Positions 1 to 64,000 of a DNA stretch of 64,000 nucleotides are shown here, one piece after another. Numbering within the stretch: the first letter of the stretch is position 1; each line of letters begins with the position of its first letter. The position numbers were made by a program, and so were the translations under genes. Location of the stretch: contig JACDNU010000004.1 of the NCBI GenBank assembly GCA_017656505.1, positions 30,024-94,023 on the forward strand, given 5' to 3'. A model generated the notes under the pieces. That model was given only the letters and a program-made list of their open reading frames with translations, did no database searches and was not told where the DNA came from. Source of the stretch: Archaeoglobus sp. (GTDB lineage: Archaea > Halobacteriota > Archaeoglobi > Archaeoglobales > Archaeoglobaceae).

Positions 1-150
1 AGCTGGGAATTCCTTTATTCTGTTGAAAAAGATGGTAAGGAAGTTGTAAAAGCAAAATCGGTGCAAGTTTGGTATGATCTTAGAAAAAATAAGAGTAAGC
101 CGATTCCAGAAAGGATTAGAGAGGTGCTGGAAGAAGATAGTTTGGATTAG
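1..150 (+). CDS. C-terminal end of a thioesterase-like protein (partial)
   Basis: An open frame enters from the left edge and ends at a TAG. It reads SWEFLYSVEKDG..., then VQVWYDLRKNK, then PIPERIREVLEE. This ending resembles the last strand and C-terminal helix of hotdog-fold acyl-CoA thioesterases of the 4-hydroxybenzoyl-CoA thioesterase/YbgC type, where a VxVxYD strand is followed by a short P-x-x-x-R helix. Only 49 residues are visible, so the active site cannot be checked. The reading frame is clear; the family is a tentative match by pattern. Confidence 0.5.
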   Translation, partial: SWEFLYSVEKDGKEVVKAKSVQVWYDLRKNKSKPIPERIREVLEEDSLD

Positions 151-252
151 ATTAAGGCGATTATCTGAGAAAGAGCAACGAAGTCGCTGGATAGCATTGA
201 TTTTCGGTAAAAGCTTTTAAGTTCGCGAGTTATTTTCTGCAGGGGAATCGTT

Positions 253-1080
253 ATGATAGGAATCCTCTTTGCTCTCATTTCGTCAATCCTATGGGGGATA
301 AACGGGATTTTTCTCAGAAAGGGGCTGGAGGGGGAAGATGTTGTTTCAGCGACCTTCACGGTTATTTTCATTGTAACATGCCTGACTTTTTTCTTCTCCC
401 TCGGAGGTGTTGCAGAAGTGGATCTTCCGCTACAGAAGGTTGTTATGCTCATGCTTGCCGGAATAATCTCTTACTTCATAGCAAGGGTGATAACATACTT
501 TTCTGTAACGGCAATCGGCTCATCAAGGGCTTTTTCCGGCACTTCTACAAGGATAATGTTTTCAGCCTTCTTCGGAGTCTTTCTGCTCCACGAAGCCCTA
601 AATGAGCTGATTCTTAGCGGAACGATCCTGATGATCATTGGGTTGTATATCTTCTCCACCGAGAAGATTGATAAATTTGGGATTTATATCTCCGTTCTAA
701 GTGGATTTCTTTACGGTTTGGCATCCCTTTTCATCAAAGAGGGGTTGCTGGGGAGTATTTTCTTCAGTGTCTTCCTAGCTTCCATCTCTGGTTTAGTCAT
801 GCTGGGAATCTTTGCAGCCTTTAAAGGAAAGTTAAAGCTTATCAGAAACAAGTATCTTGCAATTTCTGCAACCTCTCTTGCCTTTGGAAACATCTCTTAC
901 TACTTCGCCCTCTCAATCGCTCCTTTAACCATCGCCGTTCCTATCTCGAATTTGTATCCTTTAGTTACGACAGTTCTTTCCTACTTTTTCATTCAAAAGC
1001 TGGAATTCGTTCAGTTGAAAACATTCGTGGGGTCTTTTCTTGCTGTTTTGGGATCGATACTGATCTCAATCGGTAAATAA
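253..1080 (+). CDS. EamA/DMT-family membrane transporter
   Basis: The product has 275 residues, almost all in about ten hydrophobic helices. It opens with MIGILFALISSILWGINGIF, typical of the EamA (drug/metabolite transporter) fold, and shows the internal two-fold repeat expected of the family: the second half restarts near residue 137 with FGIYISVLSGFLYGLASLFI. Each half ends in a GxxLxxxGxxL-type helix (LSGTILMIIGLYIF and VGSFLAVLGSILIS). Such proteins export or exchange small metabolites across the cytoplasmic membrane; the substrate cannot be read from sequence. It stands alone, with a purine-rich stretch (AGGGGAA) about 10 bases before the ATG. Confidence 0.85.
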   Translation: MIGILFALISSILWGINGIFLRKGLEGEDVVSATFTVIFIVTCLTFFFSLGGVAEVDLPLQKVVMLMLAGIISYFIARVITYFSVTAIGSSRAFSGTSTRIMFSAFFGVFLLHEALNELILSGTILMIIGLYIFSTEKIDKFGIYISVLSGFLYGLASLFIKEGLLGSIFFSVFLASISGLVMLGIFAAFKGKLKLIRNKYLAISATSLAFGNISYYFALSIAPLTIAVPISNLYPLVTTVLSYFFIQKLEFVQLKTFVGSFLAVLGSILISIGK

Positions 1081-1213
1081 TTCAAGGGCATGAAACAGTG
1101 GTTTTGGGATCACTCGAAGAGCTTTAAATTTAATTAAATTATTTTTATAAACTTGGATACCACAAAAACTTTTAAAATTGACCTTACTTTTAATCAACCT
1201 TGGAGGTGATGGG

Positions 1214-1900
1214 ATGAAGATAACATGGCTGGGACATGCTGCCTTCCTTTTAGAGGGGTCGAGAAAGATTCTGATAGACCCATTCCTAACCGGAAACCCG
1301 AACGCTCCAGTTAAACCGGCTGAAGTTAAAACGGATTTGATAGTTGTTACTCACGGCCATGGAGATCATTTAGGCGATGCCGTTGAGATAGCGAAGGTTA
1401 ATGACGTTCCCGTTGTCTGCATCCATGAGCTTTCGAGATACCTGTCAAAAAAGGGAGTCGAGGCAGTGGGGATGAATCTTGGTGGAACAGCGAACTTCCG
1501 AGGTTTCAGGATAACACTGGTTAATGCTTTGCATTCGGCTGACGTGGAAGAAGATGATGAGCTGATAAGCACCGGCCAGGCTGCCGGAACGATAGTTGAG
1601 CTAGATGGCGTGAGGGTTTACCACACCGGCGATACCGATGTTTTTCTCGACATGCAGCTCATCGCAGAAATCCACAATCCGGATGTCATGCTTGTTCCCA
1701 TCGGCGATTGGTATACGATGGGGATAAAAGGAGCGGTTAAGGCCTTGGAGCTCGTGAAGCCGAGGTATGCGATTCCCATGCACTACAACACCTTTCCCGT
1801 TATAGAGCAGGATCCGGAGAACTTCAAGAAAGCTGTTGAGGAGGCCGGACTTACCATCGAGGTGATTTTGCTCCATCCTGGAGAATCCTTTGAACTCTAG
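1214..1900 (+). CDS. UPF0173-type metallo-beta-lactamase-fold hydrolase
   Basis: Start chosen at the ATG preceded by a strong ribosome site (GGAGGTGAT, 1202-1210). The longer track ORF begins upstream of that site and is unlikely. The 228-residue product begins MKITWLGHAAFLLEG and carries the metal-binding motif THGHGDHLGD (HxHxDH), a later HTGDTDVF segment and a C-terminal PMHYNTFP histidine, the usual order of ligands in the metallo-beta-lactamase fold. It matches the conserved UPF0173 metal-dependent hydrolases found widely in archaea and bacteria. The physiological substrate is unknown. A TATA-like stretch (TTTTTATAAAC) lies about 65 bases upstream. Confidence 0.85.
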   Translation: MKITWLGHAAFLLEGSRKILIDPFLTGNPNAPVKPAEVKTDLIVVTHGHGDHLGDAVEIAKVNDVPVVCIHELSRYLSKKGVEAVGMNLGGTANFRGFRITLVNALHSADVEEDDELISTGQAAGTIVELDGVRVYHTGDTDVFLDMQLIAEIHNPDVMLVPIGDWYTMGIKGAVKALELVKPRYAIPMHYNTFPVIEQDPENFKKAVEEAGLTIEVILLHPGESFEL

Positions 1901-2016
1901 ATTGTTCTACTTCTGATTTTGAGATTTCATCTTTTTAATTTAAAAACCTATCATTGGAAAAAAGAAAAGCTTAAGTTGTTTGAGTTATTGTTATTGTTAT
2001 TATTAGAGGTCTGACT

Positions 2017-2247
2017 ATGCCCGAACTTCAACAGCTGAACAAACATCTGATAGTCAAGTCGAAGAAAGCTATCGTGGTTGCTGAAATCTCGGGAGAGAGC
2101 ATTCTCAATGTTTACTGCGACTACCGTGAGCGATGCAACGAAGCTGGATTAACCAACAATGGCTGCCCTCCTTACTGTGAATTCATAGTTGCAATTAAAC
2201 GATATCTCTGCAGGCAGCCGACAAAGTTCTCGATCAAAGAACTTTAA
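2017..2247 (+). CDS. Small cysteine-rich hypothetical protein
   Basis: A 76-residue protein I do not recognise. The N-terminal half is ordinary and basic (LIVKSKKAIVVAEISGES). The C-terminal half holds five cysteines in the pattern C-x5-C-x8-C-x3-C-x9-C (YCDYRERCNEAGL, NGCPPYCEF, YLCRQ), enough for a metal site or disulphides. There is no signal peptide or membrane helix. The ATG follows AGAGGTCTGACT, a fair ribosome site, and the frame fills the gap before the convergent DUF429 gene, so it is probably real. Function unknown. Confidence 0.6.
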   Translation: MPELQQLNKHLIVKSKKAIVVAEISGESILNVYCDYRERCNEAGLTNNGCPPYCEFIVAIKRYLCRQPTKFSIKEL

Positions 2248-2264
2248 ACATCAAACATTAAACA

Positions 2265-2813
2265 TTACTTCACTTTTGGAACTAGAATGCTACCGTCCTT
2301 TCCAGAGATGATCTCCCCTCTGTTTTCGAGGTAAAGTTCCACGGTTAAGGCTGCGATGGCTGCATCCACCAAATCAGCATTTTCCAGCTCGTCGAATTCG
2401 ATGAATTTCCTGAGCCCGGTTTTTATCATCTCTAAGCCAGATTTTATGTTCTTCTTCGATTCAGGGGCTATTCCAAGAATCTTTCTCGTCGCATACGGAT
2501 AAACCTCAAAAACTTTTACCGACTTTTCCTCCAACGTTCTGGCTATCTCCATCCCCCTCAAAACAACAGGCCTGAAAAATTCGGCTCCAGAAGGGAAAAG
2601 CTTGATTTCGTATCGGTAAAGCTGCCTTTCACACTCTCTTAAGCTACCTTTTTCTGGAAAAGAGAGAGGTGCGTCGATTCCCGCATATTCTACGGCTAAA
2701 TCCAGATCTTTTAGCTCTCCCTTTTTGAGCTTTCCCTTTTCGACAACCTTTCTTTTCGAGGTTATCACATAGTGGGAGAGCCTTACTCCGACGTCTATCC
2801 CCAGAACCTTCAT
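2265..2813 (-). CDS. DUF429 family protein (predicted RNase H-like nuclease fold)
   Basis: The product has 182 residues and begins MKVLGIDVGVRLSHYVITSK, the G-I-D-x-G first strand of the actin/RNase H-like fold used by DUF429 proteins. Later features of the family are the YAGIDAPLSFP segment, with a second acidic residue, a CERQLYR helix, a VFEVYPYATRKIL strand and an acidic patch (ELENADLVDAAIAALT) near the C-terminus. DUF429 members are predicted nucleases, but no reaction is established to my knowledge. It converges with the Cys-rich orphan and is transcribed away from the ribosomal operon. Confidence 0.75.
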   Translation of the reverse strand: MKVLGIDVGVRLSHYVITSKRKVVEKGKLKKGELKDLDLAVEYAGIDAPLSFPEKGSLRECERQLYRYEIKLFPSGAEFFRPVVLRGMEIARTLEEKSVKVFEVYPYATRKILGIAPESKKNIKSGLEMIKTGLRKFIEFDELENADLVDAAIAALTVELYLENRGEIISGKDGSILVPKVK

Positions 2814-2833
2814 CTTTCCAACTGCCCGAGCTT

Positions 2834-2920
2834 ATCAACTCTAAGCTCCAGCTAACCCGACTCTGGCCAACCTAACTCTAACCTCACTCTGGCTAACCCA
2901 CTTTAGCTAACCCCCGACTC
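2834..2920 (+). repeat. Degenerate short repeats upstream of the ribosomal promoter
   Basis: The spacer before the rps13 TATA box has several imperfect copies of a unit like ACTCTGGCTAACCC: GCTCCAGCTAACCCG, ACTCTGGCCAACC, ACTCTAACCTC, ACTCTGGCTAACCCA, CTTTAGCTAACCCCC. It is not coding in any frame I can support. It could be a decayed tandem repeat or a regulatory array between the divergent genes. Confidence 0.5.
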
Positions 2921-2926
2921 TACACA

Positions 2927-2938
2927 ATATTTAAATAT
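2927..2938 (+). promoter_or_regulatory. TATA box of the ribosomal protein/RNA polymerase operon
   Basis: ATATTTAAATAT is a strong archaeal TATA element. A start of transcription about 25 bases downstream (near 2958) leaves a short leader containing GGTGA before the rps13 ATG. Confidence 0.65.
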
Positions 2939-2974
2939 CTTCCTTCTGTTGCGATATTTCAGTGTGGTGATTGC

Positions 2975-3418
2975 ATGGCAGATTTCAAGCACATAGTCAG
3001 GATCGCCGATACGGATCTGGATGGAAAGAGGAATGTGATGTTCGCGCTAACTCAGATTAAAGGGATAGGCCACCGAATGGCCAAAAGTCTGACGAACATT
3101 CTCGGCATCGATGCAACAGCGAAGCTCGGAGAGCTCGATGATGAAACGATCGAGAAGCTGAAGACGTTCGTAGAGCAGGACATCGACAGCCTACCGGACT
3201 GGATGGTGAATCGTAGGAAGGATCGATACAGCGGCAAAAATCTTCATCTCCTCGGCAAAGATGTTGACTTCTCAAGGATGGTGGATCTGGAGAGGCTCAT
3301 GAAGATAAAGTCCTACCGCGGAATGAGGCATGCGAAAGGCAAGAAAGTGAGAGGTCAGAGAACCCGCTCAACGGGCAGAAAGGGAAGGACGGTTGGAGTT
3401 ATAAGGAGAAAGAAGTAG
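2975..3418 (+). CDS. rps13: 30S ribosomal protein S13 (uS13)
   Basis: The 147-residue protein has the archaeal/eukaryotic uS13 layout: an N-terminal strand (FKHIVRIADTDLDGKRNV), the helix-two-turn-helix region (ALTQIKGIGHRMAKSLTNIL) and the basic C-terminal tail that contacts rRNA and tRNA (SYRGMRHAKGKKVRGQRTRS, then TGRKGRTVGVIRRKK). It sits in the small-subunit head and contacts the P-site tRNA and the large subunit. It is first in an operon with rps4, rps11 and rpoD, the standard archaeal order. GGTGA lies a few bases before the ATG. Confidence 0.97.
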   Translation: MADFKHIVRIADTDLDGKRNVMFALTQIKGIGHRMAKSLTNILGIDATAKLGELDDETIEKLKTFVEQDIDSLPDWMVNRRKDRYSGKNLHLLGKDVDFSRMVDLERLMKIKSYRGMRHAKGKKVRGQRTRSTGRKGRTVGVIRRKK

Positions 3419-3436
3419 AGGAGTGAAGGAGTGATT

Positions 3437-3467
3437 GAGGTAAAGAGGTAAAAGAGGTAAAGGTGAT
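3437..3467 (+). promoter_or_regulatory. Tandem Shine-Dalgarno-like repeats before rps4
   Basis: The rps13-rps4 spacer contains GAGGTAAA, GAGGTAAAA and GAGGTAAA in tandem, followed by GGTGAT just before the ATG at 3471. Each unit could pair with the 3' end of 16S rRNA, but only the last is correctly spaced. Confidence 0.55.
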
Positions 3468-3470
3468 AGG

Positions 3471-4022
3471 ATGGGAGATCCGAAGAGGCACAGGAGGAAG
3501 TACATAACACCAATGAGGCCCTGGGACAAGGTTAGGCTGGAGAAGGAAGTGGAGTTAATAGTTAAATACGGCTTGAGAAACAAGCGAGAGCTCTGGAGGT
3601 TCCAGAACATTCTCAGGAAGTACAGGAGGGTTGCTAGAGAGCTTCTCGCCAAGATCGATCTTCCGGGCAGGGAAGGTGAGCTGGCCAAGGCCAAAGCCCA
3701 GATGGTGATAAGGAAGCTCGCAAAGATGAGTGTGCTTGAAGAGAATGCAACGCTGGATGACATTCTCAATCTCAACGTGGATGCCTTCCTGAATCGCAGA
3801 TTACAGACGATAGTTTTCAGACAAGGCTTGGCGAACACGATCAAGCAGGCGAGGCAGCTTATAACTCACGGCCACATAGCGATCGATGGCAGGAAGGTTA
3901 CAGTTCCAAGTCACATCGTTACAAGGGAGGAGGAGACCAAGATCTCCTACTACGAAAACTCTCCCTTCGCGGAGAGAGGTTTGGTCTTGAAGGCTGAGAA
4001 GGCTGAGAGTCAGGAAGCGTAA
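3471..4022 (+). CDS. rps4: 30S ribosomal protein S4 (uS4)
   Basis: The product has 183 residues and starts [20 protein letters not shown], the typical archaeal S4 N-terminus. The central S4 RNA-binding domain is evident as [20 protein letters not shown] followed by [20 protein letters not shown] and [16 protein letters not shown]4 is a primary 16S rRNA binder that nucleates small-subunit assembly. It lies 52 bases after rps13 and 31 bases before rps11, so it is co-transcribed. The start is set by GGTGATAGG immediately before the ATG. Confidence 0.97.
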
Positions 4023-4053
4023 ATCTAGAAAGAGTAAGAATAGAGGTGTTTTT

Positions 4054-4449
4054 ATGGAAAAGAAGAAGGGCAAATGGGGTATTGCGAACATCTTTTCATC
4101 CTACAACAATACGATCATCACTATAACCGATATCACGGGGAGCGAGACGATTGTAAGGATCAGCGGCGGAATGATCGTGAAAGCAAGCAGAGACGAGGGA
4201 AATCCCTATACAGCCATGCAGGCGGCGATAAGGGCAGCGGAGAAGGCGATGGAAAAGGGGATTGAAGGCGTGCACATAAAAGTTAGAGCCCCCGGAGGAA
4301 ACAAGCACACGAACCCCGGTCCGGGAGCGCAGGCTGCGATAAGGGCTCTAGCAAGAGCCGGACTGAAGATCGGTAGGATCGAGGATGTAACTCCAATCCC
4401 GCACGACGGCACTAGGGCTCCCGGCGGGAAGAGGGGAAGAAGAATCTGA
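4054..4449 (+). CDS. rps11: 30S ribosomal protein S11 (uS11)
   Basis: The 131-residue protein begins [20 protein letters not shown] and has the conserved S11 segments [38 protein letters not shown], the glycine loop [20 protein letters not shown], and the C-terminal [20 protein letters not shown] that contacts rRNA at the platform. It helps form the mRNA exit region of the small subunit. It is third in the operon, with AGAGGTG upstream of the ATG. Confidence 0.97.
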
Positions 4450-4494
4450 AATTCGAAATCATCCTCTTAATCTTTTAATTCTGGAGAGGTGAAA

Positions 4495-5283
4495 ATGGAA
4501 CCCAAAATTGAGATTCTGGAAGAGGGAGATCTGAAGCTCAAATTCATTTTGGAGTCTTCGACTGCTTTTGCTAACTCTTTGAGGAGGGCTATGAAAAGCA
4601 TGGTGCCTACGATGGCCGTCGATTACATAGACTTCTACATGAACACCTCCTATCTCTACGACGAAATTCTAGCCCATAGAATAGGGCTAATTCCCATAAA
4701 AACGGATCTCGAGAAGTTCAACATGCCCGACAAATGCGTTTGCGGTGGAGAAGGATGCCCAAATTGCCAAGTTTCCTTCAGACTCAACATCGAAGGGCCG
4801 AAGCTTGTCTATTCCGGAGACTTCGTTTCTGACGATCCGGAGACAGTTCCGGTTTACGACAACATCCCGGTTGTTGAACTCGATGAGGGACAGCAGCTAA
4901 TGCTGGAAGCGGTGGCAAGACTTGGAACGGGAAAGGAGCATGTGAAGTGGCAGCCTGTTTCAGCCTGTACGTATAGGATCATTCCGGAAATAGTCATCGG
5001 TGAAAGCTGTAACGCGTGCAAAGATTGCGTTGAAGTATGCCCGAGAAACGTTTTCGAGGTTGAAGATGAAAAGATCGTGGTGAAAAGGCCCGAGGAATGC
5101 TCGATGTGCATGGAATGTGTTGAGGTTTGCGAACAGTCTGCTATCGACGTGAATGAAACGAACAGATTCCTCTTCAATGTGGAAGGAACGGGAGCTTTAC
5201 CAGTTAAGAGGGTTCTCGTCGAGGCCTTAAAGGCTCTTAAAAGCAAAGCAGAAGAGCTCACCTCGATAGTTGAGATTGAGTAA
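4495..5283 (+). CDS. rpoD: DNA-directed RNA polymerase subunit D with two Fe-S motifs
   Basis: Subunit D is the archaeal counterpart of bacterial alpha-NTD and eukaryotic Rpb3/AC40; it pairs with subunit L to start polymerase assembly. The N-terminal half has the dimerisation signature TAFANSLRRAMKSMVPTMAV and the HRIGLIPIKTD segment. A ferredoxin-like insert carries two four-cysteine motifs, CNACKDCVEVCP and CSMCMECVEVC, so both cluster sites look intact. An additional CVCGGEGCPNC motif lies near residues 75-90. The ATG at 4495 is preferred over the track GTG at 4489 because the ribosome site GGAGAGGTG overlaps that GTG. It is last in the ribosomal operon and is followed by a T-rich spacer. 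Confidence 0.95.
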   Translation: MEPKIEILEEGDLKLKFILESSTAFANSLRRAMKSMVPTMAVDYIDFYMNTSYLYDEILAHRIGLIPIKTDLEKFNMPDKCVCGGEGCPNCQVSFRLNIEGPKLVYSGDFVSDDPETVPVYDNIPVVELDEGQQLMLEAVARLGTGKEHVKWQPVSACTYRIIPEIVIGESCNACKDCVEVCPRNVFEVEDEKIVVKRPEECSMCMECVEVCEQSAIDVNETNRFLFNVEGTGALPVKRVLVEALKALKSKAEELTSIVEIE

Positions 5284-5334
5284 CGATTGAATGGGTTTTT
5301 AAATTTTAATGCTTTTAATAGATTTTATTTAGAT

Positions 5335-7179
5335 TTATTCAGATAACCCTCTTCTACTCACATAGAGGTAAGAGTAAAGTCCGCCTAACACTATCAGTCC
5401 CATCCCAAGCCATACGAAGTTTGCAAGCCTGTTGATGTGCACTTCTATTCCAACTTTCTTTAAATCGCTTGAAATCCCATTAATTGAGACGTACAAATCA
5501 TGGAGTGGGAAGCTCATGATCTCAACCGAGGAGACAACCCTGTCCTGTCTGATAATCTTGTACTCTCTCATTTCTGGCTTTAGCGTTCCTATAAGCTTCC
5601 CATTCTCGTAAATCTGGATTTCTGCAAAGATGGAGAATTTTTCTCCATCCTCCCTTGCGTTAAGTTTCACAAACTTTAATTCGTATCCATCTATGGTTGC
5701 AGTTTCTCCAGGACTCAGAGCGAATTGCTGGGTGTTGGAGAGACTCCAAACCCCTATCGAACCGATAAAAAGGAACATTACACCTATATGCACAACGTAA
5801 GCACCGTATCTTCTTAAAAACCTCATCTTTCCTGTGTAAAAGGCTACCAGGTAGTTCAGCAAGGAGAAAGCAAAAAGCCCAGCGGCTAGGGAGGCTAGAA
5901 TGCTTCTCGAAAGGGCGAATGATGAAAGCGAAGCGATCAGAAATATGATGGATGGGATTAGGAATTTCTCTCTCAGTTCTCCATCCCAGCCCCACTTCAG
6001 CCTTATGCAGAGTCCGAAAAGGGCGAACAGGATTATTTCAACTGGGAACATTATCGACTCGTAGTATTTCCTCCCCAGTTCAAATCCGAAAGCGGGTATC
6101 AGAGTGCCAATAAGAACGCCAAGAAAGAGCATCAGAATAACGAGTAAATAAACAAGGATGGATGTTTCTCTGTTGATGGAAATCCTAAGCTCATCTCCTC
6201 CCCTAAAACCGTTCCTTTTGACATATATGGATACAACCGCAGAGATAACTATGACCAAGAGAAAAATAACTCCTTCAGGCCCCTCGCCGAAAGCATGAAC
6301 CGATGAAACTATTCCACTTCGGGTAACAAATGCTGCGAATACCACCAGAATGAAGGTTAACACCAGCAGATAGTAATTTGCGGAAATTATCCACGAACCC
6401 TTAGCCCTTTTCTGGAGGTAAAAGGTGTGAAAAACGAGGGTCGAGGTAAGCCACGGAAGCATCGAAGAATTCTCAACCGGGTCCCATCCCCAAAAACCTC
6501 CCCAACCCAGTGTCCGATAAGCCCACCATCCGCCAACGAAGATTCCTAGGCCGAGCAAGATCCATGATGGTAGCAAATACTTCATCGCCCTCTCTTCCCA
6601 GTCCTTTCCTAGGGCATATCCTGAAACGGCCATTGCAAACGGGATGAGGAGTCCGGCATAGGCAGCGAAAACGATTGGTGGATGGATTACCATCTCCAGA
6701 GTTCTTAACAGTGGATTTAATCCCACTCCCTCTGGCTGGGCTGGAATTCTCGTGAAGGGATTTGAGGTTGTAAGCAAAAGGATGTTAATCAGCAGAAGAA
6801 ACAGGCCAGAAATTGCGAGGGTATAAGCGGTCAGACTGTCCTTTTTATCGGAAAGAACGAAAAGATTTACCGTGGCTATGAAAAGAGCCCAAAGCAGAAG
6901 CGAGCCTTCTTTTCCAGCCCAGAATGCACTGACTGTAAGGAGCAAGGAAAGCTTGGAATCGGAGTTATAGAAAACGTATTCGTAAGAAAAATCTTTTGAG
7001 AGGAAGTGAGAGAGGAGCAAAAGACTTGAGAAGAGAATGGCAAGAAAGTACAGAAAAACTGCTTTTTCACCGTTTTGCAGCAAATCAGCCGATCTTTTTT
7101 TTACTCCAGCGTAGAATGCGTAAACGGAGTACGCTACTAATATCAAAGAAGCCAGAAGCAGAATTTCACCCACGTCCAT
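5335..7179 (-). CDS. ccmF: Cytochrome c haem lyase subunit CcmF
   Basis: CcmF is the multi-spanning membrane protein that takes haem from CcmE and attaches it to CxxCH motifs of apocytochromes. The 614-residue product has many membrane helices. It contains the WWD haem-handling signature WGGFWGWDPVENSSMLPWL near residue 220 and the FWAGKEGSLLLW motif near residue 85. Histidines lie in IHPPIVFAAYAG, STLVFHTFY and YVVHIGVMFLF, where the family has its haem-ligating residues. A soluble extracytoplasmic domain (about residues 480-580) precedes the last helix. It follows ccmE by nine bases. At 614 residues it is close to, or slightly shorter than, usual bacterial CcmF. Confidence 0.93.
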   Translation of the reverse strand: MDVGEILLLASLILVAYSVYAFYAGVKKRSADLLQNGEKAVFLYFLAILFSSLLLLSHFLSKDFSYEYVFYNSDSKLSLLLTVSAFWAGKEGSLLLWALFIATVNLFVLSDKKDSLTAYTLAISGLFLLLINILLLTTSNPFTRIPAQPEGVGLNPLLRTLEMVIHPPIVFAAYAGLLIPFAMAVSGYALGKDWEERAMKYLLPSWILLGLGIFVGGWWAYRTLGWGGFWGWDPVENSSMLPWLTSTLVFHTFYLQKRAKGSWIISANYYLLVLTFILVVFAAFVTRSGIVSSVHAFGEGPEGVIFLLVIVISAVVSIYVKRNGFRGGDELRISINRETSILVYLLVILMLFLGVLIGTLIPAFGFELGRKYYESIMFPVEIILFALFGLCIRLKWGWDGELREKFLIPSIIFLIASLSSFALSRSILASLAAGLFAFSLLNYLVAFYTGKMRFLRRYGAYVVHIGVMFLFIGSIGVWSLSNTQQFALSPGETATIDGYELKFVKLNAREDGEKFSIFAEIQIYENGKLIGTLKPEMREYKIIRQDRVVSSVEIMSFPLHDLYVSINGISSDLKKVGIEVHINRLANFVWLGMGLIVLGGLYSYLYVSRRGLSE

Positions 7180-7188
7180 CCTATCGCC

Positions 7189-7548
7189 TCATTTCTCAAC
7201 CTTGTATTCTGTGTGGCACTTCGTCAGAACCTTGGAGGCAAAGAATGTTCCATCTTTATAATCTCCCACAACAACCACTGTAACATTCTCTTGATAATGG
7301 GTTGTGCCCTTGTAAACAACCTTCATAACGCTCTTTCCGTCCGTAAGCTCGAAGAGTGTTACGTTTCCTTCGATACGGGTTGAGTTGGGAACTATTGTCC
7401 CATTTACTTGGATGTTGTAAGCTTCCTTAAGTTCTAAAACCTCTGAAACAGTTTTATACGGTGAAACATTTGATATGAATGCATAGGCTATGAAAATGAG
7501 GAAGGCAATTGATGTAGCTCCGAGAAGTATCTTTCCCCGCCCTTCCAT
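7189..7548 (-). CDS. ccmE: Haem chaperone CcmE, CxxxY type
   Basis: The 119-residue protein has one N-terminal anchor helix (ILLGATSIAFLIFIAYAFI) and an OB-fold haem-carrier domain (YNIQVNGTIVPNSTRIEGNV, then MKVVYKGTTHYQENVTVVVV and GDYKDGTFFASKVLTKCHTEY). Classical CcmE binds haem covalently through His in a HxxxY motif. Here the motif is CHTEY, giving Cys at that position with the Tyr kept (CxxxY). From memory, this variant is described for archaea and sulphate reducers as System I*. It precedes ccmF in a two-gene operon. No ccmA, ccmB, ccmC, ccmG or ccmH is in the window. Confidence 0.9.
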   Translation of the reverse strand: MEGRGKILLGATSIAFLIFIAYAFISNVSPYKTVSEVLELKEAYNIQVNGTIVPNSTRIEGNVTLFELTDGKSVMKVVYKGTTHYQENVTVVVVGDYKDGTFFASKVLTKCHTEYKVEK

Positions 7549-7607
7549 TGGTTCAACTTGAACATACCTTATTTAATCTTTTCTGGGGTTACCTGAAGCC
7601 AACTGCC

Positions 7608-8714
7608 TCAGAATATGAGATCTTCGATTGCTGCCTTTTCCACGGCAAGCTTTATCTCCCTAGCTATCCTCCTCCCCATGTACATGTTCTCCCCCCACAG
7701 AATGTACGAATAGGCTGAACTTGGAATTCCGCTGTTAGTCCCGGCTACAATTCTGGCGGAGATCTCAAAAACCGTCATTTCAGCATTCTCGTCAAATACA
7801 GCCTCGAGGCAGAAAGGCCCCACCATTCCCGGATAAGCTATCTCCTTTGAAACTTCCACAACATTCTTAGCAGCCTCTAAAGCCTGGGAAAGCAGGCTCT
7901 CCCTCAAAACTATTGGAAAGTTTCCCACAACCGTGTAAGTTGGGGAAGGATCTATTTTCAGCTGGATTGGAGCGGGAACTTTGCCCAAGCTGTCGACGTC
8001 GGCTTCATACCTCCTGTCGATTGCGATCAGCTCAACCCTCTCGAGGATTGGAGAGTAAAAGAAGGAGAAGTATACATTCGCCCCAAGGATGTACTCTTGA
8101 ATGAAAGCTTTTTCAAAGTCTTCCCTTCTGGCAAGCCCCTTCTGAACCATCTCTTCGGACTTCTTGAGAAAATCCTCGTAATCTGTAGCGAGAAAGTAAC
8201 CTTTCCCTCCCTTAGCCCCCGGAAACTTCACTATGGATAAGCGATCAATTTCCTCGGGTTTTTCGATTATCCTTGGCGTTTTCAGGCCAGCCTTTTTCAA
8301 CCAAGCCTGCTGCATCTCTCTAACAGTCTCCCAGTACATTAACTCCCTGTTCCCGAAGATGGGGATTCTCAGCCTCTCGAGGTTTCCAATGTAGGCGTTA
8401 AACGAGCCATGGGGGATAAGGATTCCGTTGAGCTCGATTATCATATCTTGAAAGTTATCCTCAAGTAAATCCGGGAAATCTTGGATTTCGATGAGCTCGT
8501 CTGCAACGGGAAAGGACTCGTAGATTATCCTTTCCTTCTCTCTGCAAAGGCAGACAGTCTTGAATCCTTCTTCCTTTGCCCCTTTTAGGATGTTCAACGC
8601 GGAATGGCTTCCCAAGGTTACGATGCTTATCTTGCTGTGATCGTAATCGTTCAGAACCTCAAGAATCTTCTCCCTGCTCCTCTTTATTACCTCAGCTCTT
8701 TCCTCCAGATTCAT
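7608..8714 (-). CDS. purP: Formate-dependent AICAR ligase PurP
   Basis: PurP makes FAICAR from AICAR, formate and ATP, the archaeal replacement for the folate-dependent PurH transformylase. The 368-residue product has the PurP N-terminus ([20 protein letters not shown], then [13 protein letters not shown]), an ATP-grasp core ([20 protein letters not shown], then [19 protein letters not shown]) and a metal/phosphate-binding end ([20 protein letters not shown], then [11 protein letters not shown]). The length is usual for the family. It is on the same strand as larB, carB, carA, purC and purE, a nucleotide-synthesis block, with short gaps that allow co-transcription. Confidence 0.93.
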
Positions 8715-8752
8715 AAGATCTCCTCAATAATTTGATTTTATTTCAACTTATT

Positions 8753-9556
8753 TTATTTGTTATTTTGTTTACTGCCTTTTCCGACCCTTTTTCTAATCCT
8801 CCGGCTGATGAGTGAGGCGAAGACCGCAGCTCCGAAACCATTATCCACATTTACAACAGCAACACCCGAAGAGCAGCTCTGGAGCATTGAGAAGAGCGTA
8901 GTCAAACCGTTCAGGCTCACACCGTAGCCCACGGAAGTGGGAACTGCTATCACAGGCAGATCAACGATTCCAGCAACGACAGAGGGCAAAGCTCCCTCCA
9001 TCCCGGCAACCACTATTATGGAATCAACCTCGCTACCCAAAATCTCCTTTATGGGGTTGATCAGCCTGTGCAGTCCGGCAACGCCAACATCGTAGTACTT
9101 CAAAACCTCCAATCCAAGAAATTCGGCTGTAGTTGCAGCCTCTTCAGCTACCCTAATGTCTGAGGTTCCCGCAGTCAGAATCGCCACCCTGCCGAATTTT
9201 TCTTTCCTTTTCCCAACTATAATCGTTCCGGATTTCTCGTTCACAAAGGCATCTGGAAAAGCCTTCAGAATCGCCTCAATCTGCTCATCCGACGCTTTCG
9301 TAACGAGGACTCCTTCCAACACCTTCAAACTTTCCTTTAAAATTTTAACTATCTCTTCCGGAGTTTTGCCTTCCGCATAGATCGCTTCTGGCTTTCCTGC
9401 TCTAGCCTCCCTTAAATGATCAAAATTTGCGAAGTCCTCAACCTGTTTTAGAAATATCTTGACGAGCTCCTCTCTGCTCTCCTCATCAAGCTCCCCGATC
9501 TCTTCCAGAATTTTTCTTATTTCATTGACGTTTTTTTCTTTGGATTTCCCTTTCAT
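8753..9556 (-). CDS. larB: LarB-family carboxylase (PurE-like domain)
   Basis: LarB carboxylates and hydrolyses nicotinic acid adenine dinucleotide in synthesis of the nickel-pincer cofactor. The 267-residue product has a helical N-terminal region with the conserved FDHLREARAGKPEAIYAEGK segment, followed by a PurE-like domain with VAILTAGTSDIRVAEEAATT, YDVGVAGLHRLI, VVAGMEGALPSVVAGIVDLP and AVPTSVGYGVSLNGLTTL. These match LarB (COG1691), not PurE, which is a separate gene here. Partners larC and larE are not in the window, so the pathway is not confirmed. The C-terminal VVNVDNGFGAAVFASLI is also typical. Confidence 0.88.
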   Translation of the reverse strand: MKGKSKEKNVNEIRKILEEIGELDEESREELVKIFLKQVEDFANFDHLREARAGKPEAIYAEGKTPEEIVKILKESLKVLEGVLVTKASDEQIEAILKAFPDAFVNEKSGTIIVGKRKEKFGRVAILTAGTSDIRVAEEAATTAEFLGLEVLKYYDVGVAGLHRLINPIKEILGSEVDSIIVVAGMEGALPSVVAGIVDLPVIAVPTSVGYGVSLNGLTTLFSMLQSCSSGVAVVNVDNGFGAAVFASLISRRIRKRVGKGSKQNNK

Positions 9557-9596
9557 CGTCCCTGCCTTTGTTTTGATTTATTTTTCTTGGTTTTAC

Positions 9597-12500
9597 CTAA
9601 TAATTCCTGATCTCCTCGTGATACTCCTGGATGGATTTCACAGTCACACCATCCATTCCCGTCCTTCTCAGAGATTCTATCGCCTTAACAACAGCCAAAG
9701 CCCCTGAGATCGTTGTTATGTAAGGCACATTGTGGTCGACGGCAGCCCTCCTTATCAGAAAGCCCTCGGTTTTGCCCCTTTTGCCAGAGGGGGTGTTTAT
9801 TATAAAATCAATCCCCCGGTTAATTATCTCGTCTATGACATTCGGCCTTCCTTCGCTCACCTTCAGCGTTATCTCAGCGTTAACGCCGTGCTCCCTCAGA
9901 AAGCCAGCTGTTCCGGTGGTTGCGAGGATCTTGAATCCCATCCCCTCCAGCTTTTTCGCAATCGGTAGGACCTTCCTTCTGTCTTCCTCTTTCACGCTGA
10001 TGAAAACCGTCCCCTCTAGAGGCAATCGCATTCCAGCGGCGAGCTCTGCTTTATAGTAAGCGAGCCCAAAATCGTAGTCTATACCCATAACTTCTCCCGT
10101 TGCCTTCATCTCTGGCCCCAGAATCGGATCAACGCCGGGAAGTTTTATGAATGGGAAAACTGCCTCTTTAACTGCGACATGCTTTAAATCGAGAATTTCT
10201 TTAACACCAAGCTCTCTGAGCTTCTTACCCGTCATGAGCTTTGCAGCTATCTTTGCAAGTGGCACACCAGTTGCCTTGCTGACGAAGGGAACCGTTCTGC
10301 TGGCTCTCGGATTCGCCTCCAGAACGTAAACGACGTCATCCTTTATCGCGAACTGAATGTTTATCAGGCCTGTAACCTTCAAAGCGAGAGCCATTCTTCT
10401 CGTATAGTCTTTTATCGTCTCAATATGCTCCTCGCTCAGCGATATGGGCGGTAAAACGCAGGCAGAATCTCCGCTATGAATGCCAGCCTCCTCAACATGC
10501 TCCATTATCCCCCCGATAACAACTTCTTCCCCATCGCACAACGCATCGACTTCAACTTCGATCGCATCCTCCAGAAATTTGTCTATCAGCACTGGTTTCT
10601 CCTCGCTGACATCGAAGGCTTCAACGATGAAGCTGTTGAAAGTATCCTCATCGTAAACTATCATCATTGCCCTTCCGCCGAGCACGTAGGAAGGCCGGAC
10701 AAGCACTGGATAGCCTATCTTCTTCACTATCTCCCTCGCCTCCTCTATGCTGAAAGCTATGCCATTGGGCGGCTGGGGGATTCCAAGCCTCTCCAAAAGC
10801 TCGGAGAACCTCTCTCTGTCTTCTGCTATGTCTATCGAGTCGGGAGACGTGCCGAGAATTCTCACTCCAGCTTTCTCCAGCGGAACCGCTATGTTCAAAG
10901 GCGTTTGCCCGCCAAACTGAACCACAACGCCTTCAGGCTGCTCATTCTCGTAGATGTTAAGCACGTCCTCGAAGGTTATTGGCTCGAAGTACAGCCTGTC
11001 GGAGGTGTCGTAGTCTGTTGAAACTGTTTCGGGATTGTTGTTCACCATTATCGTTTCATAGCCATCCTCTTTCAAGCTGAAAACACCGTGCACGCAGGTG
11101 TAGTCGAACTCTATTCCTTGCCCTATCCTGTTCGGGCCGGAGCCGAGGATTATGATTTTCTTTCTGCTGGTTCGGACGGCTTCGTTCTCATCTTCATACG
11201 TTGAGTAGTAATAAGGAGTTTTAGCCTCAAATTCAGCCGCACAGGTGTCTACCATTTTGTAAACGGCCTTTATTCCGAGCTCCTTTCTTCTCTTCCTCAC
11301 CTCAAGCTCGCTCGTATTGAAGATGTGTGCAAGCTGAACATCTGAGAAACCCCACCTTTTTGCTTTCAAAATGTATTCGGCTGGAAGATCGTATATCGTA
11401 TACTTCTTCGCAAGCTTTTTCAGCTCATACTCAAAGTTGAGAATGTTTTTGATCTTCTGAATGAACCATTTGTCTATCCTCGTAAGCTTGGCTACCTCCT
11501 CAACGCTCAGACCTTTAGCAAGGGCATATCTGATGTAGAAAATCCTGCTCGGATGCGGGGAGGTGAGCCTCTTGATTATATGCTCCATCGTGGGATCTTT
11601 GTCCCTCCCATCGCTTCCTATTCCAAAGCGTCTGATTTCGAGACTCCTCAAAGCTTTTTGCAAAGCCTCCTCGAAGGTTCTGCCTATCGCCATAACCTCG
11701 CCCACGCTCTTCATCTGCGTTCCGAGCGTTGGATCGGCAGTCGGGAACTTGTCGAACGCGAACCTCGGGATTTTAACAACCACATAGTCTATAGTTGGCT
11801 CAAAGCTTGCTGGAGTCTCCTTCGTTATATCGTTGGGTATCTCGTCGAGGGTGTAACCGATTGCAAGCTTTGCAGCAATCTTTGCGATCGGAAATCCGGT
11901 TGCTTTGGAAGCCAAGGCTGAGGATCTGCTAACTCTCGGGTTCATCTCTATAGCAACAACCCTGCCATTGTCAGGATGAACGGCAAACTGGATGTTGCTT
12001 CCTCCCGTCTCGACTCCGATCTCTCTTATTATCTTTATCGCGGAATCTCTGAGGTACTGATATTCTACATCAGTCAAGGTTTGAGCCGGGGCAACGGTTA
12101 TGCTGTCACCCGTATGCACCCCCATCGGGTCGAAGTTCTCGATAGAGCATATTATCACAACATTGTCGGCCAAATCTCGCATAACTTCAAGCTCGTATTC
12201 CTTCCACCCAATAACTCCCTCTTCGATTAAGACTTGGTTTATGAGGGACATCTCGAGGCCTCTTTCAACGATATCCTTCAGCTCGGTTCTGTTGAAAGCA
12301 ATCCCGCCACCAGTCCCGCCCAGCGTGAATGCTGGTCTTACAACAACCGGGAAACCTATATCCTCGGCTATCGATATCGCCTCATCCAGATTGTTCGCAA
12401 CCTCGCTTTTGGGGACTTCTAAGCCAATCCTCTCCATGGAAGCTTTGAAGAGATCCCTGTCTTCAGCTTTCTTTATCGCGTCGAGCTTCGCCCCTATAAG

Positions 12501-12842
12501 TTCAACCTCATACTTGTCAAGGATCCCCATATCTCCAAGCTGAACTGCAACGTTCAGAGCTGTTTGCCCGCCAAGAGTCGGAAGCAAAGCATCCGGCAAC
12601 TCTTTTTCAATTATCTTCGCCACGAAGTCAGCTGTTATTGGCTCGATATACGTTCTGTCGGCCATCTCGGGATCGGTCATGATGGTTGCAGGATTCGAGT
12701 TCACTAAGACTACCTCATAGCCCTCCTCCCTCAATGCCTTGCATGCCTGACTGCCGGAATAGTCGAATTCCGCTGCTTGGCCAATAACTATCGGCCCGGA
12801 GCCTATCACCATTATCTTTCTTATATCCTCTCTCTTCGGCAT
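9597..12842 (-). CDS. carB: Carbamoyl-phosphate synthase large subunit
   Basis: CarB makes carbamoyl phosphate from bicarbonate, ATP and ammonia delivered by CarA, feeding arginine and pyrimidine synthesis. The 1081-residue product is a full-length fused protein with two homologous ATP-grasp halves. The first half starts [20 protein letters not shown] and has [15 protein letters not shown] and [20 protein letters not shown]. The second starts [20 protein letters not shown] and has [19 protein letters not shown] and [20 protein letters not shown]. An MGS-like allosteric domain closes the protein ([20 protein letters not shown], then [14 protein letters not shown]). It follows carA by 54 bases on the same strand. 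Confidence 0.97.
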
Positions 12843-12896
12843 GTTCTCTGCTCCATTTCCTTCTACTCTATTCGGTTCTATTCGTTTTACCTCTAT

Positions 12897-13979
12897 TCAG
12901 TACTCCTTCACCATTTTGCAAAACCTGTCGAAGAAGAAGTAGGTATCATGTGGGCCAGGGCCCGCTTCCGGATGATACTGAACGGTGATAAGGGGAATTT
13001 CCTTATGCCGCATTCCTTCAACCGTGCGATCGTTCAGATTTATCTGGGTAACCTCTAAGCCAGTTCCGTCTAAAGTTCTTTCATCGACAGCGAATCCATG
13101 ATTCTGGCTTGAGATGAAAACTCTGCCCGTTTCGAAATCCTTCACCGGCTGATTCGAGCCGCGATGCCCGAATTTCAACTTGAAGGTTTTTCCTCCTAAG
13201 GCTAAAGCAACAAGCTGATTTCCTAGGCATATTCCAGCCATCGGGAAGTCTCCAGCCAAAGTTTTTATTGTCTCGATCGTTGGTTTAACTCTTGCCGGAT
13301 CTCCCGGGCCGTTTGAGATGAAAACTCCGTCTGGATTCAGCTCCTTAATCTTTTCCGGAGGATAGTCGTATGGTACGAGCGTTACGTTCAGATTTCTTTT
13401 CAGAAGCTGTCTAACGATGCTCAGCTTTATCCCGCAATCAACCAACACAACTTCATATTTCCCCTTTTCAGCCTCCATCCTTTTCGGCTTCTTAACGCAA
13501 ACCTTGTCGACAAGATCGATTTCGGTGATTGAAGGTTGCTCAACCGCTCTCTTCAGCAGTTTCTCCCTGTCATAATCCCCTACTGCAAGAACCGCCTTCA
13601 TAGCTCCGTAGACCCTCGTTTTCTTGGTCAACGCTCTCGTGTCAACTCCTTCAATCCCCGGCACGTTGTATTCTTTCAGAAGCTCATCCAAGCTTTTCGT
13701 GTGTCTCCAGTTGCTGGGATCTCTGCAAAGCTCCCTTACAACGAACCCTTCAACCTTCACCCCATCGCTCTCGAAGTCCTCCTCGCATACTCCATAGTTA
13801 CCTATAAGCGGGTAGGTCATCATCAGAATCTGCCCAGCATAGCTGGGATCGGTTAAAGCCTCGACGTATCCAGTCATCGAGGTGTTGAAAACCAGCTCTC
13901 CTTCAGCATAGCTCTCTGCCCCGAAACCTTCTCCCTCCACAAGAGTTCCGTCCTCGATCGCTAAAGCTGCTCTTACCAT
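12897..13979 (-). CDS. carA: Carbamoyl-phosphate synthase small (glutaminase) subunit
   Basis: CarA hydrolyses glutamine and channels ammonia to CarB. The 360-residue product has the N-terminal CPSase domain (LVFNTSMTGYVEALTDPSYA, then GQILMMTYPLIGNYGV) and a class I glutaminase domain. The nucleophile is in AGICLGNQLVALALGGKTFK, the oxyanion region in FISNGPGDP, and the catalytic His/Glu in QYHPEAGPGPHDT. All triad residues are present and the length is normal. It lies nine bases after purC and 54 before carB. Confidence 0.97.
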   Translation of the reverse strand: MVRAALAIEDGTLVEGEGFGAESYAEGELVFNTSMTGYVEALTDPSYAGQILMMTYPLIGNYGVCEEDFESDGVKVEGFVVRELCRDPSNWRHTKSLDELLKEYNVPGIEGVDTRALTKKTRVYGAMKAVLAVGDYDREKLLKRAVEQPSITEIDLVDKVCVKKPKRMEAEKGKYEVVLVDCGIKLSIVRQLLKRNLNVTLVPYDYPPEKIKELNPDGVFISNGPGDPARVKPTIETIKTLAGDFPMAGICLGNQLVALALGGKTFKLKFGHRGSNQPVKDFETGRVFISSQNHGFAVDERTLDGTGLEVTQINLNDRTVEGMRHKEIPLITVQYHPEAGPGPHDTYFFFDRFCKMVKEY

Positions 13980-13988
13980 TTTGATCCC

Positions 13989-15008
13989 CTATCTGTTGCT
14001 GTCCCTCATCAAATCCTTCAGCTCCTTCACGACCTCCCTCAAACTCGGCACGTCGAAGAATTTCTTGCCGATAACTTCATTCGCGAACGCCTGATACATC
14101 CTTGCAACCCCATCTCTAAGCTCTTCTGGCAGATTAGGTGGCCTTCCAAGTATTTTCCTCCAGTTTTCAACGCCTTTGGTGACCCTCAATCTTTTGTACC
14201 AGTAAGTTTTTCGGTAATGCCGTCTGAGAATCTCCTTGCTCAGCTGAAATCCGTTCATGCTGAACCTACATTCATCCAGAGTTCCAACAGCATCTACTAA
14301 GGTGAGTTCTCCCTTCTCATTGACAGCAAACTCTACCTTCCCATCCTCGTTTCTAACCCCTATCTCCGATACCCTTGCGGTAATAAGCTCGTTGATCTCC
14401 TTGGTTGTTTTTACAAGTTCCTCGAATTTATCTCCCAAACCCGATATCTTCTTTGCCTCCTCAACGCTGAGATATCTGTCCCCGTCTTCGAGCTTCGTGC
14501 TGAAATCGATGAGGGGTTTTTCGAGCATCATGCCTGGAGTTGGGTAGTCTTTCAATCCCAGATCTTCCAGCCTTAGCTCTCCCCTCTCGAGTCTTGAGAA
14601 AACGCTCGATCCCTCGGGCAGGAAATTTCTGTAGATCACTTCCAACGGCACGAGGTAGTTAACCATCCCTTCCTTGAATTTTGAGTAATCGTAACCGTTT
14701 TTCTTTACCGGCTTAATAACTCTGAAAAGTCTCACCTGCATCTCGTTAACCGGCTTTTCGATCTCATCCAGCTTTCTTACCTTCCCATCCTCTACAAGCC
14801 CGAGATAGTGAGTTTTGATTCCCTTTTTCTCCAATTCTTCGAAAAAGTAAGCTGAAGTTAGGCATAGAGATGAGCCCTTGTTCTCTATTTTATCCGGCAT
14901 TTCTCCGTAGTCAAAAACCGAATATCGATTTGAAAAAAAGAAAATCCCCGTTCCAGCCTTTTTTGCCGTTGGTTTCTTTAATATGGTTAAATCCTTAACG
15001 CTACCCAT
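13989..15008 (-). CDS. purC: SAICAR synthetase PurC, long archaeal form
   Basis: PurC joins CAIR and aspartate to form SAICAR. The 339-residue product is longer than the roughly 240-residue bacterial enzyme. It carries the family motifs FFSNRYSVFDYGEMPDKIEN (S-x-R-x-S-x-F-D), VRLFRVIKPV, LVPLEVIYRNFLPEGSSVFS and the catalytic strand LVDAVGTLDECRF. The extra length is mostly a C-terminal extension (LRRHYRKTYWYKRLRVTKGV onward) and an internal helical stretch, as I recall for Archaeoglobus-type PurC. The gene precedes carA by nine bases. Confidence 0.9.
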   Translation of the reverse strand: MGSVKDLTILKKPTAKKAGTGIFFFSNRYSVFDYGEMPDKIENKGSSLCLTSAYFFEELEKKGIKTHYLGLVEDGKVRKLDEIEKPVNEMQVRLFRVIKPVKKNGYDYSKFKEGMVNYLVPLEVIYRNFLPEGSSVFSRLERGELRLEDLGLKDYPTPGMMLEKPLIDFSTKLEDGDRYLSVEEAKKISGLGDKFEELVKTTKEINELITARVSEIGVRNEDGKVEFAVNEKGELTLVDAVGTLDECRFSMNGFQLSKEILRRHYRKTYWYKRLRVTKGVENWRKILGRPPNLPEELRDGVARMYQAFANEVIGKKFFDVPSLREVVKELKDLMRDSNR

Positions 15009-15127
15009 TCACATTCTTTCTTGGTGGATTGCTTAATAAATTTTCCTTATGGGTTGGAGTACCTTGGTTAACGTTCTGTAATTTTACATTTCTACCAACA
15101 TTCTATTCAAAAACCTCCTATTCGAGC

Positions 15128-15574
15128 CTATTCAAGAACCTCTCCCCTCTTTTCTTCCTGATATTCTTCTATCGCTTTCCGAAGGTTTTCGTCCTTTAAA
15201 GCGAAAATCTTCGCCACAGCCAAAGCAGCGTTTTCTGCTTCGAGAACAACCATCGGAGCAACTCCTGATGGCATCCTCAATGAAGATAAAACATCCATTC
15301 CAGCAAACTTTTCGCTGTAGGGGGGACATGCTATTACCGGTTTAGTCGTATTGGCATCAACCATCCCACTTAGGGCGTTACTTCTTCCAGCGACTGTTAC
15401 ATAAACGACATCCTCACCCTCAAACTCTTTGATGATCTCAAGAACCCTTAAAGGAGTTTTGTGGGCCGAGGCAACTTGCAGCTCAGAATTTATTCCAAAT
15501 CGATCGAGATAACCAGAAATTTTTCTGCTAAATTCCATGTCTTTCTTAGAACCCATAATGATGACAGCCTTCAT
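15128..15574 (-). CDS. purE: PurE, apparently class II AIR carboxylase type
   Basis: The 148-residue protein starts MKAVIIMGSKKDMEFSRKIS and contains ASAHKTPLRVLE, the substrate loop shared by all PurE proteins. The downstream signature VAGRSNALSGMVDANTTKPV, then IACPPYSEKFAGMDVLSSLR with MPSGVAP, resembles the class II enzymes that carboxylate AIR directly with CO2 (like the animal enzyme's AGRSNGL...PSG pattern), not class I, which uses N5-CAIR made by PurK. No purK is seen in the window. It is upstream of purC on the same strand, 119 bases away. Confidence 0.9.
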   Translation of the reverse strand: MKAVIIMGSKKDMEFSRKISGYLDRFGINSELQVASAHKTPLRVLEIIKEFEGEDVVYVTVAGRSNALSGMVDANTTKPVIACPPYSEKFAGMDVLSSLRMPSGVAPMVVLEAENAALAVAKIFALKDENLRKAIEEYQEEKRGEVLE

Positions 15575-15668
15575 GTTCGTTGGTGGGTGGCTTTAAACAA
15601 AACCCTTTCGTATTTTTGTCTTCTTACGATCTTTCTATGATCATTACAATTATTACCAGAGGGAAAAT

Positions 15669-15677
15669 TTTATATAG
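15669..15677 (+). promoter_or_regulatory. TATA box for a likely leaderless small gene
   Basis: TTTATATAG lies about 26 bases before the ATG at 15700, so the transcript probably begins at or very near the start codon. Confidence 0.55.
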
Positions 15678-15699
15678 GATCGTTTGCAGATTTTAGACT

Positions 15700-15891
15700 A
15701 TGAGAATAAGTATAATAATGAGCAAAATGGAAGACATGCTTATGAAGATACATGCTGGAGAGATACCTAGAGAAAATCGCGAACTGCTTGAAGTACTAAT
15801 CCTCAGCGGGTTAGTGAAGAAAGAGAACAACCATTATGAGGTAACCGAAAAAGGACTTGAATTCTTGGACAAACCACTTGTTGAGGCCTAG
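15700..15891 (+). CDS. Small predicted winged-helix protein
   Basis: A 63-residue product: MRISIIMSKMEDMLMKIHAG, then a helix-turn-helix-like stretch RENRELLEVLILSGLVKKEN, and a wing-like end NHYEVTEKGLEFLDKPLVEA. The L-x-x-L-x-x-S-G-L-V followed by Y-x-V-T-E-K-G-x-x-F is the usual pattern of the recognition helix and wing of small archaeal wHTH proteins. A TATA box 26 bases before the first ATG supports a leaderless start there; the ATG at 15718 is an alternative. It could be a regulator of the adjacent DUF134 gene, but nothing shows this directly. Confidence 0.6.
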   Translation: MRISIIMSKMEDMLMKIHAGEIPRENRELLEVLILSGLVKKENNHYEVTEKGLEFLDKPLVEA

Positions 15892-15986
15892 TATGCCTTA
15901 GTATGCCATACCAAATTCTCTCCAGCTAGTTGATTATTCTTTTCTTATCTAGTTATTCCTCTCATCCAAACCTTTTTAAACTATAT

Positions 15987-16000
15987 TGAATATATATTCA
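15987..16000 (+). promoter_or_regulatory. Perfect 14-bp palindrome over the predicted DUF134 transcription start
   Basis: TGAATATATATTCA is its own reverse complement. It lies between a TATA-like CTTTTTAAAC (15971-15980) and the DUF134 ATG at 16004, where the transcript should start. This is a typical place for an archaeal repressor operator. Confidence 0.5.
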
Positions 16001-16003
16001 CTA

Positions 16004-16486
16004 ATGCCAAGACGGAAGAAGAGGAGGTGGGTTTTTCTCGACCTCTATGAACGAGGGGTTGGGGGTAATGTTGAGATCAGCTTTGATGAGCTTGAAGCTT
16101 TGAGACTTGCTGATATTGAAGGCTTTAATCAGAATGAGGCTGCAAAGCTAATGGGAATCTCCCAACCAACCTTTCATAGAATTTTAAAAGAGGCGAGAAG
16201 AAAAGCCGGATTGACAATTCTTTACGGTATGGGATATAAATTAAAGGGAGGTGATCACATTATGAGGAGATTCAAGTGCTACGATTGCGGTTACGAGTGG
16301 GAAGAACCTTTTGGGACGGGGAGGCCTGAGACATGCCCCAAGTGCGGAAGTGCTAACATCCACAGGATGGATCCAGGTAGAGGCAGGGGCAAAGGAGGCC
16401 GAGGAGGCCGAGGAGGAAGCGGAAGAGGAAGTGGAGGAGCAGGCAGAGCAGGAAAAGGTGCAGGCAGAGGAATGGGTAGAGGGTGA
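16004..16486 (+). CDS. DUF134 DNA-binding protein with zinc ribbon and Gly/Arg-rich tail
   Basis: The 160-residue product begins MPRRKKRRWVFLDLYERGVG; the track start 18 bases earlier is less likely because a TATA box sits about 28 bases before this ATG. Residues 1-80 are a DUF134 domain with a helix-turn-helix (NQNEAAKLMGISQPTFHRIL). Residues 87-115 form a zinc ribbon (CYDCGYEW and CPKCG). Residues 125-160 are a low-complexity tail of Gly, Arg and Lys (RGKGGRGGRGGSGRGSGGAG). DUF134 genes often neighbour NifX/NifB-like proteins, and the next gene here carries such a domain, so a regulatory link is plausible. A second, very strong ribosome site lies inside the gene. Confidence 0.85.
   Translation: MPRRKKRRWVFLDLYERGVGGNVEISFDELEALRLADIEGFNQNEAAKLMGISQPTFHRILKEARRKAGLTILYGMGYKLKGGDHIMRRFKCYDCGYEWEEPFGTGRPETCPKCGSANIHRMDPGRGRGKGGRGGRGGSGRGSGGAGRAGKGAGRGMGRG
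16246..16264 (+). promoter_or_regulatory. Internal ribosome binding site and in-frame ATG inside the DUF134 gene
   Basis: GGGAGGTGATCA matches the full anti-Shine-Dalgarno of archaeal 16S rRNA (GATCACCTCC) and is followed five bases later by an ATG at 16262, in frame. Initiation here would give a separate 74-residue zinc-ribbon/Gly-Arg protein beginning MRRFKCYDCGYEW. Confidence 0.55.
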
Positions 16487-16494
16487 TCCCTTAG

Positions 16495-17691
16495 ATGGAT
16501 TCTGCCCTGAGAGTAAGCAAAGTTTCAGCCTTTGTAAACCTTCTCCTCACCCTTTTTAAGGGTGTGGCTGGCGTATCTGTAGGAAGCACGGCCTTGATAG
16601 CTGATGCTATTCACTCCCTAATCGACGTTTTTGGTTCGGTTTTTGTTTGGCTCGGGATTCGTATTTCTGAAAAACCAGCTGATGAAACGCATCCTTACGG
16701 CCATTTCAAAGCTGAAAGCCTTGCAGAACTGGCTGTTGGTATAATAATCATTCTATCTTCATTTTTTATTATTTATGAAGCTTTGAAGGAGCTGATAGCA
16801 TTTAAGGCTCCTGAGTTTGAATACTATGCTTTGGGGGTTGCCGCGATAGCAACAGTAACGAACGAATTGCTTGCCCGGTATAAGATTTCTGCTGGAAAAA
16901 AGTTCAAGTCTTCCGCTTTGATAGCTGAAGGGAAACACTCAAGAGTTGACGTTCTTGCATCCTTTGCAGTCTTTCTCGGTTTTATTTTCGTGAAAATAGG
17001 GTATTGGTGGGCTGACGGGCTGGTAGCAATAATCATATCGGTAATAATTCTGCAAATTGGGTTTGGCATTCTTAAGGATTCTACAGATACACTTATGGAT
17101 AAGGTTGACGAACAGCTTGATCTCCAAATTTCTGAAATAGTGAGCCGAATCGAAGGAGTTGAGAAGGTTGAGCTTATAGCCTCCCGGGGAACTTGGAGGG
17201 CAAAGATAATCGAAGTTCATTTCTGCATTAAACCAGGTTTGCCAAGTGATATCATCGATTTAATACAGAAAGAAATAGAGGAAAGGATTAAGTCCAGTTT
17301 TCACGAGGTCGTATCTGTAATCCCTGTAGTGAAGGTTTTGAGAGAGAAAGTTGTCCTTGCGATTCCGACGGATGATAAAGGCAGGGTTAAGAACGACATC
17401 AGTTCAGAATTTTTTACGATAGTTGAATTTGATGGAGAAGTAGAAAAGAAGGTAATCGAAAATCCTTATGCACATGCAGAAAAGAAGAAGGGCTTTTTAA
17501 TTTCTGAACTTCTGGAGAAACATGGTGTGACTGCTGTGGTGGCGAAGAAGATAGGGGAGGGGGCAAGAGCCCATCTCAGGAGCAAGGGCATAAATGTTCT
17601 CAACTTAGAGGGAAACACGGTTGAGGAAGTGGAGAAGAGGGCAAGGGAACTTATCAAGGGAAGCTCGTCAGAAAGTGTGGGTGAAGTATAG
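16495..17691 (+). CDS. Cation diffusion facilitator fused to a NifX/NifB-like domain
   Basis: Residues 1-285 form a CDF metal-efflux transporter. The helices contain the metal-site pattern DAIHSLIDVFGS and, in the second half, EGKHSRVDVLASF; HPYGHFKAESLAEL lies between helices two and three. The cytoplasmic ferredoxin-like domain follows (VEKVELIASRGTWRAKIIEV). Residues 290-390 are an extra domain, VLAIPTDDKGRVKNDISSEF onward with KKGFLISELLEKHGVTAVVA, matching the FeMo-cofactor-binding NifX/NafY-like fold. The fusion suggests metal export linked to a soluble metal or cluster sensor. The gene starts eight bases after the DUF134 gene, so the two are probably co-transcribed. Confidence 0.88.
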   Translation: MDSALRVSKVSAFVNLLLTLFKGVAGVSVGSTALIADAIHSLIDVFGSVFVWLGIRISEKPADETHPYGHFKAESLAELAVGIIIILSSFFIIYEALKELIAFKAPEFEYYALGVAAIATVTNELLARYKISAGKKFKSSALIAEGKHSRVDVLASFAVFLGFIFVKIGYWWADGLVAIIISVIILQIGFGILKDSTDTLMDKVDEQLDLQISEIVSRIEGVEKVELIASRGTWRAKIIEVHFCIKPGLPSDIIDLIQKEIEERIKSSFHEVVSVIPVVKVLREKVVLAIPTDDKGRVKNDISSEFFTIVEFDGEVEKKVIENPYAHAEKKKGFLISELLEKHGVTAVVAKKIGEGARAHLRSKGINVLNLEGNTVEEVEKRARELIKGSSSESVGEV

Positions 17692-17692
17692 C

Positions 17693-17718
17693 AGTCAAAG
17701 AGTTAGTCAAAGAGTTAG
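17693..17718 (+). repeat. Short 12-bp tandem repeat
   Basis: AGTCAAAGAGTT occurs twice in tandem, followed by AGTC, just after the transporter stop codon. It may be only slippage. Confidence 0.5.
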
Positions 17719-17823
17719 TCTGTTAAAAGTTAAGCATACGGCCTCGGAAATTCAACCTACTGATGTGAAGAAAAAGATTTAAATTGTTGTAGCTCTGCAT
17801 TTAACTCGGCAAAGGTGAAATAT

Positions 17824-18090
17824 ATGGAAATTGACGATTCAATATTTGAACTAATCGATGAAGAAGAAGAGGAATCAGATGACGATACAAAGCTTGCTGA
17901 AATTTACAGACTTGCAGTCAGGTTAATAAGATTGCTCGATAGCGTTAAAAGTCAGGAACTCAAAGAAGGAGCGTCTTTAATGCTTATTAGGGAGATTCTA
18001 AATGATGACCCCCTCCTCATGGGTCTTGCTTCAAAAATGATTCAGGATCTGAGCTTTGGCCTTACAGAAGATGAAAACTACGTTTCTTGA
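17824..18090 (+). CDS. Acidic small hypothetical protein
   Basis: An 88-residue product read from the ATG at 17824, with AAAGGTGA just upstream; the track GTG at 17815 overlaps that ribosome site. The N-terminus is strongly acidic (LIDEEEEESDDDTK) and the rest looks helical and amphipathic (LAEIYRLAVRLIRLLDSVKS, then ELKEGASLMLIREILNDDPL). There are no cysteines, no signal peptide and no membrane helix. I do not recognise a family. It is transcribed toward the convergent pyrophosphatase gene and has its own TATA-like AAGATTTAAAT about 40 bases upstream. Confidence 0.6.
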   Translation: MEIDDSIFELIDEEEEESDDDTKLAEIYRLAVRLIRLLDSVKSQELKEGASLMLIREILNDDPLLMGLASKMIQDLSFGLTEDENYVS

Positions 18091-18154
18091 GTTTTGTTTT
18101 GAAGTTTCGTTAGCTGTTATTAGAATTAAAAGTAAAAATAGTAAATAGTGTAAT

Positions 18155-19075
18155 TTAAGCAAAAGCTTTCTCGAAGAATGGCACAACCTGCTTCTTCCTG
18201 CTCATCACGCCCGGTAGCCAAACAGACTTACCCTCTAGTTTCTTTCCAAATGCCCTTTCCACAACAGCTGGATCGTCTGTTACTGAGAGCAGCTCTGTTC
18301 CTTCCTGGATTATGTCAGTCAGCATAAGAAAGATGCTGTGATAGCCACCTTCCTCCTTAACCTTCTTCATCTCCTCATAGAGCGGATCTTTGAACTCGTC
18401 CAGCAAAGAGAGAGAAACAACCTCAATCTGCCCAATTCCAACCTTGTTTCCAGACATGTTGAAGTCCTTGAAGTCTCTGAAGAGAAGCTCTTTTGGCTCC
18501 TTTCCAGCAAGATCTGATTTCTGCTTGAACATCTCCATTCCCAATTCCTGAACATCATCAACGCCGGCAATCTTCGCAAGCTCCTCCACGGCTTTCCTGT
18601 CAGCATCGGTTGTCGTAGCGGATTTCAGGATTACGGTATCGCTTAGAACGGATGCGAGCAGGATTCCTGCTATTTCTTTTGGTATTTCAACTCCATTATC
18701 TTCGTAAAGCTTCTTTACAACTGTCGCTGTCGATCCAACGGGCATGTTGAGATAGAATATCGGATTTGGGGTTGTGATGTCTCCTATCTTGTGATGGTCG
18801 ATTATCTCGAGAATCTCGGCCTTGTCAATGTTGTCGAGAGTTTGCCCAACCTCGCTATGATCGACCAAAATTACCTGCTTCCCTGTTCCATCAGTAAGAA
18901 GTTCTGGTTCGGAAAAACCGAATTTCTCCAAAACGAATTTTGTCTCTGGATTGAGCTCTCCCTGCCTTGCCGGAATCGCATCAACGCCCAGTTTCTTTTT
19001 AAGCTCGGCATATGCAATTGCTGAGCATACCGAATCTGTATCCGGGCTTTTATGACCAACTACATAAACCGCCAT
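18155..19075 (-). CDS. ppaC: Manganese-dependent (family II) inorganic pyrophosphatase
   Basis: The enzyme hydrolyses pyrophosphate to phosphate and drives biosynthetic reactions in the cytoplasm. The 306-residue product has the DHH-family motifs VVGHKSPDTDSVCSAIAYAE (HxxPDxD), ILVDHSEVGQ and EIIDHHKIGD. The C-terminal DHHA2 domain ends with the substrate-binding LPGVMSRKKQVVPFFEKAF. All are canonical for PpaC and the length is normal. No CBS insert is present, so it is the unregulated form. It is monocistronic by spacing. Confidence 0.95.
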   Translation of the reverse strand: MAVYVVGHKSPDTDSVCSAIAYAELKKKLGVDAIPARQGELNPETKFVLEKFGFSEPELLTDGTGKQVILVDHSEVGQTLDNIDKAEILEIIDHHKIGDITTPNPIFYLNMPVGSTATVVKKLYEDNGVEIPKEIAGILLASVLSDTVILKSATTTDADRKAVEELAKIAGVDDVQELGMEMFKQKSDLAGKEPKELLFRDFKDFNMSGNKVGIGQIEVVSLSLLDEFKDPLYEEMKKVKEEGGYHSIFLMLTDIIQEGTELLSVTDDPAVVERAFGKKLEGKSVWLPGVMSRKKQVVPFFEKAFA

Positions 19076-19185
19076 GAGAAGAAGTTTAAAAACAAGCTAA
19101 TAACTTTTTCTGTTTTCAATTTTTTTAATTTTTTCAAATCCCGCTTTGGACAATTTAAAACTATTTTTCGTGATTTTTAGGTGTG

Positions 19186-19860
19186 TCAGTCGTAGATGAC
19201 CTTCCACCTCGTGTATAGTCCGCTTCCGAGCTTTTGGAAGTTTAGCAACTCGAGTTGGAGAGGGGGATCGAAGGAGCGGCCGTCAACTATTGTCGGAGAA
19301 TTTTCTCCACCAATGATGATGCTTCCGAAATAGATATTCAGCTCATCAACGAGCTTTTCCTTGAGCATCGAGCTTATCAGAGTCCCTCCTCCCTCAACCA
19401 TAAGCCTTTCAACACCCATCTCGTAGAGGTAGTGGGAAAGCTCCCTCAAATCAACCCTTTCCTCTCCAAAAATCTCGATTTTCGCTCTTTCCGAGAGCTG
19501 AAGTCTTCTATCCTTGGCCGAAAGCTCTGTTGTAGCAATGAGAGTCTCAGCCTCACCATCTAGTACCTTCGCATTCACGGGAGTTCTTAGCTTGCTGTCC
19601 ACAACAACCCTTAATGGATTTGCGGCCTTGCCGTTTCTGAATCGCTCGATTTTCAGTCCCTCATGCTTTATTGTAAGCGAAGGATCGTCGGAAAGAACTG
19701 TTCCAATTCCAACCATTATCGCGTCTGAAAAAGCCCTGAGCCTGTCAACCCTCATGAAGTCCTCTTTACTTGAAATCCTAACCTGCCTCCTGCTTTCATC
19801 ACTTATCTTTCCATCGACACTTGCTGCCACATTTACGAAAGTGAAGGGACGGGAAAGCAT
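19186..19860 (-). CDS. arfC: Diaminohydroxyphosphoribosylamino-pyrimidine reductase (RibD-C/RIB7 type)
   Basis: The 224-residue protein belongs to the RibD C-terminal (dihydrofolate-reductase-like) family. It begins FTFVNVAASVDGKISDESRR and has the NADPH-site pattern DAIMVGIGTVLSDDPSLTIK, NPLRVVVDSKLRTP and VERLMVEGGGTLISSMLKEK. In archaea the stand-alone domain reduces 2,5-diamino-6-ribosylamino-pyrimidinone 5'-phosphate in riboflavin/F420 precursor synthesis. It follows the CinA-like gene by 18 bases on the same strand. Confidence 0.9.
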   Translation of the reverse strand: MLSRPFTFVNVAASVDGKISDESRRQVRISSKEDFMRVDRLRAFSDAIMVGIGTVLSDDPSLTIKHEGLKIERFRNGKAANPLRVVVDSKLRTPVNAKVLDGEAETLIATTELSAKDRRLQLSERAKIEIFGEERVDLRELSHYLYEMGVERLMVEGGGTLISSMLKEKLVDELNIYFGSIIIGGENSPTIVDGRSFDPPLQLELLNFQKLGSGLYTRWKVIYD

Positions 19861-19878
19861 TAAACCACCATTTCAGTT

Positions 19879-20562
19879 TCATTCCTTCAACAACTTTTCA
19901 AGTCTTTTCTTTGCTTCTTTTACCCTCTTATTGTCCTTCCCGGAGAACTTTACGATAACGTATCCCGGCTTTGGATACGACCCGATCTCTACATCCTTAA
20001 ACTCCTCAACTACCGAATTGAGCTGCTTTAGAATCTTCTCCTCGTATCCCTCAATCCTAAGACTCTCCTCGAAGTAGCGCTCCTTAGAGAATTTCTTTAG
20101 GATTTTCTCAAATGTATCTTCCATCTCCACAGGTACACCAGGCATTACGGCTACATTTCTCACTATGAAGGCTGGTGCAGCTCCTCTATCATTCGGAATG
20201 ACTTCTGATCCTTCAGGCATAGAAGCGACCTTCCTTATCGCCTCCTCGTTCCTTGTTAATCTTCTGAGCATAGAAGCTGCGACTTCATTCAGCTCCAGTT
20301 TTAAGCCAAAAGCTTTGGCAATCCCCTCGGCGGTAACATCGTCATGAGTTGCCCCCAATCCACCTGTTACAAGTACGAAATCAGCCTTCTTGCTCGCTTT
20401 AGAAACTTCTTCTGCAATCTCTGCAACATCGTCGGGAACGACGATAATCCTCTTAACCCTATGGCCCATATGAACGAGCTTTTTTGCCATATAAGCAGCG
20501 TTCGAGTTCGCTATGTCTCCGCTGAGGAGTTCGTTGCCCACTGAGATGATTATAAAATCCAT
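19879..20562 (-). CDS. CinA N-terminal-like molybdopterin-binding-fold protein
   Basis: The 227-residue protein starts IIISVGNELLSGDIANSNAA and has VLVTGGLGATHDDVTAEGIA (G-G-L-G-x-T-x-D-D), PEGSEVIPNDRGAAPAFIV and VAVMPGVPVEMEDTFEKIL, the hallmarks of the MoaB/CinA fold (COG1058). It lacks the C-terminal nicotinamide-nucleotide amidase domain of bacterial CinA. From its bacterial relatives it may hydrolyse a nucleotide such as ADP-ribose, but activity in archaea is not certain. It is upstream of arfC in a probable two-gene operon. Confidence 0.85.
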   Translation of the reverse strand: MDFIIISVGNELLSGDIANSNAAYMAKKLVHMGHRVKRIIVVPDDVAEIAEEVSKASKKADFVLVTGGLGATHDDVTAEGIAKAFGLKLELNEVAASMLRRLTRNEEAIRKVASMPEGSEVIPNDRGAAPAFIVRNVAVMPGVPVEMEDTFEKILKKFSKERYFEESLRIEGYEEKILKQLNSVVEEFKDVEIGSYPKPGYVIVKFSGKDNKRVKEAKKRLEKLLKE

Positions 20563-20666
20563 AAGAAAAATAGTTTAAGGAGAAGAAAAAATTTGCGAAT
20601 TTCCCGCTGCAAGATGGAAAAATTTAAATTAGCTCGTGCATAGGCTGGGAGGGAGGATGATCATTT

Positions 20667-21044
20667 ATGAAGACACAGGCAGAAGTCAGACAGCTAAAAG
20701 AAGGTGGTTATGTCGTTATCGATGATGAGCCTTGCGAAATCGTTAGCATGTCGGTAAGCAAGCCCGGAAAGCATGGAGCCGCGAAAGCCAGAATCGATGC
20801 CATCGGCATCTTTGATAAGCAGAAGAGGAGCATAGTCCAGCCTGTTACTGCTAAAATCTACATTCCCATCGTCGAAAGAAAGAGAGCGCAGGTGATAAGC
20901 GTTGTTAATCAGGTAGCTCAGCTCATGGATCTCGAAACATACGAAACCTTCGAGCTTACGGTTCCGGAGGGAATGGATCTCGAGGCAGGGAAGGAGATAG
21001 TTTACATCGAGTCAATGGGGAAGAGGAAGATCGCCGAGAAATAA
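20667..21044 (+). CDS. eif5A: Translation factor aIF5A (hypusine-containing)
   Basis: The 125-residue protein starts [20 protein letters not shown] and has the hypusination loop [12 protein letters not shown], in which Lys35 is modified using spermidine-derived aminobutyl. An OB-fold domain follows ([20 protein letters not shown], then [20 protein letters not shown]). The factor relieves ribosome stalling, for example at proline runs. A TATA element (AATTTAAATT, 20621-20630) and a strong ribosome site (GGAGGATGATC) precede the ATG. The speB gene starts one base after the stop codon. Confidence 0.96.
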
Positions 21045-21045
21045 C

Positions 21046-21885
21046 ATGCATATCGATTCCTACTTTTCTCTTTCAAATTCAACCCTCGACAAGGCCGAAT
21101 ACGTTATTTTTGGCATTCCTTATGATGCCACGCAATCCTTCAAACCCGGTTCTCGCTTTGCACCCAATGCGATAAGGGAAGCGAGCTGGAATCTTGAGAG
21201 CTATTCGATGTACTTCGATTTCGACTTGAGTTTCTCGAAAATCTACGATGCTGGAAACATCAATGTTGACGGAGATTTCAGTCAAATTCAGGAAAGAACC
21301 TCTGACTTCCTTTCCAAAACCAAAGCTTTTCCCATCGCTTTGGGTGGGGAGCATACGATTAGCTTCGCATGCCTCCAAAATTTCAGGAATGTTTGCTATC
21401 TGACTCTGGACGCGCATCTCGACTTGAGAGATGAGTTCGATGGTAGCAGATTCAACCATGCATGCACGGTCAGAAGGGTCTACGAAAGATACGAGAAGGG
21501 GGATATCGAACGGGTGATCCAGCTTGGGGTGAGAAGTGGTACGGCTGAAGAAAGGGATTTTGCAAGGAAGAAGGGAATAGAGGTTTACTACGCTTGGGAT
21601 CTGATGGAAGATATAGACTGGGTTTTCAGGAGGCTAGAGAATTACGACAGAATTTACCTCTCTCTCGACATGGATGTATTCGATCCCTCGTATGCGCCCG
21701 GCGTTTCAACTCCTGAACCGTTTGGTCTAAACCCAATTCATTTTCTCAGACTTGTGGAAGAATTGGCTGACAGGATAGTCGGTTTCGATCTCGTTGAAGT
21801 TGTTCCGGATTCAAACAAGATAACGCAGACTCTTGCTGCTAAGCTAGTCTGCGAGCTTATTTCTGCTATAGAATCAAGCCTTTAG
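21046..21885 (+). CDS. speB: Agmatinase (ureohydrolase family)
   Basis: Agmatinase converts agmatine to putrescine and urea in polyamine synthesis. The 279-residue product has the binuclear Mn-site motifs ALGGEHTISF, LTLDAHLDLRDEFDGSRFNH and LSLDMDVFDPSYAPGVSTPE, plus the N-terminal YDATQSFKPGSRFAPNAIRE. All metal ligands expected in the arginase/agmatinase family are visible. It begins one base after the eif5A stop, so the two are translationally linked; this pairs polyamine supply with the hypusine-bearing factor. Confidence 0.94.
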   Translation: MHIDSYFSLSNSTLDKAEYVIFGIPYDATQSFKPGSRFAPNAIREASWNLESYSMYFDFDLSFSKIYDAGNINVDGDFSQIQERTSDFLSKTKAFPIALGGEHTISFACLQNFRNVCYLTLDAHLDLRDEFDGSRFNHACTVRRVYERYEKGDIERVIQLGVRSGTAEERDFARKKGIEVYYAWDLMEDIDWVFRRLENYDRIYLSLDMDVFDPSYAPGVSTPEPFGLNPIHFLRLVEELADRIVGFDLVEVVPDSNKITQTLAAKLVCELISAIESSL

Positions 21886-21902
21886 CATTACATTAGTTCG
21901 AA

Positions 21903-21929
21903 TATTTTTAAAATTTTTTCTCTTTTTAA
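21903..21929 (+). terminator. T-rich transcription terminator after speB
   Basis: TATTTTTAAAATTTTTTCTCTTTTT follows the speB stop. Runs of T like this end transcription in archaea. Confidence 0.5.
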
Positions 21930-21983
21930 ACTAAGACATTAATTATTTATACTTTGAAGTAATTTGATGGAATGGCGATTTGA

Positions 21984-22484
21984 ATGGCAACGGAAAAGAA
22001 TCTGGAAGATGCCTTTGCTGGGGAGAGCATGGCGAACAGGAAGTATCTTGCGTTTGCGAAAAAAGCTGAAGAAGAGGGATTTAAGAATGCTGCAAAGATT
22101 TTCAGAACTGCCGCGGAATCGGAAACAATCCATGCGATGAACCACCTGAAAGCGATGGATGCGATTAAATCAACCCTCGAAAACCTGAAAGCCGCTCTGG
22201 ACGGCGAGACTTACGAAAAGCTGGGAATGTATCCAAAATTTATTGAAGAGGCGGAAAAGGATGGTAACAAGAGGGCTGAAAGAACTTTTAAATGGGCTCT
22301 TGAGGCTGAGAAAGTTCATGCTGATCTTTATTCAAGGGCGGTTAAGGCTGTAGAAGAAGGAAAAGATGTTGAGGTTGGAGATCTCTACATCTGCGAGGTT
22401 TGCGGTTACACTGTTGAAGGAAACCCTCCAGAAAAATGTCCAGTCTGTGGGGCAAGGAGAGAGAAGTTCAGAAAGGTAGAATGA
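21984..22484 (+). CDS. rbr: Rubrerythrin
   Basis: A 166-residue peroxide-reducing protein of anaerobes. The N-terminal ferritin-like domain carries the di-iron ligands in EDAFAGESMANRKYLAFAKK, ESETIHAMNHLKAM and ALEAEKVHADLYSRA (the ExxH pattern). The C-terminal rubredoxin domain has the [Fe(SCys)4] ligands ICEVCGYTVEG and CPVCGARREKF. The domain order is classical (rubredoxin last), as in Archaeoglobus. A TATA-like ATTTATACTT (21945-21954) precedes it. It converges with the CoA-transferase genes across a T-rich and AAAAT-repeat spacer. Confidence 0.95.
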   Translation: MATEKNLEDAFAGESMANRKYLAFAKKAEEEGFKNAAKIFRTAAESETIHAMNHLKAMDAIKSTLENLKAALDGETYEKLGMYPKFIEEAEKDGNKRAERTFKWALEAEKVHADLYSRAVKAVEEGKDVEVGDLYICEVCGYTVEGNPPEKCPVCGARREKFRKVE

Positions 22485-22528
22485 CTTTTATTATTTAGTT
22501 TTCAGTTAAAATAAAATAAAATAAAAAT

Positions 22529-23866
22529 TTACAAAACGTTTTTCTTTTTGAGCTCCTCAAGCCTCTCTTTTGTGAAGCCGACAAACTCAGCGTAAATCAT
22601 CTCGTTGTCTGCACCAACAGGCCTGCAAATCCATTTGATTCTGCCCGGAGTCTTCTCGAATTTAGCCGTAACTCCCTGAACGTTGACCTCCCCATAGTTG
22701 GGATCGTTGATCTTTCTGAGCCCTCCTCTAACCCACCAGTTCTCCTCTTTGAAACTCTCAATGGGCTTGAGAACTTCTCCGGCAACACACGTTCCATCGC
22801 CAGAATAGTCGAGAGTTGCTTGAATTATCTCTTTCACCGTTCTCTGGGTACTCCATTTCTCGATTTCCGCCAGACATTTCGGCCAGTTTTCAGGTGTTAG
22901 CCTTTCCTTTATCGTGGGGAACATCTCTCTCAGATCGGGCCTGTTGATTATCGTTGTTAAAGCATAGAAGTTAATGTCGCTGAATCCTGCCATGAAGGCC
23001 ATCCCGTCTTTTGCCCTTATCAGAGTGTAAACGAAAACAGCCGGATCGAAGTTTGCGATTCTCCCAACCACCTTTCTTTTCGTGTGGTAGTATTGGATGT
23101 AGTAGTTGTTGGTCTTTGCCTGAGCCTCAGCCGGAACGGCATCGATAAACTGTCCTTTTCCGGTTTTTCTTCTGTAGAACAAGGCCACCATTATTCCGAA
23201 AGCTGCAAACCCGCCTCCCACGTACCATCCCATCCATGGGCCGAGTTTCGTCGGAACACGGGTGTGTTCTGGGAACTCTTCATATTCCTCTGGAATGCCG
23301 GTCGTCCACGCCATTCCGCTCATCGCTTGATGGACAACATCGTAGTCTGGTTTCTTAGATTTCGCTTTCGGCCCGAAATGTCCATAAGGCGAGATTGCAC
23401 AGTAAATTAATCCCGGATTTATTTTGCTCAGCTGCCTGTAACCAATACCTAGGGAGTCAAGGTACCCTGGCTTGAAGGTTTCTATGAGCACATCAACCTT
23501 CGGTATGAAACTCCTTAGGATATCCCTTCCCTCTTCTGTTTCAAGATTTAAGGTGATGTGGTACTTGTTCCTTCCCTCCACAATATAGGCGAGGCCACTA
23601 TCCTTGATTTTGAGCCCGAATGGAGTCATCTTCCTTGCTATATCTCCTTCGGGTGGTTCTACCCTGATAACTTTGGCCCCGTATTCAGCGAGCAGGGAGG
23701 AGCAGTAAAGTCCTGCAAAACTCCCATAGCTCAAATCGAGGACCACAATATCATCGAGAGCTTCGGGCTTCTCGGCAGCTTTAAAAGGATCGCAGTTCTC
23801 CTTTGCCCAGTCGTTCCACGGGACTTCTTCATAACTGATCGGGGTTGATTCTTCCAATTCGCTCAT
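22529..23866 (-). CDS. CaiB/BaiF family III CoA-transferase, second gene of a pair
   Basis: The 445-residue product shows the family III CoA-transferase fold: VLDLSYGSFAGLYCSSLLAE, AKVIRVEPPEGD and a SPYGHFGPKAKSKKPDYDVV segment whose Asp in DYD is the expected acyl-anhydride-forming residue. GKGQFIDAVPAEAQAKTNNY follows, and the protein ends PGRIKWICRPVGADNE. Such enzymes exchange CoA between carboxylic acids. It starts ten bases after the stop of a homologous gene, suggesting a two-subunit enzyme, as seen for benzylsuccinate-type transferases. A strong ribosome site (GAGGTGATTGG) precedes the ATG. The substrate is unknown; aromatic or dicarboxylic acids are possible. Confidence 0.87.
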   Translation of the reverse strand: MSELEESTPISYEEVPWNDWAKENCDPFKAAEKPEALDDIVVLDLSYGSFAGLYCSSLLAEYGAKVIRVEPPEGDIARKMTPFGLKIKDSGLAYIVEGRNKYHITLNLETEEGRDILRSFIPKVDVLIETFKPGYLDSLGIGYRQLSKINPGLIYCAISPYGHFGPKAKSKKPDYDVVHQAMSGMAWTTGIPEEYEEFPEHTRVPTKLGPWMGWYVGGGFAAFGIMVALFYRRKTGKGQFIDAVPAEAQAKTNNYYIQYYHTKRKVVGRIANFDPAVFVYTLIRAKDGMAFMAGFSDINFYALTTIINRPDLREMFPTIKERLTPENWPKCLAEIEKWSTQRTVKEIIQATLDYSGDGTCVAGEVLKPIESFKEENWWVRGGLRKINDPNYGEVNVQGVTAKFEKTPGRIKWICRPVGADNEMIYAEFVGFTKERLEELKKKNVL

Positions 23867-23875
23867 CCAATCACC

Positions 23876-25231
23876 TCACGGATAGAATAATCCTGACTTT
23901 CCATCCCAGTCTGGAGGCGGGCAGGAGAAGAACACATTTGGATCCCATTTGCCGATAACGCCTTTCTCGTAAAGTTCGTCAATCTCATCCTTTGTGAGGC
24001 CAAGCAGCCTGATAAAGATATGCTCGTTGTCTATGCCAGTTGGACGGGCAGTCCACTTTATCCTGCCGGGGCTTTCACTGAGCTTGGGAGTTGGAGCAAC
24101 TTCTGCAAGCGAACCGAAGATCGGATCATCGTAGATCCAAATCGCTTTTCTTGCTCTCCAGTGTTCATCGTTGTACTGATCCTCCGAGCTGAAGACCTTG
24201 TTCGAGGCAAAGCCGAATTTTTCTCCGAGATCCTCTAATTCTTTAACAGTCTTCTCCTTTGCCCATTCATGCAAGGCTGAGTAAATAACCTCTTGGTTTT
24301 CCTCCTTGAGTCTTTCCTCGATATCAGCATACTTTTCAAACAAATCGAGACGATTCATAGCCTCGCAAAGACCTCTGAATTCATCCTCTTTGAATGCTGC
24401 AATCGCTACGAAACCATCCTTGCATTTGACTATGTCTGAGGGAACGATCGCAACGTCTCTGTTTCCGTATCTGTCCCTGTTCTTTCCAGTAAGGCCAACA
24501 TATATCCAAGTCCAGTCCATGCTTCTCATCAGGTTTTCAGCCTGCGGGTGGTCTATGTACTGGCCTTTACCCGTTCTTTCCCTCCAGTGGAGTGCAACCA
24601 TAACGCAAAATGCTCCCATCATCGCTCCATAGTAGTCTCCTATCCACGCCCCAGCTTTGAGTGGGATCGCATCTTGGAAACCTGTGGATTCGATAAGACT
24701 TGAGGTTGCTTGAGCAACCGCATCATAGCTCGGTCTGAAAGTGAAGGGCCCCCATTGCCCGAAACCTGACATGCTTATATAAATTATCCTGGGATTTATC
24801 TTGCTGAGCTGTCTGTATCCTACTCCCCATCTATCCGTTGTTCCTGGGCGATAGTTCTCAACAACCACATCACTCCGTTTTGCAAGCTTGTAGATGAGTT
24901 CCTTTCCTTCAGGGGTTCTCATGTCGATTGCGATGTGGTACTTGCTGTTGTTCGTCGCCTCGAAACCTGCCGAGAGATTTTTATGGAAATCGGCAAAAGG
25001 CGCGAGAGGACGCATCGTATCTCCCCTGCCGGGCATCTCAACGTGGATAACCTCTGCTCCAAATTCTGCTAGGTAGGTAGCAACCATGGGCCCGAAAATA
25101 AGGGTTCCGATGTCCAGCACTCTGATCCCCTTCAGCGGTTCTGGTTTTTCTAGGATTTCCTCTGGATTCATTATTTCTCGTATGTACTCGGTGTAGGGCA
25201 AACTCTCCAGATCTTTTTCAACTCCGCTCAT
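23876..25231 (-). CDS. CaiB/BaiF family III CoA-transferase, first gene of a pair
   Basis: The 451-residue product is a homologue of the next gene. It has VLDIGTLIFGPMVATYLAEF, AEVIHVEMPGRGDTMRPLAP, the linker NYRPGTTDRWGVGYRQLSKI, SMSGFGQWGPFTFRPSYDAV with the catalytic-position Asp, and GKGQYIDHPQAENLMRSMDW. It shares the C-terminal PGRIKWTARPTGIDNEHIFI block with its partner. Both copies keep the Asp, so either could be active. A promoter with TTTAAATT (25277-25286) lies upstream. The neighbouring acyl-CoA synthetase suggests a shared acid-activation pathway. Confidence 0.87.
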   Translation of the reverse strand: MSGVEKDLESLPYTEYIREIMNPEEILEKPEPLKGIRVLDIGTLIFGPMVATYLAEFGAEVIHVEMPGRGDTMRPLAPFADFHKNLSAGFEATNNSKYHIAIDMRTPEGKELIYKLAKRSDVVVENYRPGTTDRWGVGYRQLSKINPRIIYISMSGFGQWGPFTFRPSYDAVAQATSSLIESTGFQDAIPLKAGAWIGDYYGAMMGAFCVMVALHWRERTGKGQYIDHPQAENLMRSMDWTWIYVGLTGKNRDRYGNRDVAIVPSDIVKCKDGFVAIAAFKEDEFRGLCEAMNRLDLFEKYADIEERLKEENQEVIYSALHEWAKEKTVKELEDLGEKFGFASNKVFSSEDQYNDEHWRARKAIWIYDDPIFGSLAEVAPTPKLSESPGRIKWTARPTGIDNEHIFIRLLGLTKDEIDELYEKGVIGKWDPNVFFSCPPPDWDGKSGLFYP

Positions 25232-25276
25232 CTAACCACCGTTCTTAATTATTTTTCACTACTTTTGTCTAAAACC

Positions 25277-25286
25277 AATTTAAATC
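25277..25286 (-). promoter_or_regulatory. TATA box of the CoA-transferase operon
   Basis: On the minus strand the sequence reads GATTTAAATTGG, about 50 bases before the ATG at 25231. Confidence 0.5.
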
Positions 25287-25392
25287 TTTTTCTGTTTGAG
25301 CCAGAATCTTATTTTATCAATTATTTCTCAAAAATTACAATGAAGGGCAAATAATTTCGATGTAAGAGGCCGTAAGGGGTTGATACGCTTGT

Positions 25393-25426
25393 TTATGCAT
25401 TTAGTTAATGCATAATGTTAAATATT
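25393..25426 (+). promoter_or_regulatory. Inverted repeat plus TATA box upstream of the HDAC-like gene
   Basis: TTATGCAT (25393-25400) and ATGCATAA (25408-25415) form a perfect 8-bp inverted repeat with a 7-base spacer. The TATA-like TTAAATATT (25418-25426) begins three bases further on, about 33 bases before the ATG at 25455. A factor bound here would touch the BRE/TATA region. Confidence 0.55.
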
Positions 25427-25454
25427 AATCCGGTTATTGAACTATTGATCTACC

Positions 25455-26348
25455 ATGGAAGCTGAGGCGACTAAATCTGGAAGGGAAATTACGGGTGTTT
25501 TTTACCATCCTAGCTTTAGCAGGAGGAGCTATCTTACAATCGGCACTCGCCTGAGAGAATTTCCCGATGCGCTGAAGCCTCTTCAGGAGAAATACTCCAA
25601 CATAGTGGTCTTTGAATCAAAACCGGTTGAAGAAGAGCTGATTCTCAAGGTTCATTCTCCTGAGTTGTTAGAAGGCGTTAAGAGGGACAAGCTCTGTGCG
25701 ACGGCGTGGCATTCCGCAGGCGGAGTTGTTGAAGCAACTGAAAAAGTCTACGGCGAGGACATACGGAATGCTTTCTGCTTTATAGGAGCAGGCGGGCATC
25801 ACGCTGGAAAGAGGAACTTCTGGGGATTCTGCTGCTTTAACGATGTTGTTTTGGCAATTCAAAATCTTAACGACAAGTATGGAGCTGCGAAAATAGCCAT
25901 CATCGACACCGATGCGCATCATGGAGACGGTACAAGGGAGCTAATCAGAGATAACTCAGCCGTGCTGCACTACTGCATATGCTCGAATGACTACTCATCC
26001 GAGGATGGTTTGAAGATTGACGTCAGCTTCGTTGGAAAGACTCCGGATGAGTACATCGAGCTTGTCAGGGACTTCACCGAGCTTGCGAGATCTTTCGAGC
26101 CCTACCTGATTTTCTGGTACTTTGGCCATGACACGCATGAGGGAGACTATGGCGACATAGGGCTTACGATGAGAGAGTACGTGAAGATGGCAGACATACT
26201 GATAGGACTGGCTGAAGAGATCTGTGGTGGAAGGATAGTTGTCGTTTTGGGGGGTGGAAGCTCTCCGAGAATAGCCACTGACTCCTGCCTAGCGATAATT
26301 GAAAAGCTTGCACTGGCTGGTTTGGGAAGTAAAGAAGTTAACAAGTAA
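25455..26348 (+). CDS. HDAC/AcuC-fold deacetylase or acyl-amidohydrolase
   Basis: The 297-residue product has the arginase-like deacetylase motifs: AGGHHAGKRNFWGFCCFND with the catalytic His pair, IAIIDTDAHHGDGTRELI with Zn ligands Asp and His, and YFGHDTHEGDYGDIGLT carrying the last Zn-binding Asp. VVVLGGGSSPRIATDSCLAI lies near the end. The family includes histone deacetylases, AcuC and acylpolyamine amidohydrolases. It is slightly shorter than typical HDACs. The convergent acyl-CoA synthetase may imply a protein-acylation link, as with AcuC and acetyl-CoA synthetase in bacteria; this is inference only. Confidence 0.87.
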   Translation: MEAEATKSGREITGVFYHPSFSRRSYLTIGTRLREFPDALKPLQEKYSNIVVFESKPVEEELILKVHSPELLEGVKRDKLCATAWHSAGGVVEATEKVYGEDIRNAFCFIGAGGHHAGKRNFWGFCCFNDVVLAIQNLNDKYGAAKIAIIDTDAHHGDGTRELIRDNSAVLHYCICSNDYSSEDGLKIDVSFVGKTPDEYIELVRDFTELARSFEPYLIFWYFGHDTHEGDYGDIGLTMREYVKMADILIGLAEEICGGRIVVVLGGGSSPRIATDSCLAIIEKLALAGLGSKEVNK

Positions 26349-26401
26349 AAAATCTGGGGCTAAATATTAAATATTAAAATTTTACAAAAAATTTACAAAA
26401 A

Positions 26402-28063
26402 TCATTCCTCTTTCAGGAACCTTCTCAGCAGTTTACCGGTTGCGGTTCTCGGCAACGGCTCCGTTCTGAACTCTATCTCCCTTGGAAGCTTGTATTTGGC
26501 GATGTGCTTCTCCAAGAATGCGAGAATATCCTTTTTCAGCTCTTCAGAAGGTTCGTATCCTTCTTTGAGCCTTATAACAGCCTTGACTATCTGCCCTCTG
26601 ATTCCTTCCGGATCTGGAACGCCTATAACTCCACATTCAAGCACGGCAGGATGCTGGCTTAAGGGCTGCTCTATCTCATCTGGCCCGATTCTGTATCCGC
26701 TCGACTTGATGAGATCATCATCCCTCGAAACGAAGTAGATGTAGCCGTTCTCATCTTTCCTCACGAAATCGCCAAGAACATTCCAGCCATCGATAACGCT
26801 CTTCTTCTGCTTTTCATCGAGTGGCCTAGTTGGATGGTTCCAGTATCTTATGCCCGTTGGGCCTTTAATGTAGAGGTTTCCAACCTCTCCAGCTTTACAT
26901 TCCTCTTTCGTTTCCGGATCGATTATTCTGGCTATATAGCCGGGAACAGGCCAGCCGATGCTTCCAGCAACTGGCTGGGGGGCACAGGTGTTTGAAACGC
27001 ATATGTGAACCATCTCTGTAGCTCCCAGAGACTCGTAGATGTCCATTCCGAATTTCTCCTTCCACTTGATGGCTGTCTCAGCTCCCAAAGCCTCTCCACC
27101 GCCTGTGCAGAGGCGAAGACTTGAGAGATCGTATTTCTCTATGAACTCATCTAGATTCGGATTCGCGAGAATTATGCGGTAAGCTGTTGGAAGCGAGGAA
27201 AAGATCGTTATGCCATGCTCCTCGACGAACTTGAAGAAGTTCTCAACGCTGAATCCCGGCCAGATACTTGTCGCCGCTCCATGGAAGTACGGAATCAGGC
27301 AGCCGTTTCCATATCCCATCGCGAAGCTTACCGGAGCCGGCCCGCCAACAACATCATCTTCGGTTAGCTTCCACACGTACTTTCCAACCAAATAAACAGC
27401 TGCCAGAACGTTTTCGACGAAGTGAGCACAACCTTTCGGCAAGCCTGTCGTGCCGGAGGTGTAAAGCACGACTGCAGGAGTTCCTATGGCAAGCGGTACC
27501 GGATCGAAGTTTTTGCTCTGCTTGTAAACCTCGCTGAACGGAACGAAGGGATCTTCAAGCTCCTCCTGCTCAGTTACAATTATCTTCTTTACGGTCTCAA
27601 CCTCCGAAGCTGAATCCTTTACAGCGCTGAAGGTCTTCTCATCGCCGGTAACGAAAATCGCTTTGAGTTCGGCATTGTTGGAAACGTGAACGATCTCCTT
27701 CTTCGCCCACATTGGATTTAGAGGCACGGGAATAGCTCCAGCCTTCATTATTCCGAAGTTCACCGCTATCGCTTCGGGCATGTTTCGCATTCTGAAGCCG
27801 ACGCGATCGTACTTCTCTATCCCAATGCTCTGCAGGAAGTTCGCAACTCTGTTGCTGAGGTTAACCAAGTCTAGATAAGTTACGCGTCTATCCATAAAGT
27901 AGACTGCAACCTTTCTCCCCCTCCCTAGCTCTATGTTCCTGTCGAGAATCTCTTCAGCAAGATTGAGCTCCTTTCTATCCCCAATGTAGTTTTTCACCTC
28001 ATCCGGTATTATCACTTCCGGCCAAGTATCTTTTGGAACGAGGTAATCCATTATATCTCCCAT
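26402..28063 (-). CDS. AMP-forming acyl-CoA synthetase (benzoate-CoA ligase-like)
   Basis: The enzyme activates a carboxylic acid with ATP to an acyl-AMP, then to an acyl-CoA. The product has 553 residues from the ATG at 28063; the track GTG at 28078 overlaps the ribosome site GGGTGAG. Motifs in order are VVLYTSGTTGLPKGCAHF (P-loop), YESLGATEM, GDFVRKDENGYIYFVSRDDD, LIKSSGYRIGPDEIEQPLSQ and the catalytic Lys in PRTATGKLLRRFL. The layout resembles medium-chain or benzoate-CoA ligases more than acetyl-CoA synthetase. The exact acid is not readable. It lies on the same strand as the CoA-transferases but is separated by the convergent HDAC-like gene. Confidence 0.88.
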   Translation of the reverse strand: MGDIMDYLVPKDTWPEVIIPDEVKNYIGDRKELNLAEEILDRNIELGRGRKVAVYFMDRRVTYLDLVNLSNRVANFLQSIGIEKYDRVGFRMRNMPEAIAVNFGIMKAGAIPVPLNPMWAKKEIVHVSNNAELKAIFVTGDEKTFSAVKDSASEVETVKKIIVTEQEELEDPFVPFSEVYKQSKNFDPVPLAIGTPAVVLYTSGTTGLPKGCAHFVENVLAAVYLVGKYVWKLTEDDVVGGPAPVSFAMGYGNGCLIPYFHGAATSIWPGFSVENFFKFVEEHGITIFSSLPTAYRIILANPNLDEFIEKYDLSSLRLCTGGGEALGAETAIKWKEKFGMDIYESLGATEMVHICVSNTCAPQPVAGSIGWPVPGYIARIIDPETKEECKAGEVGNLYIKGPTGIRYWNHPTRPLDEKQKKSVIDGWNVLGDFVRKDENGYIYFVSRDDDLIKSSGYRIGPDEIEQPLSQHPAVLECGVIGVPDPEGIRGQIVKAVIRLKEGYEPSEELKKDILAFLEKHIAKYKLPREIEFRTEPLPRTATGKLLRRFLKEE

Positions 28064-28168
28064 ATTCTCACCCTTCACATGGTTCTTGGACTCGGTTATA
28101 AGTTTTTCGTAATTTATCGTTTATGTTCGCTGCTGGAGGCGATAATATAAATATCCGCGGAATTTATA

Positions 28169-28218
28169 ACGATTTAAAACGATCTAAAACAATTTAAAAC
28201 GATTAAAAACGATTTAAC
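28169..28218 (+). repeat. Five 10-bp tandem repeats between divergent genes
   Basis: ACGATTTAAA, ACGATCTAAA, ACAATTTAAA, ACGATTAAAA and ACGATTTAAC run head to tail with an exact 10-bp period. A-runs are thus in helical phase, which can bend DNA. The repeats lie upstream of both the acyl-CoA synthetase and the Trm10 gene. Confidence 0.75.
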
Positions 28219-28283
28219 AAGAAAAAAGGAATTAGCGAAAAGTTTAGCGAAAGTGAGTTATATCTGCATCGAGATTTTAGAAT

Positions 28284-29342
28284 GTGCGGTTGAAGAATAT
28301 TCTAGTCGAACTTTTGAGAGAAAATGGTTTTGAAAGGATTTACACCCCGATACGGATGGAAAGCAGAGATCCTATCCAGCAAATTGCCGTTTACGTTGCG
28401 AATGGCGAGATGCAGGTTTGCAAAGCTGAAAGGGAGACCGCCTTTTCTTATACTCTTGATGGAAAATACGTTGAAATGCCGGCTGATGCTTTTGCTGGAA
28501 ATTGCGACAAGGCTGTAATCGAAAGGATTGATTTAATCAAAAAAGCTAAGGAAAAGAACTTTCCTTATATCCTTATAGACTGCTCGTTCTTCGATTTGCA
28601 TTCTGAAAAGGAGAAATCGAGGCTTAAAGTACAGCTTAAGGCAACCCTTGGAGTTGTCAGAGACTTCATGTGGGATGAAAAGCTCGTTATCAGCGGTAAG
28701 CTACCTTCCAATTTTGTAGGGGACCTCTCTTCAAAAGTGATGTTTTTCGAGAAATCGATTGACTTCCTGAAAGGTTTGAACAAAACAATTATCCTGCTCG
28801 ATCCCAGTGCAAAGGAGGTTTTCAGAGGAGAGAAAGCCGGATGCTATATTGTAGGAGGGATAGTCGACAAATCGGGAAGTAAGAAGGGGTTAACAGGCAA
28901 AATAGGGGAAATTCTTGAAAAAGAAGGAATAAAGTTCAAATCGATGAGGATAGAGCTGAGGGGAGATGTCGTTGGTGTGCCGGATAGAATAAACGCGATT
29001 ACCGAAATCTTGCTTTTAGCCGTTCTCGATGGGCTTGAGATTGAGGAGGCAATCAGGAAAGTTCAAAGCCCTCTTGTTGCGAAATGGAGGCTGAAAAAGG
29101 AACTTCCGAAAATATCCACAAGGATAGATGTCGTGGGAAACGGTATCAAACCAGTTAAATCGTTCAGATTTATTAGAAAATCTGATTTTAGCAAATTCAG
29201 CTGGTTAAACCTCTCATTTAAGGAATTTCTTGACGCATGTAGGCAGCTCGGTTTCATCGTCGTAAGCGACGAGGTCTTGGAGGATATAGAAAAGCTCGAA
29301 TTCGATCATGCGAAGAAGAGATATATTTTAAAAAGATATTGA
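28284..29342 (+). CDS. Trm10-type SPOUT tRNA methyltransferase (position 9)
   Basis: The 352-residue product contains the Trm10 SPOUT knot: IILLDPSAKEVFRGEKAGCY, IVGGIVDKSGSKKGLTGKIG and MRIELRGDVVGVPDRINAIT, then EILLLAVLDGLEIEEAIRKV. Archaeal Trm10 enzymes methylate N1 of A and/or G at tRNA position 9. The N-terminal 150 residues would bind tRNA, and a 70-residue C-terminal region follows. The start codon is GTG (28284) or TTG (28290); no ATG is available nearby. The specificity for A or G cannot be read. Confidence 0.8.
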   Translation: MRLKNILVELLRENGFERIYTPIRMESRDPIQQIAVYVANGEMQVCKAERETAFSYTLDGKYVEMPADAFAGNCDKAVIERIDLIKKAKEKNFPYILIDCSFFDLHSEKEKSRLKVQLKATLGVVRDFMWDEKLVISGKLPSNFVGDLSSKVMFFEKSIDFLKGLNKTIILLDPSAKEVFRGEKAGCYIVGGIVDKSGSKKGLTGKIGEILEKEGIKFKSMRIELRGDVVGVPDRINAITEILLLAVLDGLEIEEAIRKVQSPLVAKWRLKKELPKISTRIDVVGNGIKPVKSFRFIRKSDFSKFSWLNLSFKEFLDACRQLGFIVVSDEVLEDIEKLEFDHAKKRYILKRY

Positions 29343-29386
29343 AGGTATTGTGGGTATTTAAGCAATTTTTACCTCTATTTCCGTCT

Positions 29387-30052
29387 CTATTTTCGTCTCT
29401 TCAGACTCTCCTTCAGTATTCTCCTCAAGGGAAACATCTTGCTGTTTAGCCGGGTGTTTCCGGCCCTGATTTCTTCGAGGATATCCCCAACTTTTGATTT
29501 TGTATCAATAATCGTTACTCCAAAGCCAACACCCTCCTTCGAGTGGGCATCGCTTCCAGCTATACAGCTTTTTCCGTACTTTTTAGCAAGCCTCAAAGCC
29601 ATTCGGTTGAAAAAGGGAATAACCGATCTTGCATTGAAAACTTCTACCGCTTCAACTGCTGAGACTACCTTGGATGGCCTAGGAACACCGTTCCTGTAGA
29701 ATTGATACGGATGGGCCAAAGCGGTCAAGCAATTTCTCCTTCTCAACTCTTCGGTAGCCTCTCTGATCCCAATCCCCTTCTCCAATACCTCAATTCTGTC
29801 AGCTTCCCCAAATACGAGCAGGTGCCCCTCCTTTGCCGAGAGCTCATAGCCTGGAAGGATTGTAAGGGGAAGGTCTTCTTTCTCAACGATTTCCAGAGCT
29901 ATTAATGAGCCCTCCAGAGTATCGTGATCGGTTATCGAGATCACATCGATCTTTTTTTTCAAAGCCTCGTGAAGTAAGGTGGAGACTGAATCGATACCAT
30001 CGCTTAAATTCGAGTGAACGTGAAGTTCGCATCTGAGTTCGTTCTTTAGCAT
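29387..30052 (-). CDS. PHP-domain phosphoesterase
   Basis: The 221-residue protein opens RCELHVHSNLSDGIDSVSTL, with the HxH motif, followed by VISITDHDTLEGSLIALEIV (the DHD motif), ALAHPYQFYRNGVPRPSKVV and SCIAGSDAHSKEGVGFGVTI (the DAH motif). These are the metal ligands of the PHP fold as in COG0613 phosphoesterases such as 3',5'-nucleoside bisphosphate phosphatase or RNase AM. It is divergent from the DHPS-like gene, with 37 bases between the starts. The exact substrate is not known. Confidence 0.85.
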   Translation of the reverse strand: MLKNELRCELHVHSNLSDGIDSVSTLLHEALKKKIDVISITDHDTLEGSLIALEIVEKEDLPLTILPGYELSAKEGHLLVFGEADRIEVLEKGIGIREATEELRRRNCLTALAHPYQFYRNGVPRPSKVVSAVEAVEVFNARSVIPFFNRMALRLAKKYGKSCIAGSDAHSKEGVGFGVTIIDTKSKVGDILEEIRAGNTRLNSKMFPLRRILKESLKRRK

Positions 30053-30089
30053 GAAGAAATTTTTTATAAGCGGTGATTAAATTCTTTCG

Positions 30090-31550
30090 ATGAGAGTTCT
30101 GGCCGTAACGGGAAAGCTCGCCGAGAAAGACGTTAGGAGATATGCTGTGGGAGCTGACATTTTGGTAGTTGATATTGATGTTGCCGCATTTATAACTCCA
30201 AAGCATTTGGAGAGAGAGGATTTAAGCGGTTACGATCTCGTTCTCGTTCCGGGTTTAACCTCGGCAAATTGGGAGAGGCTGGAAAAAGAGAAAAATGTAA
30301 AAATCAGACTCGGCCCGATTCACGCTTACGATCTCCAGTTTCTCATGCCCTTGATTGGAGAAATAGAGCTGAGCCATACGGTTCCTGCATGTAGGCTGAT
30401 CAAAGAAAGAAAGAAGGAGGAAATCCTAAGTTTGGTTGGGCAAATTCAGGATTACAAGTTTAGCATAGGAAATGTCCCGGTTGGTGGTAAAAGCCGGATG
30501 AAAGTTGTTGCAGAGGTTGTTGATGCTACGAAGCTCGGTGAGAATGAATTAGCCAGAAAAATAAGATATTACGAAAAAAGCGGAGCAGACATAATCGATC
30601 TCGGCTTACCGCTGGAAGTAAAGCCTGAAGAGGTTGAGTTGGCAATCGATATTGCAAGAAAGGCGACAGATCTACCTTTGAGTGTTGATACCTTCGACAT
30701 CAAAGCGATAGAAGCAGCGATCGATGCTGGAATAGACATGGTGATGAGCATCTCTCAAAAGAACGAGGAAGCAATCGACTTGATCGATGGACAAGCTGTC
30801 GTTGTGGTCGAGAGGGATGTTAAAGCTTTGCTTAAACTTTTGGGCAAGGTTAGGGAGAAAACCGAGAAAGTTATAGCCGATCCCGTTCTTGATCCACCTT
30901 TAAGGCTGGCAGAATCAATTTTGCGGTACAGGAACTTCAGAGAGCTGGATAAGGAAACACCCATGCTGTTCGGGGTTGGAAATGTTACCGAGCTCGCAGA
31001 TTCCGATTCAATTGGAATCAATGCCATTCTCGCTTTTATAGCGGAAGAATTGCAAGCGAACCTTCTTTTTACGACGGAAGCAAGTCCGAAGACAGCTGGC
31101 AGCGTTAGAGAGTTATCCGTAGCGTCTTACATGGCAAAGGCTGCGAAACTTCGAAACACTGCCCCAAAAGATCTCGGGCTAGATCTGCTCGTTTTGAAGG
31201 AGAAAGTCAGGCTTGAAAGCTGCTCTCTGCCGGAAAATGCTTTAAATGCCGAAGAGAGCGAAAAATTCATCAGAGATCCGTTTGGCGACTTCAGAGTATG
31301 GATCAGCGAAGGCAAGATCGTTTGCAGCCATGAAAGGCTCACAGTGGTGGGCAGAAATGCTAAGGAGATATATGATACCGTTTTAAGGAATAAACTCATC
31401 TCAAGGCTTGATCACGCTTGCTACCTGGGGAAAGAACTGATGAAGGCGGAAATCGCTCTGATGCTTGGAAAGAACTATACTCAGGATCAAGATCTGAATT
31501 TCGGAATATATTCTGATTCGCTTGAAGATGGGGAGAGGGAGCATAACTAA
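30090..31550 (+). CDS. Dihydropteroate synthase-like protein (TIGR00284 type)
   Basis: The 486-residue product has an archaea-specific N-terminal domain (MRVLAVTGKLAEKDVRRYAV onward) and a TIM-barrel pterin-binding domain from about residue 145. That domain carries SGADIIDLGLPLEVKPEEVE (the DHPS signature strand), LSVDTFDIKAIEAAIDAGID and VIADPVLDPPLRLAESI. A C-terminal domain of about 130 residues follows. The architecture fits the archaeal DHPS-related family linked to tetrahydromethanopterin synthesis, although the precise step is not settled to my knowledge. The DUF362 gene follows closely. Confidence 0.83.
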   Translation: MRVLAVTGKLAEKDVRRYAVGADILVVDIDVAAFITPKHLEREDLSGYDLVLVPGLTSANWERLEKEKNVKIRLGPIHAYDLQFLMPLIGEIELSHTVPACRLIKERKKEEILSLVGQIQDYKFSIGNVPVGGKSRMKVVAEVVDATKLGENELARKIRYYEKSGADIIDLGLPLEVKPEEVELAIDIARKATDLPLSVDTFDIKAIEAAIDAGIDMVMSISQKNEEAIDLIDGQAVVVVERDVKALLKLLGKVREKTEKVIADPVLDPPLRLAESILRYRNFRELDKETPMLFGVGNVTELADSDSIGINAILAFIAEELQANLLFTTEASPKTAGSVRELSVASYMAKAAKLRNTAPKDLGLDLLVLKEKVRLESCSLPENALNAEESEKFIRDPFGDFRVWISEGKIVCSHERLTVVGRNAKEIYDTVLRNKLISRLDHACYLGKELMKAEIALMLGKNYTQDQDLNFGIYSDSLEDGEREHN

Positions 31551-31625
31551 GAGAGAGCATAATTAAATTTGAGAAATCCAAAAATCCAAAAAAGACTTCT
31601 ACTTTTAACATCGAAATGGTTAGAA

Positions 31626-32510
31626 ATGACGGTCATCGTCGATCGGGTAGAGAGTTATGAGAAAGTTTGGGGCTTCGTTGAAAGGGTTTTTGCCAACCTC
31701 GATTTATTTGAAAATCTGAAAAGGAGGTTTTCAAAAAACTTGCTAGAAATTGACGATTTGCCTAGGAAGGTAATCGTAAAACCGAATTTTCTCAAATGGA
31801 TTGATCTGGATTCGGGCTGCGTTACCCATCCGGAGTTGATAAAGGCGGTTGCCTCATTTTTAGCCGGCAGTAATCAGGAGATTTTTATTTTAGAGGGTGG
31901 TTTCACAAAGAATGCTGCCGATCGCTATTTCAACGAATTCGGGCTTTACAGATATGGAAATTGTATAAACTTGAATACTGGCAGATTTATCGAAGTTCAG
32001 GTTGACGGAGAGAAGCTTAGGAGCGTTAAAGCCTCCGAAATTGCGGTTAAATTATTGAAAGAATCATTTTTCATAAGCCTCCCGAAGCTCAAGGTACATC
32101 ATTTAACGAAGGTAACGATCTCGATCAAGAACAACATGGGTTTTCTGAAGAAGCCGGCCGTAAGCATGCACCTCAGCATAAATCCAAAACTCGTCGATCT
32201 TTTGAACGTTTTCAACCCCCATCTGATTATCGTTGATGGTGTGGTGGGCGGAGAAAATTCGGAGAGCAATACTAGGCCAGTCAGGCATGGGGTTATGCTC
32301 GCCGGAGACAACGCTGTGGAGGTTGATGCTGTGGGAGCCTATTTGATGGGATTTGAGCCTGAGGACATAGGATTCCTCAAAATCGCTTGTGAAAGAGGGC
32401 TTGGAGAAATCAGAATCGATAAGATAGACGTTGTCGGGGATTTGGAAGGATTAAGAAAGAGATATGGTATTTCGAGTTTGAGAAGATTTTTAGGGAGATT
32501 GAGCATCTGA
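31626..32510 (+). CDS. DUF362 domain protein
   Basis: From the ATG at 31626 the product has 294 residues. The track start is a TTG 57 bases upstream that would add an unconserved-looking segment. DUF362 features are KVIVKPNFLKWIDLDSGCVT, the HPELIKAVASFLAG helix, SLPKLKVHHLTKVTISIKNN with MGFLKK, and IIVDGVVGGENSESNTRPVR ahead of AVEVDAVGAYLMGFEPEDI. No ferredoxin domain is attached. The biochemical role of DUF362 is unproven. It follows the DHPS-like gene on the same strand and precedes the surface-protein operon. Confidence 0.78.
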   Translation: MTVIVDRVESYEKVWGFVERVFANLDLFENLKRRFSKNLLEIDDLPRKVIVKPNFLKWIDLDSGCVTHPELIKAVASFLAGSNQEIFILEGGFTKNAADRYFNEFGLYRYGNCINLNTGRFIEVQVDGEKLRSVKASEIAVKLLKESFFISLPKLKVHHLTKVTISIKNNMGFLKKPAVSMHLSINPKLVDLLNVFNPHLIIVDGVVGGENSESNTRPVRHGVMLAGDNAVEVDAVGAYLMGFEPEDIGFLKIACERGLGEIRIDKIDVVGDLEGLRKRYGISSLRRFLGRLSI

Positions 32511-32616
32511 CGGAAATTTTTCTTCAGAGAGGAATATTCAAGCCCTTTTTCATTCATTTCATCATCATTTAAATCAGAAAGTAATTAATAAATGGCTCCC
32601 AACCCTTTTGCTGAGA

Positions 32617-33654
32617 ATGAAGGTAAAGGAGAAAAGGATTGATGAGGGCAGACTTAGCCTGGACATGCTGATAGGTTTATCCATCTTTCTCTTCGCATTC
32701 ATATTTATCGGGCAGTTTCTGCCATCTGTCTTTGCCGATGCAAGGAGTGAAATCTCCGTTTTTGCGGAAGCTTACAAGGTTAGTGTTTTGCTTACGGAAG
32801 ATCCAGGGAGATGGATTAACCGTGCGAATACAAGTGAGAAAGGTTTCCATTGGGAGAGCGAGTGGTACAAGGATAATATAAGTTTCAGACCAGGCCTTGC
32901 GAGGGTTGGAAGGGCTGGTTTTATAAGTTTAAACAAATTAATGGAATTCAAGAATGCAACCCTTCATTATGGGGGATCGTATGCCAATGATACATGGATA
33001 AGAGACGTTTTCGGGCTTGATAGTCCTTCAAATTCATATCATGTGAATATCTCCCTTCTTATTCCCTATTCCACCTCATATAACCAGTATTACTCTAGAA
33101 ACAATAGCGGTCAAAATGTTTTGACAATAGGCCCTCCAATTCCTAACAAAAAAGTATCCCGATATGAGAGACTTGTAAATCTTCCAGTTTATAGCGACTT
33201 CATCCAGCATTACGCTAACTTGCCGAATAACGTTAATTACAGGATAAATTCGACTTTTCCACTCGGTGGAGCACTGCTGATTGTTAGGAATACAAGCAAT
33301 ATACATGCACAATGTTGGGTGGAGGTTAGAGTCAATCTAACAAATACGACCTCTCTCAATTCCACTTACGAAACAGTCTATGAACTGGGTGACAGAGTTG
33401 GAAGCACTTGCGACATCACAAATCTAACTGGAATTTACCCCTTAACAAGAGAGCTTAATGAAGGTTATGAAGAGGTTTATGAGAACTTCACTCAAACTTA
33501 TAACGAATTACCCGATAACCAGTCTGTCGTGGTTAGAATTAAAAATCTCAATTGTACTTTTGCCCTTTCCAATGTTGGAGAGATTATCGGAGATTTGTCG
33601 AGCAATGAGGCAAGGATAGTTTCAAAGCTTGTAGTTACGGTATGGGAGGGGTAG
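32617..33654 (+). CDS. Surface operon protein 1: pilin-like helix with a glycosylation-rich ectodomain
   Basis: Start taken at the ATG at 32617, about 45 bases after a TATA-like CATTTAAATC; the track TTG is three codons earlier. The 345-residue product begins with a charged segment (DEGRLSLD) and a single hydrophobic helix (MLIGLSIFLFAFIFIGQFLP), then an exported domain of about 300 residues. That domain has many N-x-S/T sequons (NTS, NAT, NDT, NIS, NNS, NLT, NTT, NST). I do not recognise a named family. The N-terminus resembles type-IV-pilin-like archaeal proteins. It is the first gene of a six-gene operon; the next gene starts two bases after its stop codon. Confidence 0.7.
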   Translation: MKVKEKRIDEGRLSLDMLIGLSIFLFAFIFIGQFLPSVFADARSEISVFAEAYKVSVLLTEDPGRWINRANTSEKGFHWESEWYKDNISFRPGLARVGRAGFISLNKLMEFKNATLHYGGSYANDTWIRDVFGLDSPSNSYHVNISLLIPYSTSYNQYYSRNNSGQNVLTIGPPIPNKKVSRYERLVNLPVYSDFIQHYANLPNNVNYRINSTFPLGGALLIVRNTSNIHAQCWVEVRVNLTNTTSLNSTYETVYELGDRVGSTCDITNLTGIYPLTRELNEGYEEVYENFTQTYNELPDNQSVVVRIKNLNCTFALSNVGEIIGDLSSNEARIVSKLVVTVWEG

Positions 33655-33655
33655 C

Positions 33656-34216
33656 ATGATTCGGGTAATGTCAGATGAAAAAGGCCAGGCATTCACGCTC
33701 GAAGGAATTACAGCCGCACTGCTCATTCTCATCGTTACTTACACTTTATTTGAGAGCTCGGTTGTGGTTTCGCCCATATGGAGCGAGTATGGAGATATAC
33801 AGTTAAAGCAGCTTGGTTACGACGTTCTGAGATCATTGGACGTTCACAGAACTAACATGAATCTTTCTGCCTGTCCAGATACGCAAAATATCACCAGAAA
33901 CTCGCTGCAGTATATGCTCATCCAGCTCAATACTTCAAATCCACAACCCAACCAAGAATTTCTAAACGCCCTCGACATGATGCTTGATCCTTCAATTAAG
34001 AAAAGACTTGAAGTTTACTGGGTCAACCAGTCGAATAATAACACCATCGAGCATCTGGTGTTGATTAACAATACCCCTATTCCTGACGCTGTAGGCGTGA
34101 GCAGGATTATCGTGCTTTATCCGTGTGATGTAACCTCGTCTTCGCCGTTTTATGGAAGCTTTACCAACGATACAGCCTTGGCCGTTGAAGTTAGGATGAT
34201 CCTATGGCATGTTTAA
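33656..34216 (+). CDS. Surface operon protein 2: pilin-like, GQAFTLEG type
   Basis: The 186-residue protein has the N-terminal signature DEKGQAFTLEGITAALLILI, with a Gly before the hydrophobic helix and a Glu six residues later, as in class III (type IV pilin-like) archaeal signal peptides. From memory, a very similar RGQAFTLEG start marks a haloarchaeal family encoded in analogous surface clusters. The ectodomain has a few sequons (NLS, NIT, NTS, NQS, NDT) and two cysteines (SACPDTQN and LYPCDV). It begins two bases after the previous gene and is followed 21 bases later by the third. Confidence 0.7.
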   Translation: MIRVMSDEKGQAFTLEGITAALLILIVTYTLFESSVVVSPIWSEYGDIQLKQLGYDVLRSLDVHRTNMNLSACPDTQNITRNSLQYMLIQLNTSNPQPNQEFLNALDMMLDPSIKKRLEVYWVNQSNNNTIEHLVLINNTPIPDAVGVSRIIVLYPCDVTSSSPFYGSFTNDTALAVEVRMILWHV

Positions 34217-34237
34217 GAGTAATTGAGAGGTGAAAAA

Positions 34238-34672
34238 ATGGTTAAAAAGAGTTTAAGAAAAGGAGAAAGAAAAAGAGAACTGAGAAATGATGAATCGGGA
34301 CAGGTTCTAATTCTTTTCTCGCTCATAGTTGCAACTCTAATCGCATCTCTTGCAATCCTTCACGCTCAAAATCTTATTGCTGGGGTAGAGAGCTCCAGAG
34401 CATTTCTAAGCTTTCCCAAGGATGATATAAGGAATTTAAAGGTTATAGCACGGTTGGATTTTCAGCATCTAGATTGTGATGCTGAAGAGAAGCTGATTGA
34501 CCAAATTAAATTGCTCTACGCCAGCAAAGGGACTTATGTGGATTTCGAAACGATATCTAGCCATCATTACCAACTCGTTTACAGCAACAGCGAGGTATAC
34601 TTTACCGAGTCGCTCTATGTTGAAGATGAGGATATTTGGTTGCCCTCAGGTGGTGGAGGAGGTGCATCGTGA
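34238..34672 (+). CDS. Surface operon protein 3: small pilin-like protein
   Basis: Read from the ATG at 34238, with GAGAGGTG just upstream. The 144-residue product has a very basic cytoplasmic leader (VKKSLRKGERKRELR), then NDESGQVLILFSLIVATLIA, a Gly-preceded hydrophobic helix, then a short soluble domain of about 95 residues ending in a glycine run (SGGGGGAS). It overlaps the next gene in a TGATG stop-start arrangement at 34670-34674, which suggests translational coupling. Function unknown; the helix and position group it with the other pilin-like proteins. Confidence 0.68.
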   Translation: MVKKSLRKGERKRELRNDESGQVLILFSLIVATLIASLAILHAQNLIAGVESSRAFLSFPKDDIRNLKVIARLDFQHLDCDAEEKLIDQIKLLYASKGTYVDFETISSHHYQLVYSNSEVYFTESLYVEDEDIWLPSGGGGGAS

Positions 34673-37524
34673 TGAATTGTAAGTTTAGCGGTAGGAAAAT
34701 TTGTATGGAAAGTTTGAATGGATTTTTGGAAGATGAAAAGGGAGTCTCTCCACTTTTAGAGTATCTGATGCTGGTAACGATAGCTTCGGTTTTCGTTCTC
34801 TTACTTGGACTCTATCTCAATTCCGTTTTTGCAGATTCTGTGACAAAAACAGTTCTTGAGAACCAGCTGTCTGATGTTGGAGCAGAGATCAGCGCGCAGA
34901 TGGTTGATATGTATCTGCTTTACCCTTCCGATGGACAGTTTTCTGCAAAGATTTACATGCCTGAAAAGGTTGGGGACTATGAGATAATCAGCACTTTTGA
35001 AAACATAGGTGGAAAGCCGTATTTAGTAATTCAATCCGAAACTGGGGAAATCAAGAAATACGTCGGTCTGGGGAATCTACCTCTCGATTTCTCTCTCAAC
35101 GGGTCGACTCATAGCATGCAAGAAGATAAAAACATAACCTATTCAACTGAAAATTACATCTATCCCACGGCTATAATTATCGCCGGACCGACTTTGATAA
35201 AGAGTGGTATGCAAGTTGAATTTGATCCAAGATTCTCCAAGACCGATGATGGGTATTTTGAATACCAAATTGATTTTGGAGATGGAAACGTCACTCCAAG
35301 ACTGGTTTATGATGACTTCAATGATACGGTTCTCCACACCTATTATACCTCCTCAGAAACGAATTACACGGCAACACTCCAGATTTGGGACAGACTTGGT
35401 TACACAGCAAATGATTCTATTAGGATTCATGTCATGCCTAATACTAGCACGCCAAATCCTGAGATGTTCATAGATAAGTTCGTTAGTCCAGGGTATGCAA
35501 ATCTTGGTGATCCTGTGACCATCCATATTTTCATGAGAGGTGAGGGTTTCAGAACCGCTCCTCGATACTTGGATGTAGTTCACGTTATTGATGTCTCGGG
35601 CAGCATGTCTCCGGATTACATGGACTACTACTTTAATGACAGGGATTACGGTTATACACCCTACCATACGTTTTCAGGTACCTTAGGCCCAGAGGTGTGG
35701 GAGGATACTTTTGAAGTTAACCAAACCGGAAGCGATGTTGTTTATGAGGTTGTAGCGTATACGAATGACACCTATGGTTCAGTAAATCACTGGTATAGTT
35801 CCAGTTACTATGATTCAATTCAGCTTTACGTGGAAGGGCCCACGGGATCAGTTGGCAACTCCAATGGAATAATCAATTCTCCGCCAATGTATGGAAAAAG
35901 ATTCACAGTTACGAATCCTCAAATTGGCAATTGGACGATTAAGGTTATTGGACTATTCCCCGATGAATCCCCTTACGATAGAACCGACCTTCATGTAAGA
36001 GTTTATAGATATAACCTAAGCACTCAGTATGAAACGGGTTCCGTTACTCTGGGATGGGGATATGATGTAGAGAACTACTACTTTAATGTGGGATCAGACG
36101 TTTCAAAACTTACGATCAAAACATCGAGCAATAAGAAATATTATCTGAGAATCTACAACCCCAGTGGAGGAATTGTTTACAACGGCGGCTATTCAACGTT
36201 ACATCTCTGGAGCACGGATGATCCCGAGGACGGAACTTGGAGGTTGCGGATTTATAAATATTGGGGGGGTTCAAGAACAGTAAACATCAACATAACCAAA
36301 CAAAACCAAACCAATACCCAGTTGATAAAAACTTGGGATACTGACTACTACTCGTCATCGCAGAAATTGGAATTCAACTTGTCAATACCCTGTGAAGACT
36401 TGAAAATCACCTTCGATAGCACAGCTGTTTCACCAACTTATGCTTGGATAAATGGTTTGGGCTTTACGCTAGATCCAATCGACATCAGTTCTTCCCAGCA
36501 AGAAGTAAGAGCTTCGGATTCTGTTGATCCACAGGGAGATTACAAAATATATATTGTTGACGGATATAGCGAAAGCAACATAAATTACAATGTAGAAACC
36601 AGAATAGGAAAACTGGACGCGGCAAAAATATCTGGTCTGAGCTTCAATGGGGTACTTGCAAATAATGATTCTGTTGGATTGGTAGAGTTCAGCTCAAACT
36701 ATAATGGATATTTTGGAACCCATTCGATCGCTCAGCTCGATAATTACCTAACGAGTGACAAAACCATGGTTAATGGATCTATCTTGGCTCTATTCGGTGC
36801 TGGAGGAACCGGAATGGGTGAAGGCATAAAATTAGCCTACAACGAACTTAAAACCAACGGCACTCCAGGGAGGATTCATGCGATAGTCTTGCTCTCTGAC
36901 GGTGAAGCAAACATTGCTGATGGATGGTGTGGTGGGAATTATTACTACTGTGACGGCTCGAGTTCGTGTGTCGATGAAGCAAAAGATTATGCAAGATGTT
37001 GGGCTAGTATGGCTAAAGCTGATAACATAACGATTTACACAGTCGCTTTGGGTGATGCAGCAGATCCAAACCTTATGGAGGAATTGGCTTCCGGAACCGA
37101 CTACTTCTATCCAGCGGATAGGGCTGATGAGCTCATCAACGCATACATACAAATCGCAACAGAATTAAGGGAAAAGGCTGCCGAGAACATAACCGTTACT
37201 GATGTAATACCGCCAAATGTTGAACTCGATCCAAGCTCTATAGAGATTAAGCTTGGAAGTGGATTAGTAAATAACTTCCAGATAATAGATACGCCTAACG
37301 GAACTGCTCTGCAATGGGAGATTCCACAGATAAATATCTCAGACATTTGGCATGTCTCATTCAGAGTTACCTCAAATACTACAGGCCTGATAGGCCTTGA
37401 TGTTCCGGATGTTAGCAATGTAACATATACACCCTATCCCTTCAGCAGTACAAAAATCTACTATCTGCCGAACGAGACTGTGATATACTCTACCGGTCAG
37501 AGAGCAAGCATGACCCTTGGTTAG
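34672..37524 (+). CDS. Large surface protein with PKD-like and interrupted von Willebrand A domains
   Basis: The 950-residue product is read from the ATG overlapping the previous stop, with GGAGGAGGTG upstream. Residues 20-50 are pilin-like (EDEKGVSPLLEYLMLVTIAS). About 155-265 is PKD-like (FEYQIDFGDG, then ILQ-type strands). The vWA domain starts with VVHVIDVSGSMSP, where D307 begins the MIDAS DxSxS. It resumes only near residue 645 with KLDAAKISGLSFNGVLANND and DSVGLVEFSS, followed by GAGGTGMGEGIKLAYNEL (MIDAS Thr) and IVLLSDGEANI (MIDAS Asp). About 330 inserted residues form repeated beta-sandwich-like segments. Four cysteines sit in WCGGNYYYCDGSSSC and ARCW. A C-terminal beta domain follows. 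Sequons are abundant. A metal-dependent adhesin is likely. Confidence 0.83.
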   Translation: MNCKFSGRKICMESLNGFLEDEKGVSPLLEYLMLVTIASVFVLLLGLYLNSVFADSVTKTVLENQLSDVGAEISAQMVDMYLLYPSDGQFSAKIYMPEKVGDYEIISTFENIGGKPYLVIQSETGEIKKYVGLGNLPLDFSLNGSTHSMQEDKNITYSTENYIYPTAIIIAGPTLIKSGMQVEFDPRFSKTDDGYFEYQIDFGDGNVTPRLVYDDFNDTVLHTYYTSSETNYTATLQIWDRLGYTANDSIRIHVMPNTSTPNPEMFIDKFVSPGYANLGDPVTIHIFMRGEGFRTAPRYLDVVHVIDVSGSMSPDYMDYYFNDRDYGYTPYHTFSGTLGPEVWEDTFEVNQTGSDVVYEVVAYTNDTYGSVNHWYSSSYYDSIQLYVEGPTGSVGNSNGIINSPPMYGKRFTVTNPQIGNWTIKVIGLFPDESPYDRTDLHVRVYRYNLSTQYETGSVTLGWGYDVENYYFNVGSDVSKLTIKTSSNKKYYLRIYNPSGGIVYNGGYSTLHLWSTDDPEDGTWRLRIYKYWGGSRTVNINITKQNQTNTQLIKTWDTDYYSSSQKLEFNLSIPCEDLKITFDSTAVSPTYAWINGLGFTLDPIDISSSQQEVRASDSVDPQGDYKIYIVDGYSESNINYNVETRIGKLDAAKISGLSFNGVLANNDSVGLVEFSSNYNGYFGTHSIAQLDNYLTSDKTMVNGSILALFGAGGTGMGEGIKLAYNELKTNGTPGRIHAIVLLSDGEANIADGWCGGNYYYCDGSSSCVDEAKDYARCWASMAKADNITIYTVALGDAADPNLMEELASGTDYFYPADRADELINAYIQIATELREKAAENITVTDVIPPNVELDPSSIEIKLGSGLVNNFQIIDTPNGTALQWEIPQINISDIWHVSFRVTSNTTGLIGLDVPDVSNVTYTPYPFSSTKIYYLPNETVIYSTGQRASMTLG

Positions 37525-37567
37525 TTGGAAACTGGTAGCTAATTAAGAAAATTTGGTTGGAACTTGG

Positions 37568-38359
37568 ATGAAGAGGAGACAAAAGAAACAAAAACGGGAA
37601 AGTAGGATGGATTCAGGAGTTTCAGAGGTACTCGGTAGTGTAATCATCATTCTGATAATCTCCGCAACCATCGCAATCCTCTTCGCAACCGCATGGCCGA
37701 TAATGGATGGTGTTAGGGGTAACATCAGGGAGGGCGGTATAAAGGATGCCTTCTACAGCTTTAAGGAGATGGTCGACAGAACCCTGGCTGGTGTGGATCC
37801 GGAGATGGCGATAAAGTTCCCACTAAGCGGTGGCAGGCTTTATACGAATTCCTCCACCAAGGTTGTGATAGGAGTCTACCGGTGGAATGCGAGCAACGGT
37901 TCAATGGATCTTGTCTATTCAACACCTGCAAAATACGAGTATGTTGGCAGGATGGTTTATGATTACAATGGCGATTGGAAGTACATTTACGAGCTTGGTG
38001 CCCTAATCAAAGAGCGGGATGGTTATGCAAAGGTTATCTCATCCCCACGAATCACTTATTTAGAAAGAACCCTCGGTCACAGATATCTCAGCCTCCCAAT
38101 TGTAATCGTCGATGGAAACATGTCGTATGGAGGGTCTGGGAGTCCGATGGTTAAGGTGGAAGTGCTGGAAGTCAAAACATACGACTTCTACAACGCAACT
38201 TTGGAATTCTCTGTCGAATCTGAGAACAACTTTGCTTGGTATAACTATCTTAACAGTATTGGGATGAATGTCTCGATCGTTGGAAATCAGGTAACAACCT
38301 TCCAGCGGCATTATGATGAGGTTCATTTTACCTATTATCGGATTCAGGTGGGGTACTGA
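37568..38359 (+). CDS. Surface operon protein 5: pilin-like, GVSEVLG type
   Basis: Read from the ATG at 37568, the product has 263 residues. A basic leader (MKRRQKKQKRESR) precedes MDSGVSEVLGSVIIILIISA, the pilin-like N-terminus seen across euryarchaeal surface proteins. Then comes an ectodomain of about 215 residues with a few sequons (NSS, NAS, NGS, NMS, NAT). The stretch YGGSGSPMVKVEVLEVKTYD resembles the corresponding part of the next protein (YSGSGSVRLDFEKVNTT), so the two are probably paralogues. Its stop overlaps the next start (TGATG). Confidence 0.7.
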   Translation: MKRRQKKQKRESRMDSGVSEVLGSVIIILIISATIAILFATAWPIMDGVRGNIREGGIKDAFYSFKEMVDRTLAGVDPEMAIKFPLSGGRLYTNSSTKVVIGVYRWNASNGSMDLVYSTPAKYEYVGRMVYDYNGDWKYIYELGALIKERDGYAKVISSPRITYLERTLGHRYLSLPIVIVDGNMSYGGSGSPMVKVEVLEVKTYDFYNATLEFSVESENNFAWYNYLNSIGMNVSIVGNQVTTFQRHYDEVHFTYYRIQVGY

Positions 38360-39159
38360 TGAGGGTGGTTAATCCAAAAATTAATTCAAACAAACAAAGA
38401 AAACAAAAGCAAAGCCCGGATGAAAGGGCGGTTTCGGAGGTATTGAGTTACATCTTCGTTTTCGCAATAGTTGTGGCAGTCGTCTCTATAGTTTATCTCC
38501 AAGTCAATCACATCATCGAAGATACCCGTGACAAGATGAAAGTCGAAGGATTGAGGCAGAGCTATAAAAGAGTTCAGAATGTAATTCAGATAACGACTTA
38601 CTCCGATGCACCTTCTCAAACGATCGAATTCGAGCTTCAGGGTGGGTCTCTATACTTGAGGCAAGACCCGACCTTCGTGATTATGGTTGAAAATGACACA
38701 ATACCCGTTTCAACCGGCTCGTTAACCTATGAATTCAAAGACTATGAGATCACCTATGAGAATGGAGGGATCTGGGAAAGCTATTATGGGAACCACAAGA
38801 TGGTTGCGGAGCCAAGAATCTTTATCCACCATCGTAACATCGATAACCAAACGATAATCGTGGTGGTTCTTACGAGGTTAAACGGTTCCTTCTCCTACTC
38901 TGGGTCTGGTTCTGTAAGACTCGATTTTGAGAAAGTAAATACCACAGTTAGTACCTATGAAATAAACGGGAATCTGAGGATTTATTACGGAAATTCAGAG
39001 TATGCCGATATGTGGGAAGACTTCTTCCAAAACATAAAAACCGTAGAAGGAAATGTTGCATCGGTGCAAGTTGACACGATAAACGACTATGCCCAGTTTT
39101 CATTTAACAAGCTGATAATAACTTCCTATGAGGTGCTTGTGAGGAGTATTGCCACCTGA
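38359..39159 (+). CDS. Surface operon protein 6: pilin-like, AVSEVLS type
   Basis: The 266-residue product starts with a basic leader of about 20 residues, then SPDERAVSEVLSYIFVFAIV, a close match to archaeal DERAVSEVLG-type pilin N-termini. A helix (EDTRDKMKVEGLRQSYKRVQ) extends the hydrophobic segment as in pilin stems. The rest is a beta-rich domain with sequons (NDT, NQT, NGS, NTT). Start and stop overlap with the previous gene by one base (TGATG). It is the last gene of the operon and converges on the PAS/GAF sensor gene. Confidence 0.7.
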   Translation: MRVVNPKINSNKQRKQKQSPDERAVSEVLSYIFVFAIVVAVVSIVYLQVNHIIEDTRDKMKVEGLRQSYKRVQNVIQITTYSDAPSQTIEFELQGGSLYLRQDPTFVIMVENDTIPVSTGSLTYEFKDYEITYENGGIWESYYGNHKMVAEPRIFIHHRNIDNQTIIVVVLTRLNGSFSYSGSGSVRLDFEKVNTTVSTYEINGNLRIYYGNSEYADMWEDFFQNIKTVEGNVASVQVDTINDYAQFSFNKLIITSYEVLVRSIAT

Positions 39160-39174
39160 AAGCATTTGGAGGTA

Positions 39175-39300
39175 TCATTTTTTATTATAAGTTTTCCATT
39201 CCCCTCGCAGAAAACTCCTGACTTTCTCGGATTCAAGCCAGCCTTTATCCAATCTTCTTATTAAATCCTCAATATGCTTTATGGATACCATTATATATAA
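39175..39300 (-). pseudogene. Out-of-frame C-terminal end of the PAS/GAF sensor
   Basis: Downstream of the sensor's stop, the next minus-strand frame reads IKHIEDLIRRLDKGWLESEK, then VRSFLRGEWKTYNKK and a TGA ending at 39175. This looks like the lost end of the same protein. Inserting one AT dinucleotide in the TATATATA run at 39292-39299 joins the two frames without a stop (EIIYIMVSIKHIEDLIRRLD). It could be a real inactivating or phase-variable change, or a sequencing error. Confidence 0.65.
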
Positions 39301-41032
39301 TCTCCCGTAGCTCCCCTAGTTCGCCATCTTTTCCCTCCAGCCCTACCTCTATCACCCCTGAAATTCTAGCAAGTGGGTTTCTTATCTCATCTACCAGAAT
39401 CGCATAGTTTTCGATATTCCTTTCAATCTGCTCGAATGCCCTCTTTTTGGATTCATCTAGCTCAATTTTGTTCAAAGCAAAGGCAAGATCGTTTGCAAGG
39501 GTTTGGAGCAAGCTTATCTCTTCTTGGGGAAAAGCTTTTGGAGAATGGATGATTGTAAAACCTACAGTCTTATTATCAGATACCATTGGCAGCAATAAAC
39601 AGTAAAGTTTCTCATCGCAATTAGGGCAAACTGATTTCTTTTTATTGGGTGTGAGCATCATAACTCTATTCCCTTCAGCAAACCCCAAGCGTTTCATACA
39701 TTCGGGTTCTTCTTTTTCAGAGGGTGGCGCATTACCATGAAAGCTCGCGAGTTCAAACCGCTCACCATTTTTTAGCCAAACGCAGACTATGTAATACTCT
39801 TTAAGGGAGGATAGAAGTTTGCATGCCTCGTCTAACAGAAGTTTCGGATTTGTTTCACGAACTATAAGCTGGTTGATGTTATTTACAACACCCAAAATTC
39901 TATACATTCTTTTTGTTTCGGTTATCTCATTGCCTATCGCCATACAGTATCTTTTCCCTTGAAATGTGATCGGGAGTCCGGTGATTATGAAATCTCTCCC
40001 CTCTCTTGAATCCTCAAAAGTTACTATCCTATTCTCACTTAGAACCAAATTGAGAAACTTCATTCTTTTGTCGGCGACTTCTTTGGGAAGAATGTCGTAA
40101 ATGTTCTTTCCTATCGGATTCTCCCCTAAGCTCTTCTGTGCACTCGAATTTGCATCAATAAAAGTTCCATTTTCATCAAGAATTGCAATCAACGCGGGAG
40201 ACATTTCAAAAATCATCCTGTATTTTTCTTCACTCTCCTTTATAATCCGCTCTGTAGCCTTCCTATCTGTTATATCTCTAAAATTCACGACTATTCCTTT
40301 AACAGCGGGATCGTGCAGTAAATTCTGGCCAGTTGCCTCGACCCATACAATTCTCCCTTCTTTATGAACCGTCCTAAACTCTATTGTTTTTGGAACCCCT
40401 GGATTTTCAAGGAGAAATCTCAAATTTTCCAAAACGAATTTGATGTCTTCAGGGTAACCAAATTTAAATACGCTCTCTCCTATGAGCTCTTCTGGCTCAT
40501 ACCCTGCAATCCTTTTTACTGAAGGTGAAATGTATTTTATTGCTCCCGTTTCATCTATAACCATCATTATGTCTATCGAGTTCTCAACCAAAGCCCTGAA
40601 CCACCTATCCTTTTCTCTAAGTTTCTCTTCTACTTTTTTATCTTTGGTGACGTCTCTGGCTATTCCTTGGATCGCTTTGACTTCATTATTCTCGATTATC
40701 GGCCTAAGTTTTACATCTACTAGTATTTCCTTTCCATTGCCCCTCCACAAAAGCTCCGAAATTGAAACTTCAGCTTTGGATCTAATTACCTCCTCTATTT
40801 TCCTGAAAAATTCAGGCAGGTGTCTTTTATCGACGATCTTTTTTAGATTCAAACCTTCTATTTCATCATCTTTATAACCAAGCAGATTTCTAGCGGTTTT
40901 ATTTAACTCCAAAAAATTTCCTTTAGGGTCGATGACAAAAAGAATATCACTCGCATTTTCCCAGAGATATCTGTAACCGTCTTTATCTTCTATCGCTTGA
41001 GCTAACGTCTCGCTCTGGAATTTTTGTACCAT
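39269..41032 (-). CDS. Multi-PAS/GAF signal-transduction protein, frameshifted near its C-terminus
   Basis: The 587-residue product is cytoplasmic, with no membrane helix. PAS domains are at about 20-130 (YLWENASDILFVIDPKGNFL), 145-260 (RWFRALVENSIDIMMVIDET) and 270-380 (MIFEMSPALIAILDENGTFI). A GAF-like domain is at about 395-530, with cysteines in SVCPNCDEKLYC that could bind metal or a cofactor. A short dimerisation helix follows (NYAILVDEIRNPLARISGVI). The H-box position has DEIRNPL without the phosphorylatable His, and no ATPase domain follows, so it is unlikely to be a working histidine kinase. The frame ends early because of a probable 2-base change. It converges on the surface operon. 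Confidence 0.8.
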   Translation of the reverse strand: MVQKFQSETLAQAIEDKDGYRYLWENASDILFVIDPKGNFLELNKTARNLLGYKDDEIEGLNLKKIVDKRHLPEFFRKIEEVIRSKAEVSISELLWRGNGKEILVDVKLRPIIENNEVKAIQGIARDVTKDKKVEEKLREKDRWFRALVENSIDIMMVIDETGAIKYISPSVKRIAGYEPEELIGESVFKFGYPEDIKFVLENLRFLLENPGVPKTIEFRTVHKEGRIVWVEATGQNLLHDPAVKGIVVNFRDITDRKATERIIKESEEKYRMIFEMSPALIAILDENGTFIDANSSAQKSLGENPIGKNIYDILPKEVADKRMKFLNLVLSENRIVTFEDSREGRDFIITGLPITFQGKRYCMAIGNEITETKRMYRILGVVNNINQLIVRETNPKLLLDEACKLLSSLKEYYIVCVWLKNGERFELASFHGNAPPSEKEEPECMKRLGFAEGNRVMMLTPNKKKSVCPNCDEKLYCLLLPMVSDNKTVGFTIIHSPKAFPQEEISLLQTLANDLAFALNKIELDESKKRAFEQIERNIENYAILVDEIRNPLARISGVIEVGLEGKDGELGELREIIYNGIHKAY

Positions 41033-41436
41033 TTGAATTTATGTAATACATAAGCTATAATATCTTTTTGAAAAAATAAATGATGAGATAAAATTTGAGT
41101 ATTGAGATGTATTGAAAGACTTTATTTTATATTTTTCTCAGTAAAATGGAATGGGTGAATAGAGCTTTAGATGTAAAGGCTAGGTCTTTGGAAATCGAGG
41201 GAATTTCTTCCACCATTTGAGGGTTCACTTCATCTTTTTCTCAATTTTGATTTAGGGTGATAAGTCCGCTTTCTAAAGATTCTTAAAAAATACTGCTATT
41301 AGATAGATTATCTGATAAAATAAGAGCTGAGAGAATAGTATTCATTGGCACTTATTACCCAAGAGTATTTTCAATCCTCAAAAAATTTTTTAAACTCTCA
41401 AGTGAAGATTCATTGACTTTTGATGGTAGTGATGAA
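41033..41436. other. 404-base AT-rich intergenic region
   Basis: This gap lies between the divergent sensor and NYN genes. It holds a short plus-strand frame, 41146-41220, reading MEWVNRALDVKARSLEIEGI and ending after SSTI, with no clear ribosome site; it may be a remnant. No tRNA, hairpin or long repeat was seen. AT-rich stretches near 41040-41060 and 41380-41400 could hold the promoters of the flanking genes. Confidence 0.4.
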
Positions 41437-42102
41437 ATGGCACTTAAGAAAAGCATAAGTCTGGGGAAGCTCCAGAAGATAAGGAGCTACATTTCTTCAC
41501 GGAGAACTGACAGAAAAAAGGTAGGTCTCCTAATCGACGGGCCGAACATGCTGAGGAAAGAATTCAACATCAACCTTCATGAGATAAGGGAGATCATTAA
41601 CGAGTATGGGGATATAAAGGTTGCGAGAGTTTTTCTGAATCAGTATGCAGGAGATAAGCTTGTTGAGGCAATAGAGAACCAGGGTTTCGAGCCGATTATA
41701 ACTTCGGGCGATGTGGACGTGAGGATGGCGGTCGAAGCGATGGAGCTGATTTATAATGAGTCAATCGACGCTCTTGCCTTGGTGACGAGGGATGCCGATT
41801 TTAAGGCAGTTCTCAAAAAGGCGATGGAGATGGGGAAAGAGACGATAATAATCGGAGCTGAACCCGGTTTTTCTGCAGCTTTGAAAAACTCTGCTGACAT
41901 TGCGATTGTTTTGAATCAAGAGGACTTCGAGGAAGTTGATGAGAGTGGAAGGCTGGACGTTGAGGATGAGGTTGAGGTTGTTAAGTTAAATCCTACGTCA
42001 AATCAGCTAAAACCTAGTGTTGAAACCCTAAAACTCCAGGAGGGCAAGTTTGAAAAGTTTGGAAAACTTGAATCATCGAAAGGAGATCTTGCCGAGAAAT
42101 AA
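41437..42102 (+). CDS. NYN-domain (LabA/DUF88-like) predicted nuclease
   Basis: Read from the ATG at 41437, the product has 221 residues. The NYN (PIN-like) domain has its acidic residues in KVGLLIDGPNMLRKEFNI, ITSGDVDVRMAVEAMELIYN and DALALVTRDADFKAVLKKAM, followed by GKETIIIGAEPGFSAALKNS. These match an archaeal family of uncharacterised NYN proteins (TIGR00288, from memory). The C-terminal 60 residues are acidic and probably disordered (EEVDESGRLDVEDEVEVVKL). A role in RNA processing or decay is plausible from the fold; no partner is evident. Confidence 0.8.
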   Translation: MALKKSISLGKLQKIRSYISSRRTDRKKVGLLIDGPNMLRKEFNINLHEIREIINEYGDIKVARVFLNQYAGDKLVEAIENQGFEPIITSGDVDVRMAVEAMELIYNESIDALALVTRDADFKAVLKKAMEMGKETIIIGAEPGFSAALKNSADIAIVLNQEDFEEVDESGRLDVEDEVEVVKLNPTSNQLKPSVETLKLQEGKFEKFGKLESSKGDLAEK

Positions 42103-42189
42103 GAGAAATAAGATTGGTAACTAGAGTGAGATTAGAACCAAAACTGGAATCGAAAATTTTATTCTTGATTTTCGAATGATATCCAAATT

Positions 42190-43239
42190 ATGGAAGTTTT
42201 TCTTTTTGAGTACGTTACCGCGGGAGGAGAAGTGCCAGAGGGAATAATCGTCGAAGGATTAGGTATGTTCAAATCTTTTTATTCCGGGTTTCATAAAGTT
42301 TTAAATAAAGTTTTAAAGGTTGATAAGGTTAATTCGGTTGTTAAGCCGGAATACCTCTCTGTTTTATCCTTTCCGTGTAAGGTTAAAGACGACAGAGATA
42401 TTGAAGAATGGGTGAAAGAGCTTGCCGAAAAATCGGATTGTTTTCTCATAATAGCTCCTGAGGACGACAATCTCCTTCTCAATCTGACAAAAATCGCTGA
42501 AAAAAGGAGTGAAAACCTTGGTTCGGAAAGCAAGGGGATAGAGATAACTTCGGATAAATGGAAAACGTATAGAAAGCTGAAGAATAAGGTTAACATGCCG
42601 GAAACCTCGGAAAAAGCTCTTGATCCACCATTTGTGATAAAACCAAGAATATCGTGTGGCGGAGAAGGGATTGAAATCATTAAAACTGAGAAAGAAATTT
42701 TAAAGTTTGAGGATCTGGGTACGGGCTACATAGCCCAAGAACTTGTGGATGGAAGAAATTTGAGCGCTAGTTTGATAGTTGGAGATGAAATCCGTCTTAT
42801 AAGCATAAACGATCAGTTGATTGAAAATTTCAGGTATAAGGGAGCTGAGGTTCCTGCTAGGATTGGGGAAAAAGATTTTAAAGATGTGTTAAGCGAGGCA
42901 ATTGAGGCTGCTGGCTGTATAGAGGGATTACACGGTTATGTGGGAATAGATCTGGTTCTTGCCGACGTTCCATACGTGATTGAAATAAACGCAAGGCCAA
43001 CCACCCCTTCAATACTTTTCGAGAAGGTTTATGGATTCAGTCTTCCGGATCTAATTTTAAAGAATCATTTTGGTTTGGGCATTAGTTGGGCTGAAGTTGA
43101 AGACACAGTCAAAAGGAGAATTGGGTTAAAAGAGAGTTTTGTCCTAAAAAAAGTTGAAGGTTCAAATAGAAATTTTGAAAAAGTGGTTGAATACGGCGGT
43201 TATGCTCTAGCCTATTACAAAAAACCGAACCGGTGGTAA
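42190..43239 (+). CDS. mfnD: ATP-grasp ligase, MfnD-like (tyramine-glutamate ligase)
   Basis: The 349-residue product starts MEVFLFEYVTAGGEVPEGII, a typical opening of MfnD, which ligates tyramine to glutamate in methanofuran synthesis. The ATP-grasp core is visible as PPFVIKPRISCGGEGIEIIK, GYIAQELVDGRNLSASLIVG, GYVGIDLVLADVPYVIEINA and RPTTPSILFEK (metal-binding E-x-N-x-R). Archaeoglobales use methanofuran, so the gene fits. Related ATP-grasp enzymes of unknown function are the alternative. It follows the NYN gene with its own short upstream region. Confidence 0.72.
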   Translation: MEVFLFEYVTAGGEVPEGIIVEGLGMFKSFYSGFHKVLNKVLKVDKVNSVVKPEYLSVLSFPCKVKDDRDIEEWVKELAEKSDCFLIIAPEDDNLLLNLTKIAEKRSENLGSESKGIEITSDKWKTYRKLKNKVNMPETSEKALDPPFVIKPRISCGGEGIEIIKTEKEILKFEDLGTGYIAQELVDGRNLSASLIVGDEIRLISINDQLIENFRYKGAEVPARIGEKDFKDVLSEAIEAAGCIEGLHGYVGIDLVLADVPYVIEINARPTTPSILFEKVYGFSLPDLILKNHFGLGISWAEVEDTVKRRIGLKESFVLKKVEGSNRNFEKVVEYGGYALAYYKKPNRW

Positions 43240-43287
43240 AAGCTTTCATGTGGTAAAAGTTTTTTACTGAAGAGAGGTTGCAGGATT

Positions 43288-43893
43288 ATGCTGGAAGTGC
43301 AGATTAAAACATCCTTGCCGGAATCATGTGTGCTTGGAGCCTTAAATGAGATATTAAATCAGGCAGTAATGGAGATTGAAGGCCTTACACAGGTAAATGA
43401 TGAGATAAAAGGCCTTCTGAACGTTAGGGCTAGGAAAATCGAAGATTTAATCGAAAATCTTCCTTCTTACTGTGAAGGAATAAGCCTATCTTCAAAGGAG
43501 GCTAAGGTTCTTGTTAAGGAGCACACATGCTTGCTTGCTCACTCCATAATAGCCTCGGGTTGCCTGATTACCAAAGCAAGTGTTGATGGTAGGGAGATCG
43601 TATGGAACGTTATATGCGATGATGAGTCCTTTCTTCAGCTTATGAAAAATTTGGAAGAAACTGAAGTTGATTTCGAGATACTCTACAAGGGAAGACCAGC
43701 TGGTGAAAAATCAAAGATAACTTATCGTGAAGAGGAAATCCTTAAGATAGCCCTTGAGAGAGGATTTTTTGATTTTCCAAAGCGCATAAAGCTGGAGGAA
43801 CTCGCGGATATTTTTGGTATAGCGCCCTCTACCCTTTCTGAGATTCTGAGGAGAGGGCAGAAAAAGATCCTGAAAAGTTATTTCGGGATATGA
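43288..43893 (+). CDS. Bat-type HTH-10 transcription regulator
   Basis: The 201-residue protein has a C-terminal helix-turn-helix of the bacterio-opsin-activator (HTH-10) type: KITYREEEILKIALERGFFD, then FPKRIKLEELADIFGIAPST with LSEILRRGQKKIL. The N-terminal 140 residues contain six cysteines scattered in SCVLGAL, SYCEGIS, HTCLLAH, GCLIT and VICDD and may sense a ligand or redox state. Target genes cannot be told; the MfnD-like gene lies 48 bases upstream on the same strand and could be co-transcribed. Confidence 0.78.
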   Translation: MLEVQIKTSLPESCVLGALNEILNQAVMEIEGLTQVNDEIKGLLNVRARKIEDLIENLPSYCEGISLSSKEAKVLVKEHTCLLAHSIIASGCLITKASVDGREIVWNVICDDESFLQLMKNLEETEVDFEILYKGRPAGEKSKITYREEEILKIALERGFFDFPKRIKLEELADIFGIAPSTLSEILRRGQKKILKSYFGI

Positions 43894-43953
43894 GTTTGGA
43901 TATAGGTTGATGTGGGTTAGGAAATAGATGACATTCGTCAGACCAACTTTTTA

Positions 43954-44292
43954 TCAAATCCCTTCAAATGAAACAACTTCGTCTTTTCTTAGAATTTCAC
44001 ATATTCTGCAGAGGTATTCCACTTCTTTGTTGAAATCAAATTCGCCGTTTACTATTTTATCCAGCAGTTCGGTGATAACTGCCTCTGCGTTTCTTGAACT
44101 CTCAATGAGCTTGATACCTTGCTGTCCTCTTTTGCTATTCATGTACTGCGAGACAGCAGCTTGAGTTAAGCCGAGCATTTCTGCTGCCTCCTTGCTTCTA
44201 AACCCATGTTTCTCTACTAATTCTTTGGCAAGCTTTGCTCTTATTGCCGGAAGAACGTATCTGACGATAACCATGCACGGAGGTTTAGTCAT
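43954..44292 (-). CDS. Small HTH transcriptional regulator (COG2522-like)
   Basis: The 112-residue protein has a helix-turn-helix in the middle, GFRSKEAAEMLGLTQAAVSQ followed by YMNSKRG, and a C-terminal helix with two cysteines (EVEYLCRICEILRK); another cysteine is in MTKPPCMVIV. The cysteines could bind a metal or a redox cofactor. It resembles archaeal regulators of the XRE-like COG2522 group. A TATA-like CTTTAAATC lies about 28 bases before its ATG. It is divergent from the split ferredoxin genes, which it may control through the intervening repeats. Confidence 0.8.
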   Translation of the reverse strand: MTKPPCMVIVRYVLPAIRAKLAKELVEKHGFRSKEAAEMLGLTQAAVSQYMNSKRGQQGIKLIESSRNAEAVITELLDKIVNGEFDFNKEVEYLCRICEILRKDEVVSFEGI

Positions 44293-44337
44293 TGGAATAA
44301 GTTGAACCTATTAAGATTTAAAGCTTGGGGTTGCTTT

Positions 44338-44400
44338 AAACCTTTTAAACTCTTTAAGCCCTTTAAACTCTTTAGATTCTTCGGATTCTTTAGATCTTGT
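44338..44400 (+). repeat. 9-bp tandem repeats between the HTH regulator and the ferredoxin pair
   Basis: AAACCTTTT, AAACTCTTT, AAGCCCTTT, AAACTCTTT, AGATTCTTC, GGATTCTTT and AGATCTTGT run in register with an exact 9-bp period. The array is in the divergent promoter region and is not coding. Confidence 0.65.
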
Positions 44401-44478
44401 ATGAACTTTTGCTTTCTTTAAGGCAGAATAATGGCGGAATAATTCTACGATCAACTACAATCAAACAATTTAGGGAAA

Positions 44479-44940
44479 ATGATGATATGTATTTCAGGCA
44501 GCATGCTATGCATGAGACAGTGGCCGTTGAAAATACTACTGGTGCACCCAAAAGCACCTTTCATGCAGGACAGAAAGATAACCATCGCCGCCGATTGTGC
44601 ATTGGTTATTGAGAAGAAAATCGTGGAGAGATATGGAAGGGAAGCAGTCATAATTGGCTGTCCGTTACTGGAAGATCCCAGGAGAGTTTTTGAGAAAATA
44701 AGGCTCATCGCGAACGAATCTGGGGCTGAGGAGATAGATATCTTCACGATGGAAGTTCCTTGCTGCCACGCTTTGCATTTGATGTTCGATAGGGCAAATC
44801 AGGAGAGAGAAGAGGCGGGAAAGGAGAAGCTGAGACTTAATAAAAAAATCGTTAGGGTTACGGGAGAAGTTGAGGACCACTCCGGTAAAGTTGACAAAAG
44901 CATGTTTGAGGCTGAAGTTAGGGCACATAGGGGACTTTAG
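44479..44940 (+). CDS. Cysteine-containing domain normally fused to a ferredoxin (stand-alone)
   Basis: The 153-residue product reads MRQWPLKILLVHPKAPFMQD (from residue 12), then ITIAADCALVIEKKIVERYG, VIIGCPLLEDPRRVFEKIRL and EEIDIFTMEVPCCHALHLMF. This is the C-terminal domain of the widespread iron-sulphur proteins whose N-terminal part is a 2[4Fe-4S] ferredoxin, where LRQWP, AADC, GCP and EVPCC are shared landmarks (from memory). Here the ferredoxin part is a separate downstream gene. The start is uncertain: ATG 44479 or 44512. The domain's function is unknown; conserved cysteines suggest electron transfer or metal binding. Confidence 0.72.
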   Translation: MMICISGSMLCMRQWPLKILLVHPKAPFMQDRKITIAADCALVIEKKIVERYGREAVIIGCPLLEDPRRVFEKIRLIANESGAEEIDIFTMEVPCCHALHLMFDRANQEREEAGKEKLRLNKKIVRVTGEVEDHSGKVDKSMFEAEVRAHRGL

Positions 44941-44970
44941 ATTTTATTTTTAACTTTTAGAGGGTCTCAA

Positions 44971-45291
44971 ATGAAAAAGTCAACGAAAATGCCAATGAAA
45001 AGGATGATCATAGCCATAAACGAGGATCTCTGTGTGGGATGTGGGAGGTGCGTTAACTCTTGTCCAACGAATGCTTTGGAGCTAAGGAATGAAAAAGCGG
45101 CGTTGAAGGATGAAAGAATATGCGATGGATTCGGTTCTTGTATAGCCGTTTGCCCCGAGAACGCCCTTTACATCGAAGAAAGAGAAGCAGAGCCATTTGA
45201 CTGGGATATTCTGGCGAAAATTGATTTTGAAGATTTTATTGAAAAACTGAGCTTACACTACAAACCTCAGTCGATAAAAGAGGAAGATTAG
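44971..45291 (+). CDS. 2[4Fe-4S] ferredoxin-domain protein
   Basis: The 106-residue product has two cluster motifs, INEDLCVGCGRCVNSCPTNA and ERICDGFGSCIAVCPENALY. In the second motif the second cysteine of the CxxCxxC pattern is replaced (C-D-G-F-G-S-C-x3-C-P), as is usual in this subfamily (CDGxGxCxxxCP). The segment IEEREAEPFDWDI after the ferredoxin is the start of the linker that normally leads into the AADC/EVPCC domain, now encoded upstream. The gap between the two genes is 30 bases, so they are probably co-transcribed and may form one complex. Confidence 0.88.
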   Translation: MKKSTKMPMKRMIIAINEDLCVGCGRCVNSCPTNALELRNEKAALKDERICDGFGSCIAVCPENALYIEEREAEPFDWDILAKIDFEDFIEKLSLHYKPQSIKEED

Positions 45292-45397
45292 CTGTCTTCC
45301 CAGTTTTGTTGAAATTCAATACCGCGATAGGGTTATAAGGAATCGTTTGGATAGTATAAACAATGGATTAATTTATAAAAAATTTGGAGGTGTGTGT

Positions 45398-45781
45398 ATG
45401 GAACTTTTTCAGACCGCTGATTGGAAAGCCGAGAAGCATGTGCCCGTTATAGAACTGCCTGAAAAGGTGAAAAGGGGGGAGGTTTTTGAAGTAAGAGTTA
45501 CGGTTGGGAAGGAAATACCCCACCCAAACACGACCGAGCATCACATAAGATGGATTGAACTTTTCTTCCTGCCTGAAGGGGAGAAGTTTCCGTATGAGAT
45601 CGGAAGGGCGGAATTTCTGGCTCACGGAGAATCGGTTGACGGGCCTAATACGAGTAGCGTCTACGCAGAACCGATAGCAGTCTTTACTTTCAAAACCGAA
45701 AAATCCGGAAAACTTGTAGCAGCTTCTTACTGCAACATCCATGGACTGTGGCAGAACGAGGCTGAAGTTAAAGTAGAATAA
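45398..45781 (+). CDS. sor: Superoxide reductase (neelaredoxin, class II)
   Basis: Start set by the perfect ribosome site GGAGGTG five bases before the ATG at 45398; the track start is too early. The 127-residue protein has the iron-site ligands of neelaredoxin: EKHVPVIELP (Glu/Lys near the site, His14), HPNTTEHHIRW (His42, His48) and ASYCNIHGLW (Cys and His). It lacks the N-terminal desulforedoxin domain of class I enzymes. It reduces superoxide to peroxide with electrons from rubredoxin-like donors; the rubrerythrin in this window could remove the peroxide. A TATA-like TTTATAAAA lies about 25 bases upstream of the ATG. Confidence 0.94.
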   Translation: MELFQTADWKAEKHVPVIELPEKVKRGEVFEVRVTVGKEIPHPNTTEHHIRWIELFFLPEGEKFPYEIGRAEFLAHGESVDGPNTSSVYAEPIAVFTFKTEKSGKLVAASYCNIHGLWQNEAEVKVE

Positions 45782-45787
45782 ATTCTT

Positions 45788-45836
45788 AAATTAATTGCTT
45801 ATATTTTATTATTTTATTCTACCTTTTTTTGTTTTA
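45788..45836. terminator. T-rich bidirectional spacer after sor
   Basis: TTATATTTTATTATTTTATTCTACCTTTTTTTG separates the convergent sor and methyltransferase genes; T-runs on the plus strand would end the sor transcript. Confidence 0.45.
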
Positions 45837-45839
45837 CAC

Positions 45840-46475
45840 CTATTTTTGAGCTGCTATAACGACGAATCCACCTTCTCCATAACCTTCCCTAACAGGTTCG
45901 ATTGAATTCACTTTCCTTGGATCTTTAAAGATCGTCTGACAGGTTCTGATGTCTTTGAAACCTAGCTCTTCGAGCCAGTTGATCACCTCTCTAGCAGAAT
46001 AAAATTTAGCTTTACTGTAAAACACGCTTTTCTCTTTCTTTTTTTCGTACAGCTTGCCCAGAAAACTCTCCTTATCGATTATGCCTATAATAACCCATCC
46101 TCCATGCTTTAGAACCCTTTTTGCCTCTTTAAGTGTCTGAATGGGATCCTGAACAAAACAGATTGTGACAACAATTAGCACGAAATCAAAAGAGAAGTCA
46201 TCGAACGGAAGCATCTCTGCTTTTGCCTCATAAACTTCTATTCCACGCTTTCTGGCTATCTCTGCCATCGCCTTTGCCGGTTCAACTCCTATCCTAATAC
46301 CGAGTGGAGCAGCAAATCTTCCCGTGCCAACACCTACTTCTAAACCCCTGCCTTCAGGGATGAATTTTTTCAAAGCTAGAAGCTCGGATTCATATACGAA
46401 TTTATTCTCCTCAAACCATTCATCGTATTTCTGGGCATGTTTTTCAAAAACTTCTATACTATCCATGGCCTCCAT
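45840..46475 (-). CDS. SAM-dependent methyltransferase (UbiE/class I type)
   Basis: About 211 residues from the ATG at 46475; the track GTG at 46484 is an alternative. It has motif I GRGLEVGVGTGRFAAPLGIR, the acidic end of strand two (VEPAKAMAEIARKRGIEVYE), the post-motif LPFDDFSFDFVLIVVTICFV and ALKEAKRVLKHGGWVIIGII-like motif III (LKEAKRVLKHGGWVII). These define a class I methyltransferase of the UbiE/type-11 group; the substrate is unknown. It is divergent from the arsenate reductase gene, but there is no ArsM-type cysteine pattern, so a link to arsenic methylation is not supported. Confidence 0.85.
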   Translation of the reverse strand: MEAMDSIEVFEKHAQKYDEWFEENKFVYESELLALKKFIPEGRGLEVGVGTGRFAAPLGIRIGVEPAKAMAEIARKRGIEVYEAKAEMLPFDDFSFDFVLIVVTICFVQDPIQTLKEAKRVLKHGGWVIIGIIDKESFLGKLYEKKKEKSVFYSKAKFYSAREVINWLEELGFKDIRTCQTIFKDPRKVNSIEPVREGYGEGGFVVIAAQK

Positions 46476-46560
46476 AATCTTCACAACCCCTGAGTTTTTT
46501 ATAATCCCATTGGTATAATCTCTTTGGATTCAAGTTATAAATAACCGAAGGGGTGATAAA

Positions 46561-47001
46561 ATCGAAAAGAAGAGGGTTCTCTTCGTCTGCACGAACAACT
46601 CAGCAAGATCTCAAATGGCAGAAGGCATTCTGAAAGATCTTTTTGGGGATAGATACGATGCCTACAGTGCTGGAACCTCTCCAACTTCTGTCAACCCCTA
46701 TGCAATAAAGGTGATGGCCGAGCTTGGAATAGACATTTCAAAAAACCGTGCAAAAAGCATTGAAGAGTTTAGGGGAATGGACTTTGATTATGTTGTTACA
46801 GTGTGTAACGATGCAAAGGAAAGTTGCCCCTTCTTTCTTGGAAAAATACATATCCACATGGGTTTTGAGGATCCAGCCTTTGCCAAGGGAACGGAAGAGG
46901 AAATCCTTAAAACCTTCAGGAAAGTGAGAGATGAGATTAGAAAATGGATAATCAAATACTTCGGTGATTTATCTCAAAATTCGGGGCGAGAAAATGGATA
47001 G
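46561..47001 (+). CDS. arsC: Thioredoxin-type arsenate reductase with no standard start codon
   Basis: The enzyme reduces arsenate to arsenite. The frame before the track ATG (46615) is open and encodes the essential P-loop VLFVCTNNSARSQ, so the gene must begin upstream. No ATG, GTG or TTG is available there. The ribosome site GGGGTGAT is followed by ATC at 46561. Counting that ATC as residue 1 puts the cysteines at 10, 82 and 89 (CTNNSAR, VCNDAKESC), exactly the numbering of the staphylococcal thioredoxin-coupled ArsC, and the FEDPAF Asp also fits. A TATA-like TTATAAATA lies upstream. It overlaps the next gene by eight bases. Confidence 0.85.
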   Translation: MEKKRVLFVCTNNSARSQMAEGILKDLFGDRYDAYSAGTSPTSVNPYAIKVMAELGIDISKNRAKSIEEFRGMDFDYVVTVCNDAKESCPFFLGKIHIHMGFEDPAFAKGTEEEILKTFRKVRDEIRKWIIKYFGDLSQNSGRENG

Positions 47002-47809
47002 GGCGAAAAGGCGCTATAGATTTCCCAAAGGAATGAGACCATCGACCCTTGAAGAAAGAAAGATGTTCTATTCGAGGGAATTTGATTTGAATGCGGTAAG
47101 GAAATGGCTTGAACACAGGCAGATCAGCAAAACAGCATTCGCGGTTATAGTTGGCAGGCATTCAGATATATATCTGCCTGAATATGCCGAAATCAAAAAC
47201 AAGGCAGTGATAATCGATGATCATAAAGATTTGAACGATGTTTTGGATTACATTTTCCAATACCTGCCTGAGGGCGTTTACTATGACAGGAACGTTTACA
47301 GGGAATTAGGCGCCTGCGAGAAATGCGGAAAAAGCTACAAGGATTGCTGGGATTGTGATAACTTCTTAGGACAAGAACTCGCCTTCGATGTGGACCCAGA
47401 GAATGTTCACTGCCCCTACCACGGATCAATAAAGGATAGGATGGAGAGAGGGGAAGGATTGAGCTTCTGCATGCTTGAATTTAAAAAGGTCAGGAGGCTT
47501 ACATACGAACTTTTTCTCCAGCTTGAGCATGAATTCAGGAATTTAAGGATAGTTTTCTCCGGAAGGGGATTCCACATCCATGTTCTGGACAGAAAAGCTA
47601 TGAAGCTGACAAGAGAGGAAAGAAACGAGCTTGCTAAGAGATATTCACGCTTTGCGATAGATCCTTGGGTTACGAATGGCGAAATGAGGCTGATAAGGCT
47701 ACCTTACTCTTTAAACGGACTTGTTTCGAGGATTTGTACTCCCATCGAACCAGAAGAACTTCTTTCTTTCGATCCAAGAGAAAAGGCTATTCCTTCTTTT
47801 CTGCTTTAG
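46994..47809 (+). CDS. PriS-like archaeo-eukaryotic primase (AEP) family protein
   Basis: Read from the ATG at 46994, which overlaps the arsC end, the product has 271 residues. It has PriS landmarks: RPSTLEERKMFYSREFD, the catalytic pair ELAFDVDPENV (DxD), IVFSGRGFHIHVLD (S-x-R-G-x-H-x-H) and FAIDPWVTNGEMRLIRLPYS with LNGLVSRI, holding the third Asp. A cysteine cluster CEKCGKSYKDCWDC plus HCPYH replaces the usual zinc site. It is shorter than common archaeal PriS (about 330-360). It may be the genome's PriS or a divergent paralogue; priL is not in the window, and the replicative role is unproven. Confidence 0.75.
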   Translation: MDRAKRRYRFPKGMRPSTLEERKMFYSREFDLNAVRKWLEHRQISKTAFAVIVGRHSDIYLPEYAEIKNKAVIIDDHKDLNDVLDYIFQYLPEGVYYDRNVYRELGACEKCGKSYKDCWDCDNFLGQELAFDVDPENVHCPYHGSIKDRMERGEGLSFCMLEFKKVRRLTYELFLQLEHEFRNLRIVFSGRGFHIHVLDRKAMKLTREERNELAKRYSRFAIDPWVTNGEMRLIRLPYSLNGLVSRICTPIEPEELLSFDPREKAIPSFLL

Positions 47810-47894
47810 TCTCCTCACCGTAGTAGTAGGCTTTCTTTTTCGCCTTTACTTCCTCACCCTCGTAGTAGTACTCCTTTTTCTTTTTCTCTTCCAT
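47787..47894 (-). CDS. 35-residue Tyr/Lys/Glu repeat microprotein (not in the ORF track)
   Basis: A minus-strand frame reads MEEKKKKEYYYEGEEVKAKK, then KAYYYGEETKAEKKE and stop. It consists of two copies of a unit KxYYYxGEExKAxKK. The two copies differ at several third codon positions without changing the residue (GAA/GAG, AAG/AAA, GCG/GCA), which suggests that the protein, not the DNA, is under selection. A TATA-like TTTTAAATAAAA sits about 28 bases before the ATG, so it would be leaderless. It overlaps the last 23 bases of the PriS-like gene on the opposite strand. Function unknown. Confidence 0.6.
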   Translation of the reverse strand: MEEKKKKEYYYEGEEVKAKKKAYYYGEETKAEKKE

Positions 47895-47912
47895 AGTATA
47901 ATTTATGCAGTT

Positions 47913-47926
47913 TTTTATTTAAAATT
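47913..47926 (-). promoter_or_regulatory. TATA region of the repeat microprotein
   Basis: On the minus strand ATTTTAAATAAAAA lies 20-33 bases before the ATG at 47894, the spacing expected of a leaderless archaeal transcript. Confidence 0.5.
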
Positions 47927-48012
47927 AATGCGGTAGTTTAAGTTGGTAGATACCGGCTATATTTGTTGTGGCTATAACTTTTGTATATCATAATAACACA
48001 GAGATTAACAGA

Positions 48013-48966
48013 TTAACCCATGGGCTTTGCAAAAGTAAGGCTGTAGAGGCTGCCGTTGTACTTAACGCAGCTCCTGACGTGACTGCCTAATTCAGTAAAG
48101 ATCCTGTCCATGTCTTTTACGCTCATTTTAACTCTTACCTCACCTATTTCAACGCTGATCTTTCCTTCTTTTCTGGTTTCGTTGGCACCTCCAGCCTCAA
48201 GCCTCTTAAACTCCTTTTCAGCTTCTTTCAATCCTTTTTCGAGTAAGGGAAATTCTTCTACTTTCTCTGCTGGAACGCATTCGTTCGGATTCAGATAAAA
48301 CTCATATCTGAGTCTCGCTTTAAGGAAAATTTGGAATGTAGCATTATCGAATCTAAAAATTTCTCCTTTTGCGTTTATCAGCTCTTCTACGGCTTTGATT
48401 TCTTCTAGGGTTGCAGCTGCGGTATAAGCATCGTTTTCTCTGTAGCCTCTCGTCCGCTCCACCTCATTGTCCAGCTGCCAGTAATAGATTGAAAGATTAA
48501 GCGGCCTATATTTTTTAAGTTCTGTTTCATTTAATTTCGGTATCCGTTGAGGTGTTTGTTGAGGTGTTTGCTGAAGCATTTGCTGAGGTATAGAGCTTTT
48601 GAAACTCTCATTAATCTCCTTCACCCCAACAAAGGCGGAAGAGCTTATCTTGTAGTAACTACCATTTATCTCCACGTATCTACCTTTTCTCAGCAATGCT
48701 GAAATTTTCTTGTAGTCTTCAATTGTAATATCCATTGAGAAATATTTCTCTCCGGAGTTAATAGCTTCCATAATTTCTGGATAGGTTATATGGGTTATAG
48801 CTTTCTCAAGCTCAGAATTTTCTTTTGGTATGCTGAGATGTTTGATGTTAATGTATCCTTCGATAGGCTGAGAGAGATAGATAAGGGCAAATGTTCCAAG
48901 GTAAATTATAGCTACCGCAGTTATTAACGCTATTAACGCTATTACCCACCTCCGCATTTTCCCCAT
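48013..48966 (-). CDS. Membrane-anchored hypothetical protein next to the cytochrome
   Basis: About 317 residues. One N-terminal helix (WVIALIALITAVAIIYLGTF) would anchor a large extracytoplasmic domain. A Gln/Pro/Thr-rich linker (PQQMLQQTPQQTPQRIP) sits near residue 135 and a helical, charged C-terminal part (EKGLKEAEKEFKRLEAGG) follows. Two cysteines (NECVPAE and RSCVKYN) could form a disulphide. I do not recognise the family. It starts directly at the cytochrome stop codon, so the two are co-transcribed and the product may be a partner of the cytochrome. The exact start (GTG 48975, ATG 48966 or ATG 48957) is unsure. Confidence 0.65.
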   Translation of the reverse strand: MGKMRRWVIALIALITAVAIIYLGTFALIYLSQPIEGYINIKHLSIPKENSELEKAITHITYPEIMEAINSGEKYFSMDITIEDYKKISALLRKGRYVEINGSYYKISSSAFVGVKEINESFKSSIPQQMLQQTPQQTPQRIPKLNETELKKYRPLNLSIYYWQLDNEVERTRGYRENDAYTAAATLEEIKAVEELINAKGEIFRFDNATFQIFLKARLRYEFYLNPNECVPAEKVEEFPLLEKGLKEAEKEFKRLEAGGANETRKEGKISVEIGEVRVKMSVKDMDRIFTELGSHVRSCVKYNGSLYSLTFAKPMG

Positions 48967-48975
48967 TTGCACCAC

Positions 48976-50613
48976 TTATTCCAGAATTTTCTCAGAAACA
49001 GCAACAACTGTTGTTTTCTCCATTTTGCCGTAATTCCCAAGAAATTCGTTTACGAGAGCTGTAGGAGTTTTTGAGAGATCTGAAAGAAAGCGATGGGAGA
49101 CGGGCTGATAGAAAACCTCAACTAGAACTTTCCTAGCCCTTCCATCATCTGCTATGGTATAGGTTACAGTATCACTCCCACCAATGAAATTCTCGTCTCC
49201 ATCCACACCCCTAGGAACCGTGTCAGAATGCATTTTGTTTGGATCAGCCCCCTCTGGTAGAATTCTGTTATCTTTGATGTATTCTGCTGCTCTAAGGAGC
49301 GTTGAAGTTACCATTCCACCGGAATCAACCATGACTGACTCGTAGATCTGAACCTCGTTTTCGCTGGTTATTACATCGTGATGTTTTTCAAACGGCTCGT
49401 CTTCCCCGATAATCCTTCCGTTGGCAGTATAATTCCCCGATTCGAAGATGGTCTTTCCTTCTCCATCCACGACTTTCAGATAAATCCAGGCTCTTCTGGA
49501 GGGGAAGCCAGTCGGGAACTTATGGCCTGCGAAATTCAAAATCCTAACTTTGACGACGAGTTTATCACCTTCTCTCTCCGTCTCAAGGCTAACTGAAACG
49601 GCTGACTTTAGTTTATCTAAAGTGGCTGAAGCATTCATTCCCATAAGTTTAAGAATTTGAACGTTTCCTCCTGCAAATTCATGGATGTAGAATGGAGACC
49701 TTGCCGGAAGAAACTTGGGGTTTGCAGGGATTTTTGAGATTCTCACACCTTTGGTTTGAGGCATGTGGCAGCTCTGGCAAGACACCTTTTTCGCATAGCT
49801 GCTCGACAACCACTCGAGATATGGTGTTTGTTCGGGGAAATGCCCTAGAAACTCCCCCTTTTCATCAAAATAGGGTGTGTAGAGGGTGTGACAGATCGCG
49901 CAGAGTTCGGCTTTCTCAATCTGTTCGCCTTTTTTGGGCAGGTATCCGACGACACCTCTCATTAACTCTGCCATTTCAGGCTCAAATGGGCCGTAGATAA
50001 GTCTATCCGGCTTAAAAGTTGAAGAATCGATCGAATAGTTTCCTGAAAAGCTATCTTCATTCCCCAATCTTTTGTTTTCAATCTGATGGCAGAGCGTGCA
50101 TGACACTCCTTCAACCGCAAGCTCATGGTATTGATTATCTTTTTCGAGTAAGGTAAAGAGTGCACTCTCTTCTCCGTCGACCTTTGCCTGAAATGCCGCC
50201 ATGGGTGTATGGCACTTCGCACATTCCCTCTCTATGATCTTGGAATCTCCAGAGAATTTTTCAATTTCCGAAGTAAGCTTTGCCAGGAAATAAGGATCTT
50301 TCGCTGCGTTTGCAAGCATCGTATTTCTCCAGCTTGAGTGAATTGAAACGTCATTGCCAAATGAGTCTTTCAACCCATTGTGGCATTTCGAGCAGGGTTT
50401 TGATGGAGAGAACATCTCCGGAATTTCTTCTGAGCGTTGAACCTCTGAAATCTTTTGCGTCTCCTTTGGGGTTTCAGGCTGAGGTTGAGGTTGAGGCTGA
50501 GCACATCCGATTAGAAAAGTGGTGAGTAAAAAGCAAACAGAAAAGGCTAAAACAGTTAAAAGAGTTGAGGCAGTTAAAATAGAGGAAAATCTCTTCTCAG
50601 ACATAATAACCAT
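48976..50613 (-). CDS. Pentahaem c-type cytochrome lipoprotein
   Basis: The 545-residue product has five CxxCH haem-binding motifs: CSKCH, CAKCH, CTLCH, CAICH and CQSCH, all in the first 320 residues. An N-terminal hydrophobic helix ends in TTFLIGCAQPQPQPQP, a lipobox-like Cys followed by a PQ repeat, suggesting attachment to the outside of the membrane. The C-terminal 250 residues hold no further haem motif and look beta-rich, with the AGHKFPTGFPSRRAWIYLKV segment common to c554/NrfB-like multihaem proteins. It would need the Ccm system encoded at 5.3-7.5 kb. A role in extracellular or respiratory electron transfer is inferred. Confidence 0.88.
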   Translation of the reverse strand: MVIMSEKRFSSILTASTLLTVLAFSVCFLLTTFLIGCAQPQPQPQPETPKETQKISEVQRSEEIPEMFSPSKPCSKCHNGLKDSFGNDVSIHSSWRNTMLANAAKDPYFLAKLTSEIEKFSGDSKIIERECAKCHTPMAAFQAKVDGEESALFTLLEKDNQYHELAVEGVSCTLCHQIENKRLGNEDSFSGNYSIDSSTFKPDRLIYGPFEPEMAELMRGVVGYLPKKGEQIEKAELCAICHTLYTPYFDEKGEFLGHFPEQTPYLEWLSSSYAKKVSCQSCHMPQTKGVRISKIPANPKFLPARSPFYIHEFAGGNVQILKLMGMNASATLDKLKSAVSVSLETEREGDKLVVKVRILNFAGHKFPTGFPSRRAWIYLKVVDGEGKTIFESGNYTANGRIIGEDEPFEKHHDVITSENEVQIYESVMVDSGGMVTSTLLRAAEYIKDNRILPEGADPNKMHSDTVPRGVDGDENFIGGSDTVTYTIADDGRARKVLVEVFYQPVSHRFLSDLSKTPTALVNEFLGNYGKMEKTTVVAVSEKILE

Positions 50614-50692
50614 TTCTTTTTTGAAAAATTTAAATTTTGTGATATATGTAAGAGCTTTATCCCTAGGTTGCCAAAAATTCAGAGCTAAAAGT

Positions 50693-51448
50693 TCAGATCT
50701 CCAAGAATTCTAGAATGGCCTTATTCACCTCTTCCGGCTTTTCGAGCATCACCATATGGCCAGCATCTTCTATCTCAACAACCCTCGCCCCAATTGTTTT
50801 CTCAAAGAATGCTGAATACTTTGGAGGTGTCATGATGTCATCCTTCCCAACGATGCATAAAACTGGCACGCCAACAGAGATTCTTCCTTCCTTGTATTCA
50901 CTGAGCAAATCGAACTTGTCGCATGCGTTGAAGTCTCTATAGGTAACTTCGCTCCCGCATTCGAGTATTTCTTCTAAGGTTTTTCTCTTTACGCCTTCAT
51001 CCTTAAAGTTTCTGGAGAAAAGCATCTCTACGAGCTTTTTGGCTGTGTTCTCGAAATCGTTTATTAGTCCGTCTAGCAATTCCGGAAGCACTCTGAGTCT
51101 TGCCCCCGTACCGACGAGAATCAACCCCCTAACAACATCTTCTGCCATCAAGTAAACTGTCTGTGCGATAGCACCACCCAGAGAGTGCCCGGCAACGTAA
51201 GCTTGGCCAACCTCTTCCTTTATAAATTCCACAACGTGTCTTGCGTAATCTTCGACCGTTGAAATGCTTTCATCGTCTGCTGAACCTCCATGCCCCGGGA
51301 GATCGATTGCATAACCCCCTATTGCCGAGAGCTGATGCGCCCAGACCTTCCCAGTTCCACCCGAACCGTGGATGTAAACTATAGGCGTATCCTCTGACTT
51401 ATAAAAGTTCAATCTCACCTTTTTTAACTCCATAACCGCTGCACTCAT
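50693..51448 (-). CDS. Alpha/beta-fold hydrolase
   Basis: The 251-residue product has the canonical fold: oxyanion loop VYIHGSGGTGKVWAHQLSAI, nucleophile elbow AYVAGHSLGGAIAQTVYLMA (Ser in GHSLGG), acid in VLCIVGKDDIMTPPKYSAFF and the catalytic His in VEIEDAGHMVMLEKPEEVNK. No signal peptide is present, so it is cytoplasmic. The substrate (ester, lactone or C-C bond) cannot be read. A ribosome site (GGGGAGATGAT) precedes the ATG. It follows the thiamine-binding protein on the same strand. Confidence 0.9.
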   Translation of the reverse strand: MSAAVMELKKVRLNFYKSEDTPIVYIHGSGGTGKVWAHQLSAIGGYAIDLPGHGGSADDESISTVEDYARHVVEFIKEEVGQAYVAGHSLGGAIAQTVYLMAEDVVRGLILVGTGARLRVLPELLDGLINDFENTAKKLVEMLFSRNFKDEGVKRKTLEEILECGSEVTYRDFNACDKFDLLSEYKEGRISVGVPVLCIVGKDDIMTPPKYSAFFEKTIGARVVEIEDAGHMVMLEKPEEVNKAILEFLEI

Positions 51449-51557
51449 CCAATCATCTCCCCGTTAGGACTTAGGATTTCATTTCCTTTTTAATAAATTT
51501 TCTCGATTTTCTTGGACAATCTAAGATCTGGATAACTTGCTTACTCTTCTTAACCCT

Positions 51558-51851
51558 TCAGTCTTTAAGCTTCTTTTCAACTGATTTCACCTTGTAGTCA
51601 AGATCAACATCTTTGAACCGTTCATCGGCTTTTATCACAACGTAAACCCTTGGGCAATCTTTCTTTAATTCTTCCACAATCCTATCAACGAGTTTGCCTA
51701 GCTCTTCAAAGCTTTCCACCTTCAGAATTGTCCCCATTGCCGTTAGCTTATGCTCAAACCCGGAATCCTTTATTATTTTAAATGCCCTTGCAACATAATT
51801 GCTTAAGGACTCCCCAACCCCAATGGGCACAACGGATAATTCGACAAGCAT
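51558..51851 (-). CDS. MTH1187/YkoF-like thiamine-binding protein
   Basis: The 97-residue protein starts MLVELSVVPIGVGESLSNYV, with AFKIIKDSGFEHKLTAMGTI and LKVESFEELGKLVDRIVEEL, the ferredoxin-like fold of the UPF0045/MTH1187 family, some members of which bind thiamine or related molecules. The role in this organism is unknown. It lies between ftsZ and the hydrolase on the same strand, with about 65 bases on the ftsZ side and 110 on the hydrolase side. Confidence 0.85.
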   Translation of the reverse strand: MLVELSVVPIGVGESLSNYVARAFKIIKDSGFEHKLTAMGTILKVESFEELGKLVDRIVEELKKDCPRVYVVIKADERFKDVDLDYKVKSVEKKLKD

Positions 51852-51916
51852 GAAAGAAATCGGAAAAAAAGAAGAAAAAGTTTATGATCTATTTATGATC
51901 TGTTTTCGATCTATTT

Positions 51917-53143
51917 TTACAGAAAGTCGATCCCCCTAACGCTAAGCTTCGAAGCCTTTAGGGGTTTAACTTTCGTTCTAACCCTTGCTGTAGGTGCGGG
52001 ATGACTTGCTTTTGTGGTTCTGGCAGTTCTAACCCTTACCTCAGCCCTTCTCTGCGGCTTTGAGAAAATTCTTTCATCGAAGGCCGAGCTTTTTGAATAG
52101 CTCTTGAAGCTCAAGCTCTCCTTTGCCATTATGTTTGGCGAGGTAACGCCGGTCATTATTGCCATAACTCTCACACTGCCCTCAAGCTCGTTAGAAATTC
52201 TGGCCCCCCAGATAACGTTTGCTGTGCTATCGATCTCGAAAGTGAGATTCTCGACTATCTCCTCAGCCTCCTTTATCGTAAGATCTGGCCCGCCGCTGAT
52301 GTGAATAAGCGAACCCTTCGCGCCTCGATAATCAACTTCAAGCAGCGGATGGTTCAGACAGTCTTTAACGACATCCTTGGCTTTCGACTGCGACTTTGCT
52401 TCTCCAACGAGCATCACCGCAACTCCGCCCTGGCCCATTATAGCCCTAACGTCCGCAAAGTCGATGTTCATCAGCGAGGGTTTGGTTATGGTGTCGGAAA
52501 TCCCTTTTATTGTCTCGGCTACGAGCTGATCCATGACGCTAAATGCCTGCTCAATCGGCAGATTCGGGACGTATTCAAGCAGTTTGTTGTTATCCAAAAC
52601 CACTACCGTATCGGCGTTCTTTCTCAGCTCTTCAAGTCCTTCTTCTGCTTTGAAGATCCTCGCCCTTTCAACTCTGAATGGTGTCTGAACCATTCCAATG
52701 ACAATTGCTCCCTGCTTCTTGGCTATCTCGGCTATAACCGGAACGCTTCCAGTTCCAGTGCCTCCTCCCATTCCGGCGCAGACGAAAACCAAGTCGGCCC
52801 CTTCCAAAAGCTCTTCAATAGTTCCTCTTGCTAATTCGGCGGCCTTTCTTCCTATTTCGGGGTAGCCGCCTGCACCTAACCCCTTCGTTAACGTCCTGCC
52901 AATTAAAACCTTCTTGTCGGCTCTAATGCTTAACAAATGCTGTTTGTCCGTGTTTATGGCTATGGTGTTTACTCCATCAACTCCGAGCTGCTTCAGCCTG
53001 TTTATCGTGTTGTTACCGCTGCCTCCGCATCCCACTACAACGATTCTCGGCAATCCGAATTCCTCGATGTCGAAGTTCTCGCTCATCCTTCTGTTTCTTT
53101 CCTCCTCATAAAACTTCTGGGCCTTACTAACAAACGACTTCAT
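51917..53143 (-). CDS. ftsZ: Cell division GTPase FtsZ
   Basis: FtsZ polymerises at mid-cell to form the division ring. The 408-residue protein has [20 protein letters not shown] at the nucleotide-binding start, the tubulin signature [20 protein letters not shown], the T7-like region [20 protein letters not shown] and a [14 protein letters not shown] loop. The C-terminal tail is basic and low-complexity ([20 protein letters not shown]) and ends LSVRGIDFL, a likely partner-binding peptide. GGGAGGAATT lies just before the ATG. It begins 13 bases after the cdrS stop, so the two are one operon. Confidence 0.96.
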
Positions 53144-53156
53144 ACAAAATTCCTCC

Positions 53157-53330
53157 CTAAATATAAGAGTTGAGCCGCTGGCTCCTCTCTATTACCTCCA
53201 CCTTTTCGGCGATCAGTTTCCTGATCGCATCTCTAATCGCCTCACTAACTGAGGCGTACTCTCCCACCGTCACCAAAGCTTCGAGCATTTCATAATGCTG
53301 ATCTGTTAGCCGGATCGATATTTTTCTCAT
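53157..53330 (-). CDS. cdrS: Ribbon-helix-helix regulator CdrS
   Basis: Read from the ATG at 53330; the track start is 51 bases earlier and overlaps the leader hairpin. The 57-residue product [20 protein letters not shown], then [20 protein letters not shown], is a CopG/Arc-type ribbon-helix-helix DNA-binding protein. In haloarchaea the short RHH protein CdrS is encoded directly upstream of ftsZ and controls division genes, so the identity is assigned by fold and position. It precedes ftsZ by 13 bases and probably also regulates itself through the paired palindromes upstream. Confidence 0.85.
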
Positions 53331-53354
53331 GCATATCCCTCTACAGGAAGTGAG

Positions 53355-53383
53355 GGGTGGCAGTCGCATGCCTGCTGCCACCC
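53355..53383 (-). promoter_or_regulatory. 9-bp stem-loop in the cdrS-ftsZ leader
   Basis: GGGTGGCAG (53355-53363) and CTGCCACCC (53375-53383) form a perfect 9-bp GC-rich stem with an 11-base loop. It is 25-53 bases upstream of the cdrS ATG, inside the predicted leader RNA, and could modulate translation or transcription. Confidence 0.6.
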
Positions 53384-53396
53384 AGTTGTGCCCCTC

Positions 53397-53441
53397 TTGT
53401 CCGACAATGTATGCCTATTGTCCGACATTATACTATTTAAA
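53397..53441 (-). promoter_or_regulatory. cdrS-ftsZ promoter with two TGTCCGACA operators
   Basis: The minus-strand TATA TTTAAATAG (53441-53433) is followed by two copies of the near-palindrome TGTCCGACA at 53419-53427 and 53398-53406. The copies are exactly 21 bases apart, two helical turns, and bracket the expected transcription start near 53411. This is a typical repressor arrangement for an RHH protein such as CdrS. Confidence 0.65.
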
Positions 53442-53662
53442 GATTTTGGTTGAATTATGCAAATTGAATATATTTTTGTTGGATAACGCTGTAAAGGCAG
53501 TCTTATGGGAGGGACATTTTTTACTAATTTGGGTAATCTGGCGAATTATGTTCACCGAAATTTCAGCAAATTAGAATTATATTCCGAAAAATTAAAAATC
53601 GAGGATGAAATCAGGAAGTATAAAAATGTGTTTAATGTTTAATTTTTAATTTTCAATTTTCC

Positions 53663-54202
53663 TTAACATTCCTCATATTCTTCATACTTTTCGATTCGTG
53701 AGTGAATTTTCGCTAGATGGAGGTATTCTTCCCACCTGTCGGATACTTCTCTTTTGAATTCTTCTTCCTTTATCTCCCTTACGATCTTTGCCGGAACACC
53801 CATCAGCACCGAGTTAGGAGGAAATTCCTTTCCAGTAACGACCGAGCCTGCGGCAACGATGCTTCGATCCGAGATTTTCGCCCCATTCAGGATGCATGAA
53901 TTCATGCCTATCATAACGTCGTTTCCTATTGTTGCACCATGGATGACTGCTGAATGTCCCGCGATAACCCTGTCTCCTATGCTCACCGGGTATCCTCTGT
54001 CAACGTGAACGGTAACATTGTCTTGGATGTTCGTTTTGCTTCCTATTCTAATTCTTTCGAGATCCCCCCTCACTACAGCATTGTACCACACGCTCGAAAA
54101 ATCGCCGATTTCGACATCACCAATCACTATTGCTGTTTCAGCGAGAAAAACCTTTTTCCCGAACTTTGGGACTTTAGAACCGATTTTATAAACCCTTGCC
54201 AT
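53663..54202 (-). CDS. Gamma-carbonic-anhydrase-like hexapeptide-repeat protein
   Basis: The product is a left-handed beta-helix protein of 179 residues from the ATG at 54202 (or 185 from 54220). It shows hexapeptide repeats such as AETAIVIGDVEIGDFSSVWY, NAVVRGDLERIRIG, NVTVHVDRGYPVSIGDRVIA, GHSAVIHGATIGNDVMIGMN and GAKISDRSIVAAGSVV. The three metal-type histidines (TVHVD, AGHSAVIHG) are in the gamma-CA pattern, and Arg in VVRGD is kept. The family includes carbonic anhydrases and acyltransferase-like proteins (PaaY, YrdA), so activity is not certain. It converges on no close neighbour and may be monocistronic. Confidence 0.87.
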   Translation of the reverse strand: MARVYKIGSKVPKFGKKVFLAETAIVIGDVEIGDFSSVWYNAVVRGDLERIRIGSKTNIQDNVTVHVDRGYPVSIGDRVIAGHSAVIHGATIGNDVMIGMNSCILNGAKISDRSIVAAGSVVTGKEFPPNSVLMGVPAKIVREIKEEEFKREVSDRWEEYLHLAKIHSRIEKYEEYEEC

Positions 54203-54282
54203 GATAGGTGGGAGATGCATGAGAATAAAACCTTTTCACCGCGTTTCTGTGGATCACCAAGTCTTAACAGACTTCATACTGA

Positions 54283-55515
54283 TCATACCAAACCCAGTTC
54301 ATTTTTTACAACTTCAGCAACCTCCAATCCGGCTTTTATGCTCCCGTTCATGCTCCTTTCCGGATAATTGGGTGGAGAGGTCATCCCAGCTACGTAGAAG
54401 TTCTTGATTGGAGTGCGATAGTCCGTGACCTTTTTCAGATATCCTTTTTCAAAAATCGGACCGCTGTATTTTGCTTTAAAAATTTTAATCCAGTTAACAT
54501 CTTTTTCCTTCAGACCGTACTTCTCAACCTCTTTCAAATAGAGCTTCTTTAACTCGCTTTCTGGCTTGGTGAATAACCCTCCTGTCGGCGAAGAATAGCT
54601 CGCAAGGTAAATCAGATCCTCTCCGTAGTCGTCCCGGGGCATGAAGTTCGTATGCTCTATTATCGCTCCGAAAATCGATTTATCTCTAACGTTCGTCCAG
54701 TAAGTGTCCTCACTTAGGGTTGTTTCAGCTCCTATTAGCGCACATACCGAGCTCTGATATCTTACATCGGGCAATTTCGCGGCCTTTTTTATCTTATCCT
54801 GCAGCAAGGGAATCGGGCCCGTGTATATAATTGCATCATACCTCTCACCATTTACCGAAAGCGGAAACGAAATACTAGGGGTTTTTTGGACTATTAAGAG
54901 CCTTTCAGCCATTCTTTCTATCAGCTGATGAAATCCATGTCTCAAGTATCCGAGCTCCTCACCTGAGTACTTTCGATTGCTCCTTATTGAAACCCTAGCA
55001 AGCAACCATGCATAGCTCACGTCAACGTAATTCTCGCCGAACTTGCTTCTTAGCAAGGGCATAAAAAATTCCTTGAACAACTTCTCCCCCAGCTCATCTC
55101 TAATGCCATCGACAACCCTGTAATCGTCGAAATCCCTGAAATTTTTCTTCTTGGAGGATAAAGTAAATCTGGCAAGCTTTATCTTATCGAAAAACGAAAG
55201 AAATGGGTAGCGAAGAATCTCAAATGGGGTATTGAGGGGATAAAGCTTTCCATTTGATGCAAAAGCGGTTTTAGCAGTCCTCCAAACGAGTTTTCTTCCG
55301 AGCCTGAACTTATTTATCTGATCTAGTAAAGCTTCATCCCCCCTGAAGCAGTGATGGTAGAACTTCTCAATCCAGTATCCCTTGTCTTCATTCTGGTATG
55401 ACCCGGCAAGCCCCCCAACTTCGGCTTTTTCGTATACCGTAACCTCTGAGTATTCCTTCAAGGCGTTAGCAGCGCTCAAACCCGTCAGGCCTGCACCAAT
55501 AATAGCGATTTTCAT
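54283..55515 (-). CDS. FAD-dependent amine-oxidase-fold oxidoreductase
   Basis: The 410-residue protein starts KIAIIGAGLTGLSAANALKE, a Rossmann GxGxxG FAD site, followed by VTVYEKAEVGGLAGSYQNED, the RhGG-like GGLAGS motif of the amine oxidase/protoporphyrinogen oxidase/UDP-galactopyranose mutase superfamily. The end, PIKNFYVAGMTSPPNYPERS, closes the FAD site. The substrate is unknown; it resembles COG1232-type enzymes. It is 20 bases downstream of argJ on the same strand, so it may be co-transcribed, though no functional link is obvious. Confidence 0.85.
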   Translation of the reverse strand: MKIAIIGAGLTGLSAANALKEYSEVTVYEKAEVGGLAGSYQNEDKGYWIEKFYHHCFRGDEALLDQINKFRLGRKLVWRTAKTAFASNGKLYPLNTPFEILRYPFLSFFDKIKLARFTLSSKKKNFRDFDDYRVVDGIRDELGEKLFKEFFMPLLRSKFGENYVDVSYAWLLARVSIRSNRKYSGEELGYLRHGFHQLIERMAERLLIVQKTPSISFPLSVNGERYDAIIYTGPIPLLQDKIKKAAKLPDVRYQSSVCALIGAETTLSEDTYWTNVRDKSIFGAIIEHTNFMPRDDYGEDLIYLASYSSPTGGLFTKPESELKKLYLKEVEKYGLKEKDVNWIKIFKAKYSGPIFEKGYLKKVTDYRTPIKNFYVAGMTSPPNYPERSMNGSIKAGLEVAEVVKNELGLV

Positions 55516-55535
55516 CCCTCTTTCATTCCCCCACT

Positions 55536-56738
55536 TTAAGTTGTGTACTCCGCGTTGAGCTTTACGTAATCGTAGCTTAAATCACAGCCTATTGCACAAC
55601 CTTCGCCATTGCCAACGTTTAGCTCAACAATGATCCTGAAATCGTCTGTGTTTTTTAAAAAATTTGAGGCTTCAAGCTCAAGTCCGGTTTGCTGGCCTTT
55701 TTCAAGCAAATAAATTCTTTTTGCTTCTGCTGAAGAATCCACACTCTCGAAATAAAGAGTTATCTCCTCCGTTAGCTCAATTCCTGAATAGCCCAAAGCG
55801 GCGATTATTCTACCCCAGTTTGCATCACAGCCAAAAATTGCTGTTTTTACAAGCAGAGAGTTTGCTATCGCTTTTGCGGCTTTCTTAGCTTCTTCATCGC
55901 TTTTCGCGTTCCTCACGTGAACTTCGAAGACCTTCGTCGCCCCCTCTCCATCCCTCACGATCATCTTTGCAAGCTGGAAACACACCTCTTTCAGGGCTTC
56001 GCTGAACAGATCAAATTCGATCTCTTTTTCCTCCGTAGAAATTAGCAGAACTGTGTCGTTTGTGGAGGTGTCTCCATCAACCGTTGCGACATTAAACGAT
56101 TCCTCCACAGCTTTTAGCAAAGCTTCATCCATCTCCGCTTTACTCAACTTCGCATCCGTGAAAATGAATGCGAGCATCGTAGCTGTTGGAAGGGTCATTT
56201 CTGGATTTATCATTCCCGCTCCCTTAGCAACCCCAGCGATAACAACATCTCTTGCTTTAACCGCGTATTCCTTGAGAAATCTGTCCGTCGTAGTGATAGC
56301 CTTTGCAAAATTTCTCGCAGCCTTCCTGCTGTTTTCTATGTTTGAAAAGACCTCATCGAACTTTTCCTCGATCCATTCCATGTCAAGCTGCCTGCCGATA
56401 ACACCAGTAGAGCATACGGCTATTTCCTCCTCTTTGCACGATAGCTTGGAGGCAAGCATTTTAGCCATCTTCTTTGCATTTTCAATTCCCTTTTTTCCGG
56501 TAAAAGCATTAGCATTCCCGCTGTTGACGATGAGTCCCTTGAACGAGCCTTTTTTTATGTGTTCCGATGTCACGATTACCGGCGCCGCTTTAATCCTGTT
56601 GGTTGTGAAAACTCCGGCAGCAATTCCATCGCAAACCACTACTCCGAGTCCATCTTTCCCTTCTTTAATCCCCCAGCATTTCAAGCCATTGATCGCGTTA
56701 ATCGAATCGTCGATTCTCTCGATGTAGGAATTTTGCAT
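55536..56738 (-). CDS. argJ: Bifunctional ornithine acetyltransferase/N-acetylglutamate synthase ArgJ
   Basis: ArgJ recycles the acetyl group in arginine synthesis. The 400-residue product has GLGVVVCDGIAAGVFTTNRI, IVNSGNANAFTGKKGIENAK and AVCSTGVIGRQLDMEWIEEK. The self-cleavage region is GVAKGAGMINPEMTLPTATM with LAFIFTDA, where the new N-terminal Thr is normally in the string N/EMATML. Here four residues (TLPT) are inserted between the Met and ATML. SFNVATVDGDTSTNDTVLLI and GCDANWGRIIAALGYSGIEL follow. Normal length otherwise. Whether it still self-cleaves is not clear from sequence. Confidence 0.93.
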   Translation of the reverse strand: MQNSYIERIDDSINAINGLKCWGIKEGKDGLGVVVCDGIAAGVFTTNRIKAAPVIVTSEHIKKGSFKGLIVNSGNANAFTGKKGIENAKKMAKMLASKLSCKEEEIAVCSTGVIGRQLDMEWIEEKFDEVFSNIENSRKAARNFAKAITTTDRFLKEYAVKARDVVIAGVAKGAGMINPEMTLPTATMLAFIFTDAKLSKAEMDEALLKAVEESFNVATVDGDTSTNDTVLLISTEEKEIEFDLFSEALKEVCFQLAKMIVRDGEGATKVFEVHVRNAKSDEEAKKAAKAIANSLLVKTAIFGCDANWGRIIAALGYSGIELTEEITLYFESVDSSAEAKRIYLLEKGQQTGLELEASNFLKNTDDFRIIVELNVGNGEGCAIGCDLSYDYVKLNAEYTT

Positions 56739-56867
56739 GAATGGATTGCTCTTTTTTTGTTTATAAAATGTTAGCTATTGGAAGTTGCCTCACTAATCTT
56801 GAAACACTAAACCATCAATGAAACCAAGAATGACAAAACCTTTTTAGGTGACGGTTCATCTTCCCTT

Positions 56868-57329
56868 ATGGAATTCACGCACATCGATGATTCTGGGGTA
56901 AAAATGGTTGACATCTCTGAGAAATCTGACGTTCTTCGGGTTGCGACCGCTGAAGGAAAGATTAAGCTCAGAGAGGATACGGTTAAGGCTATTGCCGAAA
57001 ATAGAATTGCCAAGGGCAATGTTTTTGCGACCGCAATTGTGGCGGCAACGCTTGCAGTGAAGAAAACATCCGAGCTAATTCCGATGTGTCATCCCATCCC
57101 GATCTCTCACATCGAAGTGAGCTTTGAAACATTTGATGATGGCATAAAAGCATCATGCACCGTGAAATCTACGGGAAAGACGGGGGTAGAGATGGAAGCC
57201 CTAACCGGAGTTAGCACTGCTCTGCTTACCATCTGGGACATGGTAAAATCAATGGAGAAGGATGAAACCGGGAACTATCCCGAAACCGCTATCGATGGGA
57301 TTAGGGTGGTCAGGAAGGAGAAATTTTAG
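56868..57329 (+). CDS. moaC: Cyclic pyranopterin monophosphate synthase MoaC
   Basis: MoaC forms cyclic pyranopterin monophosphate in molybdopterin synthesis. The 153-residue protein has [40 protein letters not shown], the active-site segment [20 protein letters not shown] and the conserved [20 protein letters not shown] with [19 protein letters not shown]. All active-site residues (His in MCHP, Lys, Glu) are kept. The start ATG is about 45 bases after the end of a weakly AT-rich stretch. Divergent from argJ by about 130 bases. The MoaB/CinA-fold protein at 19.9 kb is not linked to it. Confidence 0.96.
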
Positions 57330-57411
57330 GGTTTCAGGGTTTTAGGTTTCAGTAATTAAGAGGTAGGTGGAAAAGGGCAGTTTGACCGATTAAGCTTAAA
57401 AGGGTAATAGC

Positions 57412-58812
57412 ATGATGGATAATTCCGGCAAGCGGGAAATTATTAAAGAAAAACTGGAAAAAATCGCTGAAAAACTGTCAAAATCCGGTATAGAAGTTTA
57501 CAACGCAAGAGATCAGCCGTCCTATCTTTACGATGAAACCCCGCCAACTCTCGGTGTTAAAGCAGCAGAAAACGTTTTGATCGTGAAGCCGAAAAGTACG
57601 CACGAAATCTCGCAAATCCTTAAGCTTGCCGGTGAGCAAAAAATCCCGGTTTTCCCGAGGGGGGGTGGAACGGGGCTTAGCGGAGGGGCCGTTCCTACAT
57701 CGGATGGAATCGTTCTTTCAACTGAGAAGCTGAAGTGGATTGAAATCGATGTTGAGAATTTCTGTGCCGTTTGCGGAGCTGGAATAACGCTTAGGGAGCT
57801 GATAAGTGAAGCGGAAAAAAACGGGCTGAGCTTCCCACCCCATCCAGGGGATGAGAGTGCAACTGTGGGCGGGATGATAGCTACAAATGCAGGCGGCGTT
57901 AGGGCTATGAAGTACGGTGTAATGAGGAACTACGTTCTCGGGCTTGAGGCCGTTTTAGCGAGCGGCGACGTAATCAGGCTTGGTGGGAAGCTGATAAAAA
58001 ACAACGCAGGGTATAACCTGATGCATTTGCTAATCGGCAGTGAGGGAACGCTTGCTGTGGTAAGCGAGGCAATCATCCGCTTACTACCACCGTTTAAAAG
58101 AACCGCAACCGTGGCGATCCCCTTCGAGAGCATCGAAGGTGCAATCGAAGCGGTGGTTGAAATCCTGAAAGATGGGATCATACCCCTCGCCTTGGAGTAC
58201 GTCGAAAGAAAGGCCTTAGAAATTGGCGAGAAAGTTAGTGGAAAGAGATGGCCTCCGAAGGATGAGGCAAATCTGATGGTTATAGTTGATGGTAGGGACG
58301 AGGATGAGGTCGTTTCAATGGCCGAGAGGATAGAGGAAATCTGCCTGAAAAAGGGAGCGAAGAACGCTTACATAGCGATGGGTGCGAAAGAGCAGAGGGA
58401 CTTGCTGGAAGTCAGGAGCTTAATCTATGAGGGAATGAAAGATCTGGTTGTGGAAGTGCTTGATGTGAGTGTTCCTCCAGCAAAAATTCCGGAATACATA
58501 AAGAGGTGCAATTCGGAAGCGGAAAAGATGGGATTCCAGATCGTTAACTACGGGCATGCTGGAGATGGCAACATCCATCAGCATCCGTTAAAGGTTGAGG
58601 ACTGGGAATCCAAATATCCAAAGCTTAAAAAAACTTTTTTCAGGATAGCGAAGGAGCTCGGAGGAAGCATAACCGGAGAGCATGGAGTCGGGATCGTTAA
58701 AAAATCCGATCTAAAGGAGCAGGTATCTGAGGTGGAATACGAGCTCATGAGGAGAGTAAAGCAAGCATTCGATCCGGAGGGCATTCTTAACCCCGGGAAG
58801 ATTGTGGACTGA
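57412..58812 (+). CDS. dld: FAD-linked dehydrogenase, D-lactate dehydrogenase/GlcD type
   Basis: The 466-residue product is a VAO-type flavoprotein. FAD-binding segments are VFPRGGGTGLSGGAVPTSDG, SFPPHPGDESATVGGMIATN, AGGVRAMKYGVMRNYVLGLE and LIGSEGTLAVVSEAIIRLLP. The C-terminal cap has NYGHAGDGNIHQHPLKVEDW, with the His residues used for metal or substrate, and SITGEHGVGIVKKSDLKEQV near the end, then FDPEGILNPGKIVD. These match D-lactate dehydrogenase and glycolate oxidase GlcD; Archaeoglobus has such a Dld. No GlcF-like Fe-S partner lies next to it, so the electron acceptor is open. Confidence 0.88.
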   Translation: MMDNSGKREIIKEKLEKIAEKLSKSGIEVYNARDQPSYLYDETPPTLGVKAAENVLIVKPKSTHEISQILKLAGEQKIPVFPRGGGTGLSGGAVPTSDGIVLSTEKLKWIEIDVENFCAVCGAGITLRELISEAEKNGLSFPPHPGDESATVGGMIATNAGGVRAMKYGVMRNYVLGLEAVLASGDVIRLGGKLIKNNAGYNLMHLLIGSEGTLAVVSEAIIRLLPPFKRTATVAIPFESIEGAIEAVVEILKDGIIPLALEYVERKALEIGEKVSGKRWPPKDEANLMVIVDGRDEDEVVSMAERIEEICLKKGAKNAYIAMGAKEQRDLLEVRSLIYEGMKDLVVEVLDVSVPPAKIPEYIKRCNSEAEKMGFQIVNYGHAGDGNIHQHPLKVEDWESKYPKLKKTFFRIAKELGGSITGEHGVGIVKKSDLKEQVSEVEYELMRRVKQAFDPEGILNPGKIVD

Positions 58813-58899
58813 AGCCAGCGATAGTTTGAGTATGAAATACTCGGAAGTGAGTGGACAGGAAATGCTATAGAATGCAGCTGTTTAAACGTAAGTGGTAAG

Positions 58900-60234
58900 A
58901 TGTTCGTTGAAATTGAGTATGATAGGGGAACTTTAATCGTGAAAGGAGACGCACACGTTCCTTTCGGCAGGTACGATGAAAGATCGCGCTGTTTCAGACT
59001 TCCGGCTTACAAGTATCGCGATCTAATTGACTATCTCGATCTTTCCGGTATTGAGTATACTGAGAGGGTCTTCAACCTTCCACCAACTCCCTTCTTCGAG
59101 GCGGAATTTGAGCTAAGAGATTATCAGGAGGAAGCTGTTGCGAGATGGATGGTTGATCGTAGAGGGGTTATCGTTTTGCCAACCGGGGCCGGGAAAACTT
59201 ATGTCGCGATGGAAGTGATAAGGGAGCTGAACGTTTCCACGCTGGTTGTGGTTCCGACTCTCGATCTGGTTGATCAGTGGATCGAGAAATTAGCCGTCTT
59301 TGGGGAGGTTGCTGAGTTTTCCGGCAGAAGCAAGGAAATAAAAGCGATCACGGTTTCAACCTACGATTCGGCTTACATGAATGCGGAAAAACTTGGAAAC
59401 AGGTTCATGCTTATAGTTTTCGATGAGGTTCATCATCTGCCCTCCGAAAGCTACAGCAGTATCGCTGAGATGAGCGCTGCCCCCTACCGGCTCGGTCTTA
59501 CAGCCACGATGGAAAGGGACGATGGTCTGCATGCGAAGCTTCCGGAGCTTGTAGGAGGAAAAGTTTTCGAGTTGAAGCCTGACGACATCGCGGGAAAGCA
59601 CCTCGCCCCCTATACGATCAAAAGACTGGTAATTCCGCTTGATGAAATGGAAAAGAAGGCTTACGAGGCTAAAGCTAGAGTGTTTAAGGATTACGTCAAA
59701 AGGAGAGGCCTGAAGTTCTCAAGCCCTGACGACTTCAGGAAGATCGTTATGCGAACTGGATTTGACAGTTTGGCTTATGAGGCTTTAAAATCGTGGGATG
59801 AGGCGAGGAAAATCGCCTACAATTCAAAAAACAAGCTTAAGATGCTTAAAAGGATACTTGAGGAGCACAAAAATGATAAGATAATCATTTTCACCCGTCA
59901 TAACGAACTCGTTTACAGGATCTCAAAGATCTTCCTGATTCCAGCGATAACATATCGAACCGATCAGAAAGAGAGGAAGGAGATCTTTAAGTACTTCAAA
60001 AAAGGGCTTTACAGGGCTATTGTGAGCAGCCAAGTTCTCGACGAGGGAATTGATGTTCCGGATGCGAACATCGGGATCATAATGAGCGGTACCGGAAGTT
60101 CGAGGGAGTACATCCAGAGGCTTGGAAGGATTCTCAGGCCGTCCGGCAAGAAGGCGATACTATACGAGCTGGTCTCAGCTGAAACCTCGGAAACCAGGAC
60201 CTCTTTTAGGAGAAGAAGAAAGTTAAAAGAGTAG
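58900..60234 (+). CDS. xpb: XPB/Rad25-type DNA helicase
   Basis: A 444-residue superfamily 2 helicase. The N-terminal damage-recognition-like domain (about 1-75) is followed by helicase domain 1: [20 protein letters not shown], the Walker [28 protein letters not shown] and [12 protein letters not shown], which includes the RED-like motif of XPB. Helicase domain 2 has [40 protein letters not shown] and [16 protein letters not shown]. The thumb-like insert lies between the domains (residues about 250-300). The family acts in DNA repair and promoter opening. It is followed by bax1, its nuclease partner in archaea. Confidence 0.94.
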
Positions 60235-60411
60235 TGTTGAAAATAAGGCCACCATTAATTTATTAACTCGCTCTCAATTTCATTTTAGTCGTTTTAGGCT
60301 TTATTGAAAGTCGAAATCTAATAAACTTGCAAAAAGATTTTACATTAAAACAATCTTATGAAACTTTCCAGCCATCACTAAATTAATAAAGCTTCAATTT
60401 AAATTTCTCAC

Positions 60412-61893
60412 GTGCTTCCAAAGGAATTTCTCGAGGTCAGAAAATATAAAGGCAAGATTTTTCCGAAATTTCTGAAAGCCGGGGACGTAGAAATTGCAGA
60501 ACTCGTGCTCGATGTTTACAGGAGTAATCTGGGCAAAAAACTCAAATTTGCGAAAAAAGAGCTCAAACAGTTGGAAAACTCAAAAAATTACAAGAAAATG
60601 AGGGGACTTGCTAGGATTATTGAGAATAACGTTCGCTTTGCCAATTCGACATCTCTTCCTCCCCCTCAGGTAAGGAAATTCCTCTTCTCAAGAGGTTTTG
60701 TAACTACGAAAGACGAGAGGAGGAAAATCATAAAGGAGGCTGCAGAAAAGTTTGGGTGCTCGTTGGAGGAAATAGAAAACTCGATATTTGCTGATCTTGA
60801 GGAAGAGGCTATTATCGATGAAATCGGAATTGAGAATGCCGAGGATTTGTTGAGGAAGTATAATCTCTCTCTGCTTCAAACAACGATTTTCAACTCCCTC
60901 CGAATGACCTTCTGGACGAAAAGCGAACACAAGAAGATCTTATGGGCTGTCAAAAAGCTGGGTTTAATGTATGAGTTAGGAGATAACGGGGGCATAACTC
61001 TTACCGGGCCAGCCTATGTGCTGAAACAAACGAGAAGATACGGCACGAGTTTTGCCAAACTAATACCCATAATCGTCTCCTCTCCAGAATGGTGGATTAA
61101 AGCAGAGATTCTTGACGAGTACTCGAACAAGGTTTACAAACTGGAAATTTCTAGCGGAGACGCGCTACTCCCGCTGATCGAGCCGAAGATGGAATTCGAT
61201 TCCTCGCTTGAAGAGGAACTTTATTTCAGACTAAAAGCTTCTAAACCTGAAATAGAGATCTCGAGAGAGCCGGAAGTGATCAGGGCGGGAGATTTCGCCT
61301 TCATACCAGATTTCAAGCTGAAAAAGGGTGAAAAAGAAGTTTACATTGAAATCGCGGGTTTTTGGACGGAGGAATATCTTAAAAAGAAGGTTGAGAAGAT
61401 TAAAAAACTGAATGTTCCGCTGATCGTAATCGGGAGGGAGGAGATCAGCTTCGTCTCCGAATTTTTCATTCCAATCGAAAAAAAGCTTCCCTTCATTAAA
61501 ATTCTGAAACTCGTGAACAGCTACTTCGGAGAGACTGGAGGTACTAAAGATCTAACCCCAGAAATGGACTTGGCGGAGACGCTGAAGAGAGTGCAAGGGG
61601 CAGAAGTCGCGAACATTGCTAATCTTGCGAGAAAATGCGGGATAGAGGTGGGTGAACTCAAAAGGAGAATTGCGGAATCGCTGGGAGCTTCAAAGATAGT
61701 GATCGAGAACTGGATGTTCGACAGAAAATACGTCGAGGAAGTTAGAGAGAAGTTGGAAAAAGGTCTGAATGAAAACTTGGATGATTTGGAATCTTTACTT
61801 AAAAAAGATGGGATAAATGTTCTTCTGGATTTTCTGGGTTACAAAATCGTTTGGGAAGGGATTACGGCTGCTAGAGTTGTGAAAAAATTTTAA
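60412..61893 (+). CDS. bax1: Bax1 nuclease (DUF790), XPB partner
   Basis: The 493-residue product has the DUF790 layout. Residues 1-250 are the N-terminal region (RFANSTSLPPPQVRKFLFSR and RMTFWTKSEHKKILWAVKKL), with TGPAYVLKQTRRYGTSFAKL. The nuclease core is at about 290-350 with RAGDFAFIPDFKLKKGEKEV and YIEIAGFWTEEYLKKKVEKI (PD-(D/E)xK-like). Archaeal Bax1 binds XPB and cuts DNA near bubble junctions. The start codon is GTG, with no ATG nearby. It follows xpb with a 177-base gap and may have its own promoter. Confidence 0.9.
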   Translation: MLPKEFLEVRKYKGKIFPKFLKAGDVEIAELVLDVYRSNLGKKLKFAKKELKQLENSKNYKKMRGLARIIENNVRFANSTSLPPPQVRKFLFSRGFVTTKDERRKIIKEAAEKFGCSLEEIENSIFADLEEEAIIDEIGIENAEDLLRKYNLSLLQTTIFNSLRMTFWTKSEHKKILWAVKKLGLMYELGDNGGITLTGPAYVLKQTRRYGTSFAKLIPIIVSSPEWWIKAEILDEYSNKVYKLEISSGDALLPLIEPKMEFDSSLEEELYFRLKASKPEIEISREPEVIRAGDFAFIPDFKLKKGEKEVYIEIAGFWTEEYLKKKVEKIKKLNVPLIVIGREEISFVSEFFIPIEKKLPFIKILKLVNSYFGETGGTKDLTPEMDLAETLKRVQGAEVANIANLARKCGIEVGELKRRIAESLGASKIVIENWMFDRKYVEEVREKLEKGLNENLDDLESLLKKDGINVLLDFLGYKIVWEGITAARVVKKF

Positions 61894-61995
61894 GTTTTTA
61901 AGTTTTGGATTTTAAAATTGAAAAATGGGATAAGCAGGGCAAACGGAATGGACAAACGGAATAAACTAAAAATAAAATTAGGATGTCTGAAAATC

Positions 61996-62652
61996 ATGTC
62001 TGAGATCATGTCAAAACCATATAAAATAAACAAAAACGCTCTCAGGCAGCTTGTCGAAGCTAGAATGTACAGCAAGATAGCTTCTGCTGAGAGAAAAAAG
62101 AGAACTGCAACGACTCTGATCTCCTTTCTTTACGGATCAGAACCATTCGTTTTTTACGCTGCTGAAGCTTTAGGAACAATCTGTGGTGTTCTGGAAAAGG
62201 AAAATGAATCTGAATTTGTTAGAGAAATTCTCAGGAGGTTGTTCTGGCATCTGAGAGATGAATCCGGAGCGTACTGCAAAGGTGCGCCCCTTGCAATAGG
62301 AGAGATAGGAAGAAACGCACCCATAGCCTTTGAAGGGTTCAAGAACATGCTTCTCTCCCTTCTCAGGAACGAGGAGGTGGAGTTGAGATATGTGATTTAC
62401 GGAATTAGCAGAGCTGCTATGCACATGCTCGATGCCTATCCAAATCCAATCGAGGAGCTTTTACCTTTCCTTCAGCATGAAGATCCGGCGATTCGAGGAT
62501 ATGCTGCGATAGCACTATGTAAGTTGGGAGCAAAGCTTGAAAAAGATCATTTTAAAGGGGACGAAGAATTTGAAATCTATTTTGAAGGTAAGATATTGAA
62601 AACAAATCTCGAAAGGCTGAAAGCTCTCATTTCGGATTGCTTCGACTATTGA
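61996..62652 (+). CDS. HEAT-repeat-like protein downstream of bax1
   Basis: From the ATG at 61996 the product has 218 residues; ATG 61948 or 62008 and the track TTG 61918 are alternatives. It is mostly helical, with repeats such as FYAAEALGTICGVLEKENES, YCKGAPLAIGEIGRNAPIAF, LRYVIYGISRAAMHMLDAYP and PAIRGYAAIALCKLGAKLEK, which look like HEAT/armadillo helices. Such proteins are usually scaffolds or adaptors. It is 102 bases after bax1 on the same strand and could be linked to it, but no known partner protein of XPB-Bax1 has this description to my knowledge. Confidence 0.75.
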   Translation: MSEIMSKPYKINKNALRQLVEARMYSKIASAERKKRTATTLISFLYGSEPFVFYAAEALGTICGVLEKENESEFVREILRRLFWHLRDESGAYCKGAPLAIGEIGRNAPIAFEGFKNMLLSLLRNEEVELRYVIYGISRAAMHMLDAYPNPIEELLPFLQHEDPAIRGYAAIALCKLGAKLEKDHFKGDEEFEIYFEGKILKTNLERLKALISDCFDY

Positions 62653-62740
62653 GCTTAATTCGATTAAATATTAACTGACACTTTGAGCTTCAGAAGTTCT
62701 TAGTATTGGGGTTCTTAGTATTTGAAATCAAAAAATCTTT

Positions 62741-63886
62741 ATGGACGGGAAGACAGTAAAGCACATGGTTTCAGCGATTCCTGAAATGCTGAAGCAGCAT
62801 GACGCTCAATTTTTTGTGATGTATGCCTCGAGCAAGAATGCGAACTTCTATTACGCAACTAGATTCAAAATTCCCGATCCCGCATTTTACATGATCGGTG
62901 ACGATGGGACAGATTTGCTCGTCGTTCACGACATGGAGAAAAGAAGGGCTGAAAGGGAAAGCAAGGTAAAAGAAATAGCATCCCTTAAAGACTTGGGCTT
63001 TTACGAATTGCTGAAAGAAAAGAAAAATCCCTCCGATGCTTTGTGTCAAACCCTTTTCGAGCTTATCAGAACACATGGAGGGAGGAAGGTCCTTGTTCCT
63101 CCAGACTTTCCATCCTTTTTGTCTTTCTATTTCAAAGAAAGGATGAGCGTGGAGGTGGTTGAAAACCCGTTTTCAAAGCTTAGGGCGGTGAAAAAGGGTG
63201 AGGAGATCTTGGAGATAAGAAGAACGAGCGAAGGAATAATTAGATCTCTCGAATATGCTTTGAAGCTGCTAGATTCAAAAAGCGGAATGAAATGTGAAGA
63301 ACTAAGGAATGAAATCGAGCTGTTTCTCTTTAAGGAGGGTTTTATAGCGGAGGAAACGATTGTTTCCAGCGGTTTGCTATCTGCCGATCCTCATGAGATA
63401 GGAAGGGGGGAAATAGAGGATCATGTGATCATAGACATATTTCCAAGAAGTAAGGAGAGCAATTACCACTCAGATTTCACGCGAACGGTAATTCTTCGAA
63501 AAAACCCTGAGATCGATGAAATGCTCGATGCTGTCATAGAGGCGAAAAATAAGGCGATTTCGCTGATCAGAGATGGAATTCTTGCAAAGGAAATCCATCA
63601 TGCTGTTTGTGATGTTCTTGAAGAGAGAGGCTATACAACTCTGAGGAGTAAGGCATCTGAGGGCTTCATTCATTCAACTGGCCATGGAGTGGGGTTGGAG
63701 ATCCATGAAGAGCCAAGAATTTTCGAAAATGAGGATGTGATAAAGAAGGGGATGGTATTTACAGTCGAACCCGGACTTTATTACAAAAAAATTGGCGGGG
63801 TTAGGGTGGAGGACACAGTTCTCGTTAAGCAGAAAGGATGTGAGGTTTTAACTTCCTATAAGGATTACGTAACTTTGGAAAGATGA
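62741..63886 (+). CDS. M24-family aminopeptidase (Xaa-Pro type)
   Basis: The 381-residue product has the creatinase-like N-terminal domain (AQFFVMYASSKNANFYYATR) and the pitta-bread metallopeptidase domain. The latter has IIDIFPRSKESNYHSDFTRT (two Asp ligands), FIHSTGHGVGLEIHEEPRIF (His ligand and Glu-bearing loop), VFTVEPGLYYKKIGGVRVED (Glu) and GGVRVEDTVLV (Glu). These are the five metal ligands of M24 enzymes such as PepQ/prolidase. Substrate specificity is not certain. The usual DxxF-type first ligand is D-I-F here, which is compatible. Confidence 0.88.
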   Translation: MDGKTVKHMVSAIPEMLKQHDAQFFVMYASSKNANFYYATRFKIPDPAFYMIGDDGTDLLVVHDMEKRRAERESKVKEIASLKDLGFYELLKEKKNPSDALCQTLFELIRTHGGRKVLVPPDFPSFLSFYFKERMSVEVVENPFSKLRAVKKGEEILEIRRTSEGIIRSLEYALKLLDSKSGMKCEELRNEIELFLFKEGFIAEETIVSSGLLSADPHEIGRGEIEDHVIIDIFPRSKESNYHSDFTRTVILRKNPEIDEMLDAVIEAKNKAISLIRDGILAKEIHHAVCDVLEERGYTTLRSKASEGFIHSTGHGVGLEIHEEPRIFENEDVIKKGMVFTVEPGLYYKKIGGVRVEDTVLVKQKGCEVLTSYKDYVTLER

Positions 63887-63964
63887 GAGCGAGGTCTGAA
63901 TGGCAAAATGTCTGTATGGGGCAAGATGATAGAATTAGATAATAGATTTAGGGTCCTTACAAAA

Positions 63965-64000
63965 CTAACCCTCAGCCAATCTCTGCAAAGCCTTCTTTTC
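63965..64000 (-). CDS. Possible C-terminal end of a gene running off the right edge
   Basis: On the minus strand the frame EKKALQRLAEG ends in TAG and continues past the window edge. Only 11 residues are seen, so this is a weak call; it would converge with the M24 peptidase gene. Confidence 0.35.
   Translation of the reverse strand, partial: EKKALQRLAEG

Follow-up and report, generated by a model that had tools for sequence, protein, structure and literature searches.

A Lys/Tyr-rich repeat microprotein conserved in archaea is suggested to work with a second PriS-like primase

The replicative primase makes non-catalytic contacts through PriL and, in Sulfolobus, through its third subunit PriX, a lineage-specific non-catalytic protein associated with an archaeo-eukaryotic primase (AEP) (PMC5700102). 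The microprotein reported here is encoded in a 64,000-nucleotide stretch of an Archaeoglobus sp. genome (the window) and resembles PriX in being a lineage-specific non-catalytic protein tied to an archaeal AEP. PriX, however, is folded and PriL-like, is much larger and serves the replicative PriSL, whereas the microprotein is a 35-aa low-complexity repeat protein that lies beside a second AEP and has neither detectable similarity to PDB sequences nor a solved relative. Small basic archaeal chromatin proteins of the Sso7d/Sac7d type are likewise small and Lys-rich, and their KYKGEEKEV bears what we take to be a loose resemblance to YYEGEEVKA of the microprotein. In contrast to these proteins, which are represented among the PDB sequences that gave no match, the microprotein has about half the length and a nearly neutral K/E balance. 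Its partner gene shares the AEP motifs and catalytic Asp triad of archaeal/eukaryotic PriS (TIGR00335, PF01896), but it encodes only about 270 aa, does not reach the PriS cut-off and occurs in a genome that also has a full PriS. Like the NHEJ polymerases (LigD PolDom and archaeal homologues) it is a stand-alone AEP beside a replicative primase, but its presence does not track Ku.

An earlier note on this DNA had claimed a 35-codon minus-strand ORF, which we found exactly at 47787-47894 (−), where ATG start, TAG stop and a conserved frame define MEEKKKKEYYYEGEEVKAKKKAYYYGEETKAEKKE, a short sequence composed largely of K, E and Y. The two-repeat make-up was equally evident: tandem copies occupy codons 7-20 (K7-K20; 47835-47876, −), reading KEYYYEGEEVKAKK, and codons 21-34 (K21-K34; 47793-47834, −), reading KAYYYGEETKAEKK, the second copy having no residue between YYY and GEE. 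The statement that the copies differ mainly at synonymous positions is barely right, because 4 of the 13 comparable codons differ synonymously and 3 non-synonymously, with 6 identical. A TATA-type box, TTTAAA (47918-47923, −; a YTTAWA match), is centred at −26.5 from the ATG, which fits the note's TATA element placed for a leaderless mRNA; a box centred some 26.5 bases 5′ of the ATG has the expected spacing for such an archaeal transcript. The convergent 3′ ends of the microprotein and of the PriS-like gene on the opposite strand (stop at 47809) overlap by 23 bases (47787-47809), again as described. AlphaFold2, given an alignment of two sequences, returned a lone helix at pLDDT 72, a model of little informative value.

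By sequence comparison the microprotein belongs to none of the family libraries searched: there was no match above threshold in Pfam (best E 0.33) or PHROGs (best 0.35) and none in NCBIfam or PADLOC. The PADLOC result led us to reject a defence-system reading, and a structured RNA was rejected because the locus had no Rfam match. Literature searches for the microprotein and for the PriS-like AEP paralogue found nothing on either.

A whole-genome search with profile A1 detected microprotein relatives in 14 of the 55 Archaeoglobaceae genomes, with E values down to 5e-15. Three further genomes, which also carry the AEP (G072, G073 and G078), have diverged forms in the same place (for example MAEKKKAKEEKKKEQYGKGEEKAKKK) that were found by inspection and missed by the profile; because such forms escape it, the counts are lower bounds on presence, and several genomes are incomplete. 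Most members of f4, a second family of the window's phylum, also carry the microprotein. Weak matches in G057, G050, G007, G033 and G575 were dismissed as lying inside long unrelated frames. We define the KxYYxGEExKA family, into which the window microprotein falls, as short stand-alone ORFs of one or two K-x-YY-x-GEE-x-K-[AG]-x-K units; the consensus unit is KKK-x-YY(Y)-x-G-[EK]-E-V-K-[AG]-x-K, and members have one or two copies. The tyrosine run ranges from Y through YY and YYY to YYYY, with a single Tyr in three members, so that the three consecutive tyrosines which had seemed striking are not a universal trait.

When columns overlapping the PriS-like gene were excluded, pN/pS across 13 Archaeoglobaceae sequences was 0.20 (0.191 with those columns kept). 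Codon position 3 differed in 53.5% of comparisons versus 16.3% at position 1 and 13.1% at position 2, making third positions 3-4 times more variable, and copies varied in length by whole codons. The antisense frame, which is open in all sequences and would extend the PriS-like protein, gave a pN/pS of 1.76, and the only other low-ratio frame contains 3-5 stops in every sequence. Of 12 Archaeoglobaceae members that are leaderless in type, 10 have a YTTAWA box centred at −22 to −31 (shuffling gave a mean of 0.58, and no shuffle out of 5000 reached 10), and all 7 members tested of a short-leader type have a promoter box at −32 to −37 (about −35). Given the low pN/pS, the excess of position-3 changes, the whole-codon length changes and the recurrent box, the microprotein is, as judged from its sequences, under purifying selection at the protein level and is preceded by a promoter motif of its own; it is presumably expressed. 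The frame is thus kept in relatives, which was one of the checks that the earlier note had set, and it is near certain from these patterns that the ORF is a real gene, as claimed, and not a product of chance. Part of the C-terminal identity is imposed by the overlap with the AEP gene, although the end is similar in the genus g5 copies, which lie apart from the AEP.

The partner gene (46994-47809, +; about 271 aa) matches PF01896 with an E value of 1.1e-11. The earlier description as PriS-like needs a correction, because the gene is a second AEP and not the replicative PriS: it scores 70.1 bits against TIGR00335, below the cut-off of 143.5, and the replicative PriS of this genome lies elsewhere, on another contig (G000:C10, 222.3 bits). 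When alignment A2 was aligned to 1v33, the catalytic Asp triad was found in the shorter paralogue; we take the triad to be D95, D97 and D280 in P. horikoshii numbering, assuming a 20-residue tag in 1v33. The DxD motif is kept, with NxD (first Asp to Asn) in G019 and an invariant second Asp; SGRGFHIHV is kept as well, and Asp222 of A2 is invariant and aligns with D280 of P. horikoshii PriS. Loss of the third catalytic Asp, suspected from VTNGEMRL, was ruled out because the 1v33 alignment places this residue at the invariant D of IDEWVT. The same alignment shows that ~90 residues between motifs II and III are missing. With its catalytic motifs kept and this segment absent, the gene encodes a compact, probably active second AEP. 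A link to NHEJ was rejected, since AEP presence is uncorrelated with Ku (present in 12 of 19 AEP-positive versus 19 of 36 AEP-negative genomes). The AlphaFold2 model of the AEP was poor (pLDDT 53), and the AEP tree had weak support, with one outgroup row being a wrong ORF, apparently DnaG.

Around the pair, a low-molecular-weight phosphatase/arsenate-reductase-type gene (PF01451; 46615-47001, +) lies just upstream of the PriS-like gene and is not kept beside it in most relatives. On the minus strand the window also holds a multihaem cytochrome c-like protein (48976-50613) and, after it, a 320-aa protein (48013-48975) whose N-terminus is hydrophobic and for which Pfam gave no significant match. 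In G017, a replicative-type PriS and the PriS-like AEP sit within 5.5 kb of each other (L094:2739-3821 and 8172-9062), and no microprotein was detected in that genome.

The PriS-like AEP occurs in 19 of the 55 Archaeoglobaceae genomes. All 14 microprotein genomes carry it and none of the 36 AEP-less genomes carries the microprotein (Fisher 2.7e-9). Among 394 genomes of the phylum, 18 have both genes, 6 the AEP only, 2 the microprotein only and 368 neither, so that 18 of 20 microprotein genomes have the AEP; the Fisher value of 4e-24 for this set merely describes the pattern, because genomes are not independent. An AEP without a detectable microprotein is seen in G017, G029 (76% complete) and G106 (61% complete), and a microprotein without an AEP in G094 and G100 (77% and 70% complete). 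Presence is patchy within genera, with both genes held by the same genomes. The two are usually convergent, while the genes that flank them mostly vary from one genome to another.

Much of this co-occurrence comes from physical linkage, so that a single gain or loss event can affect both genes. In genus g5, though, the microprotein lies far from the AEP, with a DUF58-like gene on one side and a small membrane-protein gene on the other (neighbours named by eye), and the AEP is still present. Because g5 keeps both genes unlinked, the association survives loss of adjacency, and we regard a link between microprotein and AEP as likely. The earlier note had mentioned the overlap with the PriS-like gene only in passing; co-occurrence and adjacency across lineages instead make this pairing the most informative feature of the locus. 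That the two genes almost always co-occur and are usually adjacent suggests that a conserved microprotein and an uncharacterised second primase-like enzyme work together.

We extended the search to another phylum with profile A3, which was built without sequences of the tested group. The 390 genomes scanned were those of the L017 group, which bears the label Euryarchaeota and, to judge by its genomes, does not belong to the window's phylum. The PriS-like AEP is present in only 5 of these 390. The search gave one significant match, MCQTCAKHNPKKKEEYYKGKEMKAEKKK in G401 (E 2.9e-5), which has a convergent PriS-like AEP 0.7 kb away. When the 606 small ORFs around AEP loci of this phylum were scored, two matched the profile significantly. 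One is the G401 ORF (2.6e-6); the other, MAPRKKATKKAGKSSKKKSYNRGKEVRACKER of G645 (0.0019), runs at its end into the 3′ end of the AEP gene, an arrangement also seen in the window. Similarly placed look-alikes, MVDKKKKKKETKKKYYYYSKKEKKVQ in G463 and a G394 frame ending KKKYCYYSKGEKKASTIKTTR, were not statistically significant. As background, a Lys-rich small convergent ORF was found at the end of 1 of 336 other genes. This single case, the Lys/Glu-rich MAKKKEKKAEEKKEEKKEEKK on L088, is convergent with gene 4345-5496 of G073 and lies near a PriS-like locus. G645 has two tandem Lys-rich micro-ORFs convergent with the AEP (L149:6707-6935), each with a Shine-Dalgarno-like GGAGG; the outer one, MSCGKCGAAKKTKAKKKAKKKR, has a CxxC as does the G401 relative.

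Our preferred reading, to which we give roughly even credence, is that the Lys/Tyr-rich microprotein is a real gene whose product serves the stand-alone PriS-like AEP next to it in trans, as a small accessory or regulatory protein. To the observed selection, promoter motif, co-occurrence and frequent convergent adjacency we add, as the step that we infer, trans-acting binding of the AEP and/or nucleic acid. The basic-aromatic repeats would bind the AEP, its DNA or primer-template, or both, and would thereby affect AEP activity. The roles put forward in the earlier note, namely nucleic-acid binding, stacking on ligands and self-association, are likewise conjectural. Recurring Lys-Tyr patches could provide a hold on single-stranded DNA or primer-template, with greater avidity when there are two unit copies, yet some members have only one unit or one Tyr. 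The PriS-like AEP has no PriL- or PriX-type neighbour, and the microprotein might supply the contact that these larger subunits give the replicative primase. Somewhat more tentatively, archaea of at least two phyla may carry an undescribed two-part primase-polymerase system, in which a compact second PriS-like AEP has a Lys/Tyr-rich repeat microprotein of ~20-41 residues as its dedicated subunit or switch, with the two convergent genes passed on and exchanged together. Such a microprotein is much shorter than the proteins that are usually annotated, and its tie to the second primase-like enzyme provides a handle on the role of that enzyme. A relative is present in a complete genome (G035:C1:2059101-2059205, +), which makes the proposal directly testable. 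If the two interact, few accessory proteins known from DNA-synthesising enzymes would be smaller, and the microprotein would be an example of function predicted from a gene partner.

Alternatively, the microprotein could be a general small nucleic-acid-binding (or RNA- or membrane-binding) protein that is kept with the AEP only through a shared stress or repair process and never contacts it. The unlinked copies in g5 and the extra copies of family f4, near TspO-like and other genes or as a tail on a SnoaL-like protein, fit such a protein, but genomes that have the microprotein almost always have the AEP, and the convergent adjacency of the two recurs in two phyla; we consider this account unlikely, while giving it appreciable weight. 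A selfish or toxin-antitoxin-like module, with a harmful AEP (a nucleotidyltransferase) neutralised by the microprotein, would explain why the genes are present and absent jointly, patchily within genera and among differing outer neighbours. Convergent, separately promoted genes are unlike a toxin-antitoxin operon, however, G017 has the AEP without a detectable microprotein and PADLOC gave no match, which leaves this account with a rather small chance.

Two further explanations deny the peptide itself a role. The conserved element could be an antisense RNA or the transcription end of the PriS-like gene, with an incidental ORF, given that the 3′ ends of the two genes overlap and that poly-T terminators read in antisense yield lysine codons. 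This origin is disfavoured because selection is specific to the microprotein frame; moreover, g5 and the second f4 locus retain the protein at a distance from the AEP, and there is no Rfam match, so that we judge it very improbable. A chance low-complexity ORF might be supposed from the short sequence dominated by K, E and Y, but the sequence is conserved in other genera (to E 5e-15) and in more than one phylum, and its Y, G, E and K residues are position-specific, which makes this explanation close to negligible.

Returning to the accessory role that we prefer, the extra microprotein copies that family f4 has away from the AEP, including the tail on a SnoaL-like protein, indicate that the role of the microprotein may be wider than partnership with this enzyme. 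In L108, L109, L110 and L137 (family f4, genus g17) one unit, for example MAKKAAYYYKGKEVKGQK, forms an in-frame C-terminal tail of the SnoaL-like protein, whereas L107 has a stop codon between unit and protein. Such a unit may be a portable tail. Also in g17, a second microprotein copy adjoins a TspO-like gene (L102, L103, L104 and L105), and the number of units at this locus varies, with one in L105 versus two in L103.
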